Of a stretch of DNA of 64,000 bases, positions 1 through 64,000 are shown piece by piece. The DNA comes from Paracoccus aerius (lineage in GTDB: Bacteria > Pseudomonadota > Alphaproteobacteria > Rhodobacterales > Rhodobacteraceae): NCBI RefSeq assembly GCF_014656455.1, contig NZ_BNCL01000002.1, positions 186,001 to 250,000 on the forward strand. The letters are read 5' to 3'. Each line of letters begins with the position of its first letter. The first letter of the stretch is position 1. The position numbers and the translations under genes are program-made. The notes beneath the pieces are model-generated. The model searched no databases, was not told the DNA's origin, and saw only the letters and a list, made by a program, of their open reading frames with translations.

Positions 1-638
1 AGGACGCGTCCCTTGTGCAGGATCACCAGGTCGTCGTCGGGCTGGATCTCGTCCATGATATGGGTGGCCCACAATGCCGACACGCCCTCGGCTGCGATCA
101 GGCGGCGGGTCAGGGCCAGGACCTCGGCCCGCGACTTCACGTCCAGGCCCACCGTCGCCTCGTCCAGCAGCAGCAGGTCAGGGCGGTGCATCAGCGCGCG
201 CGCGATCTCGGCCCGGCGCTGCTGGCCGCCTGACAGGGCCGAGACCCGGTCATCGGCCCGCGCCTCAAGCCCCACCTGGGCCAGGACCTGCCGGGTCCGG
301 TCGCGGGCGGCGCGGCGGGCGATGCCGTGCAGGGCGGCGTGATAGGCCAGGTTCTGCGCGACCGTCAGGTCCGCATCCAAGGCGCGGCTCTGGAAGACGA
401 CGCCCAGCCGGGCCATCGCCTGCGCAGGCTGGCGGCGCAGGTCGTGGCCGGCAACCTCGATGCTGCCCGAGACATTGCTGTAGAGCCGCGTCACCAGCGA
501 GAACAGCGTGGTCTTGCCCGCGCCGTTCACCCCAAGAAGCGCGGTGAAGCTGCCGCGCGGAACGGTCAGCGACACGTCCGACAATGCCTGGACGCTGCCG
601 AAATTGTGCGACAGGCCGGTGATGCGAAGCGCGTCCAT
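1..638 (-). CDS. ABC transporter ATP-binding protein of the PQQ/alcohol-associated type (3' end off window)
   Basis: ATPase of an ABC system that travels with PQQ-dependent alcohol oxidation genes (TIGR03864-type family). The reading frame begins at ATG 638 with MDALRITGLSHNFG and stays open to the window edge, giving about 212 codons. It shows a Walker A motif (GVNGAGKT, near residue 36), a signature motif LSGGQQRR (near 136), and a Walker B LLLLDEAT followed by a D-loop-like VGLD. An H-loop histidine (ATHIMDE) is near residue 195. The partner permease is not in the window and presumably lies to the left. The gene is downstream of, and on the same strand as, the acidic exported protein, the beta-propeller and the binding protein, so one operon is likely. 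Whether the system imports or exports its substrate is not known from sequence. Confidence 0.88.
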   Translation of the reverse strand, partial: MDALRITGLSHNFGSVQALSDVSLTVPRGSFTALLGVNGAGKTTLFSLVTRLYSNVSGSIEVAGHDLRRQPAQAMARLGVVFQSRALDADLTVAQNLAYHAALHGIARRAARDRTRQVLAQVGLEARADDRVSALSGGQQRRAEIARALMHRPDLLLLDEATVGLDVKSRAEVLALTRRLIAAEGVSALWATHIMDEIQPDDDLVILHKGRV

Positions 639-658
639 GGGGGTCCTGTATTGCTGTC

Positions 659-681
659 GGGGCGGATTTGACATCCGCCCC
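659..681 (-). repeat. 9-bp inverted repeat just upstream of the ABC ATPase gene
   Basis: GGGGCGGAT at 659-667 and ATCCGCCCC at 673-681 form a perfect 9-bp stem with a 5-nt loop. It lies between the exported-protein stop (740) and the ATPase start (638). No T-run follows it on the minus strand, so a classic intrinsic terminator is unlikely. It could be an mRNA-stabilising or attenuating hairpin within the operon. Confidence 0.5.
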
Positions 682-739
682 TGCGCACCTCGTCAGGCGG
701 GACCTGCGCTGTCAAGTCGGCGCATGGTCCCGGATCGGG

Positions 740-1306
740 TCATTGGATGTTGAAGACGGCCTGCTGGCTTTCGCCCGACGACCCCGGGATCGACAGCGTA
801 TAGCGGCCCGGCGTGATCGCCACAAAGCTGATCACGGCGGTTCCGGCATTGTCGAACTCGATGCTGTGGACACCCATCGGGCGGATCTCGATGTCGTTGA
901 TGACGATCTCGTTGATCCAGATCGACCGGAAGAAGTCGCCCCCCGACAGCGCAAGCTCCTGGCTGCCGTCGGCATTGATGGCGATGCGGTAGAAACCGCC
1001 CGATTTCAGCGTGTATTCGTCCCCCGCGACTGGCGAACCCGATGCCAGAGTCAGCGGCGCCAGGTCGGTGCGGTTGTCCCGCGCCATGATGCCCGAGAAG
1101 CCATAATCGAACTTGCCCTGGGCATCATAGGTGGCGGCCGCCTCGCCGCCCGCTTCCTCCTCCTCTTCCTCTTCTTCGTCTTCCTCGGGTGCGGCATCGG
1201 GCGCGGCTTCGGTCGCAGCGGCGCCTTCGTTGGCGGCGGCGTCCTGCGCGGCGGCGGGGACGGACAGGCCGGCCATGATCATCAGAACGGTCAGCAAACG
1301 GGTCAT
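740..1306 (-). CDS. Exported acidic protein of the PQQ/alcohol ABC cluster, function unknown
   Basis: A 188-aa protein with a clear signal peptide (MTRLLTVLMIMAGLSVPAAAQ). The signal is followed by an Ala/Glu-rich low-complexity region (about residues 22-60) that includes a run of acidic residues (EEDEEEEEEEE). The rest looks like a compact beta domain ending in GRYTLSIPGSSG. I do not recognise a named family; the C-terminal pattern is reminiscent of a cupredoxin-like beta sandwich, but no clear copper ligand set (His/Cys/Met) is visible. It sits between the YVTN beta-propeller and the ABC ATPase on the same strand, so it is probably a periplasmic accessory of that system. The acidic tract could bind cations, which is speculation. 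Confidence 0.8.
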   Translation of the reverse strand: MTRLLTVLMIMAGLSVPAAAQDAAANEGAAATEAAPDAAPEEDEEEEEEEEAGGEAAATYDAQGKFDYGFSGIMARDNRTDLAPLTLASGSPVAGDEYTLKSGGFYRIAINADGSQELALSGGDFFRSIWINEIVINDIEIRPMGVHSIEFDNAGTAVISFVAITPGRYTLSIPGSSGESQQAVFNIQ

Positions 1307-1342
1307 GTTTTATCCTTTGTTGATGAATCTGTTGGGACCGGA

Positions 1343-2317
1343 TCAGTTGGGCGCGACCACCACGCCCCAGGGCTGCTGGCCCACCTGGACGGACTTGATC
1401 ACCTCCTCGGCGGCGACATCGATGACCGACACGTCGTTCGAGTTGCCGTTGGTGGTGAACAGGTATTTCTCGTCCGGGGTGAAGGCCATCTGCCAAACCC
1501 GCTGGCCGACCAGAAGGTAATCCTTGACCTCGTCCGTCTCGCCGTCGATCACGGCCACGCGGTTCGACGGCCCAAGCGCCACGAAGACCTTCTTGCCGTC
1601 ATTCGTCACCCGCACGCCGACCGGCTGGATCGCCTCGGGCAGCACGCCGGGCACCTCGAAGGTGATCTTCTTCGTGATCTCCTGCGTGGCGGGGTCGATC
1701 ACGCTGATCGTGCCGCCGATTTCCGCGCTGACATACAGCTTCGTGCCGTCATGGTTGAACTCGGCAAAGCGGGGGCGGGAATCGACCAGGACATTGGCCA
1801 CGATCTCGAATGTGTCGGTGTCGATGAAATGCGCCATGTTCGTCGTTTCCGACGTGTTGATGACGATCTTGCCGTCGGGGCTGACGCCCATTCCCTCGGG
1901 TTCGACGCCCACGGGGATTTCGGCCAGCACCTGCTTGGACTTCACGTCCACGACGGTGACGAGGTTGTCATCCTCGTTGGCGATATAGAGCGGGTTGCCG
2001 GACGGGTGCAGCACGAACAGTTCCGGGTCGGGGCCGGACGGCAGGGTATGCATCTCCTCCATCGTGTTCGGATCGAAGACCCGGACCAGGTTGTCGTCGG
2101 ACGCGCAGACGTAAAGCTCGGTCCCGTCGGGGGAAATGGTGATGCCGCGCGGCCGGTTGCCGACGGGATAGGTGCCGATCACCTCCAGCGTCTCGCTGTC
2201 CAGAACGGTGACGTCGTTGCCCTTTTCGTTGGAGACGAAGACGCGGTTGGCAAGCGCGGGTTCGGCCAGCAGAACCATTGCGGGGGCCAGGACCAGAAGT
2301 CGCTTCATGGAACGCAT
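1343..2317 (-). CDS. PQQ-associated YVTN beta-propeller protein (periplasmic)
   Basis: A 324-aa secreted seven-bladed-type propeller of the family described as PQQ-dependent catabolism-associated beta-propeller (TIGR03866-type). Signal peptide: MKRLLVLAPAMVLLAEPALA. Repeats of the type V-x-V-I-D-x(5-10)-V-x-x-x-V-x-V-G-x-x-P-x-G recur, e.g. VTVLDSETLEVIGTYPVG, VTVVDVKSKQVLAEIPVG and VSVIDVAAEEVIKSVQVG. The start at 2317 is chosen because GAGAGG lies just upstream and the preceding gene stops at 2326; ATG 2308 is the alternative. It may scaffold or sense partners in the alcohol oxidation system; no enzymatic residues are evident. Confidence 0.88.
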   Translation of the reverse strand: MRSMKRLLVLAPAMVLLAEPALANRVFVSNEKGNDVTVLDSETLEVIGTYPVGNRPRGITISPDGTELYVCASDDNLVRVFDPNTMEEMHTLPSGPDPELFVLHPSGNPLYIANEDDNLVTVVDVKSKQVLAEIPVGVEPEGMGVSPDGKIVINTSETTNMAHFIDTDTFEIVANVLVDSRPRFAEFNHDGTKLYVSAEIGGTISVIDPATQEITKKITFEVPGVLPEAIQPVGVRVTNDGKKVFVALGPSNRVAVIDGETDEVKDYLLVGQRVWQMAFTPDEKYLFTTNGNSNDVSVIDVAAEEVIKSVQVGQQPWGVVVAPN

Positions 2318-2325
2318 GGAACCTC

Positions 2326-3519
2326 TCAGAATGAACATTCGGTTTCGGGACGGTCGATCCCCAGCGTGTCAAGCGCACTGGTCTGGTGCAGATACTGGTC
2401 CTGCGGGCTGACCGAGGTGGTCAGAAGCCCGGTGGTCAGCAGGATCGGCTGGCGGACCTGGTGGTCCCAGTCCCGCACGGTCAGCTTTTGCCCCTTGAAG
2501 CCCGCCACGTCGAACTGCGGGGACAGGATGAAGGCGCGCAGTTCGGCGGGATCGGCGGACTGGGTGCGGGTCGCGGCCTCGCCCACGATGCGCAACGCCA
2601 GCCAAGCTTGGTAATCTTCCTCTCGGATGGGGCGGTTCGCCAGGCGCTCGAAGCGGTTCTGGAACTGCATCCCGCCCCAGGCCTCCATCGCCGGGTGCCA
2701 ACTGCGCGGAACCAGCCCCGCCGATCCGGCCACCGGGCGCGGATCCCAGGTCAGATAGGGCAGATAGGGCGCGAAGACGTCGCTTTCGTCCGTGGCGATC
2801 AGCACGTCGTAGTCGGGCGCGCGCTGCGTGAAGACGGGCATTTGCGCCTGAACCTGGACATGGCCGGAATCGGTGCTGCGGGCGCCGCCGGTATCCTCGA
2901 ACACGCGTTCCTCGACGATCCTTGCGCCGAACTTAGCGGCCGCGCGGCGATAGGCGGCGGCAAGGGCCTCGTCCTCGGGGTGGCTGCCGGTGACCAGCAG
3001 CCAGTCGGGCCAGTTCTTCCACATCAGGAACTGCGCCAGCCCGTCGGCCAGCATGGCGTGGCTGGGCGCGACGTGGATGGTGTTGAAGCGGCAGTCGGCC
3101 CCGCGCAGGTTGTCCCCCCGCGCGCGGGCGTTCAGCAGCATCGCGCGGTCGCCCGCCTGGTCGGCAAGGGCCAGCGTGGTCCGGTCATCGGCCAGAAGAA
3201 CGACGAACTGGATGCCCTCGGCCAGAAGCTTGTCCAGCTCGGCCCCCGCGGTGTCGGGGCTGGCGATGACCTCGACGGCCTCGAAGTCCTGCCCCATGAA
3301 GCGGCCGGTCGTGTCGTTGTCCTCGATCGCCAGGCGCGCGCCCGCGAATCCTTGATCCTCGACCGGCAGGTCGAGACGCGAGATGGGGGGCAATCTTTCC
3401 TCGTCAACGCGCAGGACGGCAGCCCGGATCAGCTGCATCTCGGGCTGGGGCTGCTGGGCCAATGCGGCCCCGGCCAGTGCCGAGGCACCAACCAAAAGTC
3501 CTATGATTCCCTTGAACAT
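2326..3519 (-). CDS. ABC transporter substrate-binding protein, PQQ-dependent alcohol system
   Basis: A 397-aa periplasmic binding-protein-like product (TIGR03863-type family) with signal peptide MFKGIIGLLVGASALAGAAL and cleavage near AQQ. It lacks the usual branched-chain amino-acid binding hallmarks but shows the Leu/Ile/Val-binding-like layout (LVTGSHPEDEALAAAYRRAA; YDVLIATDESDVFAPYLPYL). The start at ATG 3519 is supported by GGGAGA upstream. It is the first gene of the minus-strand operon, divergent from the SRPBCC gene across a 160-bp promoter region that contains the AGTCTTAGGTCT motif. In related bacteria the family co-occurs with PQQ alcohol dehydrogenases; the ligand is unknown. Confidence 0.87.
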   Translation of the reverse strand: MFKGIIGLLVGASALAGAALAQQPQPEMQLIRAAVLRVDEERLPPISRLDLPVEDQGFAGARLAIEDNDTTGRFMGQDFEAVEVIASPDTAGAELDKLLAEGIQFVVLLADDRTTLALADQAGDRAMLLNARARGDNLRGADCRFNTIHVAPSHAMLADGLAQFLMWKNWPDWLLVTGSHPEDEALAAAYRRAAAKFGARIVEERVFEDTGGARSTDSGHVQVQAQMPVFTQRAPDYDVLIATDESDVFAPYLPYLTWDPRPVAGSAGLVPRSWHPAMEAWGGMQFQNRFERLANRPIREEDYQAWLALRIVGEAATRTQSADPAELRAFILSPQFDVAGFKGQKLTVRDWDHQVRQPILLTTGLLTTSVSPQDQYLHQTSALDTLGIDRPETECSF

Positions 3520-3679
3520 TTTACGTCTCCCTTGGATCATGTTGGGATGCGGCCGGCCCTGCGGCAAGACGGTTTTTGTTCCCGCGGCGGCCGGGAAGAT
3601 TTGGATCAGTCTTAGGTCTTATGGACGGGCGGGGGCGGTCGTCGCATGGTCGACGGGGATTGGAAGGAAAGCGGAACAG
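3520..3679. promoter_or_regulatory. Divergent promoter region of the alcohol-ABC genes and the SRPBCC gene
   Basis: This 160-bp gap separates two divergently transcribed gene sets. It carries AGTCTTAGGTCT at 3608-3619, identical to the element upstream of xoxF at 9258-9269. Promoter -10/-35 elements could not be assigned with confidence. GGAAGGAAAG upstream of 3680 serves as the ribosome binding site of the SRPBCC gene, and GGGAGA upstream of 3519 serves the binding-protein gene. Confidence 0.6.
3608..3619. promoter_or_regulatory. 12-bp C1 motif copy 1 (AGTCTTAGGTCT)
   Basis: The sequence AGTCTTAGGTCT is an imperfect dyad (pattern AG-C-TA-G-CT matches its own reverse complement at 8 of 12 positions). 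It lies 89 bp from the start of the minus-strand binding-protein gene and 61 bp before the plus-strand SRPBCC ATG. The same 12-mer recurs before xoxF in the same orientation relative to the minus-strand genes. A transcription factor site is inferred, not shown. Confidence 0.5.
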
Positions 3680-4237
3680 ATGATGCACAAGATCCTGGGC
3701 CTGGCCGTCGCCGCGACGCTGGCCCTGACCGTCACCGCCGAGGCGCACGGACCCTCTCGCCTGAAGACCGAGAAGTCGGTCGTCCTGAACGCCACCCCCG
3801 ACGAGGTGTGGGAGGCCATCGGCAAGTTCGACGACATGAGCTGGCACCCTGCGGTTGACCGCACCGAAATGACGCCCGAAGGCGCCGCCGCCGATGTTCC
3901 CGACGAATCGACGCGGATCCTGCACCTGAAGGCCGAAAGCGGCGACCCGACTATCACTGAACAGCTGATGGCGATCGACCCTGAAAAGCGGCAATACAAG
4001 TACATGATCACCGATGTCGCGGTCGAGGTCTTGCCGGTGACGAACTATTCCTCGACCCTTCAGGTCAAGGACAAGGACGGCAAGGCCGAGGTGATCTGGA
4101 AGGGCGGCTTCTATCGCGGCTATCCCAACAACGATCCGCCGGCCAATCTGAACGACGATACGGCCATGGCCGCCGTGGACGGCATCTATCAGGCGGGCCT
4201 CGACGCCTTGGCCGAACGCTTCGGCAAGGCCGAGTGA
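3680..4237 (+). CDS. Exported SRPBCC (START-like) protein, MxaD-like
   Basis: A 185-aa protein with signal peptide MMHKILGLAVAATLALTVTA followed by an SRPBCC/polyketide-cyclase-like domain (VVLNATPDEVWEAIGKFDDM... VIWKGGFYRGYP). Exported members of this fold occur in methanol oxidation clusters (MxaD), where they are linked to methanol dehydrogenase-cytochrome interaction. By analogy it may assist the XoxF/XoxG system encoded nearby. The start at 3680 is chosen for the signal peptide and the GGAAGGAAAG ribosome binding site; ATG 3683 directly follows. The TGA stop overlaps the GTG start of the next gene, so translational coupling is likely. Confidence 0.8.
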   Translation: MMHKILGLAVAATLALTVTAEAHGPSRLKTEKSVVLNATPDEVWEAIGKFDDMSWHPAVDRTEMTPEGAAADVPDESTRILHLKAESGDPTITEQLMAIDPEKRQYKYMITDVAVEVLPVTNYSSTLQVKDKDGKAEVIWKGGFYRGYPNNDPPANLNDDTAMAAVDGIYQAGLDALAERFGKAE

Positions 4238-5166
4238 GGCGCACGGTCCTTGCCCTGATCCTGTCGGCATCCCCCGCATTCGCGGGGGATTTGGCTTTCG
4301 TGACCAGCCAGAACGCCGAAATGGTGACACTGGTGGATCTGCAATCGGGCGAGGTTCTGGCCCAGACGCCGGTGGCGGGAAAGCCCGCGGCGGTGGCCTA
4401 TGACCCCGTTGCGGCACGGGCTTATGTAATGGCCGCCGATACCGGGCGGCTTTACGTGCTGGACGAACGCGGCGGGGTGAAGGCCAGCCGCAACCTGGGC
4501 GAAGGGGCCTTCGGGCTGGCTGCAGCGCCGCAAGGCGGGCTGTTCGTCACCGACTGGTTCGCGGCGCGACTGATCCACCTGGACCGGAACCTGCAAAAGG
4601 CGTGGGAGGTCCCGACCGGCGCCGCACCCGCCGGGGTCGCGGCCAGCGCGGACGGCGCCCTGGTCGCCACCGCGGATCGCGACGACGATCAGGTCAGCAT
4701 CTTCGACGGGCGGACCGGTGCCCTGCTCCACCGCGTCAAGACTGCCGGCCCCCATCCCTTCGGCATCACCTGGCACGACGGGCGGTTCTGGACGGCGGAT
4801 GTGCAGGGCAACAGCCTGTCCGTGATCGACCCGGTGGCGGGGATGCTTGCGGGACAGGTTGCCACCGGCAGCCATCCCTATGCCGTGGCCTTTGCGGGGG
4901 GACGGGGTTTCGTGACCAACCAGTATGACGGCACGCTGACGGTCTTCGACCCGGCCACCTTGACGGTGCAGGATGAAATCGCCGTCGGCGACTATCCCGA
5001 AGGCATCGGCGCGCTGCCGGATGGCGACGGCGTGGTGGTCGCCAATTGGGAATCCGACACGCTGGTCGTGGTCGATGCCGAAACCCTGGCCATCACCGCC
5101 GAGATCGGTCTGCCATCCGGTCCCCGCGCCTTTGGGCAATTCACGGGTCGGCAGGTGTCGCCCTGA
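4234..5166 (+). CDS. Second YVTN-type beta-propeller protein, exported
   Basis: A 310-aa protein beginning at GTG 4234, which overlaps the upstream stop by 4 nt. Signal peptide: MRRTVLALILSASPAFAG. It contains repeats of beta-propeller type (VTLVDLQSGEVLAQTPVAGK; LSVIDPVAGMLAGQVATGSH; LTVFDPATLTVQDEIAVGDY; LVVVDAETLAITAEIGLPSG). It is shorter and more divergent than the propeller at 1343-2317, so it is a paralogue rather than a recent duplicate. It is paired with the SRPBCC protein, and its 3' end overlaps the convergent C-x3-C-W gene by 26 bp. A periplasmic binding or scaffolding role is inferred; no ligand is known. Confidence 0.85.
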   Translation: MRRTVLALILSASPAFAGDLAFVTSQNAEMVTLVDLQSGEVLAQTPVAGKPAAVAYDPVAARAYVMAADTGRLYVLDERGGVKASRNLGEGAFGLAAAPQGGLFVTDWFAARLIHLDRNLQKAWEVPTGAAPAGVAASADGALVATADRDDDQVSIFDGRTGALLHRVKTAGPHPFGITWHDGRFWTADVQGNSLSVIDPVAGMLAGQVATGSHPYAVAFAGGRGFVTNQYDGTLTVFDPATLTVQDEIAVGDYPEGIGALPDGDGVVVANWESDTLVVVDAETLAITAEIGLPSGPRAFGQFTGRQVSP

Positions 5167-5671
5167 CCAGCGGCGCGCCACCGGCCTGCTGCCACCCCTC
5201 GATCCCGCCCGGGAACCAGTGGACGGCGGTATAGCCCAAGGCAACCGCCCGGCGGGCGGCATTCCAGCTCATCCAGCAGTCGCTGCGGCAAAAGATCACC
5301 AGTGGCCGGGCGCGATCGCCCCCCGTCGCCTGTTCCAGCCCGCGTTCCAGCCGCGCCTGTTCGGCCGGGGCCAGAGCCTCCCATCCGGTATCGGACAGCC
5401 AGATGGCTCCGGGGATGGTGTCATGCGGCGGTTCGCGCCAGATCGTGCCCTCGGGCAGGCCTTCGGGTCGCTTCTTGCGCGGCAGGACGTCCAGGAACGG
5501 CACGCCTTCCGCGTGCAGGCGCAAGGCCTGGGCTGCATCCACGACAGTCGCGCCCTGCAGCGTTTCGGGCACGGGGGCCCGGTAGGGCTCGCCCCGGTAG
5601 CTGTCCGGTTCGGGCACCTGGGCGGCGGCCGGTCCCGCCAGCAGCAAGGCTAGCAGGACCGCACGGATCAT
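5141..5671 (-). CDS. PQQ-associated C-x3-C-W rhodanese-like protein
   Basis: A 176-aa exported protein (signal MIRAVLLALLLAGPAAAQ) of the family described as PQQ-dependent catabolism-associated CXXCW motif protein (TIGR03865). The C-terminal half is rhodanese-like. In the position of the catalytic loop it has VIFCRSDCWMSWNAARRA, that is two Cys separated by three residues and followed by Trp. A redox or cofactor role has been suggested for the family; no activity is established here. The ATG at 5671 overlaps the xoxJ stop (ATGA), and the ATG plus signal peptide decide the start. It is the last gene of the xoxFGJ operon and converges on the plus-strand propeller gene. Confidence 0.88.
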   Translation of the reverse strand: MIRAVLLALLLAGPAAAQVPEPDSYRGEPYRAPVPETLQGATVVDAAQALRLHAEGVPFLDVLPRKKRPEGLPEGTIWREPPHDTIPGAIWLSDTGWEALAPAEQARLERGLEQATGGDRARPLVIFCRSDCWMSWNAARRAVALGYTAVHWFPGGIEGWQQAGGAPLVRATPADP

Positions 5672-6480
5672 TGGATCAGTTCCTTGCCATAGTCGTCGAC
5701 AAGTGGCACGCCAGCCTCGGTCAGGATGGCGTTGATCTCGTCCTGGTGGCGGCGGATCAGGCTGTTCAGTTCCCGCTTCCATTCCTGTTCCGGCAGACGC
5801 ACCCCCATCGTGATCCGATAGAACATCTTCGGCCCCGCGGTTTCCTTCAACAGCGGCGTGAACTGCAATTCGGGATCGGCCTTGACCCGGGGGCCCGCCA
5901 GCGGACCCCACAGCACGGCCGCGTCCAGCGTGCCGTCCTTGACGCCTGCAATCAGGTCGCCCACCGGATCCTCGACCCGACGGTCCACGAACAGGTCGGC
6001 GCCCCGCATGTCCTTGGCAAGCCCCGCCCGCGCCATGATCGAGGCGGGCGGCGATCCGGCGATCACGCCGATCGGATGGCCCTTCAGCGCCGGGTCGGAC
6101 AAGTGGTCGACGCCCGCCAGGTCGCTGTCCTTGCGGGTGATGATGCCAAAGACCGAGGTGTAGTAATGGTTGGTGTTCTGCACCAGTTCGTCGCCCTGGG
6201 CATAGCCCATGACCACGTCGCATTCCCCCGCCCGCAAGGTCTTGGCGATGAAGCCCATGCCCGACGGGAACCAGGTATAGGCGACCGGCAGGCCCAGCCA
6301 TTCACCGAAAGCCTCGGCCAGCTTGTTCTCGAACCCAGACCCGTCGCGCGTCGACATGGGCGCATTGGCGGGGTCCGCGCAGACGCGGAACTGCGTCGTC
6401 GAACGCAGATCCGCAACCTGGGCCGTGGCCGGAGCCGCGCCCAGGGCCAATGCCACCATCAGCCAGCGGATGACAGCCAT
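5668..6480 (-). CDS. xoxJ: XoxJ, periplasmic binding-protein-like methanol dehydrogenase accessory
   Basis: A 270-aa family-3 solute-binding-like protein (MxaJ/XoxJ family) with signal peptide MAVIRWLMVALALGAAPATA. Typical segments are FRVCADPANAPMSTRDGSGF, AYTWFPSGMGFIAKTLRAGE, CDVVMGYAQGDELVQNTNHY and DAAVLWGPLAG. XoxJ is thought to help activate or fold XoxF rather than to transport a solute. It lies 1 bp after the xoxG stop and overlaps the downstream C-x3-C-W gene. The start at 6480 is fixed by the signal peptide and the tight spacing to xoxG. Family placement is confident; the exact biochemical role is known only by analogy. Confidence 0.92.
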   Translation of the reverse strand: MAVIRWLMVALALGAAPATAQVADLRSTTQFRVCADPANAPMSTRDGSGFENKLAEAFGEWLGLPVAYTWFPSGMGFIAKTLRAGECDVVMGYAQGDELVQNTNHYYTSVFGIITRKDSDLAGVDHLSDPALKGHPIGVIAGSPPASIMARAGLAKDMRGADLFVDRRVEDPVGDLIAGVKDGTLDAAVLWGPLAGPRVKADPELQFTPLLKETAGPKMFYRITMGVRLPEQEWKRELNSLIRRHQDEINAILTEAGVPLVDDYGKELIQ

Positions 6481-6481
6481 C

Positions 6482-7144
6482 TTACATCGACATGCAGGAA
6501 TCTTCCTGCGCCGTGTATTCCTCGGACTTGTCGGCGCGTTCCGCCGGCCGACCGCGCGGGATTTCGCCTGTCCCATGGGCCAGGAGATAGACATAGATGT
6601 CGTCGACATAGCACCAGACGTTCTTGTTGGTCCCGAAGGCCGGCATGACCGAGTTGGTGCCCTGCCTGCCCGATGCCACCACTTCCTGGAACTCGTAATA
6701 ATCCATCCGCAGCACCGAATTCTTCAAGGCGGGCGCATAGGTCGAGCCTTCGCCGTCGGGTCCGTGGCAGACATGGCATTCCGCGTGATAGCGGCGGAAG
6801 CCGTTGAAGGTGGCGAAATCGACCACGCCGTTCTCGATCTTGAAGGTCGGAATGCCTTCGGCATTGTACCAGCGGCCGTTTTCCTGCGTGACAGCGGTGA
6901 CGTCCATGCCGTTCGGCAGGGTGGTTTCACCTTCGGCCATCTCGACGGGCGCGTCGTTTCCGCCGGCCGTATCCCCGGCCTCGGCCGCAGGTTCCGCCGC
7001 CGGGGCAGCGCCAGAGGTCGCGGCAGCCGCGCCTGCGCCTGCCTCGGCGGCCGGCGGGGTCTGGGTTGTCGTGTCCTGCGCCAGGGCGGTCGTTGCCACC
7101 GTTGTGACAAGAACCAGCGACACAAGGCTGGTGATGGCTTTCAT
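6482..7144 (-). CDS. xoxG: XoxG-type cytochrome c, electron acceptor of XoxF
   Basis: A 220-aa class I c-type cytochrome with signal peptide MKAITSLVSLVLVTTVATTALAQ. An unusually Ala/Glu/Pro-rich linker (about residues 24-66) precedes the haem domain. The haem motif is CHVCH near residue 123, and VMPAFG gives a plausible axial Met. The C-terminus ends in CMSM. It takes electrons from XoxF and passes them to the respiratory chain in the periplasm (known for the family; cycB in Paracoccus). The start at 7144 is supported by GGGAGGAAAG upstream. It is separated from xoxF by a strong 12-bp hairpin, which suggests differential expression within the operon. Confidence 0.93.
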   Translation of the reverse strand: MKAITSLVSLVLVTTVATTALAQDTTTQTPPAAEAGAGAAAATSGAAPAAEPAAEAGDTAGGNDAPVEMAEGETTLPNGMDVTAVTQENGRWYNAEGIPTFKIENGVVDFATFNGFRRYHAECHVCHGPDGEGSTYAPALKNSVLRMDYYEFQEVVASGRQGTNSVMPAFGTNKNVWCYVDDIYVYLLAHGTGEIPRGRPAERADKSEEYTAQEDSCMSM

Positions 7145-7191
7145 GCTGTCTTTCCTCCCAAAGTCCAATTTACCCGTCCTCTTCAGGCAAA

Positions 7192-7221
7192 ATTCCCCCC
7201 GAGATTAACCTCGGGGGGAAT
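7192..7221 (-). terminator. Strong hairpin between xoxF and xoxG (attenuator or processing site)
   Basis: ATTCCCCCCGAG at 7192-7203 pairs perfectly with CTCGGGGGGAAT at 7210-7221 (12-bp stem, 6-nt loop). On the minus strand the stem is followed by TTTTGCC, a short T-rich stretch. Its position in the xoxF-xoxG gap fits partial termination or mRNA stabilisation that yields more xoxF than xoxG transcript. Confidence 0.65.
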
Positions 7222-7259
7222 GTTGGATAGCGCAACTTTACGTTAGCGGGCCGAAAGTA

Positions 7260-9137
7260 TTAGCCGCTGGTGCCGCCTTCCGCCGGGGCCGGTTCCGCTG
7301 CAGGGTCGGCAGCAGGCGCGGCCGAGGCCGAGGCTTCGCCGGGCAGTTCGAACACGGTCAGCTGGCCGCCGAGTTCGGTATAGTCCGACAGCGCCGCATA
7401 GCCGCCAACGGCGCCCAGGCCTTCGTTCGGGTTGGTCAGACCAGCCGCAAGGCCGATGCCCGCCCAACCACCGACGCCCGACAGGATGCCGATATACTGC
7501 TTGCCGCCATGGACATAGGTCATCACGTTGCCGATGATCCCGGACGGGGTCTTGAAGCGGTAAAGCTCCTCGCCCGTTTCGGCATCGATCGCCTTCAGGT
7601 GGCCTTCAAGCGTGCCGTAGAAGACCACGTCGCCAGCCGTCGCAAGGGCGCCGGACCAGACCGAGAACTTCTCGGGCAGGGACCACTTGATCTTGCCCTC
7701 GACGTTGTCCCAGGCGATGAAGTTGCCCATGCCGCCATGGCTGTCGGGCGCCGGATACATCGACAGCGTGGCGCCGACATAGGGCTGGCCCGCAGTATAG
7801 GCGACGCGGAAGGGTTCGTAGTCCATGCAGACGTGGTTCGTCGGCACGTAGAAGGTCTGGGTCTTGGGCGAATAGGCCGCCGGCTGCTGGTCCTTGGTGC
7901 CAAGGGCCGCGGGGCAGATGCCGGTGGTGTTCGTGTCCTCGCCGTTCTGGGCGGTCGAGTATTCGGCCACGACCTGCGGACGGCCATAGGTTTCCGAGTT
8001 CGGATCCATGTCCACGCCGGTGGTCCAGTTCACCGCCGGGTCATACTTCTCGGCCACCAGCAGTTCGCCGGTTTCGCGGTCCAGCGTATAGGCCAGGCCG
8101 TTGCGGTCGAAATGGGTCAGCAGCTTGCGCGGCTGGCCGTCGATTTCTTGATCCGTCAGGATCATCTCGTTGACGCCGTCGTAATCCCACTCGTCATGGG
8201 GCGTCATCTGGTAGAACCACTTGGCCATGCCGGTATCGGCATCGCGGGCCATGATGGTCATCGACCACTTGTTGTCGCCCGGCCGCTGCGACGGGTTCCA
8301 GGTCGAGGGGTTGCCGGTCCCGTAATAGATCAGGTTCAGGTCCGGGTCATAGGAATACCAGCCCCAGGTGGTGCCGCCACCGATCTTCCACTGGTCGCCT
8401 TCCCAGCTGTTGAGGCTGCTGTCGGCGCCGATCGGCTTGCCCAGATGGGTCGTGTTTTCGGGGTCGACCAGCATTTCCGCGTCCGGGCCGGTCGAATAGG
8501 CCTTCCAGACCTCGGATCCGTCGGCCAGGCTATAGGCGGTGACGCGGCCACGCACGCCGTATTCGCCGCCCGAGACGCCGACGATCACCTTGTCCTTGAC
8601 CGGCAGGACGGTCGCGGTGTTCGTCTCGCCGATGGCCGGATCGCCGGTCTTGACCTGCCACTTCACTTCCCCCGTCTTGGCGTCAAGGGCGACAAGCGTC
8701 GTGTCCGCCTGGTGCGACAGGATCAGCCCGTCGGCATAGGCCACGCCACGGAACACGGTGTCGCAGCACATGACCGCGATGACTTCGGGATCCTGCTGCG
8801 GCTCGTAGCGCCACAGGATCCTGCCCTCATTGGCCAGGTCCAGGGCGAAAATGTTGTTCGGGAAGGGCGTGTGGACATACATGATGTCCCCGATCACAAG
8901 GGGGCTGCCCTCGTGCCCGCGCAGCACGCCGGTCGAGAAGGTCCAGGCCACCCGCAGATCGCCCACGTTGTCGCGGTTGATCTGGTCCAATTCGGAATAG
9001 CGCGTGTTGGCATAGTTGCCGGTCTGGATCGCCCATTGTTCCGGCTTGGCGGTTTCGGCCAGGACGCTGTCATTGGCCCAGCCTGCCGTGCCCGTCAGAA
9101 GCAGCACGGCAACCGTGCTGTTCAGCAATCTTTTCAT
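7260..9137 (-). CDS. xoxF: XoxF, lanthanide-type PQQ-dependent methanol dehydrogenase
   Basis: A 625-aa periplasmic quinoprotein alcohol dehydrogenase (signal [20 protein letters not shown]) that oxidises methanol, and possibly formaldehyde, with PQQ. The eight-bladed propeller shows the vicinal disulfide pair (AVMCCD, residues 124-125) and tryptophan-docking repeats such as [17 protein letters not shown] and [18 protein letters not shown]. At 318-320 the motif DEWDYDG carries the extra Asp that is diagnostic of lanthanide-binding XoxF; MxaF has Ala there. An atypical Ala/Pro/Glu-rich tail of about 30 residues ends the protein. The start at 9137 is set by GGAGGAA upstream and the signal peptide. 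No mxaF/mxaI pair is present in the window. Confidence 0.96.
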
Positions 9138-9305
9138 GGATGTGTTCCTCCGCTGTTGGAAGCGTGCGACGGGTTCCCTCCTCCCATCGCCGTCCTGGAG
9201 GTAGTCTTTGGTGGACAATGCCTTGCGTCAATCAGCCGTCCCGGCAATTGCCCCTAAAGTCTTAGGTCTGAATTGCCAGGACGGACGGGAAACTTCGGCA
9301 AGCTT
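9138..9305. promoter_or_regulatory. Upstream region of xoxF with C1 motif copy
   Basis: A 168-bp gap between the fghA stop and xoxF. It contains AGTCTTAGGTCT at 9258-9269, identical to 3608-3619, about 121 bp upstream of the xoxF ATG and in the same relative orientation. GCGGAGGAACAC just before the ATG is a strong ribosome binding site. No fghA terminator with a T-run is obvious. Confidence 0.6.
9258..9269. promoter_or_regulatory. 12-bp C1 motif copy 2 (AGTCTTAGGTCT)
   Basis: Exact 12-bp match to the element in the divergent promoter at 3608-3619. A chance repeat of a given 12-mer in 64 kb is unlikely, and both copies lie in promoter gaps of functionally linked genes. The binding factor is unknown; FlhR- or MxbM-like response regulators are candidates by analogy. 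Confidence 0.5.
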
Positions 9306-10139
9306 TTACAGCAGCCTTTCGGCGTGCCACATCACATGATCGGCCATGAAGGACTGGACAAAGAAATAGCTGTGGTCATAGCCCGGCTGCATCCGGAACT
9401 GCCCCGGCTGGCGGCGTGCCATCATGGCCTGGGCCAGCGATTCGGGCCGCAGCTTGTCCAGGAACTGATCCGCGCTGCCCTGGTCGATCAGCACCTCGCC
9501 GGGGTAGCCGCGTTCCGTCATCAGGATCGTCGCGTCATGGGCGCGCCAGGAGCTGCGGTCATCGCCAAGATAGGCCGAAAGCTGCTTCTGGCCCCAGTCG
9601 GATTCGGTGGGGTTTGCGATGGGCGCGAAAGCCGAGACGGACCGGAAGCGTTCGGGATGGGTCATGGCGATGGTCAGCGCGCCGTGCCCGCCCATCGAAT
9701 GGCCGGTGATGCCCATCGCCTCGGCGTCGATGGCGAAGTTGCCGGCGACCAGCTCGGGCAGTTCGTGGACGATGTATTGCCACATCTGGAAATGCGGGGC
9801 CCAGGGATCCTGCGTCGCGTTGACATAGAAGCCTGCACCCTTGCCCAGGTCATAGGCCTCGTCATCGGCCACGCCGTCGCCGCGGGGCGAGGTGTCGGGG
9901 AAGACGATGGCGATCCCCGCCTCGGCGCACCACTGCTGGGCGGCGGCCTTGGTCATGGCGTTTTCATGGGTGCAGGTCAGGCCCGACAGATACCACAGCA
10001 CCGGCACGCGTTCATGCGCCACCAGTTCCGGCATGAAGACCGCAAAGGTCATGTCCGTGCCGGTCGATTGCGAACGGTGGCGGTAAACGCCCTGCGTGCC
10101 GCCGAAGCTGCGGTTTTCCGAAAGGGTTTCAAGCGTCAT
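9306..10139 (-). CDS. fghA: S-formylglutathione hydrolase
   Basis: A 277-aa esterase-D family alpha/beta hydrolase that splits S-formylglutathione to formate and glutathione, the last step of glutathione-dependent formaldehyde oxidation in the cytoplasm. It shows the nucleophile elbow GHSMGGHGAL, the oxyanion-region LSGLTCTHEN and the catalytic His in GYDHSYFF. Length matches the family (about 280 aa). The start at ATG 10139 gives MTLETLSENRSFGG, typical of the family, and overlaps the upstream GNAT gene by 11 bp. It lies between xoxF and adhI/gfa and belongs to the C1 pathway. Confidence 0.95.
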   Translation of the reverse strand: MTLETLSENRSFGGTQGVYRHRSQSTGTDMTFAVFMPELVAHERVPVLWYLSGLTCTHENAMTKAAAQQWCAEAGIAIVFPDTSPRGDGVADDEAYDLGKGAGFYVNATQDPWAPHFQMWQYIVHELPELVAGNFAIDAEAMGITGHSMGGHGALTIAMTHPERFRSVSAFAPIANPTESDWGQKQLSAYLGDDRSSWRAHDATILMTERGYPGEVLIDQGSADQFLDKLRPESLAQAMMARRQPGQFRMQPGYDHSYFFVQSFMADHVMWHAERLL

Positions 10140-10647
10140 GCGACACCTCCAGTTTTTGAAACATGACCAGGCCGTCGACCGGCCCCAGGCTGGGGTGAAG
10201 AAACGCCCCCGGCAGGCGGCCGACAATGGCAAATCCGGCCTTCTGCCACAAATGGAGGGCGTCGGCATTGGTCGAGACGACGAAGTTGAACTGCATCGCG
10301 GCAAAGCCCTGCGCGGCGGCCCAGGACTTGGCATGATCGACCAGGGCGCGGGCGATGCCCTTGCCGCGCGCGTCTGGATGCGTGGCGAAGGACGCGTTGG
10401 CGACGTGGGATCCGCCGCCCGGCCGGTTCGCGCCGACATGGCTGGTGCCCAGGATCCGGCCGTCGGCCAAGGCCACGAAGGCCGTGAAGGGCTTGCCGAA
10501 CCAGTCGGCCAGGGCGTCATCGCGGGAAATGTCGCGCGGGATGCAATAGGTTTCACCCGCGCGATAGACCGGTTCCAGGATCGCCCAGATGGCGTCTTGG
10601 TCGGCACTGGCGGCGGGGCGGATGGTGATTCCGCCCTGCCCCGTCAT
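10129..10647 (-). CDS. GNAT-family N-acetyltransferase
   Basis: A 172-aa acetyltransferase with the GNAT fold; the acetyl-CoA binding motif A is seen as ATHPDARGKGIARALVDHAK, followed by AMQFNFVVSTNADALHLWQK and GFAIVGRLPGAF. It resembles phosphinothricin-type or general small-molecule acetyltransferases; the substrate cannot be predicted. It overlaps both neighbours (4 bp with the ClpP-like gene, 11 bp with fghA), so all three are probably co-transcribed. No catalytic oddities are apparent. Confidence 0.85.
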   Translation of the reverse strand: MTGQGGITIRPAASADQDAIWAILEPVYRAGETYCIPRDISRDDALADWFGKPFTAFVALADGRILGTSHVGANRPGGGSHVANASFATHPDARGKGIARALVDHAKSWAAAQGFAAMQFNFVVSTNADALHLWQKAGFAIVGRLPGAFLHPSLGPVDGLVMFQKLEVSHDA

Positions 10648-11282
10648 TTCAATTCGTCCACGCTGCGGATGACCTTGCCCAGCAGGCCATAGTCCAGTGC
10701 TTCCTGGGTGTTCAACCAGAAGTCACGCTGCGTGTCCTTCTCGATCCGCTCGACCGTCTGGCCGGTCGCGTCGGCGAAGATCTGGTTCAGCCGGTCGCGC
10801 ATCAGGCGCACCTGTTCCGCCTGGATCATCATGTCCGACGACGTGCCGCCGATCCCGCCCGAGGGCTGATGGATCAGGAAGCGCGTGTTGGGCAGGCAAT
10901 AGCGGTTTTCCTGCTTTGCCGCGACGAAGATCAGCGCGCCGGCGCTGGCGACCCAGCCGGATCCGATGGTGCGCACGGTGGGACGGATGAACTTGATCAC
11001 GTCATGGATCATGTCGCCCGATTCCACATGCCCGCCGGGCGAGGAGATCAGCATGTTGATCGGCTTGTCGCTGTCCTCGGCCAGGGCCAGCAGATGGGCC
11101 ACGGTGCGCTGCGCCAGCTTGTCATTGATCGTGCCCGCGACAATCACCGTGCGCGACTTGAAGTACAGCTTGCCGATCTTGTCGCCTTCGGGAAGGCCCA
11201 GGCCGCCGTCCTTCTCGCCCTCGTGGCGGCGGTCGTCCTCTTCCGGTTCGTCGTCGTCATCGTCCAGCCACTGGTGACGCAT
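10644..11282 (-). CDS. ClpP-like serine protease (paralogue) in the formaldehyde gene cluster
   Basis: A 212-aa ClpP-family protease. The catalytic triad is intact by pattern: Ser in GSGWVASAGALI, His in RFLIHQPSGG, Asp in EKDTQRDFWL. Unlike canonical ClpP it begins with a very acidic hydrophilic extension (MRHQWLDDDDDEPEEDD) and has LYFKSRTVIVAGTIND at the usual strand-1 position. It is therefore more likely a paralogue than the housekeeping ClpP, and no clpX is adjacent. It is transcribed between adhI and the GNAT/fghA genes. A role in quality control under formaldehyde stress is an inference from context only. Confidence 0.85.
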   Translation of the reverse strand: MRHQWLDDDDDEPEEDDRRHEGEKDGGLGLPEGDKIGKLYFKSRTVIVAGTINDKLAQRTVAHLLALAEDSDKPINMLISSPGGHVESGDMIHDVIKFIRPTVRTIGSGWVASAGALIFVAAKQENRYCLPNTRFLIHQPSGGIGGTSSDMMIQAEQVRLMRDRLNQIFADATGQTVERIEKDTQRDFWLNTQEALDYGLLGKVIRSVDELK

Positions 11283-11308
11283 CGGCCTGCTCCTTTTATC
11301 TCATGGCG

Positions 11309-11332
11309 ACGGCGGGACCATGGCCCCGCCGT
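11309..11332. terminator. Hairpin between adhI and the ClpP-like gene
   Basis: ACGGCGGG at 11309-11316 pairs with CCCGCCGT at 11325-11332 around an 8-nt loop. On the minus strand no T-run follows; on the plus strand TCTTTTA follows, although no plus gene precedes it. It may be a weak terminator or spacer hairpin after adhI. Confidence 0.4.
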
Positions 11333-11358
11333 TCTTTTACCTAAGCAGCCCTGAAGGA

Positions 11359-12489
<1,131 letters not shown>

Positions 12490-12515
12490 TGTCTGTCTCC
12501 TGTTCGTTCGGGCGT

Positions 12516-12531
12516 CCCGTGGTGCCACGGG
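12516..12531. repeat. Inverted repeat CCCGTGG-TG-CCACGGG upstream of adhI
   Basis: A perfect 7-bp dyad with a 2-nt centre at 12516-12531, about 27 bp upstream of the adhI start. It could be an operator or a 5' leader hairpin. No protein is known to bind it. Confidence 0.4.
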
Positions 12532-12545
12532 CGGTCAAGGCCGAA

Positions 12546-12564
12546 GGGGCCGCGTCGCGGCCCC
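12546..12564. repeat. Strong GC hairpin between gfa and adhI
   Basis: GGGGCCGC at 12546-12553 pairs with GCGGCCCC at 12557-12564 across a 3-nt loop. It lies in the 103-bp gap between the gfa stop and adhI. On the minus (coding) strand there is no T-run after it, so it is more likely an attenuating or stabilising hairpin than a full terminator. Confidence 0.5.
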
Positions 12565-12592
12565 CTGGTTTTGTTCAGGGATCTGCGGTCCG

Positions 12593-13177
12593 TCAAGCAG
12601 CCAGGGCGCCGGAACGCTTGGCCAGATGGGTCGCGATGGCGTCCATCAGGGGCGGCGAGAGCGCGTCATAGGGTTCCAGCCCCAGTTCGCGCAGCCGCGC
12701 CCGAATGCCGTCCATGCGCGACGGATCGACGCCGGACTCGATGACGGAACTGACAAAGGCCGCGAATTCGGGGGCCGACCAGCCGGGCTCGTCCGACAGT
12801 TCGGTATGGACGAAATCAAGGCCGTAGAAGGGATGGTCCTTGTTCTCGATCCGGCCATACATGTGAACGCCGCAGCCAGTGCAGGCGTAACGCTGGATCG
12901 GCGCGTCCTTGTTGACGACACGCAGCTTGTCGCCATTCTCCAGAACCTGGATCGCGTCGCGCGACACGACCGCCACCATGCTGAAGATCGCCCCATCGGG
13001 CTTCCAGCACTTGGTGCAGCCGCAAACATGGTTATGGGCGGTCTGGGCGCCGACCCGGACCTTCACGGGGTTCGTGGCGCATTTGCAGGTCAGCGTGCCG
13101 CCCGCAAAACTGGAATTGCCTTGCTTTATGCCGTGATCCACGGCGGGGTGTATCTTTACCCCATCAGTGCTGGCCAT
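12593..13177 (-). CDS. gfa: Glutathione-dependent formaldehyde-activating enzyme
   Basis: A 194-aa zinc protein that promotes the condensation of formaldehyde with glutathione (S-hydroxymethylglutathione synthase). The cysteine pattern of the family is intact: [20 protein letters not shown] and [11 protein letters not shown]. The length and C-terminus ([11 protein letters not shown]) match the Paracoccus denitrificans enzyme as I remember it, which supports the genus call. The start at 13177 ([16 protein letters not shown]) is chosen by family alignment. It is the first gene of the formaldehyde pathway set gfa-adhI-fghA. Whether Gfa is truly catalytic or a glutathione carrier has been debated in the literature. 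Confidence 0.95.
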
Positions 13178-13257
13178 GGTCCTTCCCTCCCGATGAACCG
13201 AACGTCTTCCCAACGTCGCGCCATCGGGACATTTCGGCAAGTCAGATGAAGGTTGTA

Positions 13258-13278
13258 GCGCCCCGGCGGCCGGGGCGC
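13258..13278 (-). terminator. Hairpin downstream of grpE
   Basis: GCGCCCCGG at 13258-13266 pairs with CCGGGGCGC at 13270-13278 over a 3-nt loop (9-bp, all but one GC pairs). It lies just beyond the grpE stop at 13300 and before gfa. There is no T-run after it on the minus strand, so termination, if any, would be U-tract independent. Confidence 0.5.
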
Positions 13279-13299
13279 CCCGATGGCCAGCTTGCCGGA

Positions 13300-13830
13300 T
13301 CAGCTTGCGGGGGTCGAGGAAACGCCGACCTTGGCCGGGCGCAGCAGCCGGTCATGCAGGCGGAAGCCATTGTCCATCACCTGGATGATCTCTCCGGCGA
13401 TGGTGCCGGGAACGGCAGCCTCGAACATGGCCTCGTGTTCGCTGGGGTCGAACTTGTCGCCCGCCGCGGGGGTGATGACGGTGATGCCGTGCTTGGCGAA
13501 GACGTTGGACAGTTCGCGCAGGGTCAGCTCGACCCCCTCGATGAGGGCGGCGGCCGCGGCGCGCTGTTCGTCGCCGGCCGCATCCAAGGCGCGTGTCAAA
13601 GCGTCGTGGACCGGCAGCAGGTCGCGGGCCAGGCGCGATCCGCCATACTGCTCGGCGTCGCGGCGGTCCTTGTCGGCGCGCTTGCGCGAGTTCTCGGCAT
13701 CGGCCAGGGCGCGCATCCACTTGTCGCGCAATTCGTCGCGCTCGGCGGTCAGGGCCGCGATCTCGCCCGCCGGATCGGCCAGCGGATCCGCCAGGATGTC
13801 GTCAATGGGCTGTTCGTTCTGCTCGTTCAT
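13300..13830 (-). CDS. grpE: GrpE, nucleotide exchange factor for DnaK
   Basis: A 176-aa co-chaperone with the coiled-coil region ([20 protein letters not shown]... [18 protein letters not shown]) and the C-terminal beta domain ending in [20 protein letters not shown], the GrpE signature. It releases ADP from DnaK during the refolding cycle. It lies 6 bp downstream of hrcA in the same operon; dnaK and dnaJ are not in the window. The start [11 protein letters not shown] is the first Met after the hrcA stop. Confidence 0.96.
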
Positions 13831-13836
13831 CGTCTT

Positions 13837-14892
13837 TCATCCTTTCCGGCCGGACAGCACCCGCCCGACCAGCTGCGCGGTATAATCGACAATCGGCACG
13901 ATGCGGCCATAGTTCAGCCGCGTCGGTCCGATGACGCCAACCGCGCCTACAATCTTTCGGTCGGCATTCATATAGGGTGAAACCACCAGAGCGGAACCCG
14001 AAAGCGAAAAAAGCTTGTTTTCCGACCCGATGAAGATCCGCACCCCGTCGCCCTTTTCCGCCAGTTCCAGGAACTCGACGATGTCGCGCTTGCGTTCCAG
14101 GTCGTCGAACAGCACGCGGATGCGGTCAAGATCCGCGGCCTCCTGGTCCAGAAGGTTCGCGCGCCCTCGCACGATCAAGCGCGGATCGTGGGATTCGGTG
14201 TCCCACAGCGCCAGCCCCGACTGCACCAGTTCGGCGGCCAGCACGTCCAGTTCCTGCCGGCGCGAGGCAATTTCCCGGCCGATATGGCCGCGCAGTTCGG
14301 ACAGGGTCTTTCCCTCGGCCATGGCGTTCAGGAAATTGCCCGCCTCGCGCATCGACGACGGAGTCTGGCCCACGGGGGGCGTGAACAGGCGGTTTTCCAC
14401 ATGGCCGTCGGCAAAGACCAGCACCACAAGCGCCCGGTCCGCCCCCAGGCTGACAAACTCGATATGGCGGATCGGCGCCTCGTGCTTGGGCATCAGAACC
14501 AGCGATGCGCCGCGCGTGATCGAGGACAGGGCGGTGCTGACCCGGTCCAGCAGCACGCCGGTTTCCGGGTCGTCGTTGCCCAGCGTCTGGTCGATGGCGG
14601 CGCGGTCGGTGGCGTTGACGGTATCGACCTCCATCATGCCGTCCACGAACAGCCGCAGCCCCTGCTGCGAGGGCATCCGCCCGGCGGATACATGGGGACT
14701 GTCCAGAAGCCCCATCAGTTCCAGATCCTGCATCACGTTCCTAACGGTCGCCGCGCTGAGCCGTTCGGACAAGGCACGTGTCAGGGTGCGCGAACCCACC
14801 GGCTCGCCGGTTTCCAGATAGATCTCGACCACGCGGCGGAAGATCTCGCGCGATCGGTCGTTCATGTCCTGCAAGGGTGTCTTCTGGTCCAT
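13837..14892 (-). CDS. hrcA: HrcA, heat-inducible transcription repressor
   Basis: A 351-aa repressor. The N-terminal winged-helix domain (REIFRRVVEIYLETGEPVGS, then SERLSAATVRNVMQDLELMG) binds CIRCE operators in the family. The middle contains the GAF-like HrcA domain, ending in AVGVIGPTRLNYGRIVPIVD. The start at ATG 14892 (MDQKTPLQDMNDRSREIF) is inferred; a later Met (MNDRS) is possible. I saw no CIRCE inverted repeat (TTAGCACTC-N9-GAGTGCTAA) in the 70-bp gap to rph, so targets may lie elsewhere. It is divergent from rph and upstream of grpE. Confidence 0.95.
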   Translation of the reverse strand: MDQKTPLQDMNDRSREIFRRVVEIYLETGEPVGSRTLTRALSERLSAATVRNVMQDLELMGLLDSPHVSAGRMPSQQGLRLFVDGMMEVDTVNATDRAAIDQTLGNDDPETGVLLDRVSTALSSITRGASLVLMPKHEAPIRHIEFVSLGADRALVVLVFADGHVENRLFTPPVGQTPSSMREAGNFLNAMAEGKTLSELRGHIGREIASRRQELDVLAAELVQSGLALWDTESHDPRLIVRGRANLLDQEAADLDRIRVLFDDLERKRDIVEFLELAEKGDGVRIFIGSENKLFSLSGSALVVSPYMNADRKIVGAVGVIGPTRLNYGRIVPIVDYTAQLVGRVLSGRKG

Positions 14893-14962
14893 GTCCCTCG
14901 AAGGGTTGCGTGATGGGCCGCCGGGGCGGTATGGGGCGGCATCTTCGCGAAAGGAATGAACC

Positions 14963-15676
14963 ATGCGCCCGTCTGGCCGGAATCTAAGCCAAATGCGTCC
15001 GATTTCAATCGAAACCGGCGTCATGGCCCATGCCGAAGGGTCGTGCCTGATCCGCGTCGGCAATACCCATGTGCTGTGCACTGCCTCGCTGGAGGAAACG
15101 CCGCCGCGCTTCCTGAAGGGCACGGGACTGGGCTGGGTCACGGCGGAATACGGGATGCTACCGCGCGCCACCAACACCCGCAACCGGCGCGAAGCCGCGG
15201 CGGGCAAGCAATCGGGCCGCACCCAGGAAATCCAGCGGCTGATCGGCCGGTCCCTGCGGGCAGGCGTGGATCGCAGCGCCTTGGGCGAACGCCAGATCAC
15301 CATCGACTGCGACGTGATCCAGGCCGATGGCGGCACGCGCTGCGCGTCGATCACCGGGGGCTGGGTCGCGCTGCGGCTGGCAGTGAACAAGCTGCTGAAG
15401 GCGGGCGCGATCACCAGCGACCCGATCATGGACCATGTGGCGGCCGTGTCCTGCGGGATCTATGCCGGCCAGGCGGTTCTGGATCTGGATTACGCCGAGG
15501 ACAGCGAGGCCGGGACCGACGGCAATTTCGTCCTGACCGGCGCGGGTCGTCTGATCGAGGTGCAGATGTCGGCCGAGGGCGCCACGTTCAGCCGCGACCA
15601 GATGGGCCAGCTTCTGGATCTGGCCGAAGGCGGCATGGCCGAACTGGTCGCAGCCCAGAAGGCCGCCGTCGCATGA
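14963..15676 (+). CDS. rph: Ribonuclease PH
   Basis: A 237-aa phosphate-dependent 3'-5' exoribonuclease that trims tRNA precursors. It shows the conserved RNase PH segments [55 protein letters not shown]-like ([20 protein letters not shown]) and [19 protein letters not shown]. Length is typical. The start has AAGGA at a normal distance. It begins a plus-strand operon whose stop overlaps the rdgB start (ATGA). Confidence 0.97.
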
Positions 15677-16281
15677 GGCGGTTCGACGGCAAGCGCCTGC
15701 TGGTTGCCACCCACAACGCGGGCAAGCTGGACGAGATGCGCGCCCTTCTGGCGCCCTATGGCGTCGAGGTCATGGGCGCCGCCGAGGCAGGCCTTCCCGA
15801 ACCCGCCGAGACCGAGACCACCTTTGTCGGCAATGCCCGCATCAAGGCCCGTGCCGCCGTCCAGGCGACGGGCCTGCCGGCGCTGTCCGACGACAGCGGC
15901 ATCTGCGTCGATGCGCTTGACGGCGCGCCGGGCGTGCATACCGCCGACTGGGCCGAAACCGGCAATGGCCGCGATTTCCGCATGGCCATGCAGCGCACCT
16001 GGGACGAGTTGGAAGCGAGGGGCGCCCCTAGCCCCAGGGCCGCGCAATTCCGCTGCACCTTGGTCCTGATGTGGCCCGACGGCCATGACGAGGTCTTCGA
16101 GGGCGTGCTGCCCGGCCAGGTCGTCTGGCCGCCGCGCGGGGTTGAAGGCCACGGCTATGACCCCATCTTCATGCCGGACGGGCATGACGTGACCCTTGGG
16201 GAAATGCCGCCCGACATGAAGAACAGCCTCAGCCACCGGGCGCGGGCGGTGGAACAGATGATAAGGGGCAGCTTTGCATAG
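15673..16281 (+). CDS. rdgB: XTP/dITP pyrophosphatase (Ham1/RdgB)
   Basis: A 202-aa house-cleaning enzyme that hydrolyses non-canonical purine triphosphates (dITP, XTP). Family motifs are visible: [50 protein letters not shown] and [12 protein letters not shown]. The start ATG at 15673 overlaps the rph stop by 4 bp. The rph-rdgB order is common in alphaproteobacteria. The stop overlaps the TTG start of the next gene. Confidence 0.96.
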
Positions 16282-16648
16282 GATCTCGACCGGATCGCCC
16301 TTCGAGGCGGCCATGGGATACAGTCGCGCCGTGGTGAAGGGCGACTGGTGCTTCGTGTCGGGCACAACCGGCTACGACTATGCGACCATGACCATGCCCG
16401 ACGATCCCTGCGAACAGGCGCGCAACTGCTTTCGCACGATCTTCTCGGCCCTGGCCGAAGCGGGCTTCGCCCCCGCGGACATCGTGCGCGTGCAATACAC
16501 CGTCACCGACCCAACCGTGATGGAGGCGATTACCCCCGCCCTGGGCGAGGCCCTGGGCGAGATCCGCCCTGCCGCCACCATGGTCATCGCGGGCCTGATC
16601 CGGCCCGAGATGAAGGTCGAGGTCGAAGTCACGGCGATGCGCGGATGA
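16274..16648 (+). CDS. RidA (YjgF/YER057c/UK114) family protein
   Basis: A 124-aa member of the Rid family, which hydrolyses reactive imine/enamine intermediates from PLP enzymes. It has the conserved arginine region RPAATMVIAGLIRPEMKVEVEV and the N-terminal SRAVVKGDWCFVSGTTGYDY. The apparent start is TTG at 16274, overlapping the rdgB stop by 8 bp; an internal ATG at MGYSRAV is the alternative and would remove 13 residues. It belongs to the rph-rdgB-hemW operon. The subfamily could not be decided. Confidence 0.85.
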   Translation: MHRISTGSPFEAAMGYSRAVVKGDWCFVSGTTGYDYATMTMPDDPCEQARNCFRTIFSALAEAGFAPADIVRVQYTVTDPTVMEAITPALGEALGEIRPAATMVIAGLIRPEMKVEVEVTAMRG

Positions 16649-17829
16649 TGATGCCGGGGCCCGACAGCTTCGCGGATGCCGACTGGCGGGCGGGGGGCTT
16701 TGGCCTTTATGTCCACTGGCCCTTCTGCCAGGCGAAGTGCCCCTATTGCGACTTCAATAGCCATGTTGTGCCTGCCGTGGATCAGGCCCGCTGGGCTGCC
16801 GCGCTGTCGTCGGAGATCGCCCGGCTTGGCGCGGAACTGCCCGGCCGTCACCTGGGCAGCATCTTCTTCGGCGGCGGCACGCCCTCGCTGATGCAGCCGG
16901 AAACCGTGGATGCCGTCCTGCGCGCCGCCCGCGCCGCCTGGGGCTTTGCCAACGACATCGAGATCACGCTGGAGGCCAACCCCACCAGCGTCGAACGCAA
17001 TCGCTTCCAGGGCTTTGCCGATGCGGGCGTCAACCGCCTGTCCATGGGCATCCAGGCGCTGAACGATCCCGACCTGCGCCGCCTTGGCCGGATGCATTCA
17101 GTGGCCGAGGCGCGGGCGGCCTTTGACGTGGCGCGGTCCTGCTTCGACCGGGTCAGCTTCGACCTGATCTATGCCCGCCAGGGCCAGACGCGCGAGGCTT
17201 GGCGGGCGGAACTGGCCCAGGCCCTGTCCATGGCCGTGGACCACCTGTCGCTGTACCAGTTGACCATCGAGCCAGGCACCGCATTTGGCGCCCGCGCGGC
17301 CGCGGGCAAGCTGCGCGACCTGCCTGACGACGACCTGGCCGCCGACATGTATCTGGAAACGCAGGACATCTGCGAGGCGGCCGGCATGGCGGGCTATGAG
17401 ACCTCGAACCACGCCCGCCCCGGTTCGGAAAGCCGCCACAACCTTGTCTATTGGCGGCAGGGGGATTGGGCGGCGGTCGGTCCCGGTGCGCATGGCCGGA
17501 TCACCCTGGCCGGCGGGCGCTTCGCGACCGAGGCGCACCGCGCCCCCGGAGCCTGGCTTCACGCTGTTGAAGGACGGGGAACGGGCGAGTCGCTGCGCGA
17601 GTTGGTGCCCATGGATGAACAGGCTACCGAGTATCTGCTGATGTCGCTGCGACTGACCGAGGGGCTGGACGAGGCCCGCTATGCCCGGCTGGCGGATGCT
17701 CCGCTGGACGAGGACGCGATCCGCCGGCTGGCCGATCTTGGCATGGTCGAACGTCGCGACGGCCGCCTGCGCACCACGCGCGAGGGCCGCCCGCTTCTGA
17801 ACGCCGTCTTGCGCGAACTTGCGGCCTAG
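16645..17829 (+). CDS. hemW: HemW, radical SAM haem chaperone
   Basis: A 394-aa radical SAM protein (HemN-like). The cluster-binding motif is CQAKCPYCDF (C-x3-C-x2-C) near residue 27, preceded by FGLYVHWPFC. Other HemW signatures are FFGGGTPSLMQPETVD, EANPTSVERNRF, VNRLSMGIQALNDPDLRRLG and YQLTIEPGT, with the HemN C-terminal domain at the end. The extra cysteine of true HemN oxygen-independent coproporphyrinogen oxidases is absent, which supports HemW. The start is ATG 16645, overlapping the RidA stop (ATGA). Confidence 0.93.
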   Translation: MMMPGPDSFADADWRAGGFGLYVHWPFCQAKCPYCDFNSHVVPAVDQARWAAALSSEIARLGAELPGRHLGSIFFGGGTPSLMQPETVDAVLRAARAAWGFANDIEITLEANPTSVERNRFQGFADAGVNRLSMGIQALNDPDLRRLGRMHSVAEARAAFDVARSCFDRVSFDLIYARQGQTREAWRAELAQALSMAVDHLSLYQLTIEPGTAFGARAAAGKLRDLPDDDLAADMYLETQDICEAAGMAGYETSNHARPGSESRHNLVYWRQGDWAAVGPGAHGRITLAGGRFATEAHRAPGAWLHAVEGRGTGESLRELVPMDEQATEYLLMSLRLTEGLDEARYARLADAPLDEDAIRRLADLGMVERRDGRLRTTREGRPLLNAVLRELAA

Positions 17830-17830
17830 G

Positions 17831-18184
17831 ATGCGCACGCTCTGGTACGGTCTTGGGCTGATCGCCCTGGGGCTGGGCATCGTGGGGATCGCCCTGCCCG
17901 TGGTGCCCACGGTTCCCTTTCTGCTGCTGGCGGCCGCCGCCTTTGCCCGGTCCAGCCCGCGGCTTGAACGGCGCATCATGAACCACCCGACCTATGGCCC
18001 GCCCGTGCGGGCCTGGCGCGAACGCGGCGCGATCAGCCGCCTGGCCAAGATCTGGGCGACGCTGGCCATGGCCTGCGGCGTGGGTTTCAGCCTGTTTCTC
18101 GGGATGCCGCTGTGGGTTGTCGTCACCCAGGCGATGATCTGCACCGCCATCGGCGCCTATGTCGTGACCCGTCCGGAATACTGA
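17831..18184 (+). CDS. DUF454 (YbaN-type) inner membrane protein
   Basis: A 117-aa protein with the DUF454 pattern LGLIALGLGIVGIALPVVPT followed by PFLLLAAAAFARSSPRLERRI and a second pair of hydrophobic segments near the C-terminus. The function of the family is unknown. It starts 1 bp after the hemW stop, so it is probably co-transcribed. Two to three transmembrane helices are predicted by eye. Confidence 0.88.
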   Translation: MRTLWYGLGLIALGLGIVGIALPVVPTVPFLLLAAAAFARSSPRLERRIMNHPTYGPPVRAWRERGAISRLAKIWATLAMACGVGFSLFLGMPLWVVVTQAMICTAIGAYVVTRPEY

Positions 18185-18185
18185 C

Positions 18186-18749
18186 ATGGCCCCTGGTTCC
18201 AACCGCGATCAGATCGCCGGCATGGGTGCCGTGGATCTGGCGCGGCGGCTGATCGGAGCGACTTTGCTGGTCCGCGGCGCGGGCGGGACCATCATCGAGA
18301 CCGAGGCTTACGCCCGCGACGATCCCGCATCCCACAGCTTTCGCGGACCGACGGCGCGCAATGCCTCGATGTTCGGGCCGGCGGGCCACGCCTATGTCTA
18401 TCGGTCCTACGGCATCCACCTGTGCCTGAACGTGGTGGCCCGCCCCGGCGAGGCCGTGCTGATCCGCGCCCTTGACCCCACCACCGGAATCCAGGCGATG
18501 GCCACGCGCCGCAACAGCGCGATGCTGTGCAATGGACCGGGGCGGCTGACCCAGGCGCTTGGCATCCGCCCCGAAGATGATGGCGCGCCCTTCGACGGGA
18601 CGGACCTGTCGATCACCTTGTCCGGGGACCGGCCGGACCTGCTGGTCGGGCCGCGCATCGGCATCAGCCGTGCGCAGGATCTGCCCTGGCGCTTCGGGCT
18701 TGCGGGGGCCAAGGGCCTCAGCCGACCCTTTCCCCCGCACCCGGGCTAG
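18186..18749 (+). CDS. DNA-3-methyladenine glycosylase (AAG/MPG type)
   Basis: A 187-aa base-excision repair glycosylase of the mammalian AAG fold. It shows the catalytic region IIETEAYARDDPASHSFRG (Glu/Tyr), GHAYVYRSYGIHLCLNVVA and CNGPGRLTQALGI. It removes alkylated purines from DNA, a plausible need in a formaldehyde/methyl-metabolising organism, though this is inference. It starts 1 bp after the previous stop. Its TAG stop overlaps the stop of the convergent aminotransferase in the sequence CTAG. Confidence 0.92.
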   Translation: MAPGSNRDQIAGMGAVDLARRLIGATLLVRGAGGTIIETEAYARDDPASHSFRGPTARNASMFGPAGHAYVYRSYGIHLCLNVVARPGEAVLIRALDPTTGIQAMATRRNSAMLCNGPGRLTQALGIRPEDDGAPFDGTDLSITLSGDRPDLLVGPRIGISRAQDLPWRFGLAGAKGLSRPFPPHPG

Positions 18750-20125
18750 GCCATCACCCGCGTCAGTGCGCCGTCGATGGCATCGGTGATGCGGTCGATA
18801 TCGCTCTCGGTGGCGATCAGGGCGGGCGAGAGGCAGAGGGTGTTGTTCAGCCCCGGCAGGCTGCGGTTCGTGGCGCCGATGATGACACCCTGCGCCAGGC
18901 AGTCGGCCACCACCGCCTGCACGCGCTTTTCGTCCAAGGGTTCCTTGGTGGCGCGATCCGCGACCAGTTCAGCCCCGCAGAACAGGCCCTTGCCCCGGAC
19001 ATTGCCGATCACCGCGTGCTTGTCCTGCAGCGCCCGCAGGTTCGCCAGCACCCGCTCGCCCATGGCGATGGTGTTGTCCAGCAGCCCCTCGTCCTCGATG
19101 ATGCGCATGTTTTCCAGCGCCGCGACCGGGCCTGCCGTGCAGCCCCCGAAGGTCGAGATGTCGCGGAAATAGCCCATCGGGTCAGAGGCATCGTCCTTGA
19201 ACATCTCGAAGACGCGCTCGGAGGTGACGGTGCAGGAAATGGCCGCATAGCCCGAGGCAACCCCCTTGGCCATGGTCACGAAGTCGGGCTGGATGCCGTA
19301 ATGCTGGTATCCGAACCAGGTGCCGGTCCGGCCCAGGCCGCAGACCACCTCGTCTATGTGCAGAAGGACGTTGTACTTGCGGCAGATTTCCTGCACGCGC
19401 TGCCAGTATCCCTCGGGCGGGGTAATGACGCCGCCGCCTGCGGTGACCGGCTCAAGCACGATCGCCCCCACGGTGTCGGGGCCTTCGCGCAGGATCACCT
19501 CCTCGATGGCGTCCGCCGCGCGTTCGCCATAGTTTTCCACGTCCCACTGCGCCCGGTATTCCAGGCAATGGGGCACGCGGACGAAGCCGTCGGGATAGGG
19601 GCCGTATTGCATCGCCCGTTGGTCCTGCCCGCTTGTCGCCAGCGTGCCGATGGTGGTGCCGTGATAATCGCGGTCGCGGTAGAGGATCTTCCACTTCTTG
19701 CCGCCGTGATGGCGCGCGGCGATCTGGCGGACCATCTTGTAGACCTTCTCGTTCGCCTCGGACCCCGAGTTCGAGTAATAGACCCGCGTCATCCCCGGCA
19801 TCTTCTCGATCAGCCGCTGGGCGAACAGCGCGCCCGGCACGGTGCCCGCCGCGCCCGCATAGTAGTTCAGCTTGACCAGCTGGTCGCGCACCGCATCGGC
19901 GATGGAAGTCCGCCCGTAGCCGACATTGACCGTCCAGACGCCGCCCGACACGCCGTCCAGGTATTCGCGCCCGTTGGTGTCCCACAACCGCATCCCCTTG
20001 CCCTCGACGAAGACACGCGGATCCACGGTTTCGTACTGCTTGTGCTGGCTGAGGTGGTGCCAGACATGGGCGCGGTCGGCGGCGACGACATGGGACAGGT
20101 CGTTGACGGGATGGTCGAGGGACAT
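18746..20125 (-). CDS. tpa: Class III aminotransferase, probably taurine-pyruvate aminotransferase
   Basis: A 459-aa PLP-dependent omega-aminotransferase. The PLP lysine is in FVTMAKGVASGYAA, and other signatures are YYSNSGSEANEKVYKMVRQI and LLHIDEVVCGLGRTG. The N-terminus (MSLDHPVNDLSHVVAADRAH) closely resembles the taurine-pyruvate aminotransferase family (taurine to sulfoacetaldehyde), hence the tentative symbol. No xsc, pta or tauABC genes are in the window, so hypotaurine or other omega-amines remain possible. The start at 20125 is chosen over upstream codons because it gives the family N-terminus. Divergent from an XRE-cupin regulator. Confidence 0.75.
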   Translation of the reverse strand: MSLDHPVNDLSHVVAADRAHVWHHLSQHKQYETVDPRVFVEGKGMRLWDTNGREYLDGVSGGVWTVNVGYGRTSIADAVRDQLVKLNYYAGAAGTVPGALFAQRLIEKMPGMTRVYYSNSGSEANEKVYKMVRQIAARHHGGKKWKILYRDRDYHGTTIGTLATSGQDQRAMQYGPYPDGFVRVPHCLEYRAQWDVENYGERAADAIEEVILREGPDTVGAIVLEPVTAGGGVITPPEGYWQRVQEICRKYNVLLHIDEVVCGLGRTGTWFGYQHYGIQPDFVTMAKGVASGYAAISCTVTSERVFEMFKDDASDPMGYFRDISTFGGCTAGPVAALENMRIIEDEGLLDNTIAMGERVLANLRALQDKHAVIGNVRGKGLFCGAELVADRATKEPLDEKRVQAVVADCLAQGVIIGATNRSLPGLNNTLCLSPALIATESDIDRITDAIDGALTRVMA

Positions 20126-20199
20126 GGGGCAGGCTCCGGCAAGGCCAGGCGGCACCAGGGCCGCGCAGGGGGCGACAAGATCGCCACCAGTGTCAGCCG

Positions 20200-20224
20200 A
20201 TCACCCCGTTTCGGCAATGGTGAT
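20200..20224. promoter_or_regulatory. Possible operator between the aminotransferase and the XRE-cupin gene
   Basis: ATCACC at 20200-20205 and GGTGAT at 20219-20224 form an inverted repeat with a 13-bp spacer in the 173-bp divergent gap. It is a candidate binding site for the adjacent XRE-cupin regulator. The match is short, so chance cannot be excluded. Confidence 0.3.
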
Positions 20225-20298
20225 TTTCGGCCATCGGCCAGCTTGTTGATTTTGCGTGTTTCTGGCAGCATCCGCTTCGGATGGGAAGCAGGCGAGCG

Positions 20299-20868
20299 AT
20301 GGCCCGACAGGACGATGACGAGGATCGGCTGGTGGCCATGCGCCTGCGCGTGGTGCGCCGGTCGGTGGGCCTGTCGCAGCGGGAACTGGCGCGCCGCGCG
20401 GGCGTGGGCAGCGGCACGATTTCCCAGATCGAGTCGCTGTCGCTGAAGCCCTCGGTCTCGGTCCTCAAGCGGATCCTGGACGCGGTGCCGATGGATCTGG
20501 CAACCTTCTTCAGCTTCGATCTATCGGCCGACCAGGCGCAGGTGTTTCGCCGGGCGGATCACGTGAATATCGGCGCGCCGGGCATCCGCTATCTGTTGCT
20601 GGCCGCGCAGCGTCCCGGCCGGGCGATCCAGATGCTGCACGAATTCTATGAGCCATCCACCAGTTCCGGACGCCATGTCCTGTCCCATGCGGGCGAGGAA
20701 TGCGGTATCGTCGTCAGCGGCACGCTGGAGGTCACCATCGGCGACGAGGTGAATGTGCTTCATCCCGGGGACGGCTACTACTTCAACAGCAGCCTGCCCC
20801 ACCGTTTCCGCAACATCGGCACCACCGTCTGCGAGGTTGTCAGCGCCTGCACGCCCCCCAGTTTCTGA
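20299..20868 (+). CDS. XRE-family regulator with C-terminal cupin domain
   Basis: A 189-aa transcription factor. The N-terminal helix-turn-helix (SQRELARRAGVGSGTISQIE, about residues 30-50) is followed by a cupin_2 domain (GEECGIVVSGTLEVTIGDEV, HPGDGYYFNSSLPHRFRNIG) that binds small ligands in the family (PuuR-like organisation). The start at 20299 has AGGCGAG upstream; ATG 20281 lacks one. Divergent orientation to the aminotransferase suggests local control of amine or taurine degradation, an inference. Confidence 0.9.
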   Translation: MARQDDDEDRLVAMRLRVVRRSVGLSQRELARRAGVGSGTISQIESLSLKPSVSVLKRILDAVPMDLATFFSFDLSADQAQVFRRADHVNIGAPGIRYLLLAAQRPGRAIQMLHEFYEPSTSSGRHVLSHAGEECGIVVSGTLEVTIGDEVNVLHPGDGYYFNSSLPHRFRNIGTTVCEVVSACTPPSF

Positions 20869-20876
20869 GGAACGGC

Positions 20877-21524
20877 CTACCGACCTGCCAGGGCTGCCAC
20901 GACCTCGGCATCGCTGACTTGGTCGAAATCGGCGTAATGCAGGCCCACGGCCAGGAACGGCCGGGGCATGTGCAGGCAAACGATCCGGTCCGCCGCATCC
21001 CGCAGCCGGGCCAGTGCCTCGTCCGCAGCCACGGGCACCGCGACGATGACCTGCGCGGGGTCCAGACGGGCCAGCCCGCGCAAGGCCGCCAGCATGGTGG
21101 CACCTGTCGCGATGCCGTCATCCACGACGACCACGATCCGCCCCTGAACCGGCATAGGCTGCCGCCCACCCAGATAGGCCTTCCGGCGGCGCCTGATCTC
21201 CTCCAGCAGCAGCGGCACCTGGCTGTCCACGTATCCGCCGGGCGCGGCAAGCGGGGCGGGAAGATCGTCGTTCAGCACGACCTGCGGATCCGCCCCGTCC
21301 ACCACCGCACCGATGGCATATTCGGGATGATGGGGTGCGCCGATCTTGCGCACGAACAGCAGATCCAGCGGCGCATCCAAGGCCCAGGCGACGGGAAGCG
21401 CGACCGGCACCCCGCCGCGTGGCAAGGCCAGCACAACGCAATCCCTGCCCCGAAAATGCCCAAGGCGTTCCGCAAGCTGCCGCCCGGCATCGGTCCGGTC
21501 AGCGAAGAAGGCCGGACCCGTCAT
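20877..21524 (-). CDS. Phosphoribosyltransferase-domain protein
   Basis: A 215-aa type I PRTase. The PRPP-binding loop is VVVVDDGIATGATM, and an N-terminal segment LPRGGVPVALPVAWALDAPL precedes it. Such stand-alone PRTases often neighbour, or are fused to, erythromycin-esterase-like proteins and occur in stress-linked clusters; the substrate base is not known. It starts 2 bp after the erythromycin-esterase-family gene stops, so they form one operon. ATG 21524 is preferred over the upstream codon at 21545 because it fits this spacing. Confidence 0.87.
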   Translation of the reverse strand: MTGPAFFADRTDAGRQLAERLGHFRGRDCVVLALPRGGVPVALPVAWALDAPLDLLFVRKIGAPHHPEYAIGAVVDGADPQVVLNDDLPAPLAAPGGYVDSQVPLLLEEIRRRRKAYLGGRQPMPVQGRIVVVVDDGIATGATMLAALRGLARLDPAQVIVAVPVAADEALARLRDAADRIVCLHMPRPFLAVGLHYADFDQVSDAEVVAALAGR

Positions 21525-21526
21525 GG

Positions 21527-22834
21527 CTAGAGCCCGAAGGGCCATGTGTCGGGAAGCGCGCCGTCATTGCCGGCATCCTCGGCTGCAACAAGCGCGGTTG
21601 TTTCATCGAACCAGACCCAGGCATCATATTGCCTGCCCGGATCGGCCTGCATGTAATGGCTATAGCGTTCGCTGTCGGGACGATAGATGACGCCGATGAA
21701 CCGCTGCAGCAGATCCTGCGACAAGCGGGGGACCAGATCGGGCCGATCGCGCAGATCCAGCAGGAAGCGGTCGATGCCGGTCGCGTGGCAATGGCCCTCG
21801 AAGCTGTCCGGGCGCGATGGCCGCACGGTCATGACCCTGCCGGGGCTGTCCCAGTCGTCGGCAGCCGTGACCGTTCCGTGGTCCGTTCCGAACCCGATCA
21901 GCGCGGCCTGTTCGCCCCAGCGTTCGCGGGCCAGTTGGCCCAGATTGTGTTCGCGCCGAAGCGAGCCCATCTCGGTCGCACGGGCGTCGCCGATATGAGA
22001 ATTATGGGCCCAGACCACTGCCTTGGCATCCGGTCCGCCTGCCCGAAGCAGCAGATCCAGCGTATCGGCCATATGCGTGTCGCGCAGGTTCCACGATTCC
22101 GGACCGCCGCGATACATCACGCGGTAATAGCGTTCGGCCGAGGCGACCAGTTGCGCATTGGCTGCCGCATCCAGCAGGTCATGGCTTTGGCCATCCTCGA
22201 ACCTTTTCGCCAGCAGGTCCCGGCATTGCTGGACCACGGCGCGTTCGCAATCCCTATAGCCCGATCCAGCGGCGCGGCCATAAACCTCGGGACTGTCGGC
22301 CCAGGGTTCCAGGCAGCCGTAACGCTGGCGGGCCAAGCGGGCGGCATCCGGATCGGTGCGATCCAGATAATCCAGCACCGCCCGCAACGAGGCATGGAGG
22401 TTGTAGAGGTCCAGCCCATAGAAGCCCGCCTGGTCTTCGGCAGGCCGGGTGCTGTTCCAGTTGCGCATCCAGGCCAGCAGGCTTGAGATCTGCGGGTTGC
22501 GCCACATCCAGCGGGGAAAGCGTTGGAAAGCCGGGGCCGTGCCGTCGGGCAAGGACATTCCCCGGACAAAGCGGTTCAGGACCGCGGCATCGGGCCAGTC
22601 GGCCTCGACCGCGACGATCCGGGTACCGTGCCGTTCGATCATCCGCCGGGTGATGGCGGCACGGGCGGCGTAGAATTCCGATGTCCCGTGGCTGGCCTCG
22701 CCCAGCATCAGGACGCGGTGCCGGGCCCAACGGTCGAAGGGGTCTGAAAAAGCGTCGTCCTGTGGTGACGCCAGCCGCTCGCAGCTTTCCGCCATGGTCC
22801 GGGCAAGGCCGGGATCCCCCGCCCGGCTCTTCAT
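21527..22834 (-). CDS. Erythromycin esterase family protein
   Basis: A 435-aa protein of the EreA-like superfamily (Pfam erythro_esteras). Family elements include VLMLGEASHGTSEFYAARAA, IVAVEADWPDAAVLNRFVRG, GFYGLDLYNLHASLRAVLDY and VVWAHNSHIGDARATEMG with the conserved His residues. Most chromosomal members are not known to confer macrolide resistance, and the cellular role is unclear. It starts 3 bp after a 51-aa gene and is followed by the PRTase gene. The operon has an EcfG-type promoter at its head, so a general-stress role is suggested. Confidence 0.88.
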   Translation of the reverse strand: MKSRAGDPGLARTMAESCERLASPQDDAFSDPFDRWARHRVLMLGEASHGTSEFYAARAAITRRMIERHGTRIVAVEADWPDAAVLNRFVRGMSLPDGTAPAFQRFPRWMWRNPQISSLLAWMRNWNSTRPAEDQAGFYGLDLYNLHASLRAVLDYLDRTDPDAARLARQRYGCLEPWADSPEVYGRAAGSGYRDCERAVVQQCRDLLAKRFEDGQSHDLLDAAANAQLVASAERYYRVMYRGGPESWNLRDTHMADTLDLLLRAGGPDAKAVVWAHNSHIGDARATEMGSLRREHNLGQLARERWGEQAALIGFGTDHGTVTAADDWDSPGRVMTVRPSRPDSFEGHCHATGIDRFLLDLRDRPDLVPRLSQDLLQRFIGVIYRPDSERYSHYMQADPGRQYDAWVWFDETTALVAAEDAGNDGALPDTWPFGL

Positions 22835-22837
22835 GGC

Positions 22838-22993
22838 CTATTCCCCGCCCCGGCCGGAATCGTCTTTCCGGGCCTCGCGCTGTTCCGAGGCCTTCAGGTC
22901 GGGCCCGGGATCGAAATCGGGGCCTGCATCGGTGGTGTCCACCTTTTTCTGGATGATGCGCTGCTGCTGGTCATGGGTCTTCTTGCCGACCAT
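22838..22993 (-). CDS. Small hydrophilic protein, 51 aa
   Basis: An ATG at 22993 (MVGKKTHDQQQRIIQKKVDT) opens a 51-codon frame ending at TAG 22838-22840, with AGGAGGCGG just upstream, which is a strong ribosome binding site. The product is charged and Cys-free with no hydrophobic segment and looks intrinsically disordered. It is embedded in the stress operon directly before the erythromycin-esterase-family gene. No function can be assigned. Confidence 0.7.
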   Translation of the reverse strand: MVGKKTHDQQQRIIQKKVDTTDAGPDFDPGPDLKASEQREARKDDSGRGGE

Positions 22994-23002
22994 GTCCGCC
23001 TC

Positions 23003-23197
23003 CTATCGGTTGGTGCGCCCGCGCTGATCGGGATCAATCCCGCCCTGCGGGTTGGTATCGTTCAGCACGTCGCCTTCGAAGGTATTGTCGCCCCCGATCT
23101 GGGGATCGTCCCGGCCGGCGCCCTTGGACCGGCCGATGCCCGGATCCTGGTCCAGATCCTTGTCGGTCGGGTGGTCCGTCTTGGGATGCTTGCCTAT
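23003..23197 (-). CDS. Possible small hydrophilic protein, about 64 aa, without a standard start codon
   Basis: A frame beginning at ATA 23197-23195 reads GKHPKTDHPTDKDLDQDPGI and ends in GGIDPDQRGRTNR at TAG 23003-23005. The composition (Asp, Gly, Lys, no hydrophobic core) matches its small neighbours. It is in the same frame as the upstream 81-aa gene and follows its TGA stop (23201-23203) at once. No ATG, and no GTG or TTG near the beginning, is available. Either a non-canonical start, stop read-through or a mutation splitting one about 148-aa protein could explain this. Protein-like composition supports real coding. Confidence 0.4.
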   Translation of the reverse strand: MGKHPKTDHPTDKDLDQDPGIGRSKGAGRDDPQIGGDNTFEGDVLNDTNPQGGIDPDQRGRTNR

Positions 23198-23200
23198 GGA

Positions 23201-23446
23201 TCAGCCCTGCCCTTCTTCGCCGTCGTCATCGTCCTGGCGATTGGCGGCATGATCGTGAAGCTGCTCGTTCTGGACGTTGCGGGAATCCAGCCCGCGCTGA
23301 TCGGAATGGCGGGATTTGTCCCGGTTCGACAGGACCTGGTTCTCGGACAGTTCGTCCATGGTGTCGGGGGACATGCCGCCGGTTCCGTCGCCCTTGCCCT
23401 GGTCCTGCTGGCCTGCGCCGAACTTCTTGCTGCTTGCATTCGCCAT
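23201..23446 (-). CDS. Small acidic hydrophilic protein, 81 aa
   Basis: ATG 23446 is preceded by a strong AGGAGGATC ribosome binding site. The product (MANASSKKFGAGQQDQGKGD... LHDHAANRQDDDDGEEGQG) has no hydrophobic segment and looks disordered, like hydrophilin or stress-induced small proteins. It is the first gene of the minus-strand stress operon, 41 bp downstream of a GGAAC-N17-GTT element. Function unknown. Confidence 0.75.
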   Translation of the reverse strand: MANASSKKFGAGQQDQGKGDGTGGMSPDTMDELSENQVLSNRDKSRHSDQRGLDSRNVQNEQLHDHAANRQDDDDGEEGQG

Positions 23447-23486
23447 TCTCGATCCTCCTTCTGCGTATCGGTGGTGGCATGGGGTG

Positions 23487-23511
23487 AACCGGCGGCCTGC
23501 CCTTATGTTCC
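23487..23511 (-). promoter_or_regulatory. EcfG-type promoter of the minus-strand stress operon
   Basis: On the minus strand GGAAC (23511-23507) is followed after 17 bp by GTT (23489-23487), matching the general-stress sigma factor consensus GGAAC-N16/17-(C)GTT. It lies 41 bp from the ATG at 23446, an appropriate promoter distance. Confidence 0.55.
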
Positions 23512-23536
23512 ACTCGGGCCGTTCCCAAACTGTCAG

Positions 23537-23561
23537 GGAACCGCGCTTCCTGCGCGCCGTT
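23537..23561 (+). promoter_or_regulatory. EcfG-type promoter facing the PAP2 gene
   Basis: GGAAC at 23537-23541 and GTT at 23559-23561, spaced by 17 bp, with C before GTT (CGTT), the best form of the consensus. The distance to ATG 23570 is only 9 bp, so either the message is nearly leaderless or translation starts at the later ATG 23630. Confidence 0.55.
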
Positions 23562-23569
23562 ACCAAGCC

Positions 23570-24193
23570 ATGTCGCATCATCATGATCACCAGGACCATC
23601 CCGCCCCCGATACCGAGGGGCTCGAGCGGATGGATGTCGAGGCGGCCGCATCCGCAGCCAGGCATCGTCATCACCCGGTCATCAAGATGCTGGGCGCCAC
23701 CAGCGAGATGGCCGACCAGATTCCCCTGGCCGTCATCTGCGGCGCGGTGATGGCTGCCGGTCTGGCCAGCGGGCGCCCGCAGGTCATGCAAACCGGGGCC
23801 CGCATGATGGCGGCCCATGTGCTGGCCAATGTCGTCAAGCGGCGGATCAAGAACCGCCTGCGCCGTACCCGTCCCGAGGAAGTCGTCAGGAAAGGCGACT
23901 ATGCCTTCGAACTGGGCGAAAGCGAAGGCGGGCACGAAACGTCCTTTCCATCGGGCCATACGGCCGGCGCGGTGGCGGTGGCGGCGATCGTCGCGCGCGA
24001 CATGCCCTCGCTTGCGGTGCCAGCGCTCGGGATCGCCGCGCTGATGTCCGGCGTGCAGGTCCCCCGGGCAAGGCACTATCCCGTCGATGTCGCGGCGGGT
24101 GCAGCCTTGGGCCTTGCCGCCGCCTGGCTGGTCAGCGCGATGCTGCCGGCCCCCCAAGAATCCCGACCCAAGGAGGAAAACCATGTCGGATAA
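23570..24193 (+). CDS. PAP2-type phosphatase family membrane protein
   Basis: A 207-aa protein with the three motifs of the PAP2/lipid phosphate phosphatase family: KNRLRRTRP (motif 1), FPSGHTAGAVA (motif 2) and RARHYPVDVAAG (motif 3, with the catalytic His and Asp). The first 20 residues are His-rich (MSHHHDHQDHPAPDTEGLER). Several hydrophobic helices are present. Substrate may be undecaprenyl-PP or other phosphatidate; not resolvable. The start at 23570 overlaps the EcfG-type promoter region, so ATG 23630 (with GAGGGG upstream) is a serious alternative. Confidence 0.83.
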   Translation: MSHHHDHQDHPAPDTEGLERMDVEAAASAARHRHHPVIKMLGATSEMADQIPLAVICGAVMAAGLASGRPQVMQTGARMMAAHVLANVVKRRIKNRLRRTRPEEVVRKGDYAFELGESEGGHETSFPSGHTAGAVAVAAIVARDMPSLAVPALGIAALMSGVQVPRARHYPVDVAAGAALGLAAAWLVSAMLPAPQESRPKEENHVG

Positions 24194-24488
24194 CGCCACC
24201 AAGACCATCTCGGCCGTCTTCGAAACCCGAGAGGCCGCGGATTACGCCATCGAGCATCTGGTCCAGCAGCACGGCCTGAACCGCGCCGATATCTTTGCCG
24301 AGCCGCAGGGTGACCAGAATACCGCCGGCAACCGCGTCTCGGGCGGGGATGCCAACAAGGGCGACATGCCGTCCCAGCCCGCCTTGCAGGGTGGGATCAA
24401 GGTTTCGGTGGATGCCGCGCAGGACGGCGCGGATTTTGTCCGGACCACCTTCCAGGAGATGGGCGGCCAGGACATCACCTCGCGCTGA
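24183..24488 (+). CDS. General stress protein of the YflT/17M-like type
   Basis: A 101-aa soluble protein beginning MSDNATKTISAVFETREAAD at ATG 24183, overlapping the PAP2 gene end by 11 bp. The pattern AVFETREAADYAIEHLVQQHGL resembles the alpha/beta ferredoxin-like heat-induced stress domain (DUF1269/YflT-type). GGAGG lies upstream. Function unknown; association with a stress promoter fits a stress role. Confidence 0.7.
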   Translation: MSDNATKTISAVFETREAADYAIEHLVQQHGLNRADIFAEPQGDQNTAGNRVSGGDANKGDMPSQPALQGGIKVSVDAAQDGADFVRTTFQEMGGQDITSR

Positions 24489-24491
24489 GGC

Positions 24492-24755
24492 CTATTTTCC
24501 CGACACGAACTTGTTGAAGCGGCTGGTGTCTCCGCCGGCCGTCTTGTCCTGATATAGGAATTCCAGCCCGTTATCGTCGAAGATCCGGAAGAACTCGTCC
24601 CAGTCGATCCGGGTGAGGTTTTCTTCCGGTTCGCCGAAGTCGATGCGCAGGATGCCGCCCTTGCCGCCGGTATCGACCTTGGCGGGATGACCGTCGCGGG
24701 CCTCGGCCCAGGTGCGGATTGTGTCGTGGTCGCGGGTGGTGTGGGACTGGGACAT
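24492..24755 (-). CDS. Conserved small protein of unknown function (87 aa)
   Basis: The product begins MSQSHTTRDHDTIRTWAEAR and contains GILRIDFGEPEENLTRIDWD and FFRIFDDNGLEFLYQDKTAG. I recognise this as a widespread small conserved family of unknown function, sometimes mis-annotated as a branching-enzyme fragment. ATG 24755 is the likely start. An EcfG-type promoter lies 43 bp upstream, so it is probably part of the general stress regulon. Confidence 0.83.
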   Translation of the reverse strand: MSQSHTTRDHDTIRTWAEARDGHPAKVDTGGKGGILRIDFGEPEENLTRIDWDEFFRIFDDNGLEFLYQDKTAGGDTSRFNKFVSGK

Positions 24756-24795
24756 GGCAGGCTCCGTTGGTTTCGGGCGGCAGGGTTGCGGGGTC

Positions 24796-24822
24796 GGAAC
24801 GCCTGCCGGCAGCCTCTGTTCC
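24796..24822. promoter_or_regulatory. Bidirectional EcfG-type promoter element (24796-24822)
   Basis: GGAAC (24796-24800) and GTTCC (24818-24822) are separated by 17 bp, so the same block reads as GGAAC-N17-GTT on both strands. On the minus strand it lies 43 bp from the 87-aa gene start at 24755. On the plus strand it is 97 bp from the PaoA-like start. Confidence 0.5.
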
Positions 24823-24845
24823 GTGGCGGAAAGAGACGGGGCAAT

Positions 24846-24870
24846 GGAACGCCCCGGCGCGCCGGTGGTT
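24846..24870 (+). promoter_or_regulatory. EcfG-type promoter of the PaoABC-like operon
   Basis: GGAAC at 24846-24850, 17-bp spacer, GTT at 24868-24870. It is 46 bp upstream of the iron-sulfur subunit ATG at 24917. It matches the general stress sigma consensus and suggests that the aldehyde oxidoreductase is stress induced. Confidence 0.5.
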
Positions 24871-24916
24871 GAGGGCCTGCCACCAGCCAGCATCAAGGCC
24901 AGCATCAGGGGGATCC

Positions 24917-25441
24917 ATGCAGATCAGACTTCACGTGAACGGCGACGCCCATGACCTGGATCTGGACCCGCGCACCTCGCTTCTGGACGCGCTGCGCCAC
25001 CACCTTGGCCTGACCGGCACCAAGAAGGGCTGCGACCACGGCCAATGCGGCGCCTGCACAGTCCTGATGGACGGGCGCCGGATCAACGCCTGCCTGACCC
25101 TGGCCTGCATGGCCGATGACGTGCAAATCACCACCATCGAGGGCCTTGGCACCCCCGACCGGCTGTCCCCCCTGCAGCAGCAGTTCCTGGACCATGATGG
25201 GTTCCAGTGCGGCTATTGCACACCCGGCCAGATCTGCTCGGCCACCGGGATGCTCGAGGAGATTGCGGCGGGCTGGCCCAGCCACGTGTCCGACAACCTC
25301 GAGGGGCCGTTTGCCCCAAGCCACGCCGAGATCGCCGAACGGATGAGCGGCAACCTGTGCCGCTGCGCCGCCTATACCCATATCGTCGCCGCCATCCAGC
25401 AGGCCGCGATGGCCGGCAGCCAGCGCGAGGACGCGGCATGA
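24917..25441 (+). CDS. paoA: Aldehyde oxidoreductase [2Fe-2S] subunit (PaoA-like)
   Basis: A 174-aa xanthine-oxidase-family iron-sulfur subunit with two [2Fe-2S] motifs: [11 protein letters not shown] plus a downstream Cys ([12 protein letters not shown]), and [12 protein letters not shown] plus CRCAAY. It passes electrons from the molybdenum subunit to FAD. Unlike E. coli PaoA, the N-terminus [20 protein letters not shown] has no Tat signal, so the enzyme is probably cytoplasmic. Overlaps the FAD subunit gene by 4 bp. The start is fixed by the conserved N-terminus; symbol by family analogy. Confidence 0.88.
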
Positions 25442-26406
25442 GGGAATTCACCTATCTTCGCGCCAACTCGGTGGCCGATGTGCCCGCTGGCGCCACGATC
25501 ATCGCGGGCGGCACCAACCTGCTGGACCTGATGAAGCTGGAAGTGATGGCCCCCGACGCCCTGGTGGACATCACCCGCCTGGACCTGAACCGGATCGAGC
25601 CGCACGAGGGCGGCCTGCGCATCGGCGCCCTTGTCCGGAACAGCGACCTTGCCGCCGACCCCGTGGTGCGGCGCGATTACCCGGTCCTGTCCCGCGCCTT
25701 GCTGGCGGGTGCAAGCGGGCAGTTGCGCAATATGGCAACGACCGGCGGCAACCTGATGCAGCGCACCCGTTGCCCTTACTTCTACGACCGCCGCATGGCC
25801 TGCAACAAGCGCGATCCCGGAACAGGCTGCGCGGCGCAAGGCGGCGTGACGCGGCACCATGCGATCCTTGGCGCCTCGGACCGGTGCATCGCCACCTATC
25901 CGGGCGACATGGCGGTGGCGCTGCTGGCGCTTGATGCCGTGGTCCAGATCGACGGCCCCGCGCCCCGCGAGGTGCCGCTGGCCGATTTCCACCTGCTGCC
26001 GGGTGAGACGCCGCATGTCGAAACCGTCCTGAAACCGGGCGAGGTCATCACCGGCGTCACCCTGCCCGCCCCCGTCGGCGGAGAGCAGCGTTACCGCAAG
26101 GTCCGGGATCGGGCGTCCTATGCCTTCGCGCTTGTGTCCATCGCGGCCGTGATCCGCATGGAGCAGGGCCAGATCAGCCACGCGGCCCTGGCCTTCGGCG
26201 GGGTCGCCGCCAAGCCCTGGCGCGACGGGGACGCCGAAGCCGTGCTGCTGGGCCGGGAACCATCGGACGCCTTGTTCGCGCAGGCGGCCGACATCCTGCT
26301 GAAGCCCGCCCGGGCCTTCGGCGATCATGCATTCAAGATACCCCTGCTGCGTCGCACGCTGATGGCGACGCTGCGCGATGCGACGGGGCTGGAGGCCACA
26401 GCATGA
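25438..26406 (+). CDS. paoB: Aldehyde oxidoreductase FAD subunit with 4Fe-4S-type cysteines (PaoB-like)
   Basis: A 322-aa FAD-binding subunit (FAD motif [11 protein letters not shown]). The segment [22 protein letters not shown], in an insert with cysteines also near [10 protein letters not shown], matches the extra [4Fe-4S] cluster region of E. coli PaoB, which distinguishes this subfamily from ordinary xanthine dehydrogenases. Length matches PaoB (about 318 aa). It is co-translated with the neighbouring subunits (ATGA overlap with paoA and paoC). Confidence 0.9.
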
Positions 26407-28583
26407 CCCTGACACGTCACCTGCGGGTCGATGGCCCGAACCACGACGACCGGCTGGACCTCATGGCGCAGGGTGTGCTGGGCCAGCCCCTGAACCGCCT
26501 GGAAGGACCGCTGAAGGTCACGGGCCGCGCCACCTATGCCGCCGAGGCGCGGCCCCGGAACATGGCCTATGGCGTGCTGGTCCAGGCGACCGTGCCCGCC
26601 GGCAAGGTGCTGGAGATCGGCGATGCGCCGGGCGCCCTGGCCGTGATCCAGGACAAGCGGATGGTGCGCTATGCCGCACAAGGCATGGACGAGAAGGGGC
26701 CGACCTCGGGTCCGGACCGGATCGAATACATGGGCCAGTCCATCGCCCTTGTGGTGGCGGAAAGCTTCGAGGCCGCGCGCCATGCGGCCCAGAACATCGC
26801 CGTCCGCTACAAGTCCGAAGACGTGCCGGTCCTGCCGGACGCGGTGGCCCCGGAACTGCCGCCGAAAAAGCAGTCTGCGGTGGGCGACGTGGACAAGGCC
26901 ATGCGCGATGCAGCCGTGACGTTGGATCAGGTCTGGCACACGCCCTCGCAGATGTCGGCGGCGATGGAGCCTCATGCCGCGATCGCGGAATGGGACGGGG
27001 ACCAGGTGACGATCCGTGCCGCCCTGCAGATGCTGTCGTCCAACCGCAAGCAGATGGCCGATGCCCTGGGGATCAAGGAAAAGAACCTGCGGCTGCTGGC
27101 CCCCTATGTCGGCGGCGGCTTCGGATCCAAGTTGGGCATCAATGCCGAGGCGGTGGCCGCGGCCATTGCCGCCAAGCAGCTGGGACGGCCGGTCATGGTC
27201 GCCATGACGCGCCAGCAGGTCTTCGACCTGGCGCATCGCCGGTCCGAAACCCGTCAGCGAATCCGGCTTGCCCTTGATGGGGACGGCCGGCTGACCGGGA
27301 TCGGGCATGACGTCCTGGTGTCGAACCTGCCCAGCAGCGAGTTCACCGAACCTGTCGCCCAGGCCACGCCCTTCACCTATCAGGCGGCGCAGCGCCAGGT
27401 GGTCCATGCCGTGGCCCGCATCCATCGCGGATGCGCCGGATCGGTCCGCGCCCCGGGCGAGGCCGTGGGCGTCACGGTCTTCGAATGCGCCATGGATGAA
27501 CTGGCCGAGGCTGCGGGAATCGATCCGGTCGAACTGCGCCTGCGCAACATCCCCGATGTAGAACCCACCACCGAGCGTCCCTTTTCAAGCCACATGCTGG
27601 CCGAGGCCTTGCAGGAAGGCGCCCGCCTGTTCGGCTGGTCCGGCCGCAAATCCGTAGGCCAGCGGGTCGAGGGCGAATGGATGATCGGGATGGGCATGGC
27701 TGCAGCGGTGCGCGTCAACATGCTGATCGAATCGCGTGCCCGCGTCACCCTGTTGCAGGACGGCCATGCCATCGTCGAGACCGACATGACCGATATCGGC
27801 ACCGGCACCTATACCATCCTCGGCCAGCTTGCCGCCGAGATGTTGGGCCTTCCGGCGGAACGGGTCGAGGTCAGGCTGGGCGATACGGACTTCCCGCCTG
27901 CATCGGGTTCGGGCGGATCCTTCGGCGCTGCGTCCAGCGGCAATTCCGTTTATCTGGCCTGCGAAGAAATCCGCAGCCAGATCGCCACCGTCATGGGCTG
28001 CAACGAGGCCGACCTGACCTTGCAGGACGGCGTTGCGCGCGCAGGCAATGTCTCAAGGCCGCTGTCCGAACTGATCACGGGCCAGGTTACCGCCGATGGC
28101 CATCTGCAGCCCGGCAAAACGGAAAAATCCCACCGTCAGGCCACCTGGGGCAGCCATTGGGCCGAGGTTGCCGTGAACCGCTGGACCGGGGAAGTGCGTG
28201 TCCGCCGCATGATGGGTGTCTTTGCCTGCGGACGGGTGCTGAACGAAAAGACCGCCCGGTCGCAATGCCTGGGGGGCATGAGCTTCGGCATCGGCATTGC
28301 CCTGACCGAGGCGATGGAACATGATCCGCGTGACGGTCATGCGGTCAGCCGCGACCTGGCGGAATACCATGTCCCGACCCATGCGGACGTGCCCGCGCTA
28401 GAGGTTCATTTCCTGCCGGAACGCGACGCCTATGTGGGACCGCTGCAGGCGAAGGGATTGGGAGAATTGGGCATCTGCGGGGCCGGCGCCGCTGTCCTCA
28501 ACGCGATCCACAACGCTTGCGGCGTTCGTGTCCGCGATCTTCCGGCGACACCCGACAAGATCATCGCTGGGCTGGGCGGCTGA
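26403..28583 (+). CDS. paoC: Aldehyde oxidoreductase molybdenum-binding subunit (PaoC-like)
   Basis: A 726-aa catalytic subunit of the xanthine oxidase family. It binds the pyranopterin molybdenum cofactor. Visible features include [44 protein letters not shown] and the catalytic Glu in [15 protein letters not shown] near the C-terminus. It probably oxidises aromatic or other aldehydes to acids; the substrate cannot be deduced. The XdhC-like and MocA-like genes downstream supply and load the cofactor. Confidence 0.9.
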
Positions 28584-29506
28584 TGCTGGCAGATCCCGTA
28601 TCCGACTGCCCTGCCCCGGATGACGATGATCCGCTGGCTGCCGCCCTGGCCTGTCCGGATGCCGTTCTGGCCATCATAACTGGCATCACGGGTCCGTCCT
28701 ATCGGCCGTTGGGAGCGATGATGGCCTTTTGCGGCGACCGCCAGGTTGGGTCGCTCAGTTCGGGATGCATCGAAAAGGATCTGGCCTCTCATGCAGCACA
28801 CTGTCTGCAGGAAGGCCCCCGGCAGGTCCGCTATGGAGAAGGCTCGCCATGGTTCGACCTACGCCTGCCCTGCGGCGGAGGATTGGAGATCACCCTGATC
28901 CCTCGCCCCTGCCCCCGCTTGCTTGCGGATGTCCTGACAAGTCGGGCGTCGCGCCTGGACAGTGCCTTGCGCATCACGGCCGCCCAACGGCTGGAACCAT
29001 GCGAACCCGGACCGACAGGACCGGATGGCAAGGGCTTCCGGATTGCCGTCCTGCCTCCGCCCCGCTTCCTGGTCTTCGGCCAGGGTGAGGAAGCGACCGT
29101 CTTCGCGGGTCTTGTTCGCGCGGCGGGCTATCCCCATCTGCTTCTTTCGCCTGATCCCACCACACTGGCGAAAGCAAGGTCGGGCGGGATGGACACGCGC
29201 CAATTGCACTGGCCGGCGCTGCCCACCGACCTTCAGATCGATGGGCGGAGCGCCGTGGTGCTGTTCTTCCACGATCACGACTGGGAACCACCCATCTTGG
29301 CGAAAGCCCTGGATTCGCCGGCATTCTATATCGGTGCGCAGGGATCCCTGCGCGCAAGGGACGTTCGCCTGGCGCGGTTGGGCCAGCTTGGGGTCACGGA
29401 CGGGCTCGATCGCCTGCACGGGCCAATCGGACTGATCCGCTCGGCGCGCGATCCCAAGGTTCTGGCGGTTTCGGTTATGGCCGAGATTCTGGACCAGGTG
29501 CCGTGA
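28583..29506 (+). CDS. XdhC/PaoD-type molybdenum cofactor insertion chaperone
   Basis: A 307-aa XdhC family protein (XdhC_CoxI-like N-terminus GPSYRPLGAMMAFCGDRQVG with SSGCIEK; Rossmann C-domain near FFHDHDWEPPIL). The family binds and sulfurates the molybdenum cofactor before insertion. In the YagTSRQ arrangement it is PaoD. The start overlaps the paoC stop by 1 bp (TGATG). A dedicated copy next to paoABC supports a PaoC-specific role. Confidence 0.88.
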   Translation: MLADPVSDCPAPDDDDPLAAALACPDAVLAIITGITGPSYRPLGAMMAFCGDRQVGSLSSGCIEKDLASHAAHCLQEGPRQVRYGEGSPWFDLRLPCGGGLEITLIPRPCPRLLADVLTSRASRLDSALRITAAQRLEPCEPGPTGPDGKGFRIAVLPPPRFLVFGQGEEATVFAGLVRAAGYPHLLLSPDPTTLAKARSGGMDTRQLHWPALPTDLQIDGRSAVVLFFHDHDWEPPILAKALDSPAFYIGAQGSLRARDVRLARLGQLGVTDGLDRLHGPIGLIRSARDPKVLAVSVMAEILDQVP

Positions 29507-30024
29507 CGACGGCACTTTTGCTGGCCGCAGGGTCATCCCGTCGGTTCGGCCCGACGTGCAAATTGCAGGCGATATACCAAGGAAAGCCGTTGGTCCGGCA
29601 TCCGGCCGACGCGATCCTGCAAGCAGGTCTGCAGGCTGTTGCCGTTGTCGCCGATCCCGCGGTCGAGGCCTTGTTGCCCGAGTTCCGCATCGTCCGCGTT
29701 TATCCGGGCCCGCAGTCCCAGTCCCTTCGCGCCGGCCTGGACATGATCACCGACGACCGCGCCTTGGTGGTGCTGGGCGACATGCCGCATCTGGACGCGG
29801 CTCTGCTGCTTCGCATCGCATCCGCACCTGCGCCGGCGGCGGCCTTTGACGGAAGCCGGATCATGCCCCCTGCCAGCATCCCGGTCACCATGTTCCCCGA
29901 GGTCACTGGCTTGACGGGGGATCGCGGTGCTGCGTCCTTGCTGCAGACCCGGGCCGACCTGTGCAAAATCCGGGTCTCGCGCCATGTCCTGAAGGACGTC
30001 GACCTGCTTTCGGATCTAGAGTGA
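29503..30024 (+). CDS. mocA: MobA/MocA-like molybdenum cofactor nucleotidyltransferase
   Basis: A 173-aa NTP-transferase with the N-terminal nucleotide loop LLLAAGSSRRFGPTCKLQAI and LVVLGDMPHLDAALL. The family adds CMP (MocA) or GMP (MobA) to molybdopterin; placement next to an XdhC-like protein and a xanthine-oxidase-family enzyme favours MocA. GTG 29503 overlaps the upstream stop by 4 bp. It is shorter than average (about 190 aa). Confidence 0.8.
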   Translation: MTTALLLAAGSSRRFGPTCKLQAIYQGKPLVRHPADAILQAGLQAVAVVADPAVEALLPEFRIVRVYPGPQSQSLRAGLDMITDDRALVVLGDMPHLDAALLLRIASAPAPAAAFDGSRIMPPASIPVTMFPEVTGLTGDRGAASLLQTRADLCKIRVSRHVLKDVDLLSDLE

Positions 30025-30042
30025 AATCCAAGCCACGCGGTG

Positions 30043-30933
30043 TTACCTTGCAAGAGCCTGGCAGAGCCTGTCCAACTGCTCGAGGTTCTTATAGGCAATG
30101 CTGATGGTCCCGCCACCGTTCTTGCCGTGGTCGATGGTGACCTGCATCTTGAGCTGTGCAGAAAGATCGGCCTCCAGGGCGCGTGTATCCGCGTCCTTAT
30201 TCCCGTCCCGCACCGCGCGATTTTTTTGGCTATCCTTGGTAGCCTCTGTCTTTCGGCGCACCAAATCTTCGGTTTCCCGCACGGAAAGTCCGCTGTCGAT
30301 CACGCGGCGCGCAAGGGCGGCAGGATTATCGGCAGTAATCAACGCGCGGGCATGGCCTGCCGTCAGCTTCCCGTCCTTCACATAATCCTGGATCTGGTCC
30401 GGCAGCGTCAAAAGGCGCAGCAGGTTGGCGATGTGGCTGCGACTCTTGTTCAGCGCCTCGGCCAGCTTTTCCTGGGTATGGCCGAAACGGTCCATCAGCT
30501 GCCGAAACGACGCGGCCTCTTCGATGGCGTTCAAATCGGCGCGCTGAATGTTTTCGATGATCGCGACTTCCAGAACCTCGGTATCGGAAAGGTCGCGGAT
30601 GATCACGGGCAACTCGTGCAGCTGCGCCATCTGGGCTGCACGCCAGCGTCTCTCACCGGCGACGATCTGGTAGAGGCTGTCGTCCTTGGGATGCTTGCGC
30701 ACGATCAGCGGCTGCAGGACGCCCCGCTGTCGCAGGGAATCTGCCAATTCCTGCAAGGCCGCAGGTTCAAAATGACGACGCGGCTGATCGGGATTTGCAG
30801 TGATCTGTTCGATGGGGACCATCAGGCGTTCACGGATCGGCTTGGCCTCGACAGCACCGTCAAGGTCCAGGTCGGCCATCAGGGCGGACAGCCCGCGTCC
30901 AAGGCCGCGCTTTGCAAGCTTGCTTTCGGACAT
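30043..30933 (-). CDS. parB: ParB, chromosome partitioning protein
   Basis: A 296-aa CTP-dependent DNA clamp that loads at parS. It has the N-terminal ParA-interacting region (KRGLGRGLSALMADLDLDGA), the ParB/Srx box (GERRWRAAQMA; ENIQRADLNAIEEAASFRQL) and a helix-turn-helix region (HTQEKLAEALNKSRSHIANL). It starts 1 bp inside the parA stop. Its binding sites, two perfect 16-bp parS elements, lie 1.3 and 3.2 kb upstream in the same operon. Confidence 0.97.
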   Translation of the reverse strand: MSESKLAKRGLGRGLSALMADLDLDGAVEAKPIRERLMVPIEQITANPDQPRRHFEPAALQELADSLRQRGVLQPLIVRKHPKDDSLYQIVAGERRWRAAQMAQLHELPVIIRDLSDTEVLEVAIIENIQRADLNAIEEAASFRQLMDRFGHTQEKLAEALNKSRSHIANLLRLLTLPDQIQDYVKDGKLTAGHARALITADNPAALARRVIDSGLSVRETEDLVRRKTEATKDSQKNRAVRDGNKDADTRALEADLSAQLKMQVTIDHGKNGGGTISIAYKNLEQLDRLCQALAR

Positions 30934-31715
30934 CAGGCTTCCTCCTTGACCAGTTTCAGACGCGCTGCGAACTCGGCAGCAAATTGGCGATAAGCGCCGC
31001 TTCCCTTTGATGTGGGATCGTAAAGCAGGACCGGTTGTGCAAAGGATGGTGCCTCGGACACCCGCACGTTTCGTGGGATGACGGTGGTGAAAACAAGCTC
31101 TCCAAGCGTCGCCCTTGCGTCAGCCTCGACCTGTTGGGACAGGTTGTTGCGGTAGTCGGACATGGTCAGCAGGACGCCATTGACCCGCAGGTCAGGGTTG
31201 CCACTTTGCCTGACCTTCTTGACGGTCGAGAGCAGCTGGGACAGGCCTTCCAGGGCATAGAATTCAGCCTGGAGAGGGACAAGAACCGCGTCAGCCGCGA
31301 CCATGGCATTGACCGTCAAAAGGCCCAGGGCTGGCGGACAGTCGATCAGGACGATGCTGTCATCCTCACCCTCCTCCAGCTTTCGCCGCAGAAGCCGCGT
31401 CCGCTCTTTCGTCTGAGCAAGGTCAACATCGGCCGACGACAGGTCCGAGGTAGCAGGGACAAGCGACAGGTTGGGAATGTCAGTCTCGACAAGGCATTCC
31501 TTGAGCGACTCGGGTCCGGCAAGCAGATCGTAGACGGTCTTGTGCCGCTGACCGACTTCCACGCCCAACCCCGTCGATGCATTCCCCTGCGGGTCCAGAT
31601 CGATCAGCAGCGTGTTATGGCCGTCAAGGGCAAGTGCCGCACCAAGATTGATGGCGGTCGTCGTCTTGCCAACACCGCCCTTCTGATTGGCGATGGCGAT
31701 GATGCTACGCGCCAT
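30933..31715 (-). CDS. parA: ParA, chromosome partitioning ATPase
   Basis: A 260-aa deviant Walker-type ATPase (NQKGGVGKTTTAINLGAALA) with switch regions LLIDLDPQGNASTGLG and IVLIDCPPALGLLTV. It segregates ParB-parS complexes during replication. It overlaps rsmG by 11 bp and parB by 1 bp. It sits close to the predicted oriC, as is usual in alphaproteobacteria. Confidence 0.97.
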   Translation of the reverse strand: MARSIIAIANQKGGVGKTTTAINLGAALALDGHNTLLIDLDPQGNASTGLGVEVGQRHKTVYDLLAGPESLKECLVETDIPNLSLVPATSDLSSADVDLAQTKERTRLLRRKLEEGEDDSIVLIDCPPALGLLTVNAMVAADAVLVPLQAEFYALEGLSQLLSTVKKVRQSGNPDLRVNGVLLTMSDYRNNLSQQVEADARATLGELVFTTVIPRNVRVSEAPSFAQPVLLYDPTSKGSGAYRQFAAEFAARLKLVKEEA

Positions 31716-32298
31716 GTCGGACCCCGCTTACTTCCAGGATTGCAGCACCCGGCTCAGTCCGGCTCGGATGGGCAACATAGTCAAAATTCCAAGTTTTCCT
31801 TGCCTCCTCGACTTCGGATGTCCACTGGCGTCCCTTCATCAGAAACGCCTTCCCCGAAGCCGTAAGGTGCAACTCCAGATATGACATAAGTCTGGGAAGT
31901 GGGGCAAGAGCACGCGTGCTGATGCAGTCTGCGTTCAACGCTGGCACGGCCTCGATCCGCTTGTTGAGGACCTTGACCCGGTTCAGACCCGTTTCCCGGA
32001 TCACTGTCCGCAGAAATGCTGCTTTGCGTTGGTCACTCTCGACCAGGATGAATGAGATGGGACGTTCGGCATGGGCAATGGCGACGACAATGCCTGGCAA
32101 TCCGCCGCCACTTCCAATGTCTGCCCAGGATCCTTGTTCAGGACCTTGTAATCTTGCAACCTGGAGGCAGTCTTCGATGTGCCGTTGTCCTATATTCGCG
32201 ACAGTCGACGGCGCAACGAGATTGATTTTCGGGTTCCACAACTTGATCAGGCTTTGGTAGATGCCGAGGCGTTCTGTTGTTTCACGTGAAACAATCAT
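31705..32298 (-). CDS. rsmG: RsmG, 16S rRNA 7-methylguanosine methyltransferase
   Basis: A 197-aa SAM-dependent methyltransferase (GidB) with the SAM motif [18 protein letters not shown], which modifies G527 of 16S rRNA. A parS site (32278-32293) overlaps its first codons, reading as VSRETT in the protein. The ATG at 32298 overlaps the mnmG stop by 4 bp. Confidence 0.96.
32278..32293. promoter_or_regulatory. parS centromere site 1
   Basis: TGTTTCACGTGAAACA, a perfect 16-bp palindrome and the canonical ParB loading site; the dyad extends to 18 bp (32277-32294). It is inside the 5' end of rsmG, which is a known arrangement in alphaproteobacteria. Confidence 0.95.
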
Positions 32299-34163
32299 GC
32301 TCGGCGTTTGCCTTTGGACCGCGTTGCCGCGAGAATCAGTGTCAGTGCTGCAGGGGTCATTCCTTCAATCCGTGCGGCCGCAGCCAGGGTTTCAGGCCGA
32401 AGCTGAACGAGCTTACTTCGCAACTCTGACGACAGGCCCACCAGCGAGCCATAGTCAAACTCGGACGGTAGGCTGACAACTTCATCGTTCCGAAGCGCTT
32501 CCGCGTCCCGAGCCTGACGGTCCGCATACTGATGATACAGCGCGTCATTTCGGATCTGCTGCAACGTCGTCGTGTCAATGTCCGACAACCCTGGATACAG
32601 ATCGACCAGTTGGTCTTGGTCGACCTCTGTTTGCGACAGCAACTGAAAGATTGACCTGCTTTGTCCATCCAGACGGACGGTAATGCCTGCCTTGGCTAAG
32701 GCAGTCGGCGTGAAAGTTGCAGCCTCGAGTTTTTGCCGCGCCGCCTCGTATTGTTCTTGCCTGTTGAGGAAGGCCACTCTCCTCTCCTCTCCAATACAAC
32801 CAAGCTCAAGGCCCGTCGGCGTCAGTCGCTGATCGGCGTTATCGGCACGAAGAGTCAGGCGAAATTCGGCGCGAGAGGTGAACATCCTGTATGGTTCTGT
32901 CACGCCCCTTGTTGTCAGATCATCAATCATCACGCCGATGTAGCTGTTCGTCCGGCTGAAGACGACAGGCTCCCGATCGGCAGCGGCCGATGCCGCGTTC
33001 AAACCAGCAACCAAGCCTTGCGCTGCAGCTTCTTCGTAACCTGTCGTCCCGTTGATCTGGCCCGCGAGATACAACCCCTCGACCGCCTTCAATCTTAGGG
33101 CGGAGGTGAGTGCACGGGGGTCTACATAGTCGTATTCAACAGCATAGCCTGGCTGAAGAATATCGGCAGCTTCCAGACCCAAGATAGACCGCACATATTC
33201 AACCTGAACATCCGCAGGCAGCGATGTGGAGATACCGTTGGGGTAAACTGTATGGCTAGTCAAACCTTCCGGCTCTAGGAAGATTTGGTGCGAGTCCTTG
33301 TCAGCGAAACGGACGATCTTGTCTTCAATTGATGGACAATATCGTGGCCCCTTCCCCGAAATATGCCCGCCATACATCGCGGACCGCGACAAGTTCCGGG
33401 CGATGATTTCATGGGTGGTCGAGTTCGTGTGGGTGATGCCGCACGAAATCTGGGGGGCCAACGGCAGCCGGCTCAGATACGAGAACATCACCGGTTCCTG
33501 ATCACCAGGCTGATGTTCAAGAACATCCCAGTTGATCGTTCGCCCATCTAGACGCGGCGGTGTGCCTGTCTTCAGTCGACCGAGCGGCAGCGCATACCTC
33601 AGCAGAGAATCCGCCAGCCGGTTTGAAGCCTGGTCCCCCCACCGACCCGCCGGACGGCTGACATCTCCGATATGGATCACGCCGTTCAAGAAGGTTCCGG
33701 TGGTCAGGACGACCGCCCGAGCGGGCAGAACCGTCCCATCGGCAAGCTCTATGCCGCAGACCCTGTTGTCATCCCCAACAAGGGAGGCAACTTCCGCAAA
33801 AAGCAGTTCAAGGTTTGGCTGGGTGGAAACAGCTTCAAAGGCAGCCGCACGATATAGATCGCGGTCCATTTGTGCGCGGGGACCTTGGACCGCCGCACCC
33901 TTCTTGCGGTTCAAGAGGCGGAACTGGATCCCGGCCTGGTCAGCAAGGCGGCCCATCAGCCCGTCCAAGGCGTCGACCTCTCGGACGAGATGGCCTTTTC
34001 CCAATCCGCCGATAGCGGGATTGCAAGACAGTGTCCCGATATCTTCCCGCCGCATCGTGACAAGCAGCGTTTTTGCCCCCATCCGAGCCGAGGCAGAGGC
34101 TGCTTCCAGACCCGCGTGACCGGCACCAATAACAATGACATCATGCTGTTTCACGTGAAACAC
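32295..34163 (-). CDS. mnmG: MnmG (GidA), tRNA uridine 5-carboxymethylaminomethyl modification enzyme
   Basis: A 622-aa FAD enzyme that, with MnmE, modifies U34 of tRNAs. It shows the FAD loop [20 protein letters not shown], followed by [20 protein letters not shown] and [13 protein letters not shown]. Translation starts at GTG 34163, directly after the mnmE stop, and the start overlaps a parS site (first residues MFHVKQ). Length is normal. Confidence 0.97.
34147..34162. promoter_or_regulatory. parS centromere site 2
   Basis: TGTTTCACGTGAAACA, a second perfect copy of parS, 1869 bp from the first. It overlaps the start of mnmG. Two sites within 5.5 kb of oriC match the expected parS clustering around alphaproteobacterial origins. 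Confidence 0.95.
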
Positions 34164-35429
34164 CTATTTCCCGATGCAGAAGGAAGTGAAGATTACGTCC
34201 AGATAATCCTCGGCGCCGATTCTGCCAAGCAAACGATCCAGCGACAGCGCCGCATGCCTGATCGACTCTGCAACCAGTTCGGCAGGAAGTTCAGCCACAC
34301 CGTCCAACGCGGCCCGAGCGTCAAGCAAAGCCTTCAGCTGTCGTTCATGACTGACCAAGGCTGCCCCTGCCGTTCGTTCAGAAAGAACGTCGAACATGGT
34401 ATCAAGGAGTCGGTCCAGGCCTTCGCCTGTCAAGGCGGACACTGACAGGTCCGACGCAGCATCACCAAGGTCAGCCTTGCTGGTCACCACCAGGTCACCA
34501 TCTACCCACAGTGCATTGTCCCGCTCCCCCATCGGCGACAGATGTATCCGCAGATCTGCCGCTTCTGCCCGGGAACGCGCACGGTCAATTCCTAGCCGTT
34601 CCACGGTGTCCTCAACATCCCGCAGACCGGCCGTATCCATCAGTGTGACTGCCAAGCCCTTTAGGTCCAGCCTGACTTCGATGATGTCCCGCGTGGTGCC
34701 GGCAACATCCGACACCAAAGCTACGTCACGCCTTGCAATCCTGTTGATCAGGCTCGATTTTCCGGCATTAGGCGGGCCGATGATGGCAACTTCGAAGCCG
34801 TTCCTTATCCTTTCGGCTGCAGAATAGCCGGCAATCTGATCGTCCAGTTCACGTCGAAACTGGGCCAGAAGCGTAAAGACTTCAGCCGGCACCTCATCGG
34901 GGACGTCCTCATCTGCGAAATCCACACTGCTTTCGACCAAAGCCCCCGCCCGCACCAGAAGCGTCCGCCACGTATCGGCTTTTCGGGTCAATTCGCCGCT
35001 GCTGACACGAACGGCCATGCGGCGTTGAGATTCGGTTTCCGCCACCAGAAGATCGCCAAGACCCTCGATTTCGGAAAGGTCCATCCTGCCATTGATGAAA
35101 GCCCGGCGCGTGAACTCTCCTGCTTCTGCCAGGCGTGCTCCGCCTTGCGACAGAACTTGTCCAAGACGTCGAACGATCACCGGCGCGCCATGCGATTGAA
35201 TTTCTGCGACTTCCTCGCCGGTGAAGCTGTGGCCGGCCTTGAACCAGATGACCAAGGCCTGATCCAGGGTTTCTCCATCCATCTGGATGTCGCGAAGATA
35301 GGCCTGCCGCGGACAAGGCAAGGGACCAACCAGTTTCTCGACAGCCGCGCGGGCGCCATCGCCGCTTAGGCGAATGACTGAAACGCCACCCCGCCCTGGC
35401 GGAGTGGCTTCTGCGTAGATCAGATCCAT
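34164..35429 (-). CDS. mnmE: MnmE (TrmE), tRNA modification GTPase
   Basis: A 421-aa GTPase with an N-terminal tetrahydrofolate-binding domain (MDLIYAEATPPGRGGVSVIR), a helical domain and a G domain (GPPNAGKSSLINRIARRDVA; SDVAGTTRDIIEV; DTAGLRD). It ends in the conserved FCIGK, whose Cys is essential in the family. Works with MnmG on tRNA wobble uridine. The stop abuts the mnmG GTG start. Confidence 0.97.
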   Translation of the reverse strand: MDLIYAEATPPGRGGVSVIRLSGDGARAAVEKLVGPLPCPRQAYLRDIQMDGETLDQALVIWFKAGHSFTGEEVAEIQSHGAPVIVRRLGQVLSQGGARLAEAGEFTRRAFINGRMDLSEIEGLGDLLVAETESQRRMAVRVSSGELTRKADTWRTLLVRAGALVESSVDFADEDVPDEVPAEVFTLLAQFRRELDDQIAGYSAAERIRNGFEVAIIGPPNAGKSSLINRIARRDVALVSDVAGTTRDIIEVRLDLKGLAVTLMDTAGLRDVEDTVERLGIDRARSRAEAADLRIHLSPMGERDNALWVDGDLVVTSKADLGDAASDLSVSALTGEGLDRLLDTMFDVLSERTAGAALVSHERQLKALLDARAALDGVAELPAELVAESIRHAALSLDRLLGRIGAEDYLDVIFTSFCIGK

Positions 35430-35439
35430 GGTTGCCCCG

Positions 35440-36711
35440 TCAGGCGTTCATCGAGTCGAAGAATTCCGAGTTTGACTTGGTCTGCTTCAGTTTCGAGATC
35501 AGGAACTCGATCGCATCGGTCGTGCCCATCGGGTTCAGGATCCGCCGCAGCAGATACGTCTTCTGCAAGTCCTTGGAGTCGACTAGCAATTCTTCCTTCC
35601 GGGTGCCGGACTTCAGGATATCCATGGCCGGGAAGACCCGCTTGTCGGCGACCTTGCGGTCCAGCACGATCTCGCTGTTGCCAGTGCCCTTGAACTCTTC
35701 GAAGATCACCTCGTCCATCCGCGAGCCGGTATCGATCAGCGCAGTCGCAATGATGGTCAGCGAGCCGCCTTCTTCGATGTTCCGCGCCGCGCCGAAGAAC
35801 CGCTTCGGCCGCTGCAGCGCATTCGCATCGACGCCACCGGTCAGAACCTTGCCAGAACTCGGCACGACGGTGTTGAACGCCCTACCAAGTCTTGTGATAG
35901 AATCCAGTAGAATCACAACATCTCGTTTATGTTCAACCAGGCGCTTGGCCTTCTCGATCACCATCTCGGACACGGCGACATGCCGGCTGGCCGGTTCGTC
36001 GAAGGTCGACGACACGACCTCGCCCTTGACCGAACGCTGCATATCGGTCACCTCCTCGGGGCGTTCGTCGATCAGCAGCACGATCAGGTAACATTCCGGA
36101 TGGTTGCGCTCGATCGAATGGGCGATGTTCTGCAACAGCACCGTCTTGCCGGTCCGCGGGGGCGCCACGATCAGCGACCGCTGCCCCTTGCCGATCGGCG
36201 CAACCAGGTCGATGATCCGGGCCGAGCGATCCTTCAGTGTCGGATCCTCGATCTCCATCTTCAGCCGCTCATTGGGATAAAGCGGCGTCAGGTTGTCGAA
36301 GGCCACCTTGTGGCGGGCCTTCTCGGGATCCTCGAAATTGATGCGCTCGACCTTGGTGAGGGCGAAGTAACGCTCGTTCTCGCCAGGGGCGCGGATCACG
36401 CCTTCGACCGTGTCGCCGGTGCGCAGGCTGTGCTGGCGGATCATGTCGGGGCTGACATAGATGTCGTCGGGACCGGGCAGATAGTTCGCGGCCGTCGACC
36501 GCAGGAAGCCGAAGCCATCCTGGACCACCTCGAGCACTCCATCGCCGCCGATGTCGAACCCTTCCTCGGCATGTTCCTTGAGGATCGAGAACATCATCTC
36601 GCCCTTGCGCATGGTCGAGGCGTTCTCGATCTCCCACTCTTCGGCCAAGGAGAGAAGTTCGGCCGGGCTCTTGGCCTTGAGTTCGGACAGGTTCAAGCGT
36701 TCTTCGGACAT
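35440..36711 (-). CDS. rho: Rho transcription termination factor
   Basis: A 423-aa hexameric RNA helicase. It shows the OB-fold RNA-binding domain ([20 protein letters not shown]), the P-loop [18 protein letters not shown] and the Walker B region [17 protein letters not shown]. Length is typical. It is downstream of hemJ with a 127-bp gap that could hold its leader. Confidence 0.98.
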
Positions 36712-36838
36712 GATGGCACCGCAATCCCGCGCGGCAGATCCGCACGGCTGGTCAGAATGTGGATCGGGAATCCCCAGGCCGGACGGCCGGGCTTGCGCCT
36801 GACATAGACAGGGACGCCGTCAGAGTCAATCTGGACCT

Positions 36839-37282
36839 TCAGAACTTGACGATGACCGACAGGACGATGCCGATCATCAAAAGCGTCGGCACCTCGTTCA
36901 TGATGCGATAGCGGCGTCCCGGAAGCCCCTGGGCGGCCTTCAGGGAACGGCGCTGACCCGCACACCACATGTGAAACCAGGTCATCGCCAGGACGCAGCC
37001 CGCCTTGGTCCAGGGCCAGACCATCGACCAGTCGACGATGCCCGGCGTCATCACCAGGAACAGGCCGCTGATCCAGGTCGCGATCATCGCCGGATTCATG
37101 ATCAGGCGAAGAAGCTTTTCCTCCATGATGACAAAGCTGCCGGCCGGCTCGGGCGCAGCGCCGCGTTCGGCATGATAGACGAACAGCCTTGGCAGGTAGA
37201 ACAGCCCTGCCATCCAGGAAATCACGGCCATGACGTGAAATGCCTTGGCATAGGGATAAAGGGTCGAAAGGCCGTCCAGCAT
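36839..37282 (-). CDS. hemJ: HemJ, protoporphyrinogen oxidase
   Basis: A 147-aa integral membrane protein (four hydrophobic segments) that oxidises protoporphyrinogen IX in haem synthesis. The N-terminal KAFHVMAVISWMAGLFYLPR carries the conserved His; LFVYHAERG follows, and the C-terminal YRIMNEVPTLLMIGIVLSVI is typical. It lies directly on the left of oriC and reads away from it, upstream of rho. Confidence 0.95.
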   Translation of the reverse strand: MLDGLSTLYPYAKAFHVMAVISWMAGLFYLPRLFVYHAERGAAPEPAGSFVIMEEKLLRLIMNPAMIATWISGLFLVMTPGIVDWSMVWPWTKAGCVLAMTWFHMWCAGQRRSLKAAQGLPGRRYRIMNEVPTLLMIGIVLSVIVKF

Positions 37283-37458
37283 CGCCGTGCTTCTTCTTAA
37301 ATATAAGGAAAAGATAAAGGATGATGTTGATGTAGGCCCTGTGGAGAAAAGGATAAAGGGAAAATCCCAAGCCTTTTCCCCGGAAGCGACGCTTGTGGAT
37401 ATATTCTGTAAAGAGCAGGGTCTATGAATAAAAACGTAAAAAATACAGCGACTTGATA

Positions 37459-37467
37459 TGTGGATAA
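37459..37467 (-). promoter_or_regulatory. DnaA box (perfect) in oriC
   Basis: TGTGGATAA, reverse of TTATCCACA, the strict DnaA consensus. Clustered with several weaker boxes. Confidence 0.85.
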
Positions 37468-37641
37468 ATCTGTGGAGACCGGTGCCGACGACGCTTTCTC
37501 CACAGATGCACGATCCCGACCCCGGAAGTTATCCACCTGTGTGTGTCCCGCAGCCGTTCAAGGGATGTTCCGGGCCGGAATCCGGGGCGTGACGCAAATC
37601 TTCCACCCACCCCCATGATTCGACCCGATTCCCCCCGGATC

Positions 37642-37650
37642 TTATCCACA
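37642..37650 (+). promoter_or_regulatory. DnaA box (perfect) in oriC
   Basis: TTATCCACA, strict consensus, about 95 bp before aroE. Confidence 0.85.
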
Positions 37651-37744
37651 AACAGGACGGCCACACCTGGCAGGGCTTTGCAAAACGACGCTTTTTTTCG
37701 TCCCCTCATGGGCTTAGGCTGATGGCAAGCCAAGGGATGCCACC

Positions 37745-38596
37745 ATGATCGACGACCAGCCCAGCCGTCCTGCCCATGTTCCGCTTGCCGGAGTGATCGG
37801 GATGCCCGTCGCGCATTCCCGGTCTCCGCGGCTGCACGGCCACTGGTTGCGGCGCTATGGCATCGAAGGTCATTACATTCCCATGCCTGTCATGCCCGAG
37901 CATCTGGCCGAGGCATTGCGCGCCCTGCCCCGCCTGGGCTTTGTCGGCATCAACGTGACGCTCCCGCACAAGGAGGCCGTTCTGACGCTGGCCGATGCCG
38001 TTACCGATCGCGCGGCGCTGATTGGGGCTGCGAACACGCTGATCTTCCGCCCCGATGGAAAGATCCATGCCGACAATACCGACGGCTACGGCTTTATCGC
38101 CAATCTGCGCCAGAACGCACCGGGCTGGCAGCCCGAGGCAGGACCGGCGGCGATAATCGGTGCGGGCGGGGCCGCGCGGGCGGTGGTCGCATCGCTTCTG
38201 GACAGCGGCGTCAAGGAATTGCGGATCACAAACCGCACCCGCATCCGGTCCGAACAGATCAAGGCGGAATTCGGCGCACGGCTGGTCGTTTATGACTGGG
38301 CGCAGGCTGGCAACATGCTGGAAGGGGCCACCACGGTCGTGAATGCGACCTCGCTGGGTATGGAGGGCAAGCAGCCCCTGCGCCTGCCGCTGGATGCGCT
38401 GTCGCCCGACGCACTTGTGACCGATCTGGTCTACACGCCCCTCATGACGCCCTTCCTGTTGGACGCGCAGGCCCGCGGCTGCCGGGTGGTGGATGGGCTG
38501 GGGATGCTGCTGCACCAGGCCGCGCCGGGTTTCGAACGCTGGTTCGGGCACCGTCCCGAAGTCGACGACGAGACCCGCAGGGTCGTTCTGGAATGA
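37745..38596 (+). CDS. aroE: Shikimate dehydrogenase
   Basis: A 283-aa NADPH-linked enzyme of aromatic amino-acid synthesis. The shikimate-binding residues are visible: SRSPRLHGHWL, NVTLPHKE (catalytic Lys) and NTDGYGF (Asp). NADP motif IIGAGGAARAVVAS. It is the first gene to the right of oriC; the stop overlaps coaE by 4 bp. Confidence 0.97.
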   Translation: MIDDQPSRPAHVPLAGVIGMPVAHSRSPRLHGHWLRRYGIEGHYIPMPVMPEHLAEALRALPRLGFVGINVTLPHKEAVLTLADAVTDRAALIGAANTLIFRPDGKIHADNTDGYGFIANLRQNAPGWQPEAGPAAIIGAGGAARAVVASLLDSGVKELRITNRTRIRSEQIKAEFGARLVVYDWAQAGNMLEGATTVVNATSLGMEGKQPLRLPLDALSPDALVTDLVYTPLMTPFLLDAQARGCRVVDGLGMLLHQAAPGFERWFGHRPEVDDETRRVVLE

Positions 38597-39180
38597 CCTT
38601 CCTGCTGGGCCTGACCGGCAGCATCGGCATGGGCAAGTCCACCACCGCGCAAATCTTCCGCGACCTGGGCCATCCTGTCTGGGATGCCGACCAGGCCGTT
38701 CATCGTCTTTACACGCCGGGCGGCGCGGGTGTCGGGCCGGTGGCCGCCGCCTTTCCCGGCGCGATGCGAGAGGGAGGTATCGACCGCGGGCCGCTCAAGG
38801 CCCTGATCGCCGATGATCCGGGTGCGCTGGACCGGCTGTCGGCCATCGTCCATCCCCTTGTCGCGGCCGATCGAGAGGACTTCATCGCCCGTCACCCCGA
38901 TGCCGTGCTGGTGGTCCTGGATATTCCGTTGCTTTACGAAAACGGCTATGAGGCCTGGATGGATGGCGTGGCCGTCGTCTCGACCGATGCGGCGATCCAG
39001 CGGCAGCGGGTCATGGCGCGGCCGGGCATGACCCAGGATCTGCTGGCGCTGATCCTGTCGCGGCAGATGCCCGATGCGGAAAAGCGGGCGCGTGCCGACT
39101 GGATCATCCCGACCGACAGTCCCGGCGCCGCGCGCCAGGCCGTGGAAGATATCGTGAAGGAGATTGCCGCCCGTGCGTGA
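38593..39180 (+). CDS. coaE: Dephospho-CoA kinase
   Basis: A 195-aa P-loop kinase (GLTGSIGMGKSTTAQIFRDL) that phosphorylates dephospho-CoA in the last step of CoA synthesis. Other features: DADQAVHRLYTPGG, VLDIPLLYENGYE and RQMPDAEKRARADWII. The aroE-coaE-dnaQ order is standard near the origin in alphaproteobacteria. Confidence 0.97.
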   Translation: MTFLLGLTGSIGMGKSTTAQIFRDLGHPVWDADQAVHRLYTPGGAGVGPVAAAFPGAMREGGIDRGPLKALIADDPGALDRLSAIVHPLVAADREDFIARHPDAVLVVLDIPLLYENGYEAWMDGVAVVSTDAAIQRQRVMARPGMTQDLLALILSRQMPDAEKRARADWIIPTDSPGAARQAVEDIVKEIAARA

Positions 39181-39874
39181 AATTGTGATGGATACCGAAA
39201 CCACGGGTTTCGATGCCGACAAGGACGACCGCATCGTCGAGATCGGCGGGATCGAGCTGCTGAACCACCTGCCGACCGGGCGGACCTTCCATGTCTATAT
39301 CAACCCCGAACGCCCCATGCCCAAGGATGCCTTCGAGGTGCATGGCCTGGGCGACGACTTCCTGCGCGACAAGCCGAGATTCGCGGACATTGTTCAGGGC
39401 TTCATCGACTTCATCGGCGACGACGCCCGCCTGGTGATCCACAATGCCAGCTTCGACATGAAGTTCCTGAATGCCGAATTGCGCCGCCTCGGGCGGCCCG
39501 CCCTGCCCTGGTCCCGTGCGCTGGATACCCTGGCCATTGCGCGCGAGAAGTTTCCCGGCGCCCCCGCCTCGCTGGACGCGCTGTGCCGCCGCTTTGGCAT
39601 CGACAACTCGAACCGGCAGTTGCACGGCGCGCTTCTGGACAGCGAACTTCTGGCCGAGGTTTATCTGGAACTGATCGGCGGCAGGCAGCCGGACCTGGTG
39701 CTGGACCAGCCCGCGCGGGGCGGAGCCGTCGTCGGACAGCAGGGCAACGGGGGGCCGCGCCATCCCCGCCCTGTGCCCCTGCCGCCCCGCCTGACGGCGG
39801 CCGAAGCTGCCGCCCATGCCGAATTTGTCGCACGAATGGGGGAAAGCGCGGTCTGGGCACGGTATCGTGGTTGA
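39173..39874 (+). CDS. dnaQ: DNA polymerase III epsilon subunit (3'-5' proofreading exonuclease)
   Basis: A 233-aa DEDD exonuclease: Exo I motif MDTETTGFD, Exo II region LVIHNASFDMKFLNAEL, Exo III HGALLDSELLAEVYLEL. It proofreads for Pol III. The start GTG 39173 has AAGGAG 9 bp upstream and overlaps the coaE stop by 8 bp; TTG 39164 is less likely. The C-terminal tail carries the polymerase alpha binding region. Confidence 0.95.
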   Translation: MREIVMDTETTGFDADKDDRIVEIGGIELLNHLPTGRTFHVYINPERPMPKDAFEVHGLGDDFLRDKPRFADIVQGFIDFIGDDARLVIHNASFDMKFLNAELRRLGRPALPWSRALDTLAIAREKFPGAPASLDALCRRFGIDNSNRQLHGALLDSELLAEVYLELIGGRQPDLVLDQPARGGAVVGQQGNGGPRHPRPVPLPPRLTAAEAAAHAEFVARMGESAVWARYRG

Positions 39875-39933
39875 CAGATCACCCGGCCAATGACGCCATA
39901 AGATCGGACCGATCACCAAGGGCATAGGTGCCG

Positions 39934-40824
39934 ATGCTGACCATCCTGCGCGAAATCTGGGCCTTCATCTCGGCCGTCTTCGAACGGATGGACAAGATCC
40001 ACATGGGCCTGATCGCGGCGGGCGTGGCCTTCTACGCCATGTTCGCCGTCTTTCCCGGCCTTGCCGCGATCATGGCGCTGTGGAGCCTGTGGTTCGACCC
40101 CGCCGTGGTCATGACCTATCTCGATGTGGCCCACGAGTTCCTGCCCGAGGACGCCGCCGACCTGATCGACGCGCAGATCATGTCGCTGGCCTCGACCGGG
40201 CGGACGTCGGTCGGCTGGGCATCGTTCCTGTCCTTCATGGTGGCGACCATCGCCGCCCGCGCGGGGGTCGAGGCGGTCGTGGGGGGCCTGAACGCCGCCT
40301 ATGGCGTCAGGGGCCATTCCACGATCTTCAGCTTCGTCCTGGCCTATGCCCTGACGCTGGCCATTGTCGGGATTTCGCTGGCAGGGCTTGCGACCATCGT
40401 GATCGTGCCGGTTCTGCTGAACTTCCAGGTCTTCGACCAGGTGCGTGGTTGGCTGGTCGCCGGCCTGCCCTGGGGGGCGATGTTCCTGCTGGTGATCCTG
40501 GGGATCGGCATCCTTTACCGCTACGGCCCCAACGTGAAGACGCCCCGCACCCCGATCTTCACCTGGGGGGCCTTCTTCGCGGCCCTTCTCTGGGCGCTCG
40601 CCTCGGTGGCATTTTCCGCCTATCTCAGCAGCTTCAACAGCTACAACCGCATCTACGGGTCCATCGGCACCGTGGTCGCGCTGCTGATGTGGTTCTATCT
40701 GGCCGGGTTTTCGGTCCTGCTGGGGGCGCTGATCAATGTCGAACTGGCCCGCCGCCGCCGCGTCCGCGCCGCCCGCGAGGCCCGCGCATCCCTGGTGGCG
40801 GATGTGAAAAAGGCGGCGGAATGA
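39934..40824 (+). CDS. YihY/BrkB family inner membrane protein
   Basis: A 296-aa protein with about six transmembrane helices and the family pattern GVAFYAMFAVFPGLAAIMAL near the N-terminus and VALLMWFYLAGFSVLLGALI near the end. Members are sometimes called ribonuclease BN, but that activity is not supported for most; the role is unknown, possibly envelope-linked transport. Start ATG 39934; GTG 39928 is an alternative. Confidence 0.9.
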   Translation: MLTILREIWAFISAVFERMDKIHMGLIAAGVAFYAMFAVFPGLAAIMALWSLWFDPAVVMTYLDVAHEFLPEDAADLIDAQIMSLASTGRTSVGWASFLSFMVATIAARAGVEAVVGGLNAAYGVRGHSTIFSFVLAYALTLAIVGISLAGLATIVIVPVLLNFQVFDQVRGWLVAGLPWGAMFLLVILGIGILYRYGPNVKTPRTPIFTWGAFFAALLWALASVAFSAYLSSFNSYNRIYGSIGTVVALLMWFYLAGFSVLLGALINVELARRRRVRAAREARASLVADVKKAAE

Positions 40825-40857
40825 TCCGCCGCCCCCTTGTCTGCTGGCCGGATGGCC

Positions 40858-41664
40858 TCAGGCGGCGTCCAGCCCTTCGGTCGACGAAAAGAACATCGCC
40901 TGGCTGACGGCCGAGCGGACCTGTTCCTCGGTATAGGGCTTCGAGATCAGGAAGGCCGGCTCGGGCCGCTCGCCCGTCAGCAGCCGTTCCGGGAAGGCCG
41001 TGATGAAGATCACGGGGATGTCGCCCATGTCGCGCAAAAGCTCGTTCACGGCCTCGATGCCCGAGGAGCCGTCGGCCAGCTGGATGTCGGCCAGGATCAG
41101 GTCGGGACGGCCCTGGCCCGCAAGCTCGATCGCGGCGGTATGGGTGCGGGCGACGCCCGTGACCTCGTGACCCATCGCCTGGACGATGCCTTTCAGGTCC
41201 ATGGCGATGATCATCTCGTCCTCGATCACCATGACCTTGCCGCGCAGCGTCACGCTCATCTCGTTCAGGGCGATCTGGACCAGTTCCTCGGCCTCGGCCT
41301 GGTCGATCTGCATCACGCGGGCGATCTGGTCATAGCGCAATTCCTCGATCGTGCGCAAAAGCAGCGCTTCGCGGGAATTGGCGGTCAGGTTGCGCAGGTG
41401 GTCCTGTGCCCGCGATTCGCGTGCCGTCCGCTCGCCCTCCTCGACCGGCTGGCCCGAGCTTTGCCAGATCGCGTGGAAGGTCCGGAACAGGCCGATGCGG
41501 GTATCGTCCTCGGCTTCCAGCACGGAACGATCGGACAGGATGGCCTCCAGCGTGGCTGCGGCATAGTTGTCACCAGCACGCTGGCTGCCGGTCAGCGCAC
41601 GCGCGTAACGCCGCAGATAGGGCAGTTCGCGCCCAATGGACTGGGCGAGGTCGGCAGACGACAT
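40858..41664 (-). CDS. phyR: PhyR, anti-anti-sigma response regulator of the general stress response
   Basis: A 268-aa hybrid. The N-terminal half mimics an ECF sigma factor (ELPYLRRYARALTGSQRAGD... REALLLRTIEELRYDQIARV). The C-terminal half is a receiver domain with the phosphoacceptor Asp in LILADIQLADGSSG and the Lys in FLISKPYTEEQV. When phosphorylated it binds NepR and frees EcfG. It is divergent from nepR-ecfG across a 97-bp gap; I saw no EcfG site facing it. Confidence 0.96.
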   Translation of the reverse strand: MSSADLAQSIGRELPYLRRYARALTGSQRAGDNYAAATLEAILSDRSVLEAEDDTRIGLFRTFHAIWQSSGQPVEEGERTARESRAQDHLRNLTANSREALLLRTIEELRYDQIARVMQIDQAEAEELVQIALNEMSVTLRGKVMVIEDEMIIAMDLKGIVQAMGHEVTGVARTHTAAIELAGQGRPDLILADIQLADGSSGIEAVNELLRDMGDIPVIFITAFPERLLTGERPEPAFLISKPYTEEQVRSAVSQAMFFSSTEGLDAA

Positions 41665-41696
41665 GTTTCACATCCTTCGAATTTCACATATTGTGC

Positions 41697-41722
41697 GGAA
41701 CCTGTGCTAACCCCTACAGGTT
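41697..41722 (+). promoter_or_regulatory. EcfG-type promoter of nepR-ecfG
   Basis: GGAAC at 41697-41701 and GTT at 41720-41722 with an 18-bp spacer, 39 bp upstream of the nepR ATG. It is consistent with autoregulation of the general stress sigma factor, as known in related bacteria. The spacer is one base longer than the other candidate sites in the window. Confidence 0.6.
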
Positions 41723-41761
41723 GGTCAGCGTGCGCACAAGATTACCGGGACTAACAAAAAC

Positions 41762-41908
41762 ATGACACCGAAGCGGGATGACCGCCGCAAGGCGGCAGTC
41801 GAGAAACAGATCGACGAAAATTTGCGTCGCGCCTTTGAACAGGACACAAGCGAAAACATTCCCGATCGCTTTCTCGCTCTTCTCGAACAACTGCGCGAGC
41901 AGAAGTGA
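41762..41908 (+). CDS. nepR: NepR, anti-sigma factor of EcfG
   Basis: A 48-aa protein (MTPKRDDRRKAAVEKQIDEN... IPDRFLALLEQLREQK) with the NepR pattern of a basic N-terminus and the helix around ENLRRAFEQDTSENIPDRF. It sequesters EcfG until PhyR binds it. The stop overlaps the codons around the possible GTG start of ecfG, so expression is coupled. It is normal in size for NepR. Confidence 0.92.
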   Translation: MTPKRDDRRKAAVEKQIDENLRRAFEQDTSENIPDRFLALLEQLREQK

Positions 41909-41952
41909 CCTATTTCAAAAAGCGACGACATGCGACGGTGGACGGTGACAGA

Positions 41953-42519
41953 ATGAAGACATCCGCGACGACGGATCCGCGCGACCAGTTGGTGGATCAT
42001 CTGCCCGCACTGCGCGCCTTTGCCTTGTCGCTGACCCGCGAAGGGGCTGCTGCCGACGACTTGGTGCAGGACACCATCGTCAAGGCATGGACGAACATGG
42101 ACAAGTTCCAGGCAGGCACCAATCTGCGGGCCTGGCTGTTCACCATCCTGCGCAACACCTTCTATTCCGCCCGCCGCAAGACCAAGCGCGAGGTCAGCGA
42201 CACCGACGGCATTCACGCAGCCCGGCAGGCGACCCGGCCCGATCATGACGGGCGACTGGCGCTCAAGGATTTCCGGGTGGCCTTCCAGCAATTGCCTGAC
42301 GAACAGCGCGAAGCGCTTATCCTGGTCGGCGCATCGGGCTTTTCCTACGAGGAAGCGGCCGACATGACCGGCGTGGCGATCGGCACCGTCAAGTCGCGGG
42401 CCAACCGGGGCCGCCGCAAGCTGGCCGAACTGCTGCACATGGAAAACGGTGAGGATCTGGACATGACCGATCAGGCGACCTTGGCCGTCATGGCGTCCAG
42501 CCACACCATCGCCCGATAA
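41953..42519 (+). CDS. ecfG: EcfG-type ECF sigma factor (general stress)
   Basis: A 188-aa sigma-70 family ECF factor with region 2 (DDLVQDTIVKAWTNMDKFQA; GTNLRAWLFTILRN) and region 4 (LPDEQREALILVGASGFSYE; AIGTVKSRANRGRRKLAEL). The start at ATG 41953 gives the typical short N-terminus; GTG 41905, overlapping the nepR stop, is possible and would add 16 residues. The GGAAC-N17-GTT sites listed elsewhere in the window are its likely targets. Confidence 0.92.
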   Translation: MKTSATTDPRDQLVDHLPALRAFALSLTREGAAADDLVQDTIVKAWTNMDKFQAGTNLRAWLFTILRNTFYSARRKTKREVSDTDGIHAARQATRPDHDGRLALKDFRVAFQQLPDEQREALILVGASGFSYEEAADMTGVAIGTVKSRANRGRRKLAELLHMENGEDLDMTDQATLAVMASSHTIAR

Positions 42520-42528
42520 GGCGGGCCG

Positions 42529-44310
42529 GTGCTCCGGCGGATCAGCGATCGGCTGGACTTCACGCGCAAGCTGGGATTCCGGCTGGGCGCCTTGTTGTCG
42601 GTCGCCATCCTGCCCTTGGGCCTGATTTCCCTGATCCAGAACTTCAACCTGGTCCGGGAAGCCGAACGGGGGGTCGAGCTTGCGCTTCTGGGCCGGACAT
42701 CCTCGGCCGCGGCGGGGGAACGCGCGCTTCTGCAAAGCGCCCTTGGTTCTGCGGATGCGCTTGGTCCCGCCGTGCTGGATTCGCTGGACCGGCCCGGGGT
42801 CTGCGCCGACCTGATGCGCAACTTCATCGAACGAAGCGCGACCTATGTCTTTGCGGGCTTCGTGCCCCTGGACGGGATCAGCACCTGCAATTCCTCGGGG
42901 CGCAGCGATCCTGTCGATTTCACCGGCTCGGAGGGATACCAGCGTTTCATGGCCGAGCCTGGGACGCTTGTCACTTCGCTGGACAGCGGCCCGGTGATCC
43001 AGCGGCCGATCGTGGTGGTCATGCAGCCCCTGTATCGCAACCGCGAGATGCTGGGCTATATCAGCTTGTCGCTGACGACCGAACTGCTGCGGTCCACCCA
43101 TAACCTGACCTTCGGGACCGACGGCGCGCGGATCGTGTCCTTCAACCACCGAGGAGAGATCCTGACCTCGGACACGGATGCCCAGACATCGACCGAGGAT
43201 ATCCTGCCGCGGAACATGAACCTGGTCGATCTGCTGTCCCGGTCCGAGACGACCTTCAAGGCGCGGGCGGGCAACGGGCAGACGCGCATGTTCACGGTGG
43301 TGCCTGCGGTGCCGGGGCTGGTCTATGCCCTGGGAAGCTGGTCTCCCAAGACGGCCAGCGTCGGACTGTTCCAGATTTCCCGCCTTGGCGCGGTGACGAT
43401 TCCCATGGCCTTGTGGATCGTGTCCCTTGCCGTGGCCTATTTCGCGGTGTTCCGCATGGTGCTGCGCCACATCACCGTGCTGCGCGGCCAGATGCGCCGC
43501 TTTGCCATCGGCAACCGGTCCGAGCCACCGCCCGTCCTCTCGGACGCGCCGGCCGAGATCTGCGATGTCAGCCAGACCTTTCACAACATGGCACGGATCC
43601 TGATCCGGGATGAGGAACAGATGGAAGAGGCTGTCGCCGAAAAGACCGTCCTGCTGAAAGAGGTCCATCACCGGGTCAAGAACAACCTGCAACTGATCGC
43701 CTCGATCATCAACATGCAAAGCCGGGTGATCGACGATCCCGATGCAAGGCGCGTGCTGCGGTCGGTCCAGGACCGGGTGGCGGCGCTTGCCACGATCTAC
43801 CGCAACCTTTACCAGGCCGAGCATCTGGACGCGGTCGAGGCGGGTCAGTTGATCCGCGACATCATCAACCAGATGGTCAGCGCCTCGGTGCCGCCGGGCG
43901 GCAACCTGCGGATCCAGATGAATATCGAGACCCTGATCCTGCTGCCCGACCAGGCGGTCCCCCTGTCCCTGCTGGCGACCGAGGCCTTCACCAATGCCCT
44001 GAAATACGCAGGCACCTCCTCGGGCGAGGAAGGGCCGTGGGTCAGGATCAGCCTGACCTCGCCCGAACCCGGGCGCGGCGTCCTCGAAATTGCCAACTCC
44101 ATCGACCAGACCGACCAATCCGGCGGCACCGGCCTTGGCAGCCAATTGATCGAGGCCTTCACGACCCAGCTCGAAGGGCAGTCCACCACCGGCATCCGGG
44201 ACAACAGCTTCGTGCTGCGACTGGAATTCGCGGTCGAGAGCGGAAACATGACGCCCGAAGGACGGAATGTGGTCCTGACCTCGGCCGCGCGGGCAGGGGC
44301 GCGGCACTGA
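42529..44310 (+). CDS. HisKA_2 sensor histidine kinase (PhyK-like)
   Basis: A 593-aa sensor kinase. An N-terminal membrane helix (near LGALLSVAILPLGLISLI) and a second near MALWIVSLAVAYFAVFRMV flank an extracytoplasmic domain, Cache-like in layout. The HisKA_2 dimerisation box is EVHHRVKNNLQLIASIINMQ and the HATPase region includes LLATEAFTNALKYAG and GTGLGSQLIEAFTTQL. Kinases of this type phosphorylate PhyR, and location right after ecfG strongly supports that. The start is GTG 42529. Confidence 0.9.
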   Translation: MLRRISDRLDFTRKLGFRLGALLSVAILPLGLISLIQNFNLVREAERGVELALLGRTSSAAAGERALLQSALGSADALGPAVLDSLDRPGVCADLMRNFIERSATYVFAGFVPLDGISTCNSSGRSDPVDFTGSEGYQRFMAEPGTLVTSLDSGPVIQRPIVVVMQPLYRNREMLGYISLSLTTELLRSTHNLTFGTDGARIVSFNHRGEILTSDTDAQTSTEDILPRNMNLVDLLSRSETTFKARAGNGQTRMFTVVPAVPGLVYALGSWSPKTASVGLFQISRLGAVTIPMALWIVSLAVAYFAVFRMVLRHITVLRGQMRRFAIGNRSEPPPVLSDAPAEICDVSQTFHNMARILIRDEEQMEEAVAEKTVLLKEVHHRVKNNLQLIASIINMQSRVIDDPDARRVLRSVQDRVAALATIYRNLYQAEHLDAVEAGQLIRDIINQMVSASVPPGGNLRIQMNIETLILLPDQAVPLSLLATEAFTNALKYAGTSSGEEGPWVRISLTSPEPGRGVLEIANSIDQTDQSGGTGLGSQLIEAFTTQLEGQSTTGIRDNSFVLRLEFAVESGNMTPEGRNVVLTSAARAGARH

Positions 44311-44349
44311 AGGCTTGCGCAGGCAGGCCGGGATATTATCTTGTCAGGC

Positions 44350-45027
44350 ATGGACGCGCCCGAAACCTTTGACCTGACGACCGGCAGGGGCCTGATGGCC
44401 TGTCCGCGCTGCGACGCGCTGCACATCGAGGAGGAACTGGAGCCGGGCGAAACGGCCCGCTGCGTCCGCTGCGGCGGCGTTCTGGCGAAGCCGCGCGGTG
44501 GGGCCTTCATCCAGTTGATCGCGCTGTCCTTCACCACGGTCGTTCTTATGATGGGCGCCATCTTCTTCCCATTTCTGGAAATCTCGCGCATGGGCTTTGG
44601 CAATGCCACCTCGCTGTTCGGGGTGGGCATGGCCTTCGCCGACGGGGTCCTGCTGCCGCTGGTGCTGGCGGTGATGGCGATGATCGTGGGCCTGCCCGTG
44701 CTGCGGGCCTTTCTGCTGGTCTATACCCTGTCCCCGCTGGCGCAGGGGCGGGCGCCTTATCGTCACGCGGCCCGGGCCTTTCGCTGGTCGGAACTGCTGC
44801 GCCCCTGGTCCATGGCCGAAATCTTCGTGATCGGCACCGCCGTGGCCCTGGTCAAGGTGGCGGGCATCGCCACGGTTCATCTGGGTCCGGCCTTCTGGGC
44901 CTTCTGCGCGCTGATCCTGGTCAACTTCGCCTCGCGCGGGTTCATGTGCCAGACGACCATCTGGGACGCGATCGAGGATGCGGGCATGAAGACAGACGGT
45001 CGCGAAATGGTCAAAGGCCGCGCATGA
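44350..45027 (+). CDS. pqiA: PqiA-type membrane protein, first half
   Basis: A 225-aa protein with an N-terminal zinc-ribbon-like CPRCDALHIEEELEPGE... CVRCGG and four hydrophobic segments, a PqiA domain. In E. coli PqiA carries two such domains in one polypeptide; here the two are separate genes. It takes part in a Pqi intermembrane lipid-transport system with the MCE protein PqiB. ATG 44350 is preferred; a TTG lies 9 bp before. Confidence 0.9.
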   Translation: MDAPETFDLTTGRGLMACPRCDALHIEEELEPGETARCVRCGGVLAKPRGGAFIQLIALSFTTVVLMMGAIFFPFLEISRMGFGNATSLFGVGMAFADGVLLPLVLAVMAMIVGLPVLRAFLLVYTLSPLAQGRAPYRHAARAFRWSELLRPWSMAEIFVIGTAVALVKVAGIATVHLGPAFWAFCALILVNFASRGFMCQTTIWDAIEDAGMKTDGREMVKGRA

Positions 45028-45695
45028 TGAACATGGAAGGCCACGACGGGCCGATCATGACCGCCCATCGCGCGGGATTGCTGGGCTGCCGGTCCTGCGG
45101 CAGGGTCTGGCCCGAGGATCAGGAAACCTGCGACCGTTGCGGCGCCGATCTGGTGCCGCCCGACCGGCGCGGGCTGCAAAAGGTCTGGGCCTGGTGGATC
45201 GCGGGCCTGGTCATGTATGTCCCCGCGAACCTGTTCCCGATGATGCGCACCCAGACCTTTGCCGGTCTGCAAGGCAGTTCCGAGGCCACGATCCTGGAAG
45301 GCGTGGTCGAGCTGATGCACTATGGCAACTATGACATCGCCATCATCGTCTTCGTGGCATCGGTCATCGTGCCGGTGGCCAAGTTCCTGGCGATCGCCTG
45401 GCTTGCGACCGTTGCCGGGCGCCCGGCCACGGTCGAACAGGCCCATACAAGGCTGAAGATCTATGAAGTGGTGGAATTCATCGGCCGCTGGTCGATGATC
45501 GACGTCTTCGTGGTGGCGATCCTGTCGGCGCTTGTGCAGCTTGGCTTTGTCGCATCGGTTCATCCCGGACCCGCTGCCGTGTCCTTTGCGCTGTCGGTTG
45601 CCTTCACCATGCTTTCCGCGCAAAGCTTTGATCCAAGACTGATCTGGCGCGGCCTGCCGCTGCGGAACCGGACAGGGATCGAGGGGCAGGACTGA
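45024..45695 (+). CDS. PqiA-type membrane protein, second half
   Basis: A 223-aa partner with the second zinc-ribbon-like pair (CRSCGRVWPEDQETCDRCGA) and four hydrophobic helices. Start ATG 45024 overlaps the first half's stop by 4 bp, so the two are translated together. The remaining pqiB-pqiC follow 7 bp and 1 bp downstream. Confidence 0.88.
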   Translation: MMNMEGHDGPIMTAHRAGLLGCRSCGRVWPEDQETCDRCGADLVPPDRRGLQKVWAWWIAGLVMYVPANLFPMMRTQTFAGLQGSSEATILEGVVELMHYGNYDIAIIVFVASVIVPVAKFLAIAWLATVAGRPATVEQAHTRLKIYEVVEFIGRWSMIDVFVVAILSALVQLGFVASVHPGPAAVSFALSVAFTMLSAQSFDPRLIWRGLPLRNRTGIEGQD

Positions 45696-45702
45696 CACCG
45701 CA

Positions 45703-47745
45703 ATGACCGACACGCCGCCGCCGCCGAGACCGGCAAGCCCCGTGCGCAACACGGCCGCGCGCGCCGCGCAGGCCGGGATCAACGTGATCTGGCTTGTGCC
45801 CATCATCGCCCTGATCGTGACCCTGGGCATCGCGTGGAACGCCTATTCCAGCCGCGGCGCCGTGATCGAGGTCGAGTTCGCGGACGCAACCGGCGTGACG
45901 CCTGGCGAAACCACCCTGCGCTTTCGCGAGATCACCGTGGGGCAGGTGGAATCGGTCAGCTTCACCCCGGATCTGTCCCGCGTTGTCGTCAGCATCCGGG
46001 TCGACAAGGACGTGGCGCCCTATATCGACAGCGAAGCCTCGTTCTGGATCGTCCGGCCGCAGGTTTCGGCCCAGGGCGTGACCCGCCTTGACACCGTGCT
46101 GACCGGCGCCTTCATCGAAGGCTATTGGGATGCCAGCATCTCGGCCGAACAGAACCGCTTCGTCGGCCAGGACCGCCCGCCGCTGATCCGCGAGGATACG
46201 CCCGGCACGCTGGTCACCCTGGCCATGGAGAACGCCGACGGCATCACCGAAGGCGCGCCCGTCCTGTACCGCGGGGTCCAGGTCGGACGGATGGAGAATA
46301 TCCGCCTGGCCGACACCGAAGACCAGGTCATCGCCGACGCCTTTATCGAGGCGCCCCATGACAAGCGGCTGACGACCTCGACCGTGTTCTGGGACACCTC
46401 GGGTTTTTCGCTGTCGCTGGGGGCGTCGGGCGTGTCCTTCAACGTCAATTCCCTGTCCTCGGTCCTGCAGGGCGGGGTGGCCTTTGACACCTTGATCAGC
46501 GGCGGCCGGCCTGTCGAACGTGGCCATATCTATACGCTGCAGCCCGACGAGGAGACTGCGCGCAACGACATCCTGGCCAGCGACAATGCCGAACCGCTGC
46601 GCCTGGCCATGCTGATCGACGATTCCCTGCGCGGGCTGGCGAAGGGCGCCGACGTGCAGTTCCAGGGCCTGCGTGTGGGCCAGGTCACGGATCTGGCCGT
46701 TTCGCTGGACGAACCGAGAGGGGAGATCAGGCAGGTCGTGACCATGGCGATCTCGCCCGCGCGTCTGGGCCTGCCCGAGGATGCCACGCCCGAGGATGCC
46801 CTGGCCTTCCTGCAGGAAGCCGTGGAAGACGGCCTGCGCGCCCGCGTCGCCAGTGCCGGTTTCCTTGGAACCTCGCTGATGGTCGAGCTTGTGGAAATCC
46901 CGGGCGCTGAACCGGCAAGGATCAACACCGATGCCCAGCCGAACGCGATCATTCCTTCGGTCCCCGGCGACCTGGATGATTTCAGCGCAAGCGCCCAGGG
47001 GTTCCTGTCGCGCATCGGCAACCTGCCGCTGGAAGACGTGCTGCAATCGGCGACGGACATGATGAACAGCATCACGGCCCTTGCCAGTTCCGAAGATACC
47101 CGCGCGATCCCCGAAAGCCTGCGCCAGACCCTGGACCAGACCCGCAATGCCGCCACCGATATCGGCGGCATGGCACGCGACCTGCGCGAAGGCGGCGCCG
47201 CCCAGAACCTTGCCCGCCTTGTCGAGGAAGCCGCCGCCGCGGCCGAAGCCGTCAGGCTTGCCGCAGCCGACGTGCCCGAGATGGTGGACCAGATCGACGC
47301 CGCCGCCGCCGCCGTGGAAGAGTTCGGCTTCGCCGAGATCAGCGCCCAGGCCGAAGGCATCCTAGCCGACCTGCGCGCCATGCTGGGCAGCGAGGATGCC
47401 GAGCAGCTGCCCCGCAACCTGTCGGAAACGCTGGAAGCGGCGTCCGGCCTCTTGAACGACCTGCGCGACGGCGATGCGGCAGGCAGCCTGAACGACGCGC
47501 TGGACAGCGCCAGCACGGCGGCGGACGAGATCGCCACATCGGTCCAGCGGCTGCCGCAACTGATCCAGCGGCTGGAAGCGACGGCCGCAAGGGCGGATTC
47601 GGTGCTGGCTTCCTATGGCGACCGTTCGGCCTTCAACACCGAGGCCGTCAACATGCTGCGCGAACTGCGCCGTGCGACCGAGGCTTTCGGATCGCTGGCC
47701 CGCCTGATCGAACGCAACCCCCGTGCCTTTATCCTGGGACGATGA
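45703..47745 (+). CDS. pqiB: PqiB, MCE-domain lipid transport protein
   Basis: A 680-aa protein with an N-terminal membrane anchor (VIWLVPIIALIVTLGIAW) followed by three MCE domains (approximately residues 40-135, 155-250 and 285-395), e.g. GETTLRFREITVGQVESVSF, GVQVGRMENI and VQFQGLRVGQVTDLAV. A long Ala-rich C-terminal coiled-coil-like region follows. By analogy it forms a tunnel across the periplasm between the inner membrane (PqiA) and outer membrane (PqiC). Confidence 0.93.
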   Translation: MTDTPPPPRPASPVRNTAARAAQAGINVIWLVPIIALIVTLGIAWNAYSSRGAVIEVEFADATGVTPGETTLRFREITVGQVESVSFTPDLSRVVVSIRVDKDVAPYIDSEASFWIVRPQVSAQGVTRLDTVLTGAFIEGYWDASISAEQNRFVGQDRPPLIREDTPGTLVTLAMENADGITEGAPVLYRGVQVGRMENIRLADTEDQVIADAFIEAPHDKRLTTSTVFWDTSGFSLSLGASGVSFNVNSLSSVLQGGVAFDTLISGGRPVERGHIYTLQPDEETARNDILASDNAEPLRLAMLIDDSLRGLAKGADVQFQGLRVGQVTDLAVSLDEPRGEIRQVVTMAISPARLGLPEDATPEDALAFLQEAVEDGLRARVASAGFLGTSLMVELVEIPGAEPARINTDAQPNAIIPSVPGDLDDFSASAQGFLSRIGNLPLEDVLQSATDMMNSITALASSEDTRAIPESLRQTLDQTRNAATDIGGMARDLREGGAAQNLARLVEEAAAAAEAVRLAAADVPEMVDQIDAAAAAVEEFGFAEISAQAEGILADLRAMLGSEDAEQLPRNLSETLEAASGLLNDLRDGDAAGSLNDALDSASTAADEIATSVQRLPQLIQRLEATAARADSVLASYGDRSAFNTEAVNMLRELRRATEAFGSLARLIERNPRAFILGR

Positions 47746-47746
47746 C

Positions 47747-48379
47747 ATGACCCACCGCCTGCCACTTGCCGTCGCGTGCCTTGGTTTCCTGGGGCTGTCC
47801 GCCTGTTCCGACCCCGAGGACACGGCGCGCTATATCATCGATCCGCCGGTGACGGGGGGGCAGGTCCCCAATCGTCTGGGAAGCGCGGAACTGAAGGACG
47901 TGTCGCTGCCGGAATATGCCTCGGGGCAGGAAGTGGCCTTCCAGACCGAAGATGGCGCTGTCAGGTCCAATCCCGACAACCTTTGGGCCGACAATCCGCA
48001 GCGGGCCTTTACCATGTCGCTGGCCCGCGCCATCTCGGATGCCTCTGGCGCGACCGTCATCAGCGAGCCCTGGCCCCTGGCTGAGCCGCCGCAGCGCGTG
48101 CTGGAGGTGCGGGTCGAACGGGCCCTGGCCCAGGCCAACGGCATCTATCGCCTGCAGGGCCGCTATTTCGTCGCGGACGAGGGCAGCAACGGCGCAAACC
48201 ATGCCCGCAGCTTCGACATCGCGGTGCCGATGGGCAGCACGGGGCCTGCGGCATCGGCTGCGGCCGCGTCATCGGCGATCGCGCTGCTGGCCCAGCAGAT
48301 CGCGACCCTTTCGGGGCCGGGCCGCACCATCGCCACCACGGCCCCCGCCGATCCCTTTGCCCTTGATCCCTTGTTCTGA
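47747..48379 (+). CDS. pqiC: PqiC, outer-membrane lipoprotein of the Pqi system
   Basis: A 210-aa lipoprotein (ABC-type transport auxiliary lipoprotein/DUF330-like) with a lipobox LSAC (signal MTHRLPLAVACLGFLGLSAC). It ends the pqi operon. The start 47747 is 1 bp after the pqiB stop. No further gene of the system is seen downstream. Confidence 0.87.
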   Translation: MTHRLPLAVACLGFLGLSACSDPEDTARYIIDPPVTGGQVPNRLGSAELKDVSLPEYASGQEVAFQTEDGAVRSNPDNLWADNPQRAFTMSLARAISDASGATVISEPWPLAEPPQRVLEVRVERALAQANGIYRLQGRYFVADEGSNGANHARSFDIAVPMGSTGPAASAAAASSAIALLAQQIATLSGPGRTIATTAPADPFALDPLF

Positions 48380-48445
48380 CGAAACAAGATGGCGGATGGC
48401 CGAAACCATCCGCCAGAAAACCCCGCAGGCAACAAAGGCTACTGG

Positions 48446-48910
48446 TCAAACAGATGCACTTGGCGGGCTGCCCTTGTCCCGGTAATCGCCGGGATCGGAC
48501 AAGGAATCCTCGTCCAGGTCGGCACGACCCATGACGCGGACGATGACCGGCAGCACGAACTGGTCGAAGCATCCCCGGTCGGGCGCGAAGGCACCGGGAC
48601 GCCCGATGCCTCCGCAGTCCTCGCAATCCTCGATCCTGCCCCAGCAATTCGGGCAGGCACCAAGGGCGCAGGCCAGCATCTCGATCCGATCGATCAGAAG
48701 CTGGTTCTCCTGCTCGAGCCGCCGGAACGCGGCCCAGGTCGGGCGATCGTCATCGGTGAGAGGAGCACCGAAGCCCAACCGCCCCGAGATTGCCGCCAGC
48801 AGGTCTTTCGTGGCGGGAACCGGCACATTCTGCACACCCCCCGGTCCACTGCCCAAAAGCTGAAGTGCGGCGATTACGTCATTGAAATTCCGCATTGTGT
48901 CACCCGGCAT
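48446..48910 (-). CDS. Hypothetical protein with Cys-rich motif
   Basis: A 154-aa product starting MPGDTMRNFNDVIAALQLLG, with a CPNCWGRIEDCEDCGGIG cluster that resembles a small zinc ribbon. A coiled-coil-like stretch (FRRLEQENQLLIDRIEML) precedes it. I do not recognise the family. The start is uncertain: ATG 48910 or 48895. It converges on pqiC at the right-hand end of the pqi operon, with 66 bp between them. Confidence 0.6.
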   Translation of the reverse strand: MPGDTMRNFNDVIAALQLLGSGPGGVQNVPVPATKDLLAAISGRLGFGAPLTDDDRPTWAAFRRLEQENQLLIDRIEMLACALGACPNCWGRIEDCEDCGGIGRPGAFAPDRGCFDQFVLPVIVRVMGRADLDEDSLSDPGDYRDKGSPPSASV

Positions 48911-49249
48911 GTCCGTTATCCCTCCTGCTTCTGCCAAGCGAGGCGTCACCCCGTGCGACCGATCATCGCTTTCAATACTGACCTTATCCCCTGGGGCCGT
49001 GAATCCGACGTGAAAAATCGGCCCGCAGATCGCCCCGCCGCGTGAATAATGGACGAAAGACACAGGTTTTTCGGAAAATTGCCCGGATGGTCGGGGTTGG
49101 CGACCCTGTGGAATGGCTCTGGCAGTCGGTCTGCCATACCGGCGAATCACTGCAGGGCGGTTCAGGACGCGACGCCGATGGGCCTGCCGGTTCGTTTATT
49201 CGATCAGCAATTTGGCGAATCCCAGGGATCATCCCCGGCATGGCGCGCC
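48911..49249. other. 339-bp gap with no recognised gene
   Basis: Between the hypothetical protein and cysQ I saw no convincing frame or RNA. The region is somewhat less GC-rich than the coding DNA (for example GGTTTTTCGGAAAATTG near 49070-49086) and probably holds the promoter of the minus-strand hypothetical gene. A small RNA cannot be excluded. Confidence 0.5.
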
Positions 49250-50029
49250 CTATGTCATCGCCACGCGCATGTCCCGGTGCAGCCGTGGCCCGGCGACGAC
49301 CATGCCGTCGATCATGGCGCGCGGGCTGTTGAAGCGCATCGGCTGCCCGTGCCGGTCCGTGGCAATGGCGCCCGCGCGTTCCGCGATCAGGCTGCCCGCG
49401 GCGATGTCCCATTCCCAGACATGGCGCACAGACAGGGCCGCGTCGAAACGCCCCTCGGCTACAAGGCACAGCCGCCAGGCCAAGGACGGGCGGAACTCGC
49501 GGCGGAAAGGGGGCACCCGTCCGCCTTTCCAATGCTCGGGATCTGTTGCGGACTTGTAGGTCAGCACGCGGGCGCCGCCGATCCCGGCGCCGCTTGGCCG
49601 GATCGGCTGGCCATTCAGCAGCGCGGGGCCATCGGCATGGGCGGTGAAGGTCAGGTCCATGGCGGGCAGATGCACCACCGCCGCGATGATCCGGTGGCCT
49701 TCGGCCACGGCAAGCGAATGGGCGAAACCAGCCTGGCCTGCGATAAAGGCACGGGTGCCGTCGATCGGGTCGATGATGAAGCAGCGCCGGGCGTCCAGGC
49801 GGGATGCGTCCGCCTCGCTTTCCTCGGACAGCCAGCCATAGCTGGGCCGGGCACCCATCAGCGTGCTGTGAAGGGCATCGTTGACGGCCAGATCCGCCTC
49901 GGTCACGGGACCGGCGTCGTCGGGTTTTTCCCAAGCCTCGGGCTCGGCCTTCCAGAAGGACAGGGCGATGGGGCCCACCTTCCGGGCGGCCTCGGTCAAA
50001 AGGGCCAGATCCTCGTCAGGCCCCCGCAA
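49250..50029 (-). CDS. cysQ: 3'(2'),5'-bisphosphate nucleotidase CysQ
   Basis: A 259-aa inositol-monophosphatase-superfamily phosphatase; the metal and catalytic motifs EESEADASRLDARRCF and IIDPIDGTRAFIAG are clear, and the second motif WEWDIAAGSLIAERAG matches. It removes the 3'-phosphate from PAP. The likely start is TTG 50029, overlapping the pmbA stop by 14 bp; this is unusual and a later start is possible. Confidence 0.93.
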   Translation of the reverse strand: MRGPDEDLALLTEAARKVGPIALSFWKAEPEAWEKPDDAGPVTEADLAVNDALHSTLMGARPSYGWLSEESEADASRLDARRCFIIDPIDGTRAFIAGQAGFAHSLAVAEGHRIIAAVVHLPAMDLTFTAHADGPALLNGQPIRPSGAGIGGARVLTYKSATDPEHWKGGRVPPFRREFRPSLAWRLCLVAEGRFDAALSVRHVWEWDIAAGSLIAERAGAIATDRHGQPMRFNSPRAMIDGMVVAGPRLHRDMRVAMT

Positions 50030-51365
50030 CGGTCATTCCCCCCACCAGAAGGCTTGGCACCTCGACCGCCCGCCAGGGCAGGGCGTCGTTCGCGGCTTGC
50101 AGCGTCATCAGCATGTCGCGCAGGTTACCGGCGATGGTGCATTCGTTGACCGGATAGGCGATGCGGCCACCCTCGACCCAGAACCCGGCCGCCCCGCGCG
50201 AATAATCCCCCGTCGTCCCATTGATCGACGCCCCCAGCATCGAGGTGACGACCAGCCCCGTCCCCATCCGGGTGATCAGGTCGTCCTGCGTCACCTCGCC
50301 CTGGGTCAGGATGACATTGCTGTTGGTAGGCGATGGGGCCGAGGACATGCCCCGGGCGGCAGATGCGGTGCTGTCCATTCCCAGTTTGCGCCCCGTCGCC
50401 AGATCCAGCGTCCAGCCGTGCAGCACCCCGCCCCTGACGATGTCGCGCCGCCGCGTCGCCAGCCCTTCGGCATCGAAGGGGCGGGATGAGGGATAACGCG
50501 GCCGCAGCGGATCCTCGGTCAAGTCGAACCCCTCGGGCAGGACCGGCTGGCCCAGGTCATTGCGCAGCCAGCTTGCCCCGCGCGCGACGGCGCTGCCGTT
50601 CACCGCAGACAGCAGGTGGCCGATCAGGGACGACGCGACGCGCCGGTCGTACAGGATCGGGAAGGCCCCGGTCGGCGGCTTGCGAGATCCCGCGCGGGCC
50701 AGCGTACGTTCGGCGGCCAGGCGGCCGATCTCCTCGGGGGCGGGCAGATCCTCGGGCCAGACGCGGGATTCGCCGGCATAGTCGCGTTCCATCCCCAGCC
50801 CTTCGCCGGTGATGGCGACGGCCGAGATGGCATGGGTCGTGCGCGCATAGCCGCCCGAAAACCCGTTCGAGGCAGCAAGCCACAACTGGCGCCGGCTGAA
50901 GCCCGCATTGGCCGATTCCACCTGCGAGATGCCCGGCACATCGCGCGCCGCAGCCTCGGCCCGCAGCGCCAGGTCCTGGAGGTGGTCGGGCGACGGATCG
51001 GGCCGGTCGTCGGCGATCTGCAGCCCGTTCGCGTCACGCTGCCGGGCAAGCTGGTCGGGATCGGCCAGGCCAAGCATGTCGTCCACCGGGGCTTCCCGGG
51101 CCATGGCGACGGCACGTTCGGCCATGTTCGCAATGGTGGCGGGGCTGTGGTCGGATGCTGAAACGCAGGCCTGCCGCCCGCCGACCAGAACGCGCAGGCC
51201 GATCTCGACCCCTTCGGCCCGGTCGGCCTGTTCCAGCGTGCCGCCGCGCATGTCGATGCTGATCGACTGGCCGCTGCTGGTCAGCGCGTCGGCCCCGTCC
51301 GCCCCCGCGCGCCGCGCCGCATCGACCAGCTGTTCGGCCAGCGACTGCAAATCCACGGGTGACAT
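50016..51365 (-). CDS. pmbA: PmbA/TldE family metalloprotease-associated protein
   Basis: A 449-aa member of the TldD/PmbA family, which with TldD degrades or matures small peptides. It shows GGTLEQADRAEGVEIGLRVL, SASDHSPATIANMAE and FPILYDRRVASSLIGHLLSA. The HExxxH zinc motif of TldD is absent, as expected for PmbA. No tldD is present in the window. Start 51365 by family alignment; the start at 51419 would add 18 residues. Confidence 0.93.
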   Translation of the reverse strand: MSPVDLQSLAEQLVDAARRAGADGADALTSSGQSISIDMRGGTLEQADRAEGVEIGLRVLVGGRQACVSASDHSPATIANMAERAVAMAREAPVDDMLGLADPDQLARQRDANGLQIADDRPDPSPDHLQDLALRAEAAARDVPGISQVESANAGFSRRQLWLAASNGFSGGYARTTHAISAVAITGEGLGMERDYAGESRVWPEDLPAPEEIGRLAAERTLARAGSRKPPTGAFPILYDRRVASSLIGHLLSAVNGSAVARGASWLRNDLGQPVLPEGFDLTEDPLRPRYPSSRPFDAEGLATRRRDIVRGGVLHGWTLDLATGRKLGMDSTASAARGMSSAPSPTNSNVILTQGEVTQDDLITRMGTGLVVTSMLGASINGTTGDYSRGAAGFWVEGGRIAYPVNECTIAGNLRDMLMTLQAANDALPWRAVEVPSLLVGGMTVAGA

Positions 51366-51390
51366 CGGCTGTTCTCCTTGCCTGCGAATG

Positions 51391-51417
51391 AAAAAGGCCG
51401 GGACCGAGGCCCCGGCC
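51391..51417 (-). terminator. Rho-independent terminator of the DUF2125 gene
   Basis: On the minus strand GGCCGGG (51417-51411) pairs with CCCGGCC (51402-51396) around an 8-nt loop, followed by TTTTT (51395-51391). It lies 19 bp after the DUF2125 stop (51437) and before pmbA. Confidence 0.85.
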
Positions 51418-51436
51418 AAGGCCCGTTCGGCCCGGC

Positions 51437-53038
51437 CTACTTGACCTGCTGGCCGTTGGCGAAGATCTGCCCGCCTTCGCGGAACTCGATTTCCGAGGTC
51501 AGCTGGTCGGGATTGCCCTCGGCGGGCTTGGCGAACATCGCCAGCATCATGCGCATTCCCATCATCTGTTCCTCGGGGACCAGTCCCATGGCGACGACCT
51601 TGTCCATCAGCCCGTTCACACCTTGGAAGGTGCCGTTCAGGGTGCCGACCGGCTCGTTGGGATTGTCGCCGAAGGCCAGCGATCCGGTGATCTCGGCCTT
51701 GGCGCCCACCGCATCAAGCGCGACCCGGTTGACGGCCAGGTTCCGCGGGGCGAAGGGCGTCTGTTCGACGGGCATCCCGTTCTCGTCCGTCTGCAACTGC
51801 GGCTGGGTCTGGTCGAACAGATCCTGGTTCAGCACCGCGTCGCCGGACAGATCGACCGTCAGGCTGGCCGGATCGCGCGGCAACTGGTTCTGGGGATCGA
51901 ACAGGTTCCAGATCGCATCTGCGAAGGTCAGGCCTTCCAGGGCATAGGCCAGCTTGAACGGCTGGGCGCTGTCGCCCTTTGTCACCGGGATCTGCAACTC
52001 GGCCGAGATTTGCTCGACCGCATAGCTGATGGGGAAGGGCAGGGTGCCCAGCGTCATCTCGGCCTTGGCATCCGCGCTGCTGGCCTTGTAGCCCATCCCT
52101 TGGCCGGACAGGCTGAAGCTAAGGTCGCTGGCGCCGGTGGCGAAGCTGCCCTGGCCGGTCTGGTCCTGGCCGATTTCATCCTTGCCCGTGACATCGAATC
52201 GGCCTTCAAGGCTTTCATAGGTCAGGGTGGTGTCCAGCGTCAGCCCGGCAGCCAAGGCCTCGGCCATCTGGGTGCCCAGGTCGAAGGTCTGGCCGGGGGT
52301 CTTGCCGCTGCCCTGGCTGGCCAGGTTGTTCAGCGCAATCTGGAAATCCATGGTGCCACCGCCCGCACCGGCCTCGTCAGCGGGCATGGTGGCCGCGACC
52401 TGCACCTCGGCCCGCGCGGCCGTCAGGTCATAGGTCGTGTTCGTGCCGCCATCGGCCTGGGCATTGCGCTGCGATCCAGCCAGGTCGGTGATCGTCCCGG
52501 TCACGGGGATCGTCGCGTCCTGCCCCGGTTCCGCCGGCAACGAGAAGTCGAAGGCCAGCGTCGGATAGGTATATTCGTAAAGCATGTCCTCGGGCGTGCC
52601 CGAGACGACCATTTCGTTGCCCGGCACCTTGATCGTCCCGGTTACCGCCATTTCCACCATCTCCGGGGCTTCGGCTTCCGGCGCGGGATCCGTGCCCTCG
52701 GCCATGTCCTCGGCCTCGGCTGGGGCGGGGACCGAGAAGCGGCTGTCCACCGCCACGTCGCCCTCGACCACGACGCGGACCTTGGCGTCGCCGGTTTCCT
52801 GGAAGGTCATCTGCGGAAAGGTCAGCGAGGTCTTGCCGTCTTCGTTCGTCATCGAGAAGACCGCGTCGGTGACGGTCAGCGTGCCGCCCGCGTCATCGAC
52901 ATTGCCGGAAACGACATAGCCATAGTCGGTGCTGTATTTCTGCAGATTTTCCCAGACCTGCGCGGGGGTGACCTCGGCCAGGACGGGGACCGCGCCAAGG
53001 ATCAGCGCCAGGGCGGAGGTTGCAAGGGGGCGGACCAT
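51437..53038 (-). CDS. Exported DUF2125 protein
   Basis: A 533-aa secreted protein (signal MVRPLATSALALILGAVPVLA) of the alphaproteobacterial DUF2125 family. It carries repeated beta-rich stretches, such as DYGYVVSGNVDDAGGTLTVT, ITDLAGSQRNAQADGGT and TFDLGTQMAEALAAGLTLDT, resembling AsmA/TamB-like or lipid-binding beta structures, which is speculation. Start ATG 53038 by signal peptide; ATG 53062 upstream is possible. No function is established. Confidence 0.88.
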   Translation of the reverse strand: MVRPLATSALALILGAVPVLAEVTPAQVWENLQKYSTDYGYVVSGNVDDAGGTLTVTDAVFSMTNEDGKTSLTFPQMTFQETGDAKVRVVVEGDVAVDSRFSVPAPAEAEDMAEGTDPAPEAEAPEMVEMAVTGTIKVPGNEMVVSGTPEDMLYEYTYPTLAFDFSLPAEPGQDATIPVTGTITDLAGSQRNAQADGGTNTTYDLTAARAEVQVAATMPADEAGAGGGTMDFQIALNNLASQGSGKTPGQTFDLGTQMAEALAAGLTLDTTLTYESLEGRFDVTGKDEIGQDQTGQGSFATGASDLSFSLSGQGMGYKASSADAKAEMTLGTLPFPISYAVEQISAELQIPVTKGDSAQPFKLAYALEGLTFADAIWNLFDPQNQLPRDPASLTVDLSGDAVLNQDLFDQTQPQLQTDENGMPVEQTPFAPRNLAVNRVALDAVGAKAEITGSLAFGDNPNEPVGTLNGTFQGVNGLMDKVVAMGLVPEEQMMGMRMMLAMFAKPAEGNPDQLTSEIEFREGGQIFANGQQVK

Positions 53039-53114
53039 GCCAAAGACCTTTCGGAAAAACATTGCTTGTGGGATTTGTGGCACAGTGTCCCCCGGACTCC
53101 AAGGGAGCAATCGC

Positions 53115-53729
53115 GTGATCCATTCCGTGACCGAAGACGGCCTTGCCATCGTCACCATCGACCGGCCGGACAAGGCCAATTCCCTGACGGCCGGGATGCT
53201 GCGCGACCTGACCGACGCCTTCGACCGGATCGCCGCGACGGGCTGCCGGGCGGCGGTGCTGACCGCAACGGGACGGGTCTTCTCGGCCGGGGCCGACCTG
53301 GACGAAGCGAAGGCCGGGCTTGCGCTGTCGCCGGAATGGGAACGGCTGTCGGGCCGCGTCGCCAGCCTGTCCTGCCTGACGATTGCCGCCTTGAATGGCA
53401 CGCTGGCGGGCGGGGCCTTCGGCATGGCGCTTGCCTGCGACCTGCGCATCGCGGTCCCCGAGGCGCGGTTCTTTTATCCGGTGATGCGACTGGGCTTTTT
53501 GCCGCAGCGCTCGGATCCCTTCCGGCTGGCGCGGCTGGTCGGACCGGCGCGGGCGAAGATGATCCTGATGGCGGGCCAGCGGATCGAGGCGCCCGAGGCG
53601 CTTGCCTGGGGGCTGATCGACCGCATTGTCCCGCCGACTGATCTGATGGACGCGGCCCGTGCCCTGGCCGGCGACGCGCTGTCGGCGGCACCGGATCATG
53701 TCGCGGCGATCAAGGCCATGGTGGTCTAG
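53115..53729 (+). CDS. Enoyl-CoA hydratase/isomerase-like protein with altered active site
   Basis: A 204-aa crotonase-fold protein, shorter than the usual 255-260 aa. The oxyanion region FSAGADLDEAK and LNGTLAGGAFGMALACDLRI are intact. The segment that normally carries catalytic Glu (as FGxPE-xxLG) reads FFYPVMRLGF, so the first catalytic Glu appears replaced by Val. It may act on another reaction or be a binding protein. Start GTG 53115 with AAGGGAG upstream. Confidence 0.85.
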   Translation: MIHSVTEDGLAIVTIDRPDKANSLTAGMLRDLTDAFDRIAATGCRAAVLTATGRVFSAGADLDEAKAGLALSPEWERLSGRVASLSCLTIAALNGTLAGGAFGMALACDLRIAVPEARFFYPVMRLGFLPQRSDPFRLARLVGPARAKMILMAGQRIEAPEALAWGLIDRIVPPTDLMDAARALAGDALSAAPDHVAAIKAMVV

Positions 53730-55015
53730 GGCGCGAAGCCGCTGAGCCGGGGCAGCCAGGTCGAGAGCCCCGGCACGAAGGTCAGGATCATCAGCGCGGC
53801 CAGGGCGGCCAGAAAGAAGGGCGGCAACTCGCGGATCAGGGCCGAGGGGCGCTGCTTGGTGGCAGACGCCACAACGAAGATCAGGCTCCCCACCGGCGGC
53901 GTCATCAGGCCGAAGGTCAGGTTCACGATGACCACGATCGCGAAATGATCGGCGGCGATCCCCAGGCTGTGGGCGATGGGCGCCAGGATCGGCACCAGGA
54001 TCATCACGCCGGGCAGGGGGTCCATGAACATCCCGAAGACCAGCAGCAGCAGGTTCACCATCAGCAGGAAGGCCAGTGGCGACAGATCCATGGCAATCAC
54101 CGCATCGGCCATGGCCTGCGGCACGCCCTCGATGATCAACACCCAGGCGAAGGCGCGGGCTGCGGCCAGGATCATCAGCACCGCCACCGACATGATAGCG
54201 GATCGCAGGAATGCGCCCCACAGATCCGCCCAGGAGAACCCGCGATACACGACGGCGCTGACGACGATGGCATAGAAGACGGCGACGACCGATGCCTCGG
54301 TCGGGGTGAAAAGCCCGCCCCGGATGCCGCCGACGATCAGCACGATCAGCAGAAGCGCGGGCAGGGCAGCGATGCTGTTGCGGACCATTTGCGCAGCGGG
54401 CGGGCGGGGATCGCCGCTGCGATAACCGCGCTTGCGGCTGATCCACCAGTTGACGCCCGCCAGCAGCGCCGCGATCAGCAGGCCGGGCAGGATCCCGGCC
54501 ATGAACAGCGAGCCAACCGAGACATTGCGGTCCTGCAGCGCATAGATGATCATCGTGATCGAGGGCGGGATGATCGGATCGATCACCGCAACCGAAATCG
54601 TCAGCGCCCCGGCATAGGGCTTGGCATAGCCGCTGCGCTCCATCATCCGCGACATCATCGCGCCGGGCCCCGCGGCCGAGGCCAGGGCCGAGCCCGAGAT
54701 CCCCGCGAACAGCGTGCCGGACAGGATATTGGCATAGCCCAGGCCCCCGCGCAGATGGCCCACGAACTGCGCCGCGAACCGCAGCAGCATCCGCGAGATG
54801 GCGCCGGTGGACATAATCTCGGCCGCAAGGATGAAGAAGGGCACCGCCAGCAGCGGAAAGCTGTCAAGGCCGGTGAACATTTCCTTGACGACGACCACCA
54901 TGGGATAGCGCCCCGACAGCGCCACCGCCGCGAATGTCGCCATCGCAAGCGCGAAGGCGATGGGCACGCCCATGGCCATCAGCACCAGGAAGGCAATGCC
55001 CAGAACCTCAACCAA
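53726..55015 (-). CDS. dctM: TRAP transporter large permease (DctM)
   Basis: A 429-aa protein with about 12 transmembrane helices of the TRAP-T large subunit family; typical stretches are FFILAAEIMSTGAISRMLLR, GISGSALASAAGPGAMMSRM and VIDPIIPPSITMIIYALQDR. It forms the sodium-linked channel for carboxylate-like substrates. Overlaps dctQ by 8 bp. It converges on the crotonase gene, sharing the CTAG stop. Confidence 0.95.
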   Translation of the reverse strand: MVEVLGIAFLVLMAMGVPIAFALAMATFAAVALSGRYPMVVVVKEMFTGLDSFPLLAVPFFILAAEIMSTGAISRMLLRFAAQFVGHLRGGLGYANILSGTLFAGISGSALASAAGPGAMMSRMMERSGYAKPYAGALTISVAVIDPIIPPSITMIIYALQDRNVSVGSLFMAGILPGLLIAALLAGVNWWISRKRGYRSGDPRPPAAQMVRNSIAALPALLLIVLIVGGIRGGLFTPTEASVVAVFYAIVVSAVVYRGFSWADLWGAFLRSAIMSVAVLMILAAARAFAWVLIIEGVPQAMADAVIAMDLSPLAFLLMVNLLLLVFGMFMDPLPGVMILVPILAPIAHSLGIAADHFAIVVIVNLTFGLMTPPVGSLIFVVASATKQRPSALIRELPPFFLAALAALMILTFVPGLSTWLPRLSGFAP

Positions 55016-55502
55016 GGGCGGCCTCGTCCGATTGCTGAAGGCCCGCCCGCCAATAGCGGGGCGCGATCAGGGCCAGATGGACGATCATCAGCGCGAAACC
55101 GACCGGCATCGCCGCATAGATCCATTTCATCGGCACGCGCAGCGCCGCCGATCTCTGGACCGCCATCCGGTTCATGTAGTCGACGCCGACCCAGACCATG
55201 AAGGCGAAGAAGGAAAACAGCACGACCAGGATCAGCGCGCGCAAGGCCCGCTGTCCGCCAGTCGGCAGGGCATCCTGGGCATTGGTGATGGCCGCGTGCG
55301 CGCCTTCGCGCAGGGCCAGGCCGCTGCCCAGGAAGGTCAGCCAGATCATCGAATAGCGCGCCACCTCGTCAGCCCAGGTCAGCGAGTTGCCGGTCAGATA
55401 GCGACCGGCGACGTTCCACCCCAGGATCAGCGCCATGCCCATCAGGACCAGCACAAGGATCGCCCCGTTCAGGGCGACAAAGGCGCGCTCGATGCGGGCC
55501 AT
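55008..55502 (-). CDS. dctQ: TRAP transporter small permease (DctQ)
   Basis: A 164-aa protein with four helices, e.g. LVLVLMGMALILGWNVAGRY, SMIWLTFLGSGLALREGAHA and ALILVVLFSFFAFMVWVGVD, typical of DctQ. It couples with DctM. It is 4 bp after the dctP stop. Confidence 0.93.
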   Translation of the reverse strand: MARIERAFVALNGAILVLVLMGMALILGWNVAGRYLTGNSLTWADEVARYSMIWLTFLGSGLALREGAHAAITNAQDALPTGGQRALRALILVVLFSFFAFMVWVGVDYMNRMAVQRSAALRVPMKWIYAAMPVGFALMIVHLALIAPRYWRAGLQQSDEAALG

Positions 55503-55506
55503 GGGC

Positions 55507-56472
55507 TTATTCGACCGCCTGGATCCGTGCCATCAGGTCGGCGCCGAACTGCGCCTCGTAGGCTTTGTAGGGTTCGGCCAGGGCATCGCGGAAGGCTGCC
55601 TTCTGTTCGGGGGTCAGCTCGTTGACCTCCATCCCCGCGGCCTTCATCGCCTCGACCCCCGAAGCGTCCACTTCGTCGACAAAGGCGCGCATCGCCACGA
55701 CCGCATCGTCGGCGGCCTTTTCGAAGGCGGCCTTTTGGGTGTCGTCCAACTGGCCCCAGAGCGACGGGGAAACCAGGATGATGGTGGACGAATAGACATG
55801 GCCGTCCAGTGTCAGGTATTCCTGCACCTCGTTCAGCTTGGCCGAGACGATCACCGACAGCGGGTTTTCCTGCCCGTCGATGGCGCCCTGCTGCAATGCG
55901 CCGATCACCTCGGGCCAGGCCATCGGCGTGGGGGCGGCGCCAAGGGCGCGGAAGGCCTCGATATGGACCGGGTTTTCCATCGTGCGGATCTTCAGCCCGT
56001 CCAGGTCGGCAGGCGCCTGGATGGCGCCGCGATTGCTGGTGATGTGGCGGAACCCTTGTTCGCCCCAGGCCAAGGCGTGCAGGCCCGCGTCCTCGAACTT
56101 GGCCAGCATCTCCTCGCCGATCTCTCCGTCCAGGACCTTGCGGGCGTGATCCTTGTCGCGCAGCAGGAAAGGAATGCCCAGAACGCCCACTTCGGGAACG
56201 AAATTGGTCAGCGTGCCGTCGGATGCGATGGTCATTTCCACCGTGCCCAGTTGCAGCCCTTCCAGCACCTCGCGTTCGCCGCCCAGGCCGGACGAGGGGA
56301 AATGCCGGAAGGTGAACTGCTCGCCCAGGGATTCCTTAAGGGATTCCTCGAAGGCCTTGGCGCCCGCGCCGTAATGGCTGTCCTCGGCCAAGGCATAGCC
56401 GATCTTGATTTCCTGCGCGGAAACGGGCGCGGCGAAGGCTGCGCACAAAAGCGCGGCATAGACATGTTTCAT
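55507..56472 (-). CDS. dctP: TRAP transporter substrate-binding protein (DctP)
   Basis: A 321-aa periplasmic DctP family protein, signal MKHVYAALLCAAFAAPVSAQ. It carries the ligand-binding Arg in GLKIRTMENPVHIEAFRALG and the Gln/Asn region LQQGAIDGQENPLSVIVSAK. Substrate is probably a small organic acid; which one is not known. It heads the minus-strand TRAP operon behind an 8-bp inverted repeat. Confidence 0.94.
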   Translation of the reverse strand: MKHVYAALLCAAFAAPVSAQEIKIGYALAEDSHYGAGAKAFEESLKESLGEQFTFRHFPSSGLGGEREVLEGLQLGTVEMTIASDGTLTNFVPEVGVLGIPFLLRDKDHARKVLDGEIGEEMLAKFEDAGLHALAWGEQGFRHITSNRGAIQAPADLDGLKIRTMENPVHIEAFRALGAAPTPMAWPEVIGALQQGAIDGQENPLSVIVSAKLNEVQEYLTLDGHVYSSTIILVSPSLWGQLDDTQKAAFEKAADDAVVAMRAFVDEVDASGVEAMKAAGMEVNELTPEQKAAFRDALAEPYKAYEAQFGADLMARIQAVE

Positions 56473-56483
56473 GAAGATCCCTC

Positions 56484-56502
56484 ATCCCTGGATGCCAGGG
56501 AT
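56484..56502. promoter_or_regulatory. Inverted repeat in the 5' region of the TRAP operon
   Basis: ATCCCTGG-ATG-CCAGGGAT, perfect 8-bp dyad with a 3-bp centre, 12 bp upstream of the dctP ATG at 56472. It could be an operator or a leader hairpin. A second dyad GGATTGTGCAATCC lies at 56519-56532. Confidence 0.5.
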
Positions 56503-56518
56503 TTAGCGCAACCAGACA

Positions 56519-56532
56519 GGATTGTGCAATCC
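56519..56532. promoter_or_regulatory. Palindrome GGATTG-TG-CAATCC upstream of dctP
   Basis: 6-bp arms with a 2-bp centre at 56519-56532, 47 bp upstream of dctP. GntR-family operators often contain TTG-N-CAA-type cores. No regulator gene is adjacent, so this is a candidate only. Confidence 0.4.
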
Positions 56533-56731
56533 CGCGGCCCGTTTTGAAATCCTGTTGCTTGGGCGATGATTGCGGTGCGGAACATTGTTCCTGCCCAGCC
56601 GTTTTCCCGCAACTGTCGTCCCAAAGGCCTGCCAGCCGTCGCGCATCTTGTCCCTTTCTGCAGGCGGGGGACTTGCGGCCGATCATCCCTCGGCGCATCT
56701 CAAGGCCCAGTAGAATAAGGAGATTTTCCTC

Positions 56732-57493
56732 ATGCGCAGCATCATCCTGTCCGCCGCCCTGGCGCTTTCCACCGCCCTGCCCGCCGCCGCGGAAACGATC
56801 CGCGTCGGCATGTCGGGGGGCTATTTTCCCTTTACCTTCACACGCGCCGACGAATTGCAGGGCTTCGAGGTGGACCTGATGAACGCCGTGGGCGAGATCA
56901 CCGGCGACGACATCGAATTCGTCACCATGTCCTTTTCCGGCCTGATCGGTGCCCTGGAATCCGGCCGCATCGACACCGTCGCGAACCAGATCACCATTAC
57001 CCCCGAACGCGAGGCGAAGTTCGCCTTCACCCAGCCCTATGTCTATGACGGCGCGCAGGTCGTGGTGAAGGCCGGCAACGAGGGCGAGATCACCGGCCCC
57101 GAAAGCCTCAAGGGCAAGTCGGTCGCGGTGAACCTGGGCTCGAATTACGAGCAATTGCTGCGTGAACTGCCCTATGCCTCGGAAATCGACATCCGCACCT
57201 ATGAAAGCAATATCGAACAGGACACCGCCCTGGGCCGGGTCGATGCCTTTGTCATGGACCGCGTCTCCTCGGCCCAGGTAATCAAGGAAAGCCCGCTGCC
57301 CCTGGCCCTGGCCGGCCAGCCCTTCAGCGAGATCCGGAACGCCCTGCCCTTCCGCAACGACGAGGCAGGGCTGGCGATGCGCGACAAGGTGGATGCCGCC
57401 ATCACCCAGCTCAAGGAGAACGGCACCCTGGCCGAGATCTCGCGGAAATGGCTGGATGCCGATGTGACCAAGCCCGCGGCCGCCGCTGAATGA
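56732..57493 (+). CDS. Amino-acid (cystine-like) ABC transporter substrate-binding protein
   Basis: A 253-aa family-3 solute-binding protein; signal MRSIILSAALALSTALPAAA. Motifs include YFPFTFTRADELQGFEVDLM and the segment KSVAVNLGSNYEQLLRELPY, followed by IDIRTYESNIEQD, resembling cystine-binding FliY/TcyJ proteins. AAGGAG precedes the ATG. It lies divergent from the TRAP operon and overlaps the permease gene by 4 bp. Confidence 0.9.
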   Translation: MRSIILSAALALSTALPAAAETIRVGMSGGYFPFTFTRADELQGFEVDLMNAVGEITGDDIEFVTMSFSGLIGALESGRIDTVANQITITPEREAKFAFTQPYVYDGAQVVVKAGNEGEITGPESLKGKSVAVNLGSNYEQLLRELPYASEIDIRTYESNIEQDTALGRVDAFVMDRVSSAQVIKESPLPLALAGQPFSEIRNALPFRNDEAGLAMRDKVDAAITQLKENGTLAEISRKWLDADVTKPAAAAE

Positions 57494-58164
57494 GGCCACT
57501 TGATACCGCCTATATGTGGGATCTGGTGCCGATCATCCTCGGCTATGTCCCGCTGACATTGGGAATGGCGCTTGTCGCGATGGCGGCGGCGCTGATCCTG
57601 GCCGCGCTGCTTGCGATCGTGCGCGTCCTGCGCGTGCCGGTCGCGGACGGCGTGGTGGCGGTGTTCATCAGCTTCTTCCGGGGCACGCCGCTGCTGGTGC
57701 AGCTGTTCCTGTTTTACTACGGGCTGCCGCAGCTTGTGCCCGCGCTGACCAATATCGACGGGGTCACGGCGGCGGTCATCGGCCTGACGCTGCATTTCGC
57801 GGCCTATATGGCGGAAAGCATCCGCGGCGCGATCCTTGGCGTGGACCGCAGCCAATGGGAGGCCGCGCAATCGATCGGGATGACGCAGGGCCAGCTTCTG
57901 CGCCGGATCGTCCTGCCGCAGGCGTCCCGCGTTGCTGCGCCGACGTTGATGAACTATTTCATCGACCTGATCAAAAGCACCTCGCTTGCCTTTACCCTCG
58001 GCGTGACCGAGATGATGGGCGCCGCGCAAAAGGAAGCGGCCGGCAGCTTCCTGTATCTGGAAGCCTTCCTGGTCGTCGCGGTGATCTACTGGATCATGGT
58101 CGAGGCGCTGTCGGTCGGGCAACGCTGGATGGAACGCCGGCTGGGAAAGGCGGTTGCACGATGA
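57490..58164 (+). CDS. Amino-acid ABC transporter permease
   Basis: A 224-aa HisM-type permease with about five helices and the EAA loop EAAQSIGMTQGQLLRRIVLP. FFRGTPLLVQLFLFYYGLPQ is the typical N-terminal signature. Overlaps both neighbours by 4 bp. Confidence 0.93.
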   Translation: MRPLDTAYMWDLVPIILGYVPLTLGMALVAMAAALILAALLAIVRVLRVPVADGVVAVFISFFRGTPLLVQLFLFYYGLPQLVPALTNIDGVTAAVIGLTLHFAAYMAESIRGAILGVDRSQWEAAQSIGMTQGQLLRRIVLPQASRVAAPTLMNYFIDLIKSTSLAFTLGVTEMMGAAQKEAAGSFLYLEAFLVVAVIYWIMVEALSVGQRWMERRLGKAVAR

Positions 58165-58901
58165 CATGCGAGATCGACATTGCCGGCCTGGTCAAGCGGT
58201 TCGGGACGAACATTGTCCTGGACGGCATCGACCTGTGCCTGAAACCCGGTGAGCGGGTGGCGATCATCGGCCCCTCCGGCACCGGCAAATCGACGCTTCT
58301 GCGCTGCATGAACTGGCTGGATGCGCCCGATGTGGGGCGGATCACGGTTGGCGATCTGTCGGTTGATGCCGCGCGCGCGTCGCGGGCGGACATCCTGGCG
58401 CTGCGGCGCAGGACGGGCTTTGTGTTCCAGAACTATGCGCTGTTCGCCAACAAGACCGCTCGGCAGAACATCATGGAAGGGCTGACCACCGTCCGCGGCT
58501 GGTCCAAGGCCCGCGCCGCCGCGCGCGCCGACGAGATTCTGGGCCAGATCGGCCTGGGCGATCGCGGCGACAGCTATCCATCCGCCATGTCGGGCGGACA
58601 GCAGCAGCGCGTGGGCATCGGCCGGGCGATGGCATTGGACGCCGACCTGCTGCTGTTCGACGAACCGACCAGTGCGCTTGATCCCGAATGGGTGGGCGAG
58701 GTTCTGGACCTGATCCGGTCGATCGCCGATGGCCGGCAGACCATCCTGATCGTCACGCACGAGATGCAGTTCGCGCGCGAGATCGCCGACCGGATCGTCT
58801 TCATGGAAGGCGGGCGCATCGTCGAACAGGGACCGCCCGCGCAGATCTTCGGCGATCCGCAGGACGACCGCACCCGCGCCTTCCTGCGCCGGGTCAGTTA
58901 G
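58161..58901 (+). CDS. Amino-acid ABC transporter ATP-binding protein
   Basis: A 246-aa GlnQ-type ATPase: Walker A GPSGTGKST, signature MSGGQQQRVGIGRA, Walker B LLLFDEPTSAL, H-loop VTHEMQF. Completes the three-gene transporter. Its stop overlaps the convergent hypothetical gene by 4 bp. Confidence 0.95.
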   Translation: MTCEIDIAGLVKRFGTNIVLDGIDLCLKPGERVAIIGPSGTGKSTLLRCMNWLDAPDVGRITVGDLSVDAARASRADILALRRRTGFVFQNYALFANKTARQNIMEGLTTVRGWSKARAAARADEILGQIGLGDRGDSYPSAMSGGQQQRVGIGRAMALDADLLLFDEPTSALDPEWVGEVLDLIRSIADGRQTILIVTHEMQFAREIADRIVFMEGGRIVEQGPPAQIFGDPQDDRTRAFLRRVS

Positions 58902-59329
58902 CGCAGGCCTGCCGTCTGGTAGTAGACATCCACGTCCCGTGCCTGGTCATAACCGATGCCCGAGGCGATGATGCAGCTTGTGTCATCGCGGCGTGGCGCG
59001 ACCAGCGTCCAAGTGCCCATCTGGTCCGAGGCCCACAACTCGGTCGCGGCATGGCCGTCGCCGGGCACGGGCGTCTCGTTGAAGTCATGGCGCAGGGTCT
59101 GCTGGATCTCGGCATCGGCGGCGCAATAGGGCTGGTCGCCCACCGCCATGTCGGACGTGGGCAGGTCCTGGGCCTGTTCCAGCAGGGTCGCGGTATCGAC
59201 CCCCGCCATTGCCGGCCATGCCTGCACGGGCTGGTCGGGCCTGGTCGCGGAAATGGCTGGCATGGCCATCAGCGCCGCGACGCTGCCGGCCACGCCAAGG
59301 CGGACGATGCGGGTTGCGATGCGGGACAT
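58898..59329 (-). CDS. Exported hypothetical protein
   Basis: A 143-aa protein with a signal peptide (MSRIATRIVRLGVAGSVAAL, cleavage near AISA) and two widely spaced cysteines, CAADAEIQQTLRHD and CIIASGIGYDQARDV. Family not recognised; may be a small periplasmic or secreted protein. It is transcribed from the gap shared with glk. Confidence 0.7.
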   Translation of the reverse strand: MSRIATRIVRLGVAGSVAALMAMPAISATRPDQPVQAWPAMAGVDTATLLEQAQDLPTSDMAVGDQPYCAADAEIQQTLRHDFNETPVPGDGHAATELWASDQMGTWTLVAPRRDDTSCIIASGIGYDQARDVDVYYQTAGLR

Positions 59330-59482
59330 GACAGGGCCTTTCTTCAGTGTTTGCTGGGGAAAAACGTATCGGCGGCGCGGTGGGTTCCGCTTTTTGGCGC
59401 GACGCGGCGTTGCGTTGGCTGTCGAAACCGGCAATTGTCCTGCGTTGTAAAGGGCTAAGGCGACAGGAAGGACGGTCCCCGA

Positions 59483-60409
59483 ATGGCGATACTTCTGGGC
59501 GATGTGGGGGGCACGAACGCTCGTTTGGCCATTGCGCGAAACGGCGTCATCGACCGGCAGTCGGTGACCCGCTTTCGCGGCGACGACTATGCCAGCTTCG
59601 ATGACGTGGTGCGCCAGTTCCTGCAGGAACAGGACCAGCCCCGCATCACCGGCGTCTGCGTGGCGGTGGCAGGTCCGGTCAGCAACGGGCGGGCGCGGCT
59701 GACCAACCGGCCCTGGGACTTTTCCGAGGATCGGCTGGCGCGGCTGACCGATGCGGACCATGTCCGGCTGATCAACGACCTGACCGCGATGGGCTATGCC
59801 ACGCCGGTTCTGGCAGGCGACGGGCTGGCCACGCTGCGCAGCGCGCCGTCCGGCCGACCCCGCAATGGGCAGTCGCTGGTCGTGAACCTGGGCACCGGCT
59901 TCAACGTCTGCGCGGTCCGCAGCCTGCCCGGCGGGGCCATCGCCGCGCTCGAGGCCGAGGAAGGCCATACCAGCCTGCCCGCCAACATCTATCTTCGCCT
60001 GCTGGACGCCGTCGGCCCCGAGGCGATGGCGGGCTTCATCTCGACCGAGGAAGCCTTTGCCGGGCGCGGGTTGTCGCGCCTTCATGCCGCGCTGACACAA
60101 ACGACGCCCGTGCCGGGCGAGCAGATCGACCGGGCAGCGGATGCGGGCGATCCCGTCGCCAATGCGACCTATGACCTGTTCACCGACCTGGTGGGTCTGC
60201 TGTGCCGGGAACTGGCGCTGCGCTTCATGCCGCTGGAAGGGATGTTCCTGGCGGGCAGCGTCGGGCGCAGCATCTCGGACCGGATGGATCGGTTCGAGGC
60301 GTCCTTCCTGGCCGAGCCCTATATGCGCCACATCCCCGAAAACACGCCGATCTTCCTGATCCGCGACGACATGGCCGCCTTGCACGGCTGTCTGGCCGCC
60401 CTGTCCTGA
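59483..60409 (+). CDS. glk: Glucokinase
   Basis: A 308-aa member of the bacterial Glk family (not ROK). ATP-binding region LLGDVGGTNARLAIARNG; GVCVAVAGPVSNGRARLTN; VVNLGTGFNVCAV; EAEEGHTSLPA. Phosphorylates glucose with ATP to glucose 6-phosphate. It stands alone between divergent genes. A weak GC hairpin follows at 60421-60438. Confidence 0.94.
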   Translation: MAILLGDVGGTNARLAIARNGVIDRQSVTRFRGDDYASFDDVVRQFLQEQDQPRITGVCVAVAGPVSNGRARLTNRPWDFSEDRLARLTDADHVRLINDLTAMGYATPVLAGDGLATLRSAPSGRPRNGQSLVVNLGTGFNVCAVRSLPGGAIAALEAEEGHTSLPANIYLRLLDAVGPEAMAGFISTEEAFAGRGLSRLHAALTQTTPVPGEQIDRAADAGDPVANATYDLFTDLVGLLCRELALRFMPLEGMFLAGSVGRSISDRMDRFEASFLAEPYMRHIPENTPIFLIRDDMAALHGCLAALS

Positions 60410-60521
60410 CCGCGCCGGGTGGCGGAATCCCGTCCGCCGCCCCGGTTTCTGCCGATGAATCGCTTGGATTCACCCGGGCGTCCTGTTCATATGAGGCAAA
60501 GCAAGAACGGCAGGGCAGGAC

Positions 60522-62384
60522 ATGCGGGCATATCTTCGGGCGGCGCTTCTGGCATCCACGGTCATGGGCCTTGGAGGAATGGCCTGGGCGCAATCCGCAT
60601 CCTCGCCCTTTTCCGGCCTGTTCGGGGGACGCACGGACGAAGGCCCGGTGGACCTGCAGTTCCGCATCCAGGGCGCCGACGACCTGGAACAGCCGCTGCG
60701 CAACGGCTCGCTGATCTCGGGCGCGCTGTCAGAAGGCCGGACCACGGGACAGGACGTGCTGGCGGCGGCGCGGGGCGATTACGCCCGGATCCTGGGCAAC
60801 CTTTATGACCGGGGCTACTACTCGGCCATCATCAACATAACCCTGGACGGGGTCGAGGCGGCCGAGGTCGCGCCGCTGGACGCGCCCGAGGTCGTGCGAC
60901 AGGTGGTCGTCAGCGTGCAGACCGGCCCGCGCTTCCGCTTTTCGCGCGCGGCCATTGCGCCTGTCGCCCCCCGAACCGACCTGCCCGCCGAATACCGCCA
61001 GGGCGAGGTCGCGGGCACCGGCACGATCCGGGGCGCCGCACGGGCCGGCGTCGCGGGCTGGCGCGAGGTCGGCCACGCCAAGGCCGAGGTCGCGGGACAA
61101 GAGATCACGGCGGATCACAACACCAACACCGTGGACAGCCAGATCGGCCTGGCACCCGGACCCGCCGTCACTTTCGGGCGGCTGAACATGCGCGGATACG
61201 ACCGCATGAACCCCCGCAGGCTGCACAAGATCGCGGGCCTGCCCGAAGGCGCGCGCTTCGATCCAGACGAGGTCGAGGATGTCAGGAAGCGCCTGCGCCG
61301 GACCGGCGTCTTTTCCGCCATCACCCTGGAAGAGGCGGAAACCCTGAACCCCGACGGCAGCATGGACATCAACCTGACGGTGGTCGAACAGAAGCCCCGC
61401 CGGATCGGCGCGGGCTTCGAGATTTCCTCGACCGACGGGGCGATGGTGTCGGCCTACTGGATGCATCGCAACCTTCTGGGCGGGGCCGAACGCCTGCGGA
61501 TCGAGGGCGAGGTCAAGGACATGGGATCCGACAGCAGCGGCCGGGACGAACGCATCACCCTGCGCATCGACAGGCCTGCCACCATCACGCCTGATACCAC
61601 GGCCTATGTCCTGACCAGCCTGACCCGGATGCGAGAGGAAGACTACGACGAGGATACCGGCATCATCGGCCTGGGCTTCAACTATATCTTCAGCGACCGC
61701 TTCACCTTCGACACGGCGATCCAGTACCAGTTTTCCCGCGTTTACGACGAGGGCGGCGAGGAAACCGACTTCAAGGTCCTGGCCCTGCCCACAAGCGTCC
61801 TGTGGGACGCGCGCGACAACGAAAACAACGCCAAGCGCGGCTATTACCTGCAGGGCGACGCCACGCCCTTCAAGGGCTTCGACGGCACCGATTCAGGCAT
61901 CCGCATCCTGGGCGAGGGCCGCGTCTTCCGTTCCTTCGGCACGGACGACCGCTTCACCCTGGCGGGCCGCGCCCGCATCGGCAGCGTCCTGGGCAGCGAA
62001 ATCCAGAACACGCCGCGCAACTACCTGTTCTTCTCGGGCGGGGGCGGCACCGTGCGAGGGCAGCCTTACCAGTCGCTGGGGGTCGAGGAGATCGAGAACG
62101 AAGCAGGCGACACGATCAAGACCGGCGGGATGAGCGTGGCAACCCTGTCGGCCGAGGTCCGCTGGCAGGTCCGCGAAAGGATCGGCGTCGTGGCATTCGC
62201 CGATTACGGCGAGGTCTGGGCGGAAGATGGCTGGAACGGCGGAAGCGAATGGCACTCGGGGGCGGGGATCGGCGTTCGCTATAACACGCCCATCGGGCCG
62301 CTGCGTTTCGACGTGGCCGGACCTACCGGGGGGGACACTGGCGAGGGCGTGCAACTGTATCTTGGACTGGGGCAGGCTTTCTAA
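60522..62384 (+). CDS. tamA: TamA, translocation and assembly module outer-membrane subunit
   Basis: A 620-aa Omp85-superfamily protein. Signal peptide MRAYLRAALLASTVMGLGGM. POTRA-type repeats in the first half, then the BamA/TamA surface barrel (YWMHRNLLGGAERLRIEGEV; FFSGGGGTVRGQPYQSLG) and a terminal Phe. It pairs with TamB, encoded next, to insert autotransporters and other outer-membrane proteins. Confidence 0.93.
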   Translation: MRAYLRAALLASTVMGLGGMAWAQSASSPFSGLFGGRTDEGPVDLQFRIQGADDLEQPLRNGSLISGALSEGRTTGQDVLAAARGDYARILGNLYDRGYYSAIINITLDGVEAAEVAPLDAPEVVRQVVVSVQTGPRFRFSRAAIAPVAPRTDLPAEYRQGEVAGTGTIRGAARAGVAGWREVGHAKAEVAGQEITADHNTNTVDSQIGLAPGPAVTFGRLNMRGYDRMNPRRLHKIAGLPEGARFDPDEVEDVRKRLRRTGVFSAITLEEAETLNPDGSMDINLTVVEQKPRRIGAGFEISSTDGAMVSAYWMHRNLLGGAERLRIEGEVKDMGSDSSGRDERITLRIDRPATITPDTTAYVLTSLTRMREEDYDEDTGIIGLGFNYIFSDRFTFDTAIQYQFSRVYDEGGEETDFKVLALPTSVLWDARDNENNAKRGYYLQGDATPFKGFDGTDSGIRILGEGRVFRSFGTDDRFTLAGRARIGSVLGSEIQNTPRNYLFFSGGGGTVRGQPYQSLGVEEIENEAGDTIKTGGMSVATLSAEVRWQVRERIGVVAFADYGEVWAEDGWNGGSEWHSGAGIGVRYNTPIGPLRFDVAGPTGGDTGEGVQLYLGLGQAF

Positions 62385-64000
62385 TGCGCAAACTCTGGCT
62401 GATCCTTTTCGCGATCCTGTTCCCGCTGTCAGTCATGGCGCAAAGCGCGGCCGAGATCTCCCAGCAGGAAAGCGACGACCGCGGCTTCCTGACCCGGCTT
62501 CTGGAACGCAACCTGTCCAGTGCCGGCCGCGAGGTCGTGATCGACGGCTTCCAAGGCGCGCTCTCGTCACGCGCGACCTTTGACCGGATCACCATCGCCG
62601 ACCGCGACGGCGTCTGGCTGACGCTGAACGATGGCGCGATCCAGTGGAACCGCTCGGCCCTGCTGCGCGGCCGGATCGAGATCGCGGAACTGTCGGCCCG
62701 CGAGATCCTGCTGCCCCGCCTGCCGGTGGGCGAGGCACAGGCCCCCACCGCCGAAGCGCGCGAATTCGAATTCGCCCTGCCCGAGTTGCCCGTCGCCCTG
62801 AATATCGAGCAGATCCGGGCCGAGCGGGTGGAACTGGGCGAACCCGTCATCGGCCTTGCGGCCGCTATCTCCCTGACCGGCGGCATGAGCCTTGAGGGCG
62901 GCGAGGGCCAGGCCCGGCTTGCGATCCAGCGGCTGGACGGTCCGCGCGGCAACTTCAACCTGGATGCCGGCTTTTCCAACGAAACGCAGGTCCTGCGCGT
63001 GAACCTGACGCTTGACGAGGCTGCCGACGGGCTGCTGGTCAACCTGATAGACCTTTACGACAAGCCCTCGGTCGTGGCGGAAATCAGCGGCGAGGGCCAG
63101 ATCCGCGACTTTGGCGTCGACATCCGGCTGGCGACCGACGGGCTGCCGCGGGTGACGGGCCGCGTCAGCGCATCAGGCGCCCCCGGCCCCGCCGGCGATC
63201 CCGGGACCAATTTCGCGTTGCAACTGGGTGGCGATGTAGCCTCCCTGCTGGCGCCGCAGAACCGCGCCTTCTTCGGCAACCAGGTCCAGCTTCGCGCCGA
63301 AGGCTGGCGAGGCGAGGACGGACGGCTGGAAATCCCCACCCTGAACCTTGTGACCGAGGCACTGTCGCTGGACGGCTCGCTTGCCGTCAATGCCCAGGGC
63401 GCGCCGCAGAATGCCGAATTGCTGATCGCGCTTGGATCGGACGCGGGCGCCGCGCAGGTGCCGGTTCCCCTGCCCTTCGCGGGCGAGAACTCGACCGTGG
63501 AAAGCGGGCGGCTGGAACTGCAATATGACACGGCGCAGGGCCAGGGCTGGACCCTGAACGGCCGTGTCGGCGCGCTTGACCTGGGCGATGTGCTGCTGGG
63601 CGAATTGCAACTGGACGGGTCGGGCGCGGTGGTGCTGGAAGGGGGCAGCTTTGCGTCCCTGAACGGCGGCATCCGCTTCGGGTCGCGGCAGATGGTCTTT
63701 GCCGATGCGGGTCTGGCCCAGGCCATCGGTCCCGAAATCACCGGCAGCACCAGCTTCGACTTCACGCCCGGCAACGCGGTCGAGTTTTCCGACCTGACGG
63801 TCACCGGTCCCGACTATGGCCTGGACGGGCTTGTGCTGCTGTCGGGCCTGGGCAGCGGCTTCGTCCTGTCGGTCGATGCCGATGCCCGTTACGAGGATCT
63901 GGCCCGTCTATCGACGCTGGCCGGGCGGGATATTCAGGGCAGGGCCGATGCCAGCCTGCGCGGCTATTACCGCTTTCTCAACCGCAGCTTCGACATCGAC
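62384..64000 (+). CDS. tamB: TamB, inner-membrane-anchored translocation subunit (partial, 3' end off window)
   Basis: An open frame of 539 codons to the window edge. The N-terminus MRKLWLILFAILFPLSVMAQ is a membrane anchor/signal. The rest is AsmA/TamB-like repetitive beta structure, with segments such as LLVNLIDLYDKPSVVAEISG and ISGEGQIRDFGVDIRLATDG. Its ATG overlaps the tamA stop by 1 bp. Full TamB is about 1200 aa or more, so roughly the first half is seen. Confidence 0.9.
   Translation, partial: MRKLWLILFAILFPLSVMAQSAAEISQQESDDRGFLTRLLERNLSSAGREVVIDGFQGALSSRATFDRITIADRDGVWLTLNDGAIQWNRSALLRGRIEIAELSAREILLPRLPVGEAQAPTAEAREFEFALPELPVALNIEQIRAERVELGEPVIGLAAAISLTGGMSLEGGEGQARLAIQRLDGPRGNFNLDAGFSNETQVLRVNLTLDEAADGLLVNLIDLYDKPSVVAEISGEGQIRDFGVDIRLATDGLPRVTGRVSASGAPGPAGDPGTNFALQLGGDVASLLAPQNRAFFGNQVQLRAEGWRGEDGRLEIPTLNLVTEALSLDGSLAVNAQGAPQNAELLIALGSDAGAAQVPVPLPFAGENSTVESGRLELQYDTAQGQGWTLNGRVGALDLGDVLLGELQLDGSGAVVLEGGSFASLNGGIRFGSRQMVFADAGLAQAIGPEITGSTSFDFTPGNAVEFSDLTVTGPDYGLDGLVLLSGLGSGFVLSVDADARYEDLARLSTLAGRDIQGRADASLRGYYRFLNRSFDID

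Follow-up and report, generated by a model that had tools for sequence, protein, structure and literature searches.

Replication origins have been predicted or located in several members of the Rhodobacteraceae. Ori-Finder was used to predict oriC in 101 strains of the family on the basis of DnaA boxes, the GC-disparity minimum, and proximity to parAB (PMC6699656). In Paracoccus and Cereibacter, every chromosome examined by marker frequency showed a bidirectional "roof" profile (PMC13342612), and the origin of chromosome 1 of Rhodobacter sphaeroides was located by cumulative GC skew together with replication and partition loci (PMC6315104). For the DNA that opens first, two reports describe a basal unwinding system (BUS) in which 3'-GAT-5' is the commonest triplet beside the DnaA box (PMC8287927, PMC10721633).

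We analyzed a 64,000-nucleotide stretch of Paracoccus aerius DNA, hereafter the window, which corresponds to positions 186001 to 250000 of contig C2 in a draft assembly of 4.22 Mb and 107 contigs. A sequence-only reading of this DNA had placed oriC in the gap between hemJ and aroE. Our results support that placement: the gap has a cluster of DnaA boxes, low duplex stability, parS and parAB nearby, a change in KOPS polarity, and conservation across the family, and judging from these features, it is very probably the chromosomal oriC of this Paracoccus species. The locus comes from the same family as the Ori-Finder predictions; while those, in the parts of the report available to us, carry no gene context or internal anatomy, the element described here is tied to hemJ and to KOPS polarity (PMC6699656). 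As in R. sphaeroides chromosome 1, ParB/parS mark the origin region (PMC6315104). Predicted Rhodobacteraceae origins (PMC6699656) and measured Paracoccus profiles (PMC13342612) are thus already known; the hemJ/aroE flanks and the triplet element analyzed below are absent from the accessible parts of both reports. More broadly, in the portions of the main texts that we consulted, we saw no paper that places a Rhodobacteraceae origin between hemJ and aroE or maf. The likely oriC of this genome is narrowed to a few hundred bases.

Anatomy of the hemJ-aroE gap

The features of the locus are collected in Table 1. As had been claimed, the genes switch strand at the gap: mnmG, mnmE, rho, and hemJ lie on the minus strand on one side, and aroE, coaE, and an RNase_T-family exonuclease gene lie on the plus strand on the other. 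The closest named relatives of the window's HemJ are from Paracoccus. Within window positions 30001 to 38000, the GC content is 0.57 to 0.60 over the stretch from parA to hemJ and the gap, versus 0.65 window-wide.

Table 1. Coordinates of the predicted origin and neighboring features (window positions)
Feature	Position	Strand	Remarks
hemJ-aroE intergenic region, predicted oriC	37283..37744	.	462 bases; core about 37298-37650
parB	30043..30933	-	
parA	30933..31715	-	
parS	32278..32293	+	perfect
parS	34147..34162	+	perfect
rho	35440..36711	-	
hemJ	36839..37282	-	UPF0093
A/purine-rich, easily melted stretch	37298..37320	+	DUE-like; 83% purine, no C
Five triplets ATG-ATG-TTG-ATG-TAG	37321..37335	+	G every third base; DnaA-trio-like
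G/C spacer	37336..37339	+	4 bases
DnaA box TTCTCCACA	37340..37348	-	1 mismatch
Weak second co-oriented box	37348..37356	-	GGAT core; our own reading
DnaA box ATATCCACA	37394..37402	-	1 mismatch
Second easily melted stretch	37399..37458	.	window's least stable 60-base stretch
DnaA box	37423	-	2 mismatches
IHF-like site (putative)	37446..37458	-	1 mismatch; between second and third strong boxes
DnaA box TTATCCACA	37459..37467	-	perfect
DnaA box GTCTCCACA	37471..37479	-	2 mismatches; bases largely retained in relatives
DnaA box TTCTCCACA	37496..37504	+	1 mismatch
DnaA box TTATCCACC	37529..37537	+	1 mismatch
DnaA box TTATCCACA	37642..37650	+	perfect
aroE	37745..38596	+	
coaE	38593..39180	+	

Of the eight DnaA boxes in the window that deviate from the consensus by no more than one base, six lie in the gap, and both perfect boxes are among them. 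Two perfect and five near-perfect boxes had been reported; the perfect pair was recovered, while the near-perfect boxes number four with one mismatch, or five if the two-mismatch box at 37471 is counted. Those at 37340, 37394, 37459, and 37471 point one way, and those at 37496, 37529, and 37642 point the opposite way. After the box at 37529, Paracoccus relatives carry an inverted TGTGGA, which is not intact in the window. In 100 dinucleotide shuffles of the window, the mean was 3.95 boxes with at most one mismatch, and the observed eight were equaled or exceeded in six; the total is therefore unremarkable. What is unusual is the clustering, with six of eight boxes inside 462 bases. The 408-kb contig contains 26 such boxes, with a maximum of one per 500-base span outside the gap. 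Perfect boxes occur 14 times in the draft (18 times for a reversed control pattern). The two in the gap are 183 bases apart, whereas 37 kb separates the next closest pair that shares a contig. By our own arithmetic, the expected number of perfect pairs within 200 bases is about 0.009. The DnaA-box cluster looked for in an oriC is thus found at the gap.

Easily melted DNA, likewise looked for in an oriC, adjoins these boxes. By calculated stacking energy, at lengths of 40, 60, and 100 bases alike, the two stretches of lowest stability in the 64-kb window start between 37266 and 37399, the least stable 40-base stretch beginning at 37294. AT-rich stretches had been described as flanking the boxes; they are present, but since the gap is rich in GC in its right part (AT fraction of 0.40 from 37483 on), their position is better given as the hemJ side. 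Partition elements are also close by, as had been stated for a 7-kb radius: two perfect parS sites and the genes for ParA and ParB lie 3.1 to 7.2 kb from the gap.

Two observations suggest that an IHF-like site lies between strong boxes two and three. The CA at plus-strand positions 37446-37447 is retained in relatives (64 and 66 of 66 sequences), and exact matches to WATCAN5WTR occur in 24/80 relatives versus 7.6 in shuffles, most often in one 20-base bin. When WATCAAN4TTR with at most one mismatch was searched instead, the counts were 39/80 relatives versus 24.1 in shuffles. The window's own plus-strand IHF site is degenerate.

Conservation beside hemJ

We surveyed 80 named loci (L039 to L118; the unnamed loci L009 to L038, many of them probably from the same strains, were left out of the counts). 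At least two boxes with no more than one mismatch lie beside hemJ in 78 of them, many at recurring offsets; the exceptions are L092, which has only 156 bases upstream, and L118, which has one box. Beyond the boxes, aroE is found in 61 loci, 14 of which, none labelled Paracoccus, have a gap of 970 to 1015 bases. A Maf gene between the origin element and aroE was confirmed in both loci tested (L102:4997-5593 and L114:5012-5608); Maf is absent from the corresponding place in the window, and the single Maf match of the P. aerius genome is on a different contig from the gap. An adjacent aroE was not found in the remaining 19 loci, L092 among them. In Paracoccus denitrificans, a gene for a Rieske ring-hydroxylating oxygenase lies directly beyond the gap on the aroE side (L066:4055-5293; a 150-amino-acid reading frame that overlaps the boxes was set aside when naming the nearest long frame), and in Paracoccus mutanolyticus, a similar gene lies about 1 kb further off (L089:3184-4422). 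In both species, the origin element remains beside hemJ. Since aroE is not always found next to the boxes and can be separated from them by Maf, the right flank is variable, while the left, hemJ flank is stable.

HemJ itself has a match in 60 of the 61 genomes of the genus. For the wider family, we used a sequence-only model (R1) of the hemJ-side 118 bases, which at a threshold of E<=0.01 has matches in 159 of 198 genomes. Among the matches listed for both (150 of the 159 R1 genomes and 149 of the 154 hemJ genomes, the latter at E<=1e-20), the element abuts hemJ on the opposite strand in 129/130 genomes; the one exception has them on separate contigs. At least 20 family genomes have an R1 match and no hemJ match at E<=1e-20, which may reflect a diverged or unassembled hemJ. 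Because 20 of the listed genomes show this pattern, the element is unlikely to be a mere leader of hemJ. The hemJ-linked element offers a simple origin marker for many Rhodobacteraceae genomes.

KOPS polarity, GC skew, and competing readings

KOPS (GGGNAGGG) run from ori to dif in a panel of chromosomes that includes Paracoccus (PMC13342612). The polarity found here is the same; the panel consists of other species. On the P. aerius contig, there are 11 forward and 59 reverse KOPS to the left of the gap and 43 forward and 19 reverse to its right. The best-fitting switch falls at 225.5 to 230.3 kb of the contig, the gap being at 223.3 kb; the interval that contains the gap, 219.3 to 223.9 kb, has a fit 2.1 log units below the best. 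Within 100 kb on either side, the switch at the gap is significant in P. aerius (P = 1.3e-4) and in two relatives, G039 (P = 1.3e-4) and G013 (P = 0.031). The other two of the four relatives show no significant switch there: G011 has 2 forward and 15 reverse KOPS on one side and 3 and 8 on the other (P = 0.35), and G007 has 3 and 9 versus 6 and 5 (P = 0.21). G011 therefore gives the origin reading no support, and G007 is weak. As a control, the KOPS pattern reversed gave no significant switch at ten places (smallest P, 0.076).

The genome of G039 is a single contig, of which we sampled 20 kb per 64 kb outside 0 to 200 kb and 2757 to 2957 kb. With the gap and 1.544 Mb, a terminus set by us, as dividing points, its arms have forward-to-reverse KOPS counts of 105:25 and 39:166. 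The fitted terminus, 1.518 to 1.570 Mb, includes the half-way point of 1.557 Mb (our own arithmetic), and the fitted origin, 81 to 111 kb, begins about 2 kb beyond the gap.

GC skew was dropped as an origin locator, being too weak to pinpoint the gap. The sequence-only reading had named a skew minimum elsewhere as evidence against this origin, and the outcome is mixed. In G039, when the 200 kb on either side of the record start are considered, the cumulative minimum falls 0.7 kb from the gap; with the whole chromosome sampled and interpolated, the distance is about 159 kb. On the P. aerius contig, the minimum is located at 78 kb, which puts 145 kb between it and the gap, or 20 kb when only the surrounding 100 kb on either side are considered. 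Taken strictly, a minimum elsewhere counts against the gap, though we judge the test uninformative here because the skew is close to zero. In G039 divided into 20-kb stretches, inspection by eye showed no clear signal in either third-codon-position skew or coding-strand bias.

The competing site is dnaA, which, as had been noted, does not adjoin the gap, and neither does hemE: dnaA, at contig position 160997, is separated from it by 62 kb, and hemE is on another contig (C1). Since dnaA shares the contig of the gap, KOPS can tell the two origin candidates apart. If the origin were at dnaA and the hemJ gap merely a DnaA-binding site, P. aerius would resemble the many bacteria in which oriC adjoins dnaA, and dnaA does fall within the first kilobase of contig C1 in 6 of 11 relatives searched. 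Yet no box with at most one mismatch lies around dnaA (contig positions 158 to 164 kb), and KOPS show no significant switch there in any of five genomes (P = 0.20 in P. aerius, 1 in G039, 1 in G013, 0.12 in G007, and 1 in G011), three of which carry dnaA far from hemJ (334 kb in G007, 628 kb in G013, and 871 kb in G011). We give an origin at dnaA almost no credence, and with such distances, the gene is a poor guide to the origin even though several records of the genus start with it. DnaA is also a transcription factor, and the gap sits between two divergent genes, as would suit a DnaA-titrating or regulatory region with a DnaA-controlled divergent promoter for hemJ and aroE. This reading is very unlikely: boxes remain where aroE is not the neighbor (the 19 loci above, including L092 with its short upstream sequence), the R1 element occurs in genomes in which no hemJ was matched (or in which hemJ is diverged or unassembled), and KOPS polarity and parS would be left unexplained.

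A Caulobacter-type Cori, at which CtrA competes with DnaA, is likewise very unlikely. Caulobacter belongs to the same class, and its origin lies beside hemE (PMC1914354). Like Cori, the gap is intergenic and has an AT-rich stretch, DnaA boxes, and an IHF-like site, and the loose form TTWW-N7-TTWW has four exact, mutually overlapping matches in its AT-rich stretches. Unlike Cori (PMC1914354), the gap has neither hemE beside it nor an enrichment of CtrA sites, and it is flanked by hemJ on one side and aroE (or maf) on the other. TTAA-N7-TTAA is matched in the gap only with two mismatches, and sites with at most one mismatch are rarer in relatives (12/80) than in shuffles (19.5).

The hemJ-aroE gap stays the preferred origin, but the boxes around hemJ in some relatives count against it. 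In G007 and G013, the 100 kb on either side of hemJ contain no perfect box, and no 500-base span there exceeds two boxes with at most one mismatch. G011 carries a pair of perfect boxes adjacent to hemJ and another such pair about 90 kb from its hemJ gap (contig C1, 111001-311000; L238 to L247), and a rearrangement is possible in this genome. G011 also has 25 weak Bac_DnaA-family matches besides dnaA; such matches are often IstB-like transposon proteins.

A phased triplet element beside the first box

The strongest conserved block in an alignment of 80 sequences spans about 37298 to 37354. This alignment comprised the window and 79 relatives, L092 having been dropped as too short, and was first divided into 66 Paracoccus and 14 other sequences. 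For the counts that follow (alignment A1), L092 was again left out, and L093, a metagenome-assembled genome labelled Alphaproteobacteria, was moved to the others, giving 65 Paracoccus and 15 non-Paracoccus or unclassified sequences. The conserved order is an A/purine-rich strand, ATG-WTG-TTG-NNG-TAG, G(G/C)CC, a DnaA box, and a GGAT core eight bases on. All five phased G are present in 54/65 Paracoccus sequences and at least four in 64/65; among the other 15, the corresponding numbers are 2 and 12. TGTGG occurs in register at the first box in 50/65 Paracoccus versus 2/15 other sequences, and GGA of the second box in 55/65 and 11/15, respectively. G37351 and A37353 are invariant in all 80 sequences.

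This arrangement resembles the BUS in its order of an easily melted strand, triplets, a short G/C spacer, and co-oriented boxes (PMC8287927, PMC10721633), and the triplet pattern may be a variant of this known DNA-opening signal. As in the BUS, the box-proximal triplet reads 3'-GAT-5' in the window, and it does so in 49/65 Paracoccus sequences. Published trios have A in the middle (PMC8287927, PMC10721633), whereas here triplets two to five mostly have T (31, 52, 65, and 58 of 65 Paracoccus sequences) and in the conserved G-phase register only the box-proximal triplet frequently has A there (52/65). The boxes differ as well: the better-matching one sits 4 bases and the weaker one 12 bases away from the triplets, while published spacers, counted from the better box, are commonest at 10 to 13 bases, and the two boxes start 8 bases apart, while the published search implies 9 to 12 (PMC8287927). 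Six further DnaA proteins were assayed in that work, none of them alphaproteobacterial according to the text available to us (PMC8287927).

The published rule of 3'-NAN-5' triplets is a weak test here, because two of the window's seven boxes reach at least three such triplets within 16 bases (37340, spacer 14; 37459, spacer 12). At the first box, 37 of the 80 sequences satisfy it, versus a shuffled mean of 19.35 and a maximum of 27, in a register that differs from the G phase. The exact consensus pattern of the triplet element was found in only 3 of 198 family genomes, P. aerius included; hence, the strict form is not general, and model R1 picks up a looser one. Tentatively, and with more doubt than confidence, we propose that Paracoccus, and in looser form other Rhodobacteraceae, might use variant trios, 3'-GAT-GNN-GTT-GTW-GTA-5', that are phased by G and have mostly T for A, with a 4-base spacer and two overlapping boxes, and that DnaA might read the single strand via G rather than A. 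If the element works as a DnaA-trio variant, it would probe the reach of the proposed broadly conserved unwinding code; it is the part of the origin most worth testing.

By analogy with known origins, we infer how replication would start at the hemJ-aroE gap. DnaA would bind the six to eight boxes, and an IHF-like site would bend the DNA between boxes two and three. From the hemJ-side boxes, it would spread onto the adjoining triplet and A-rich strand and melt it, and the helicase would load there. Two forks would then depart, one toward hemJ and one toward aroE, and ParB bound to the parS sites 3 to 5 kb away would segregate the new origins.

Near the last box, the window has two GANTC sites (37617-37631). 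GANTC is associated with CcrM methylation. The motif is present in 75/80 relatives, versus 59 in shuffles, and is commonest near the right-hand end.
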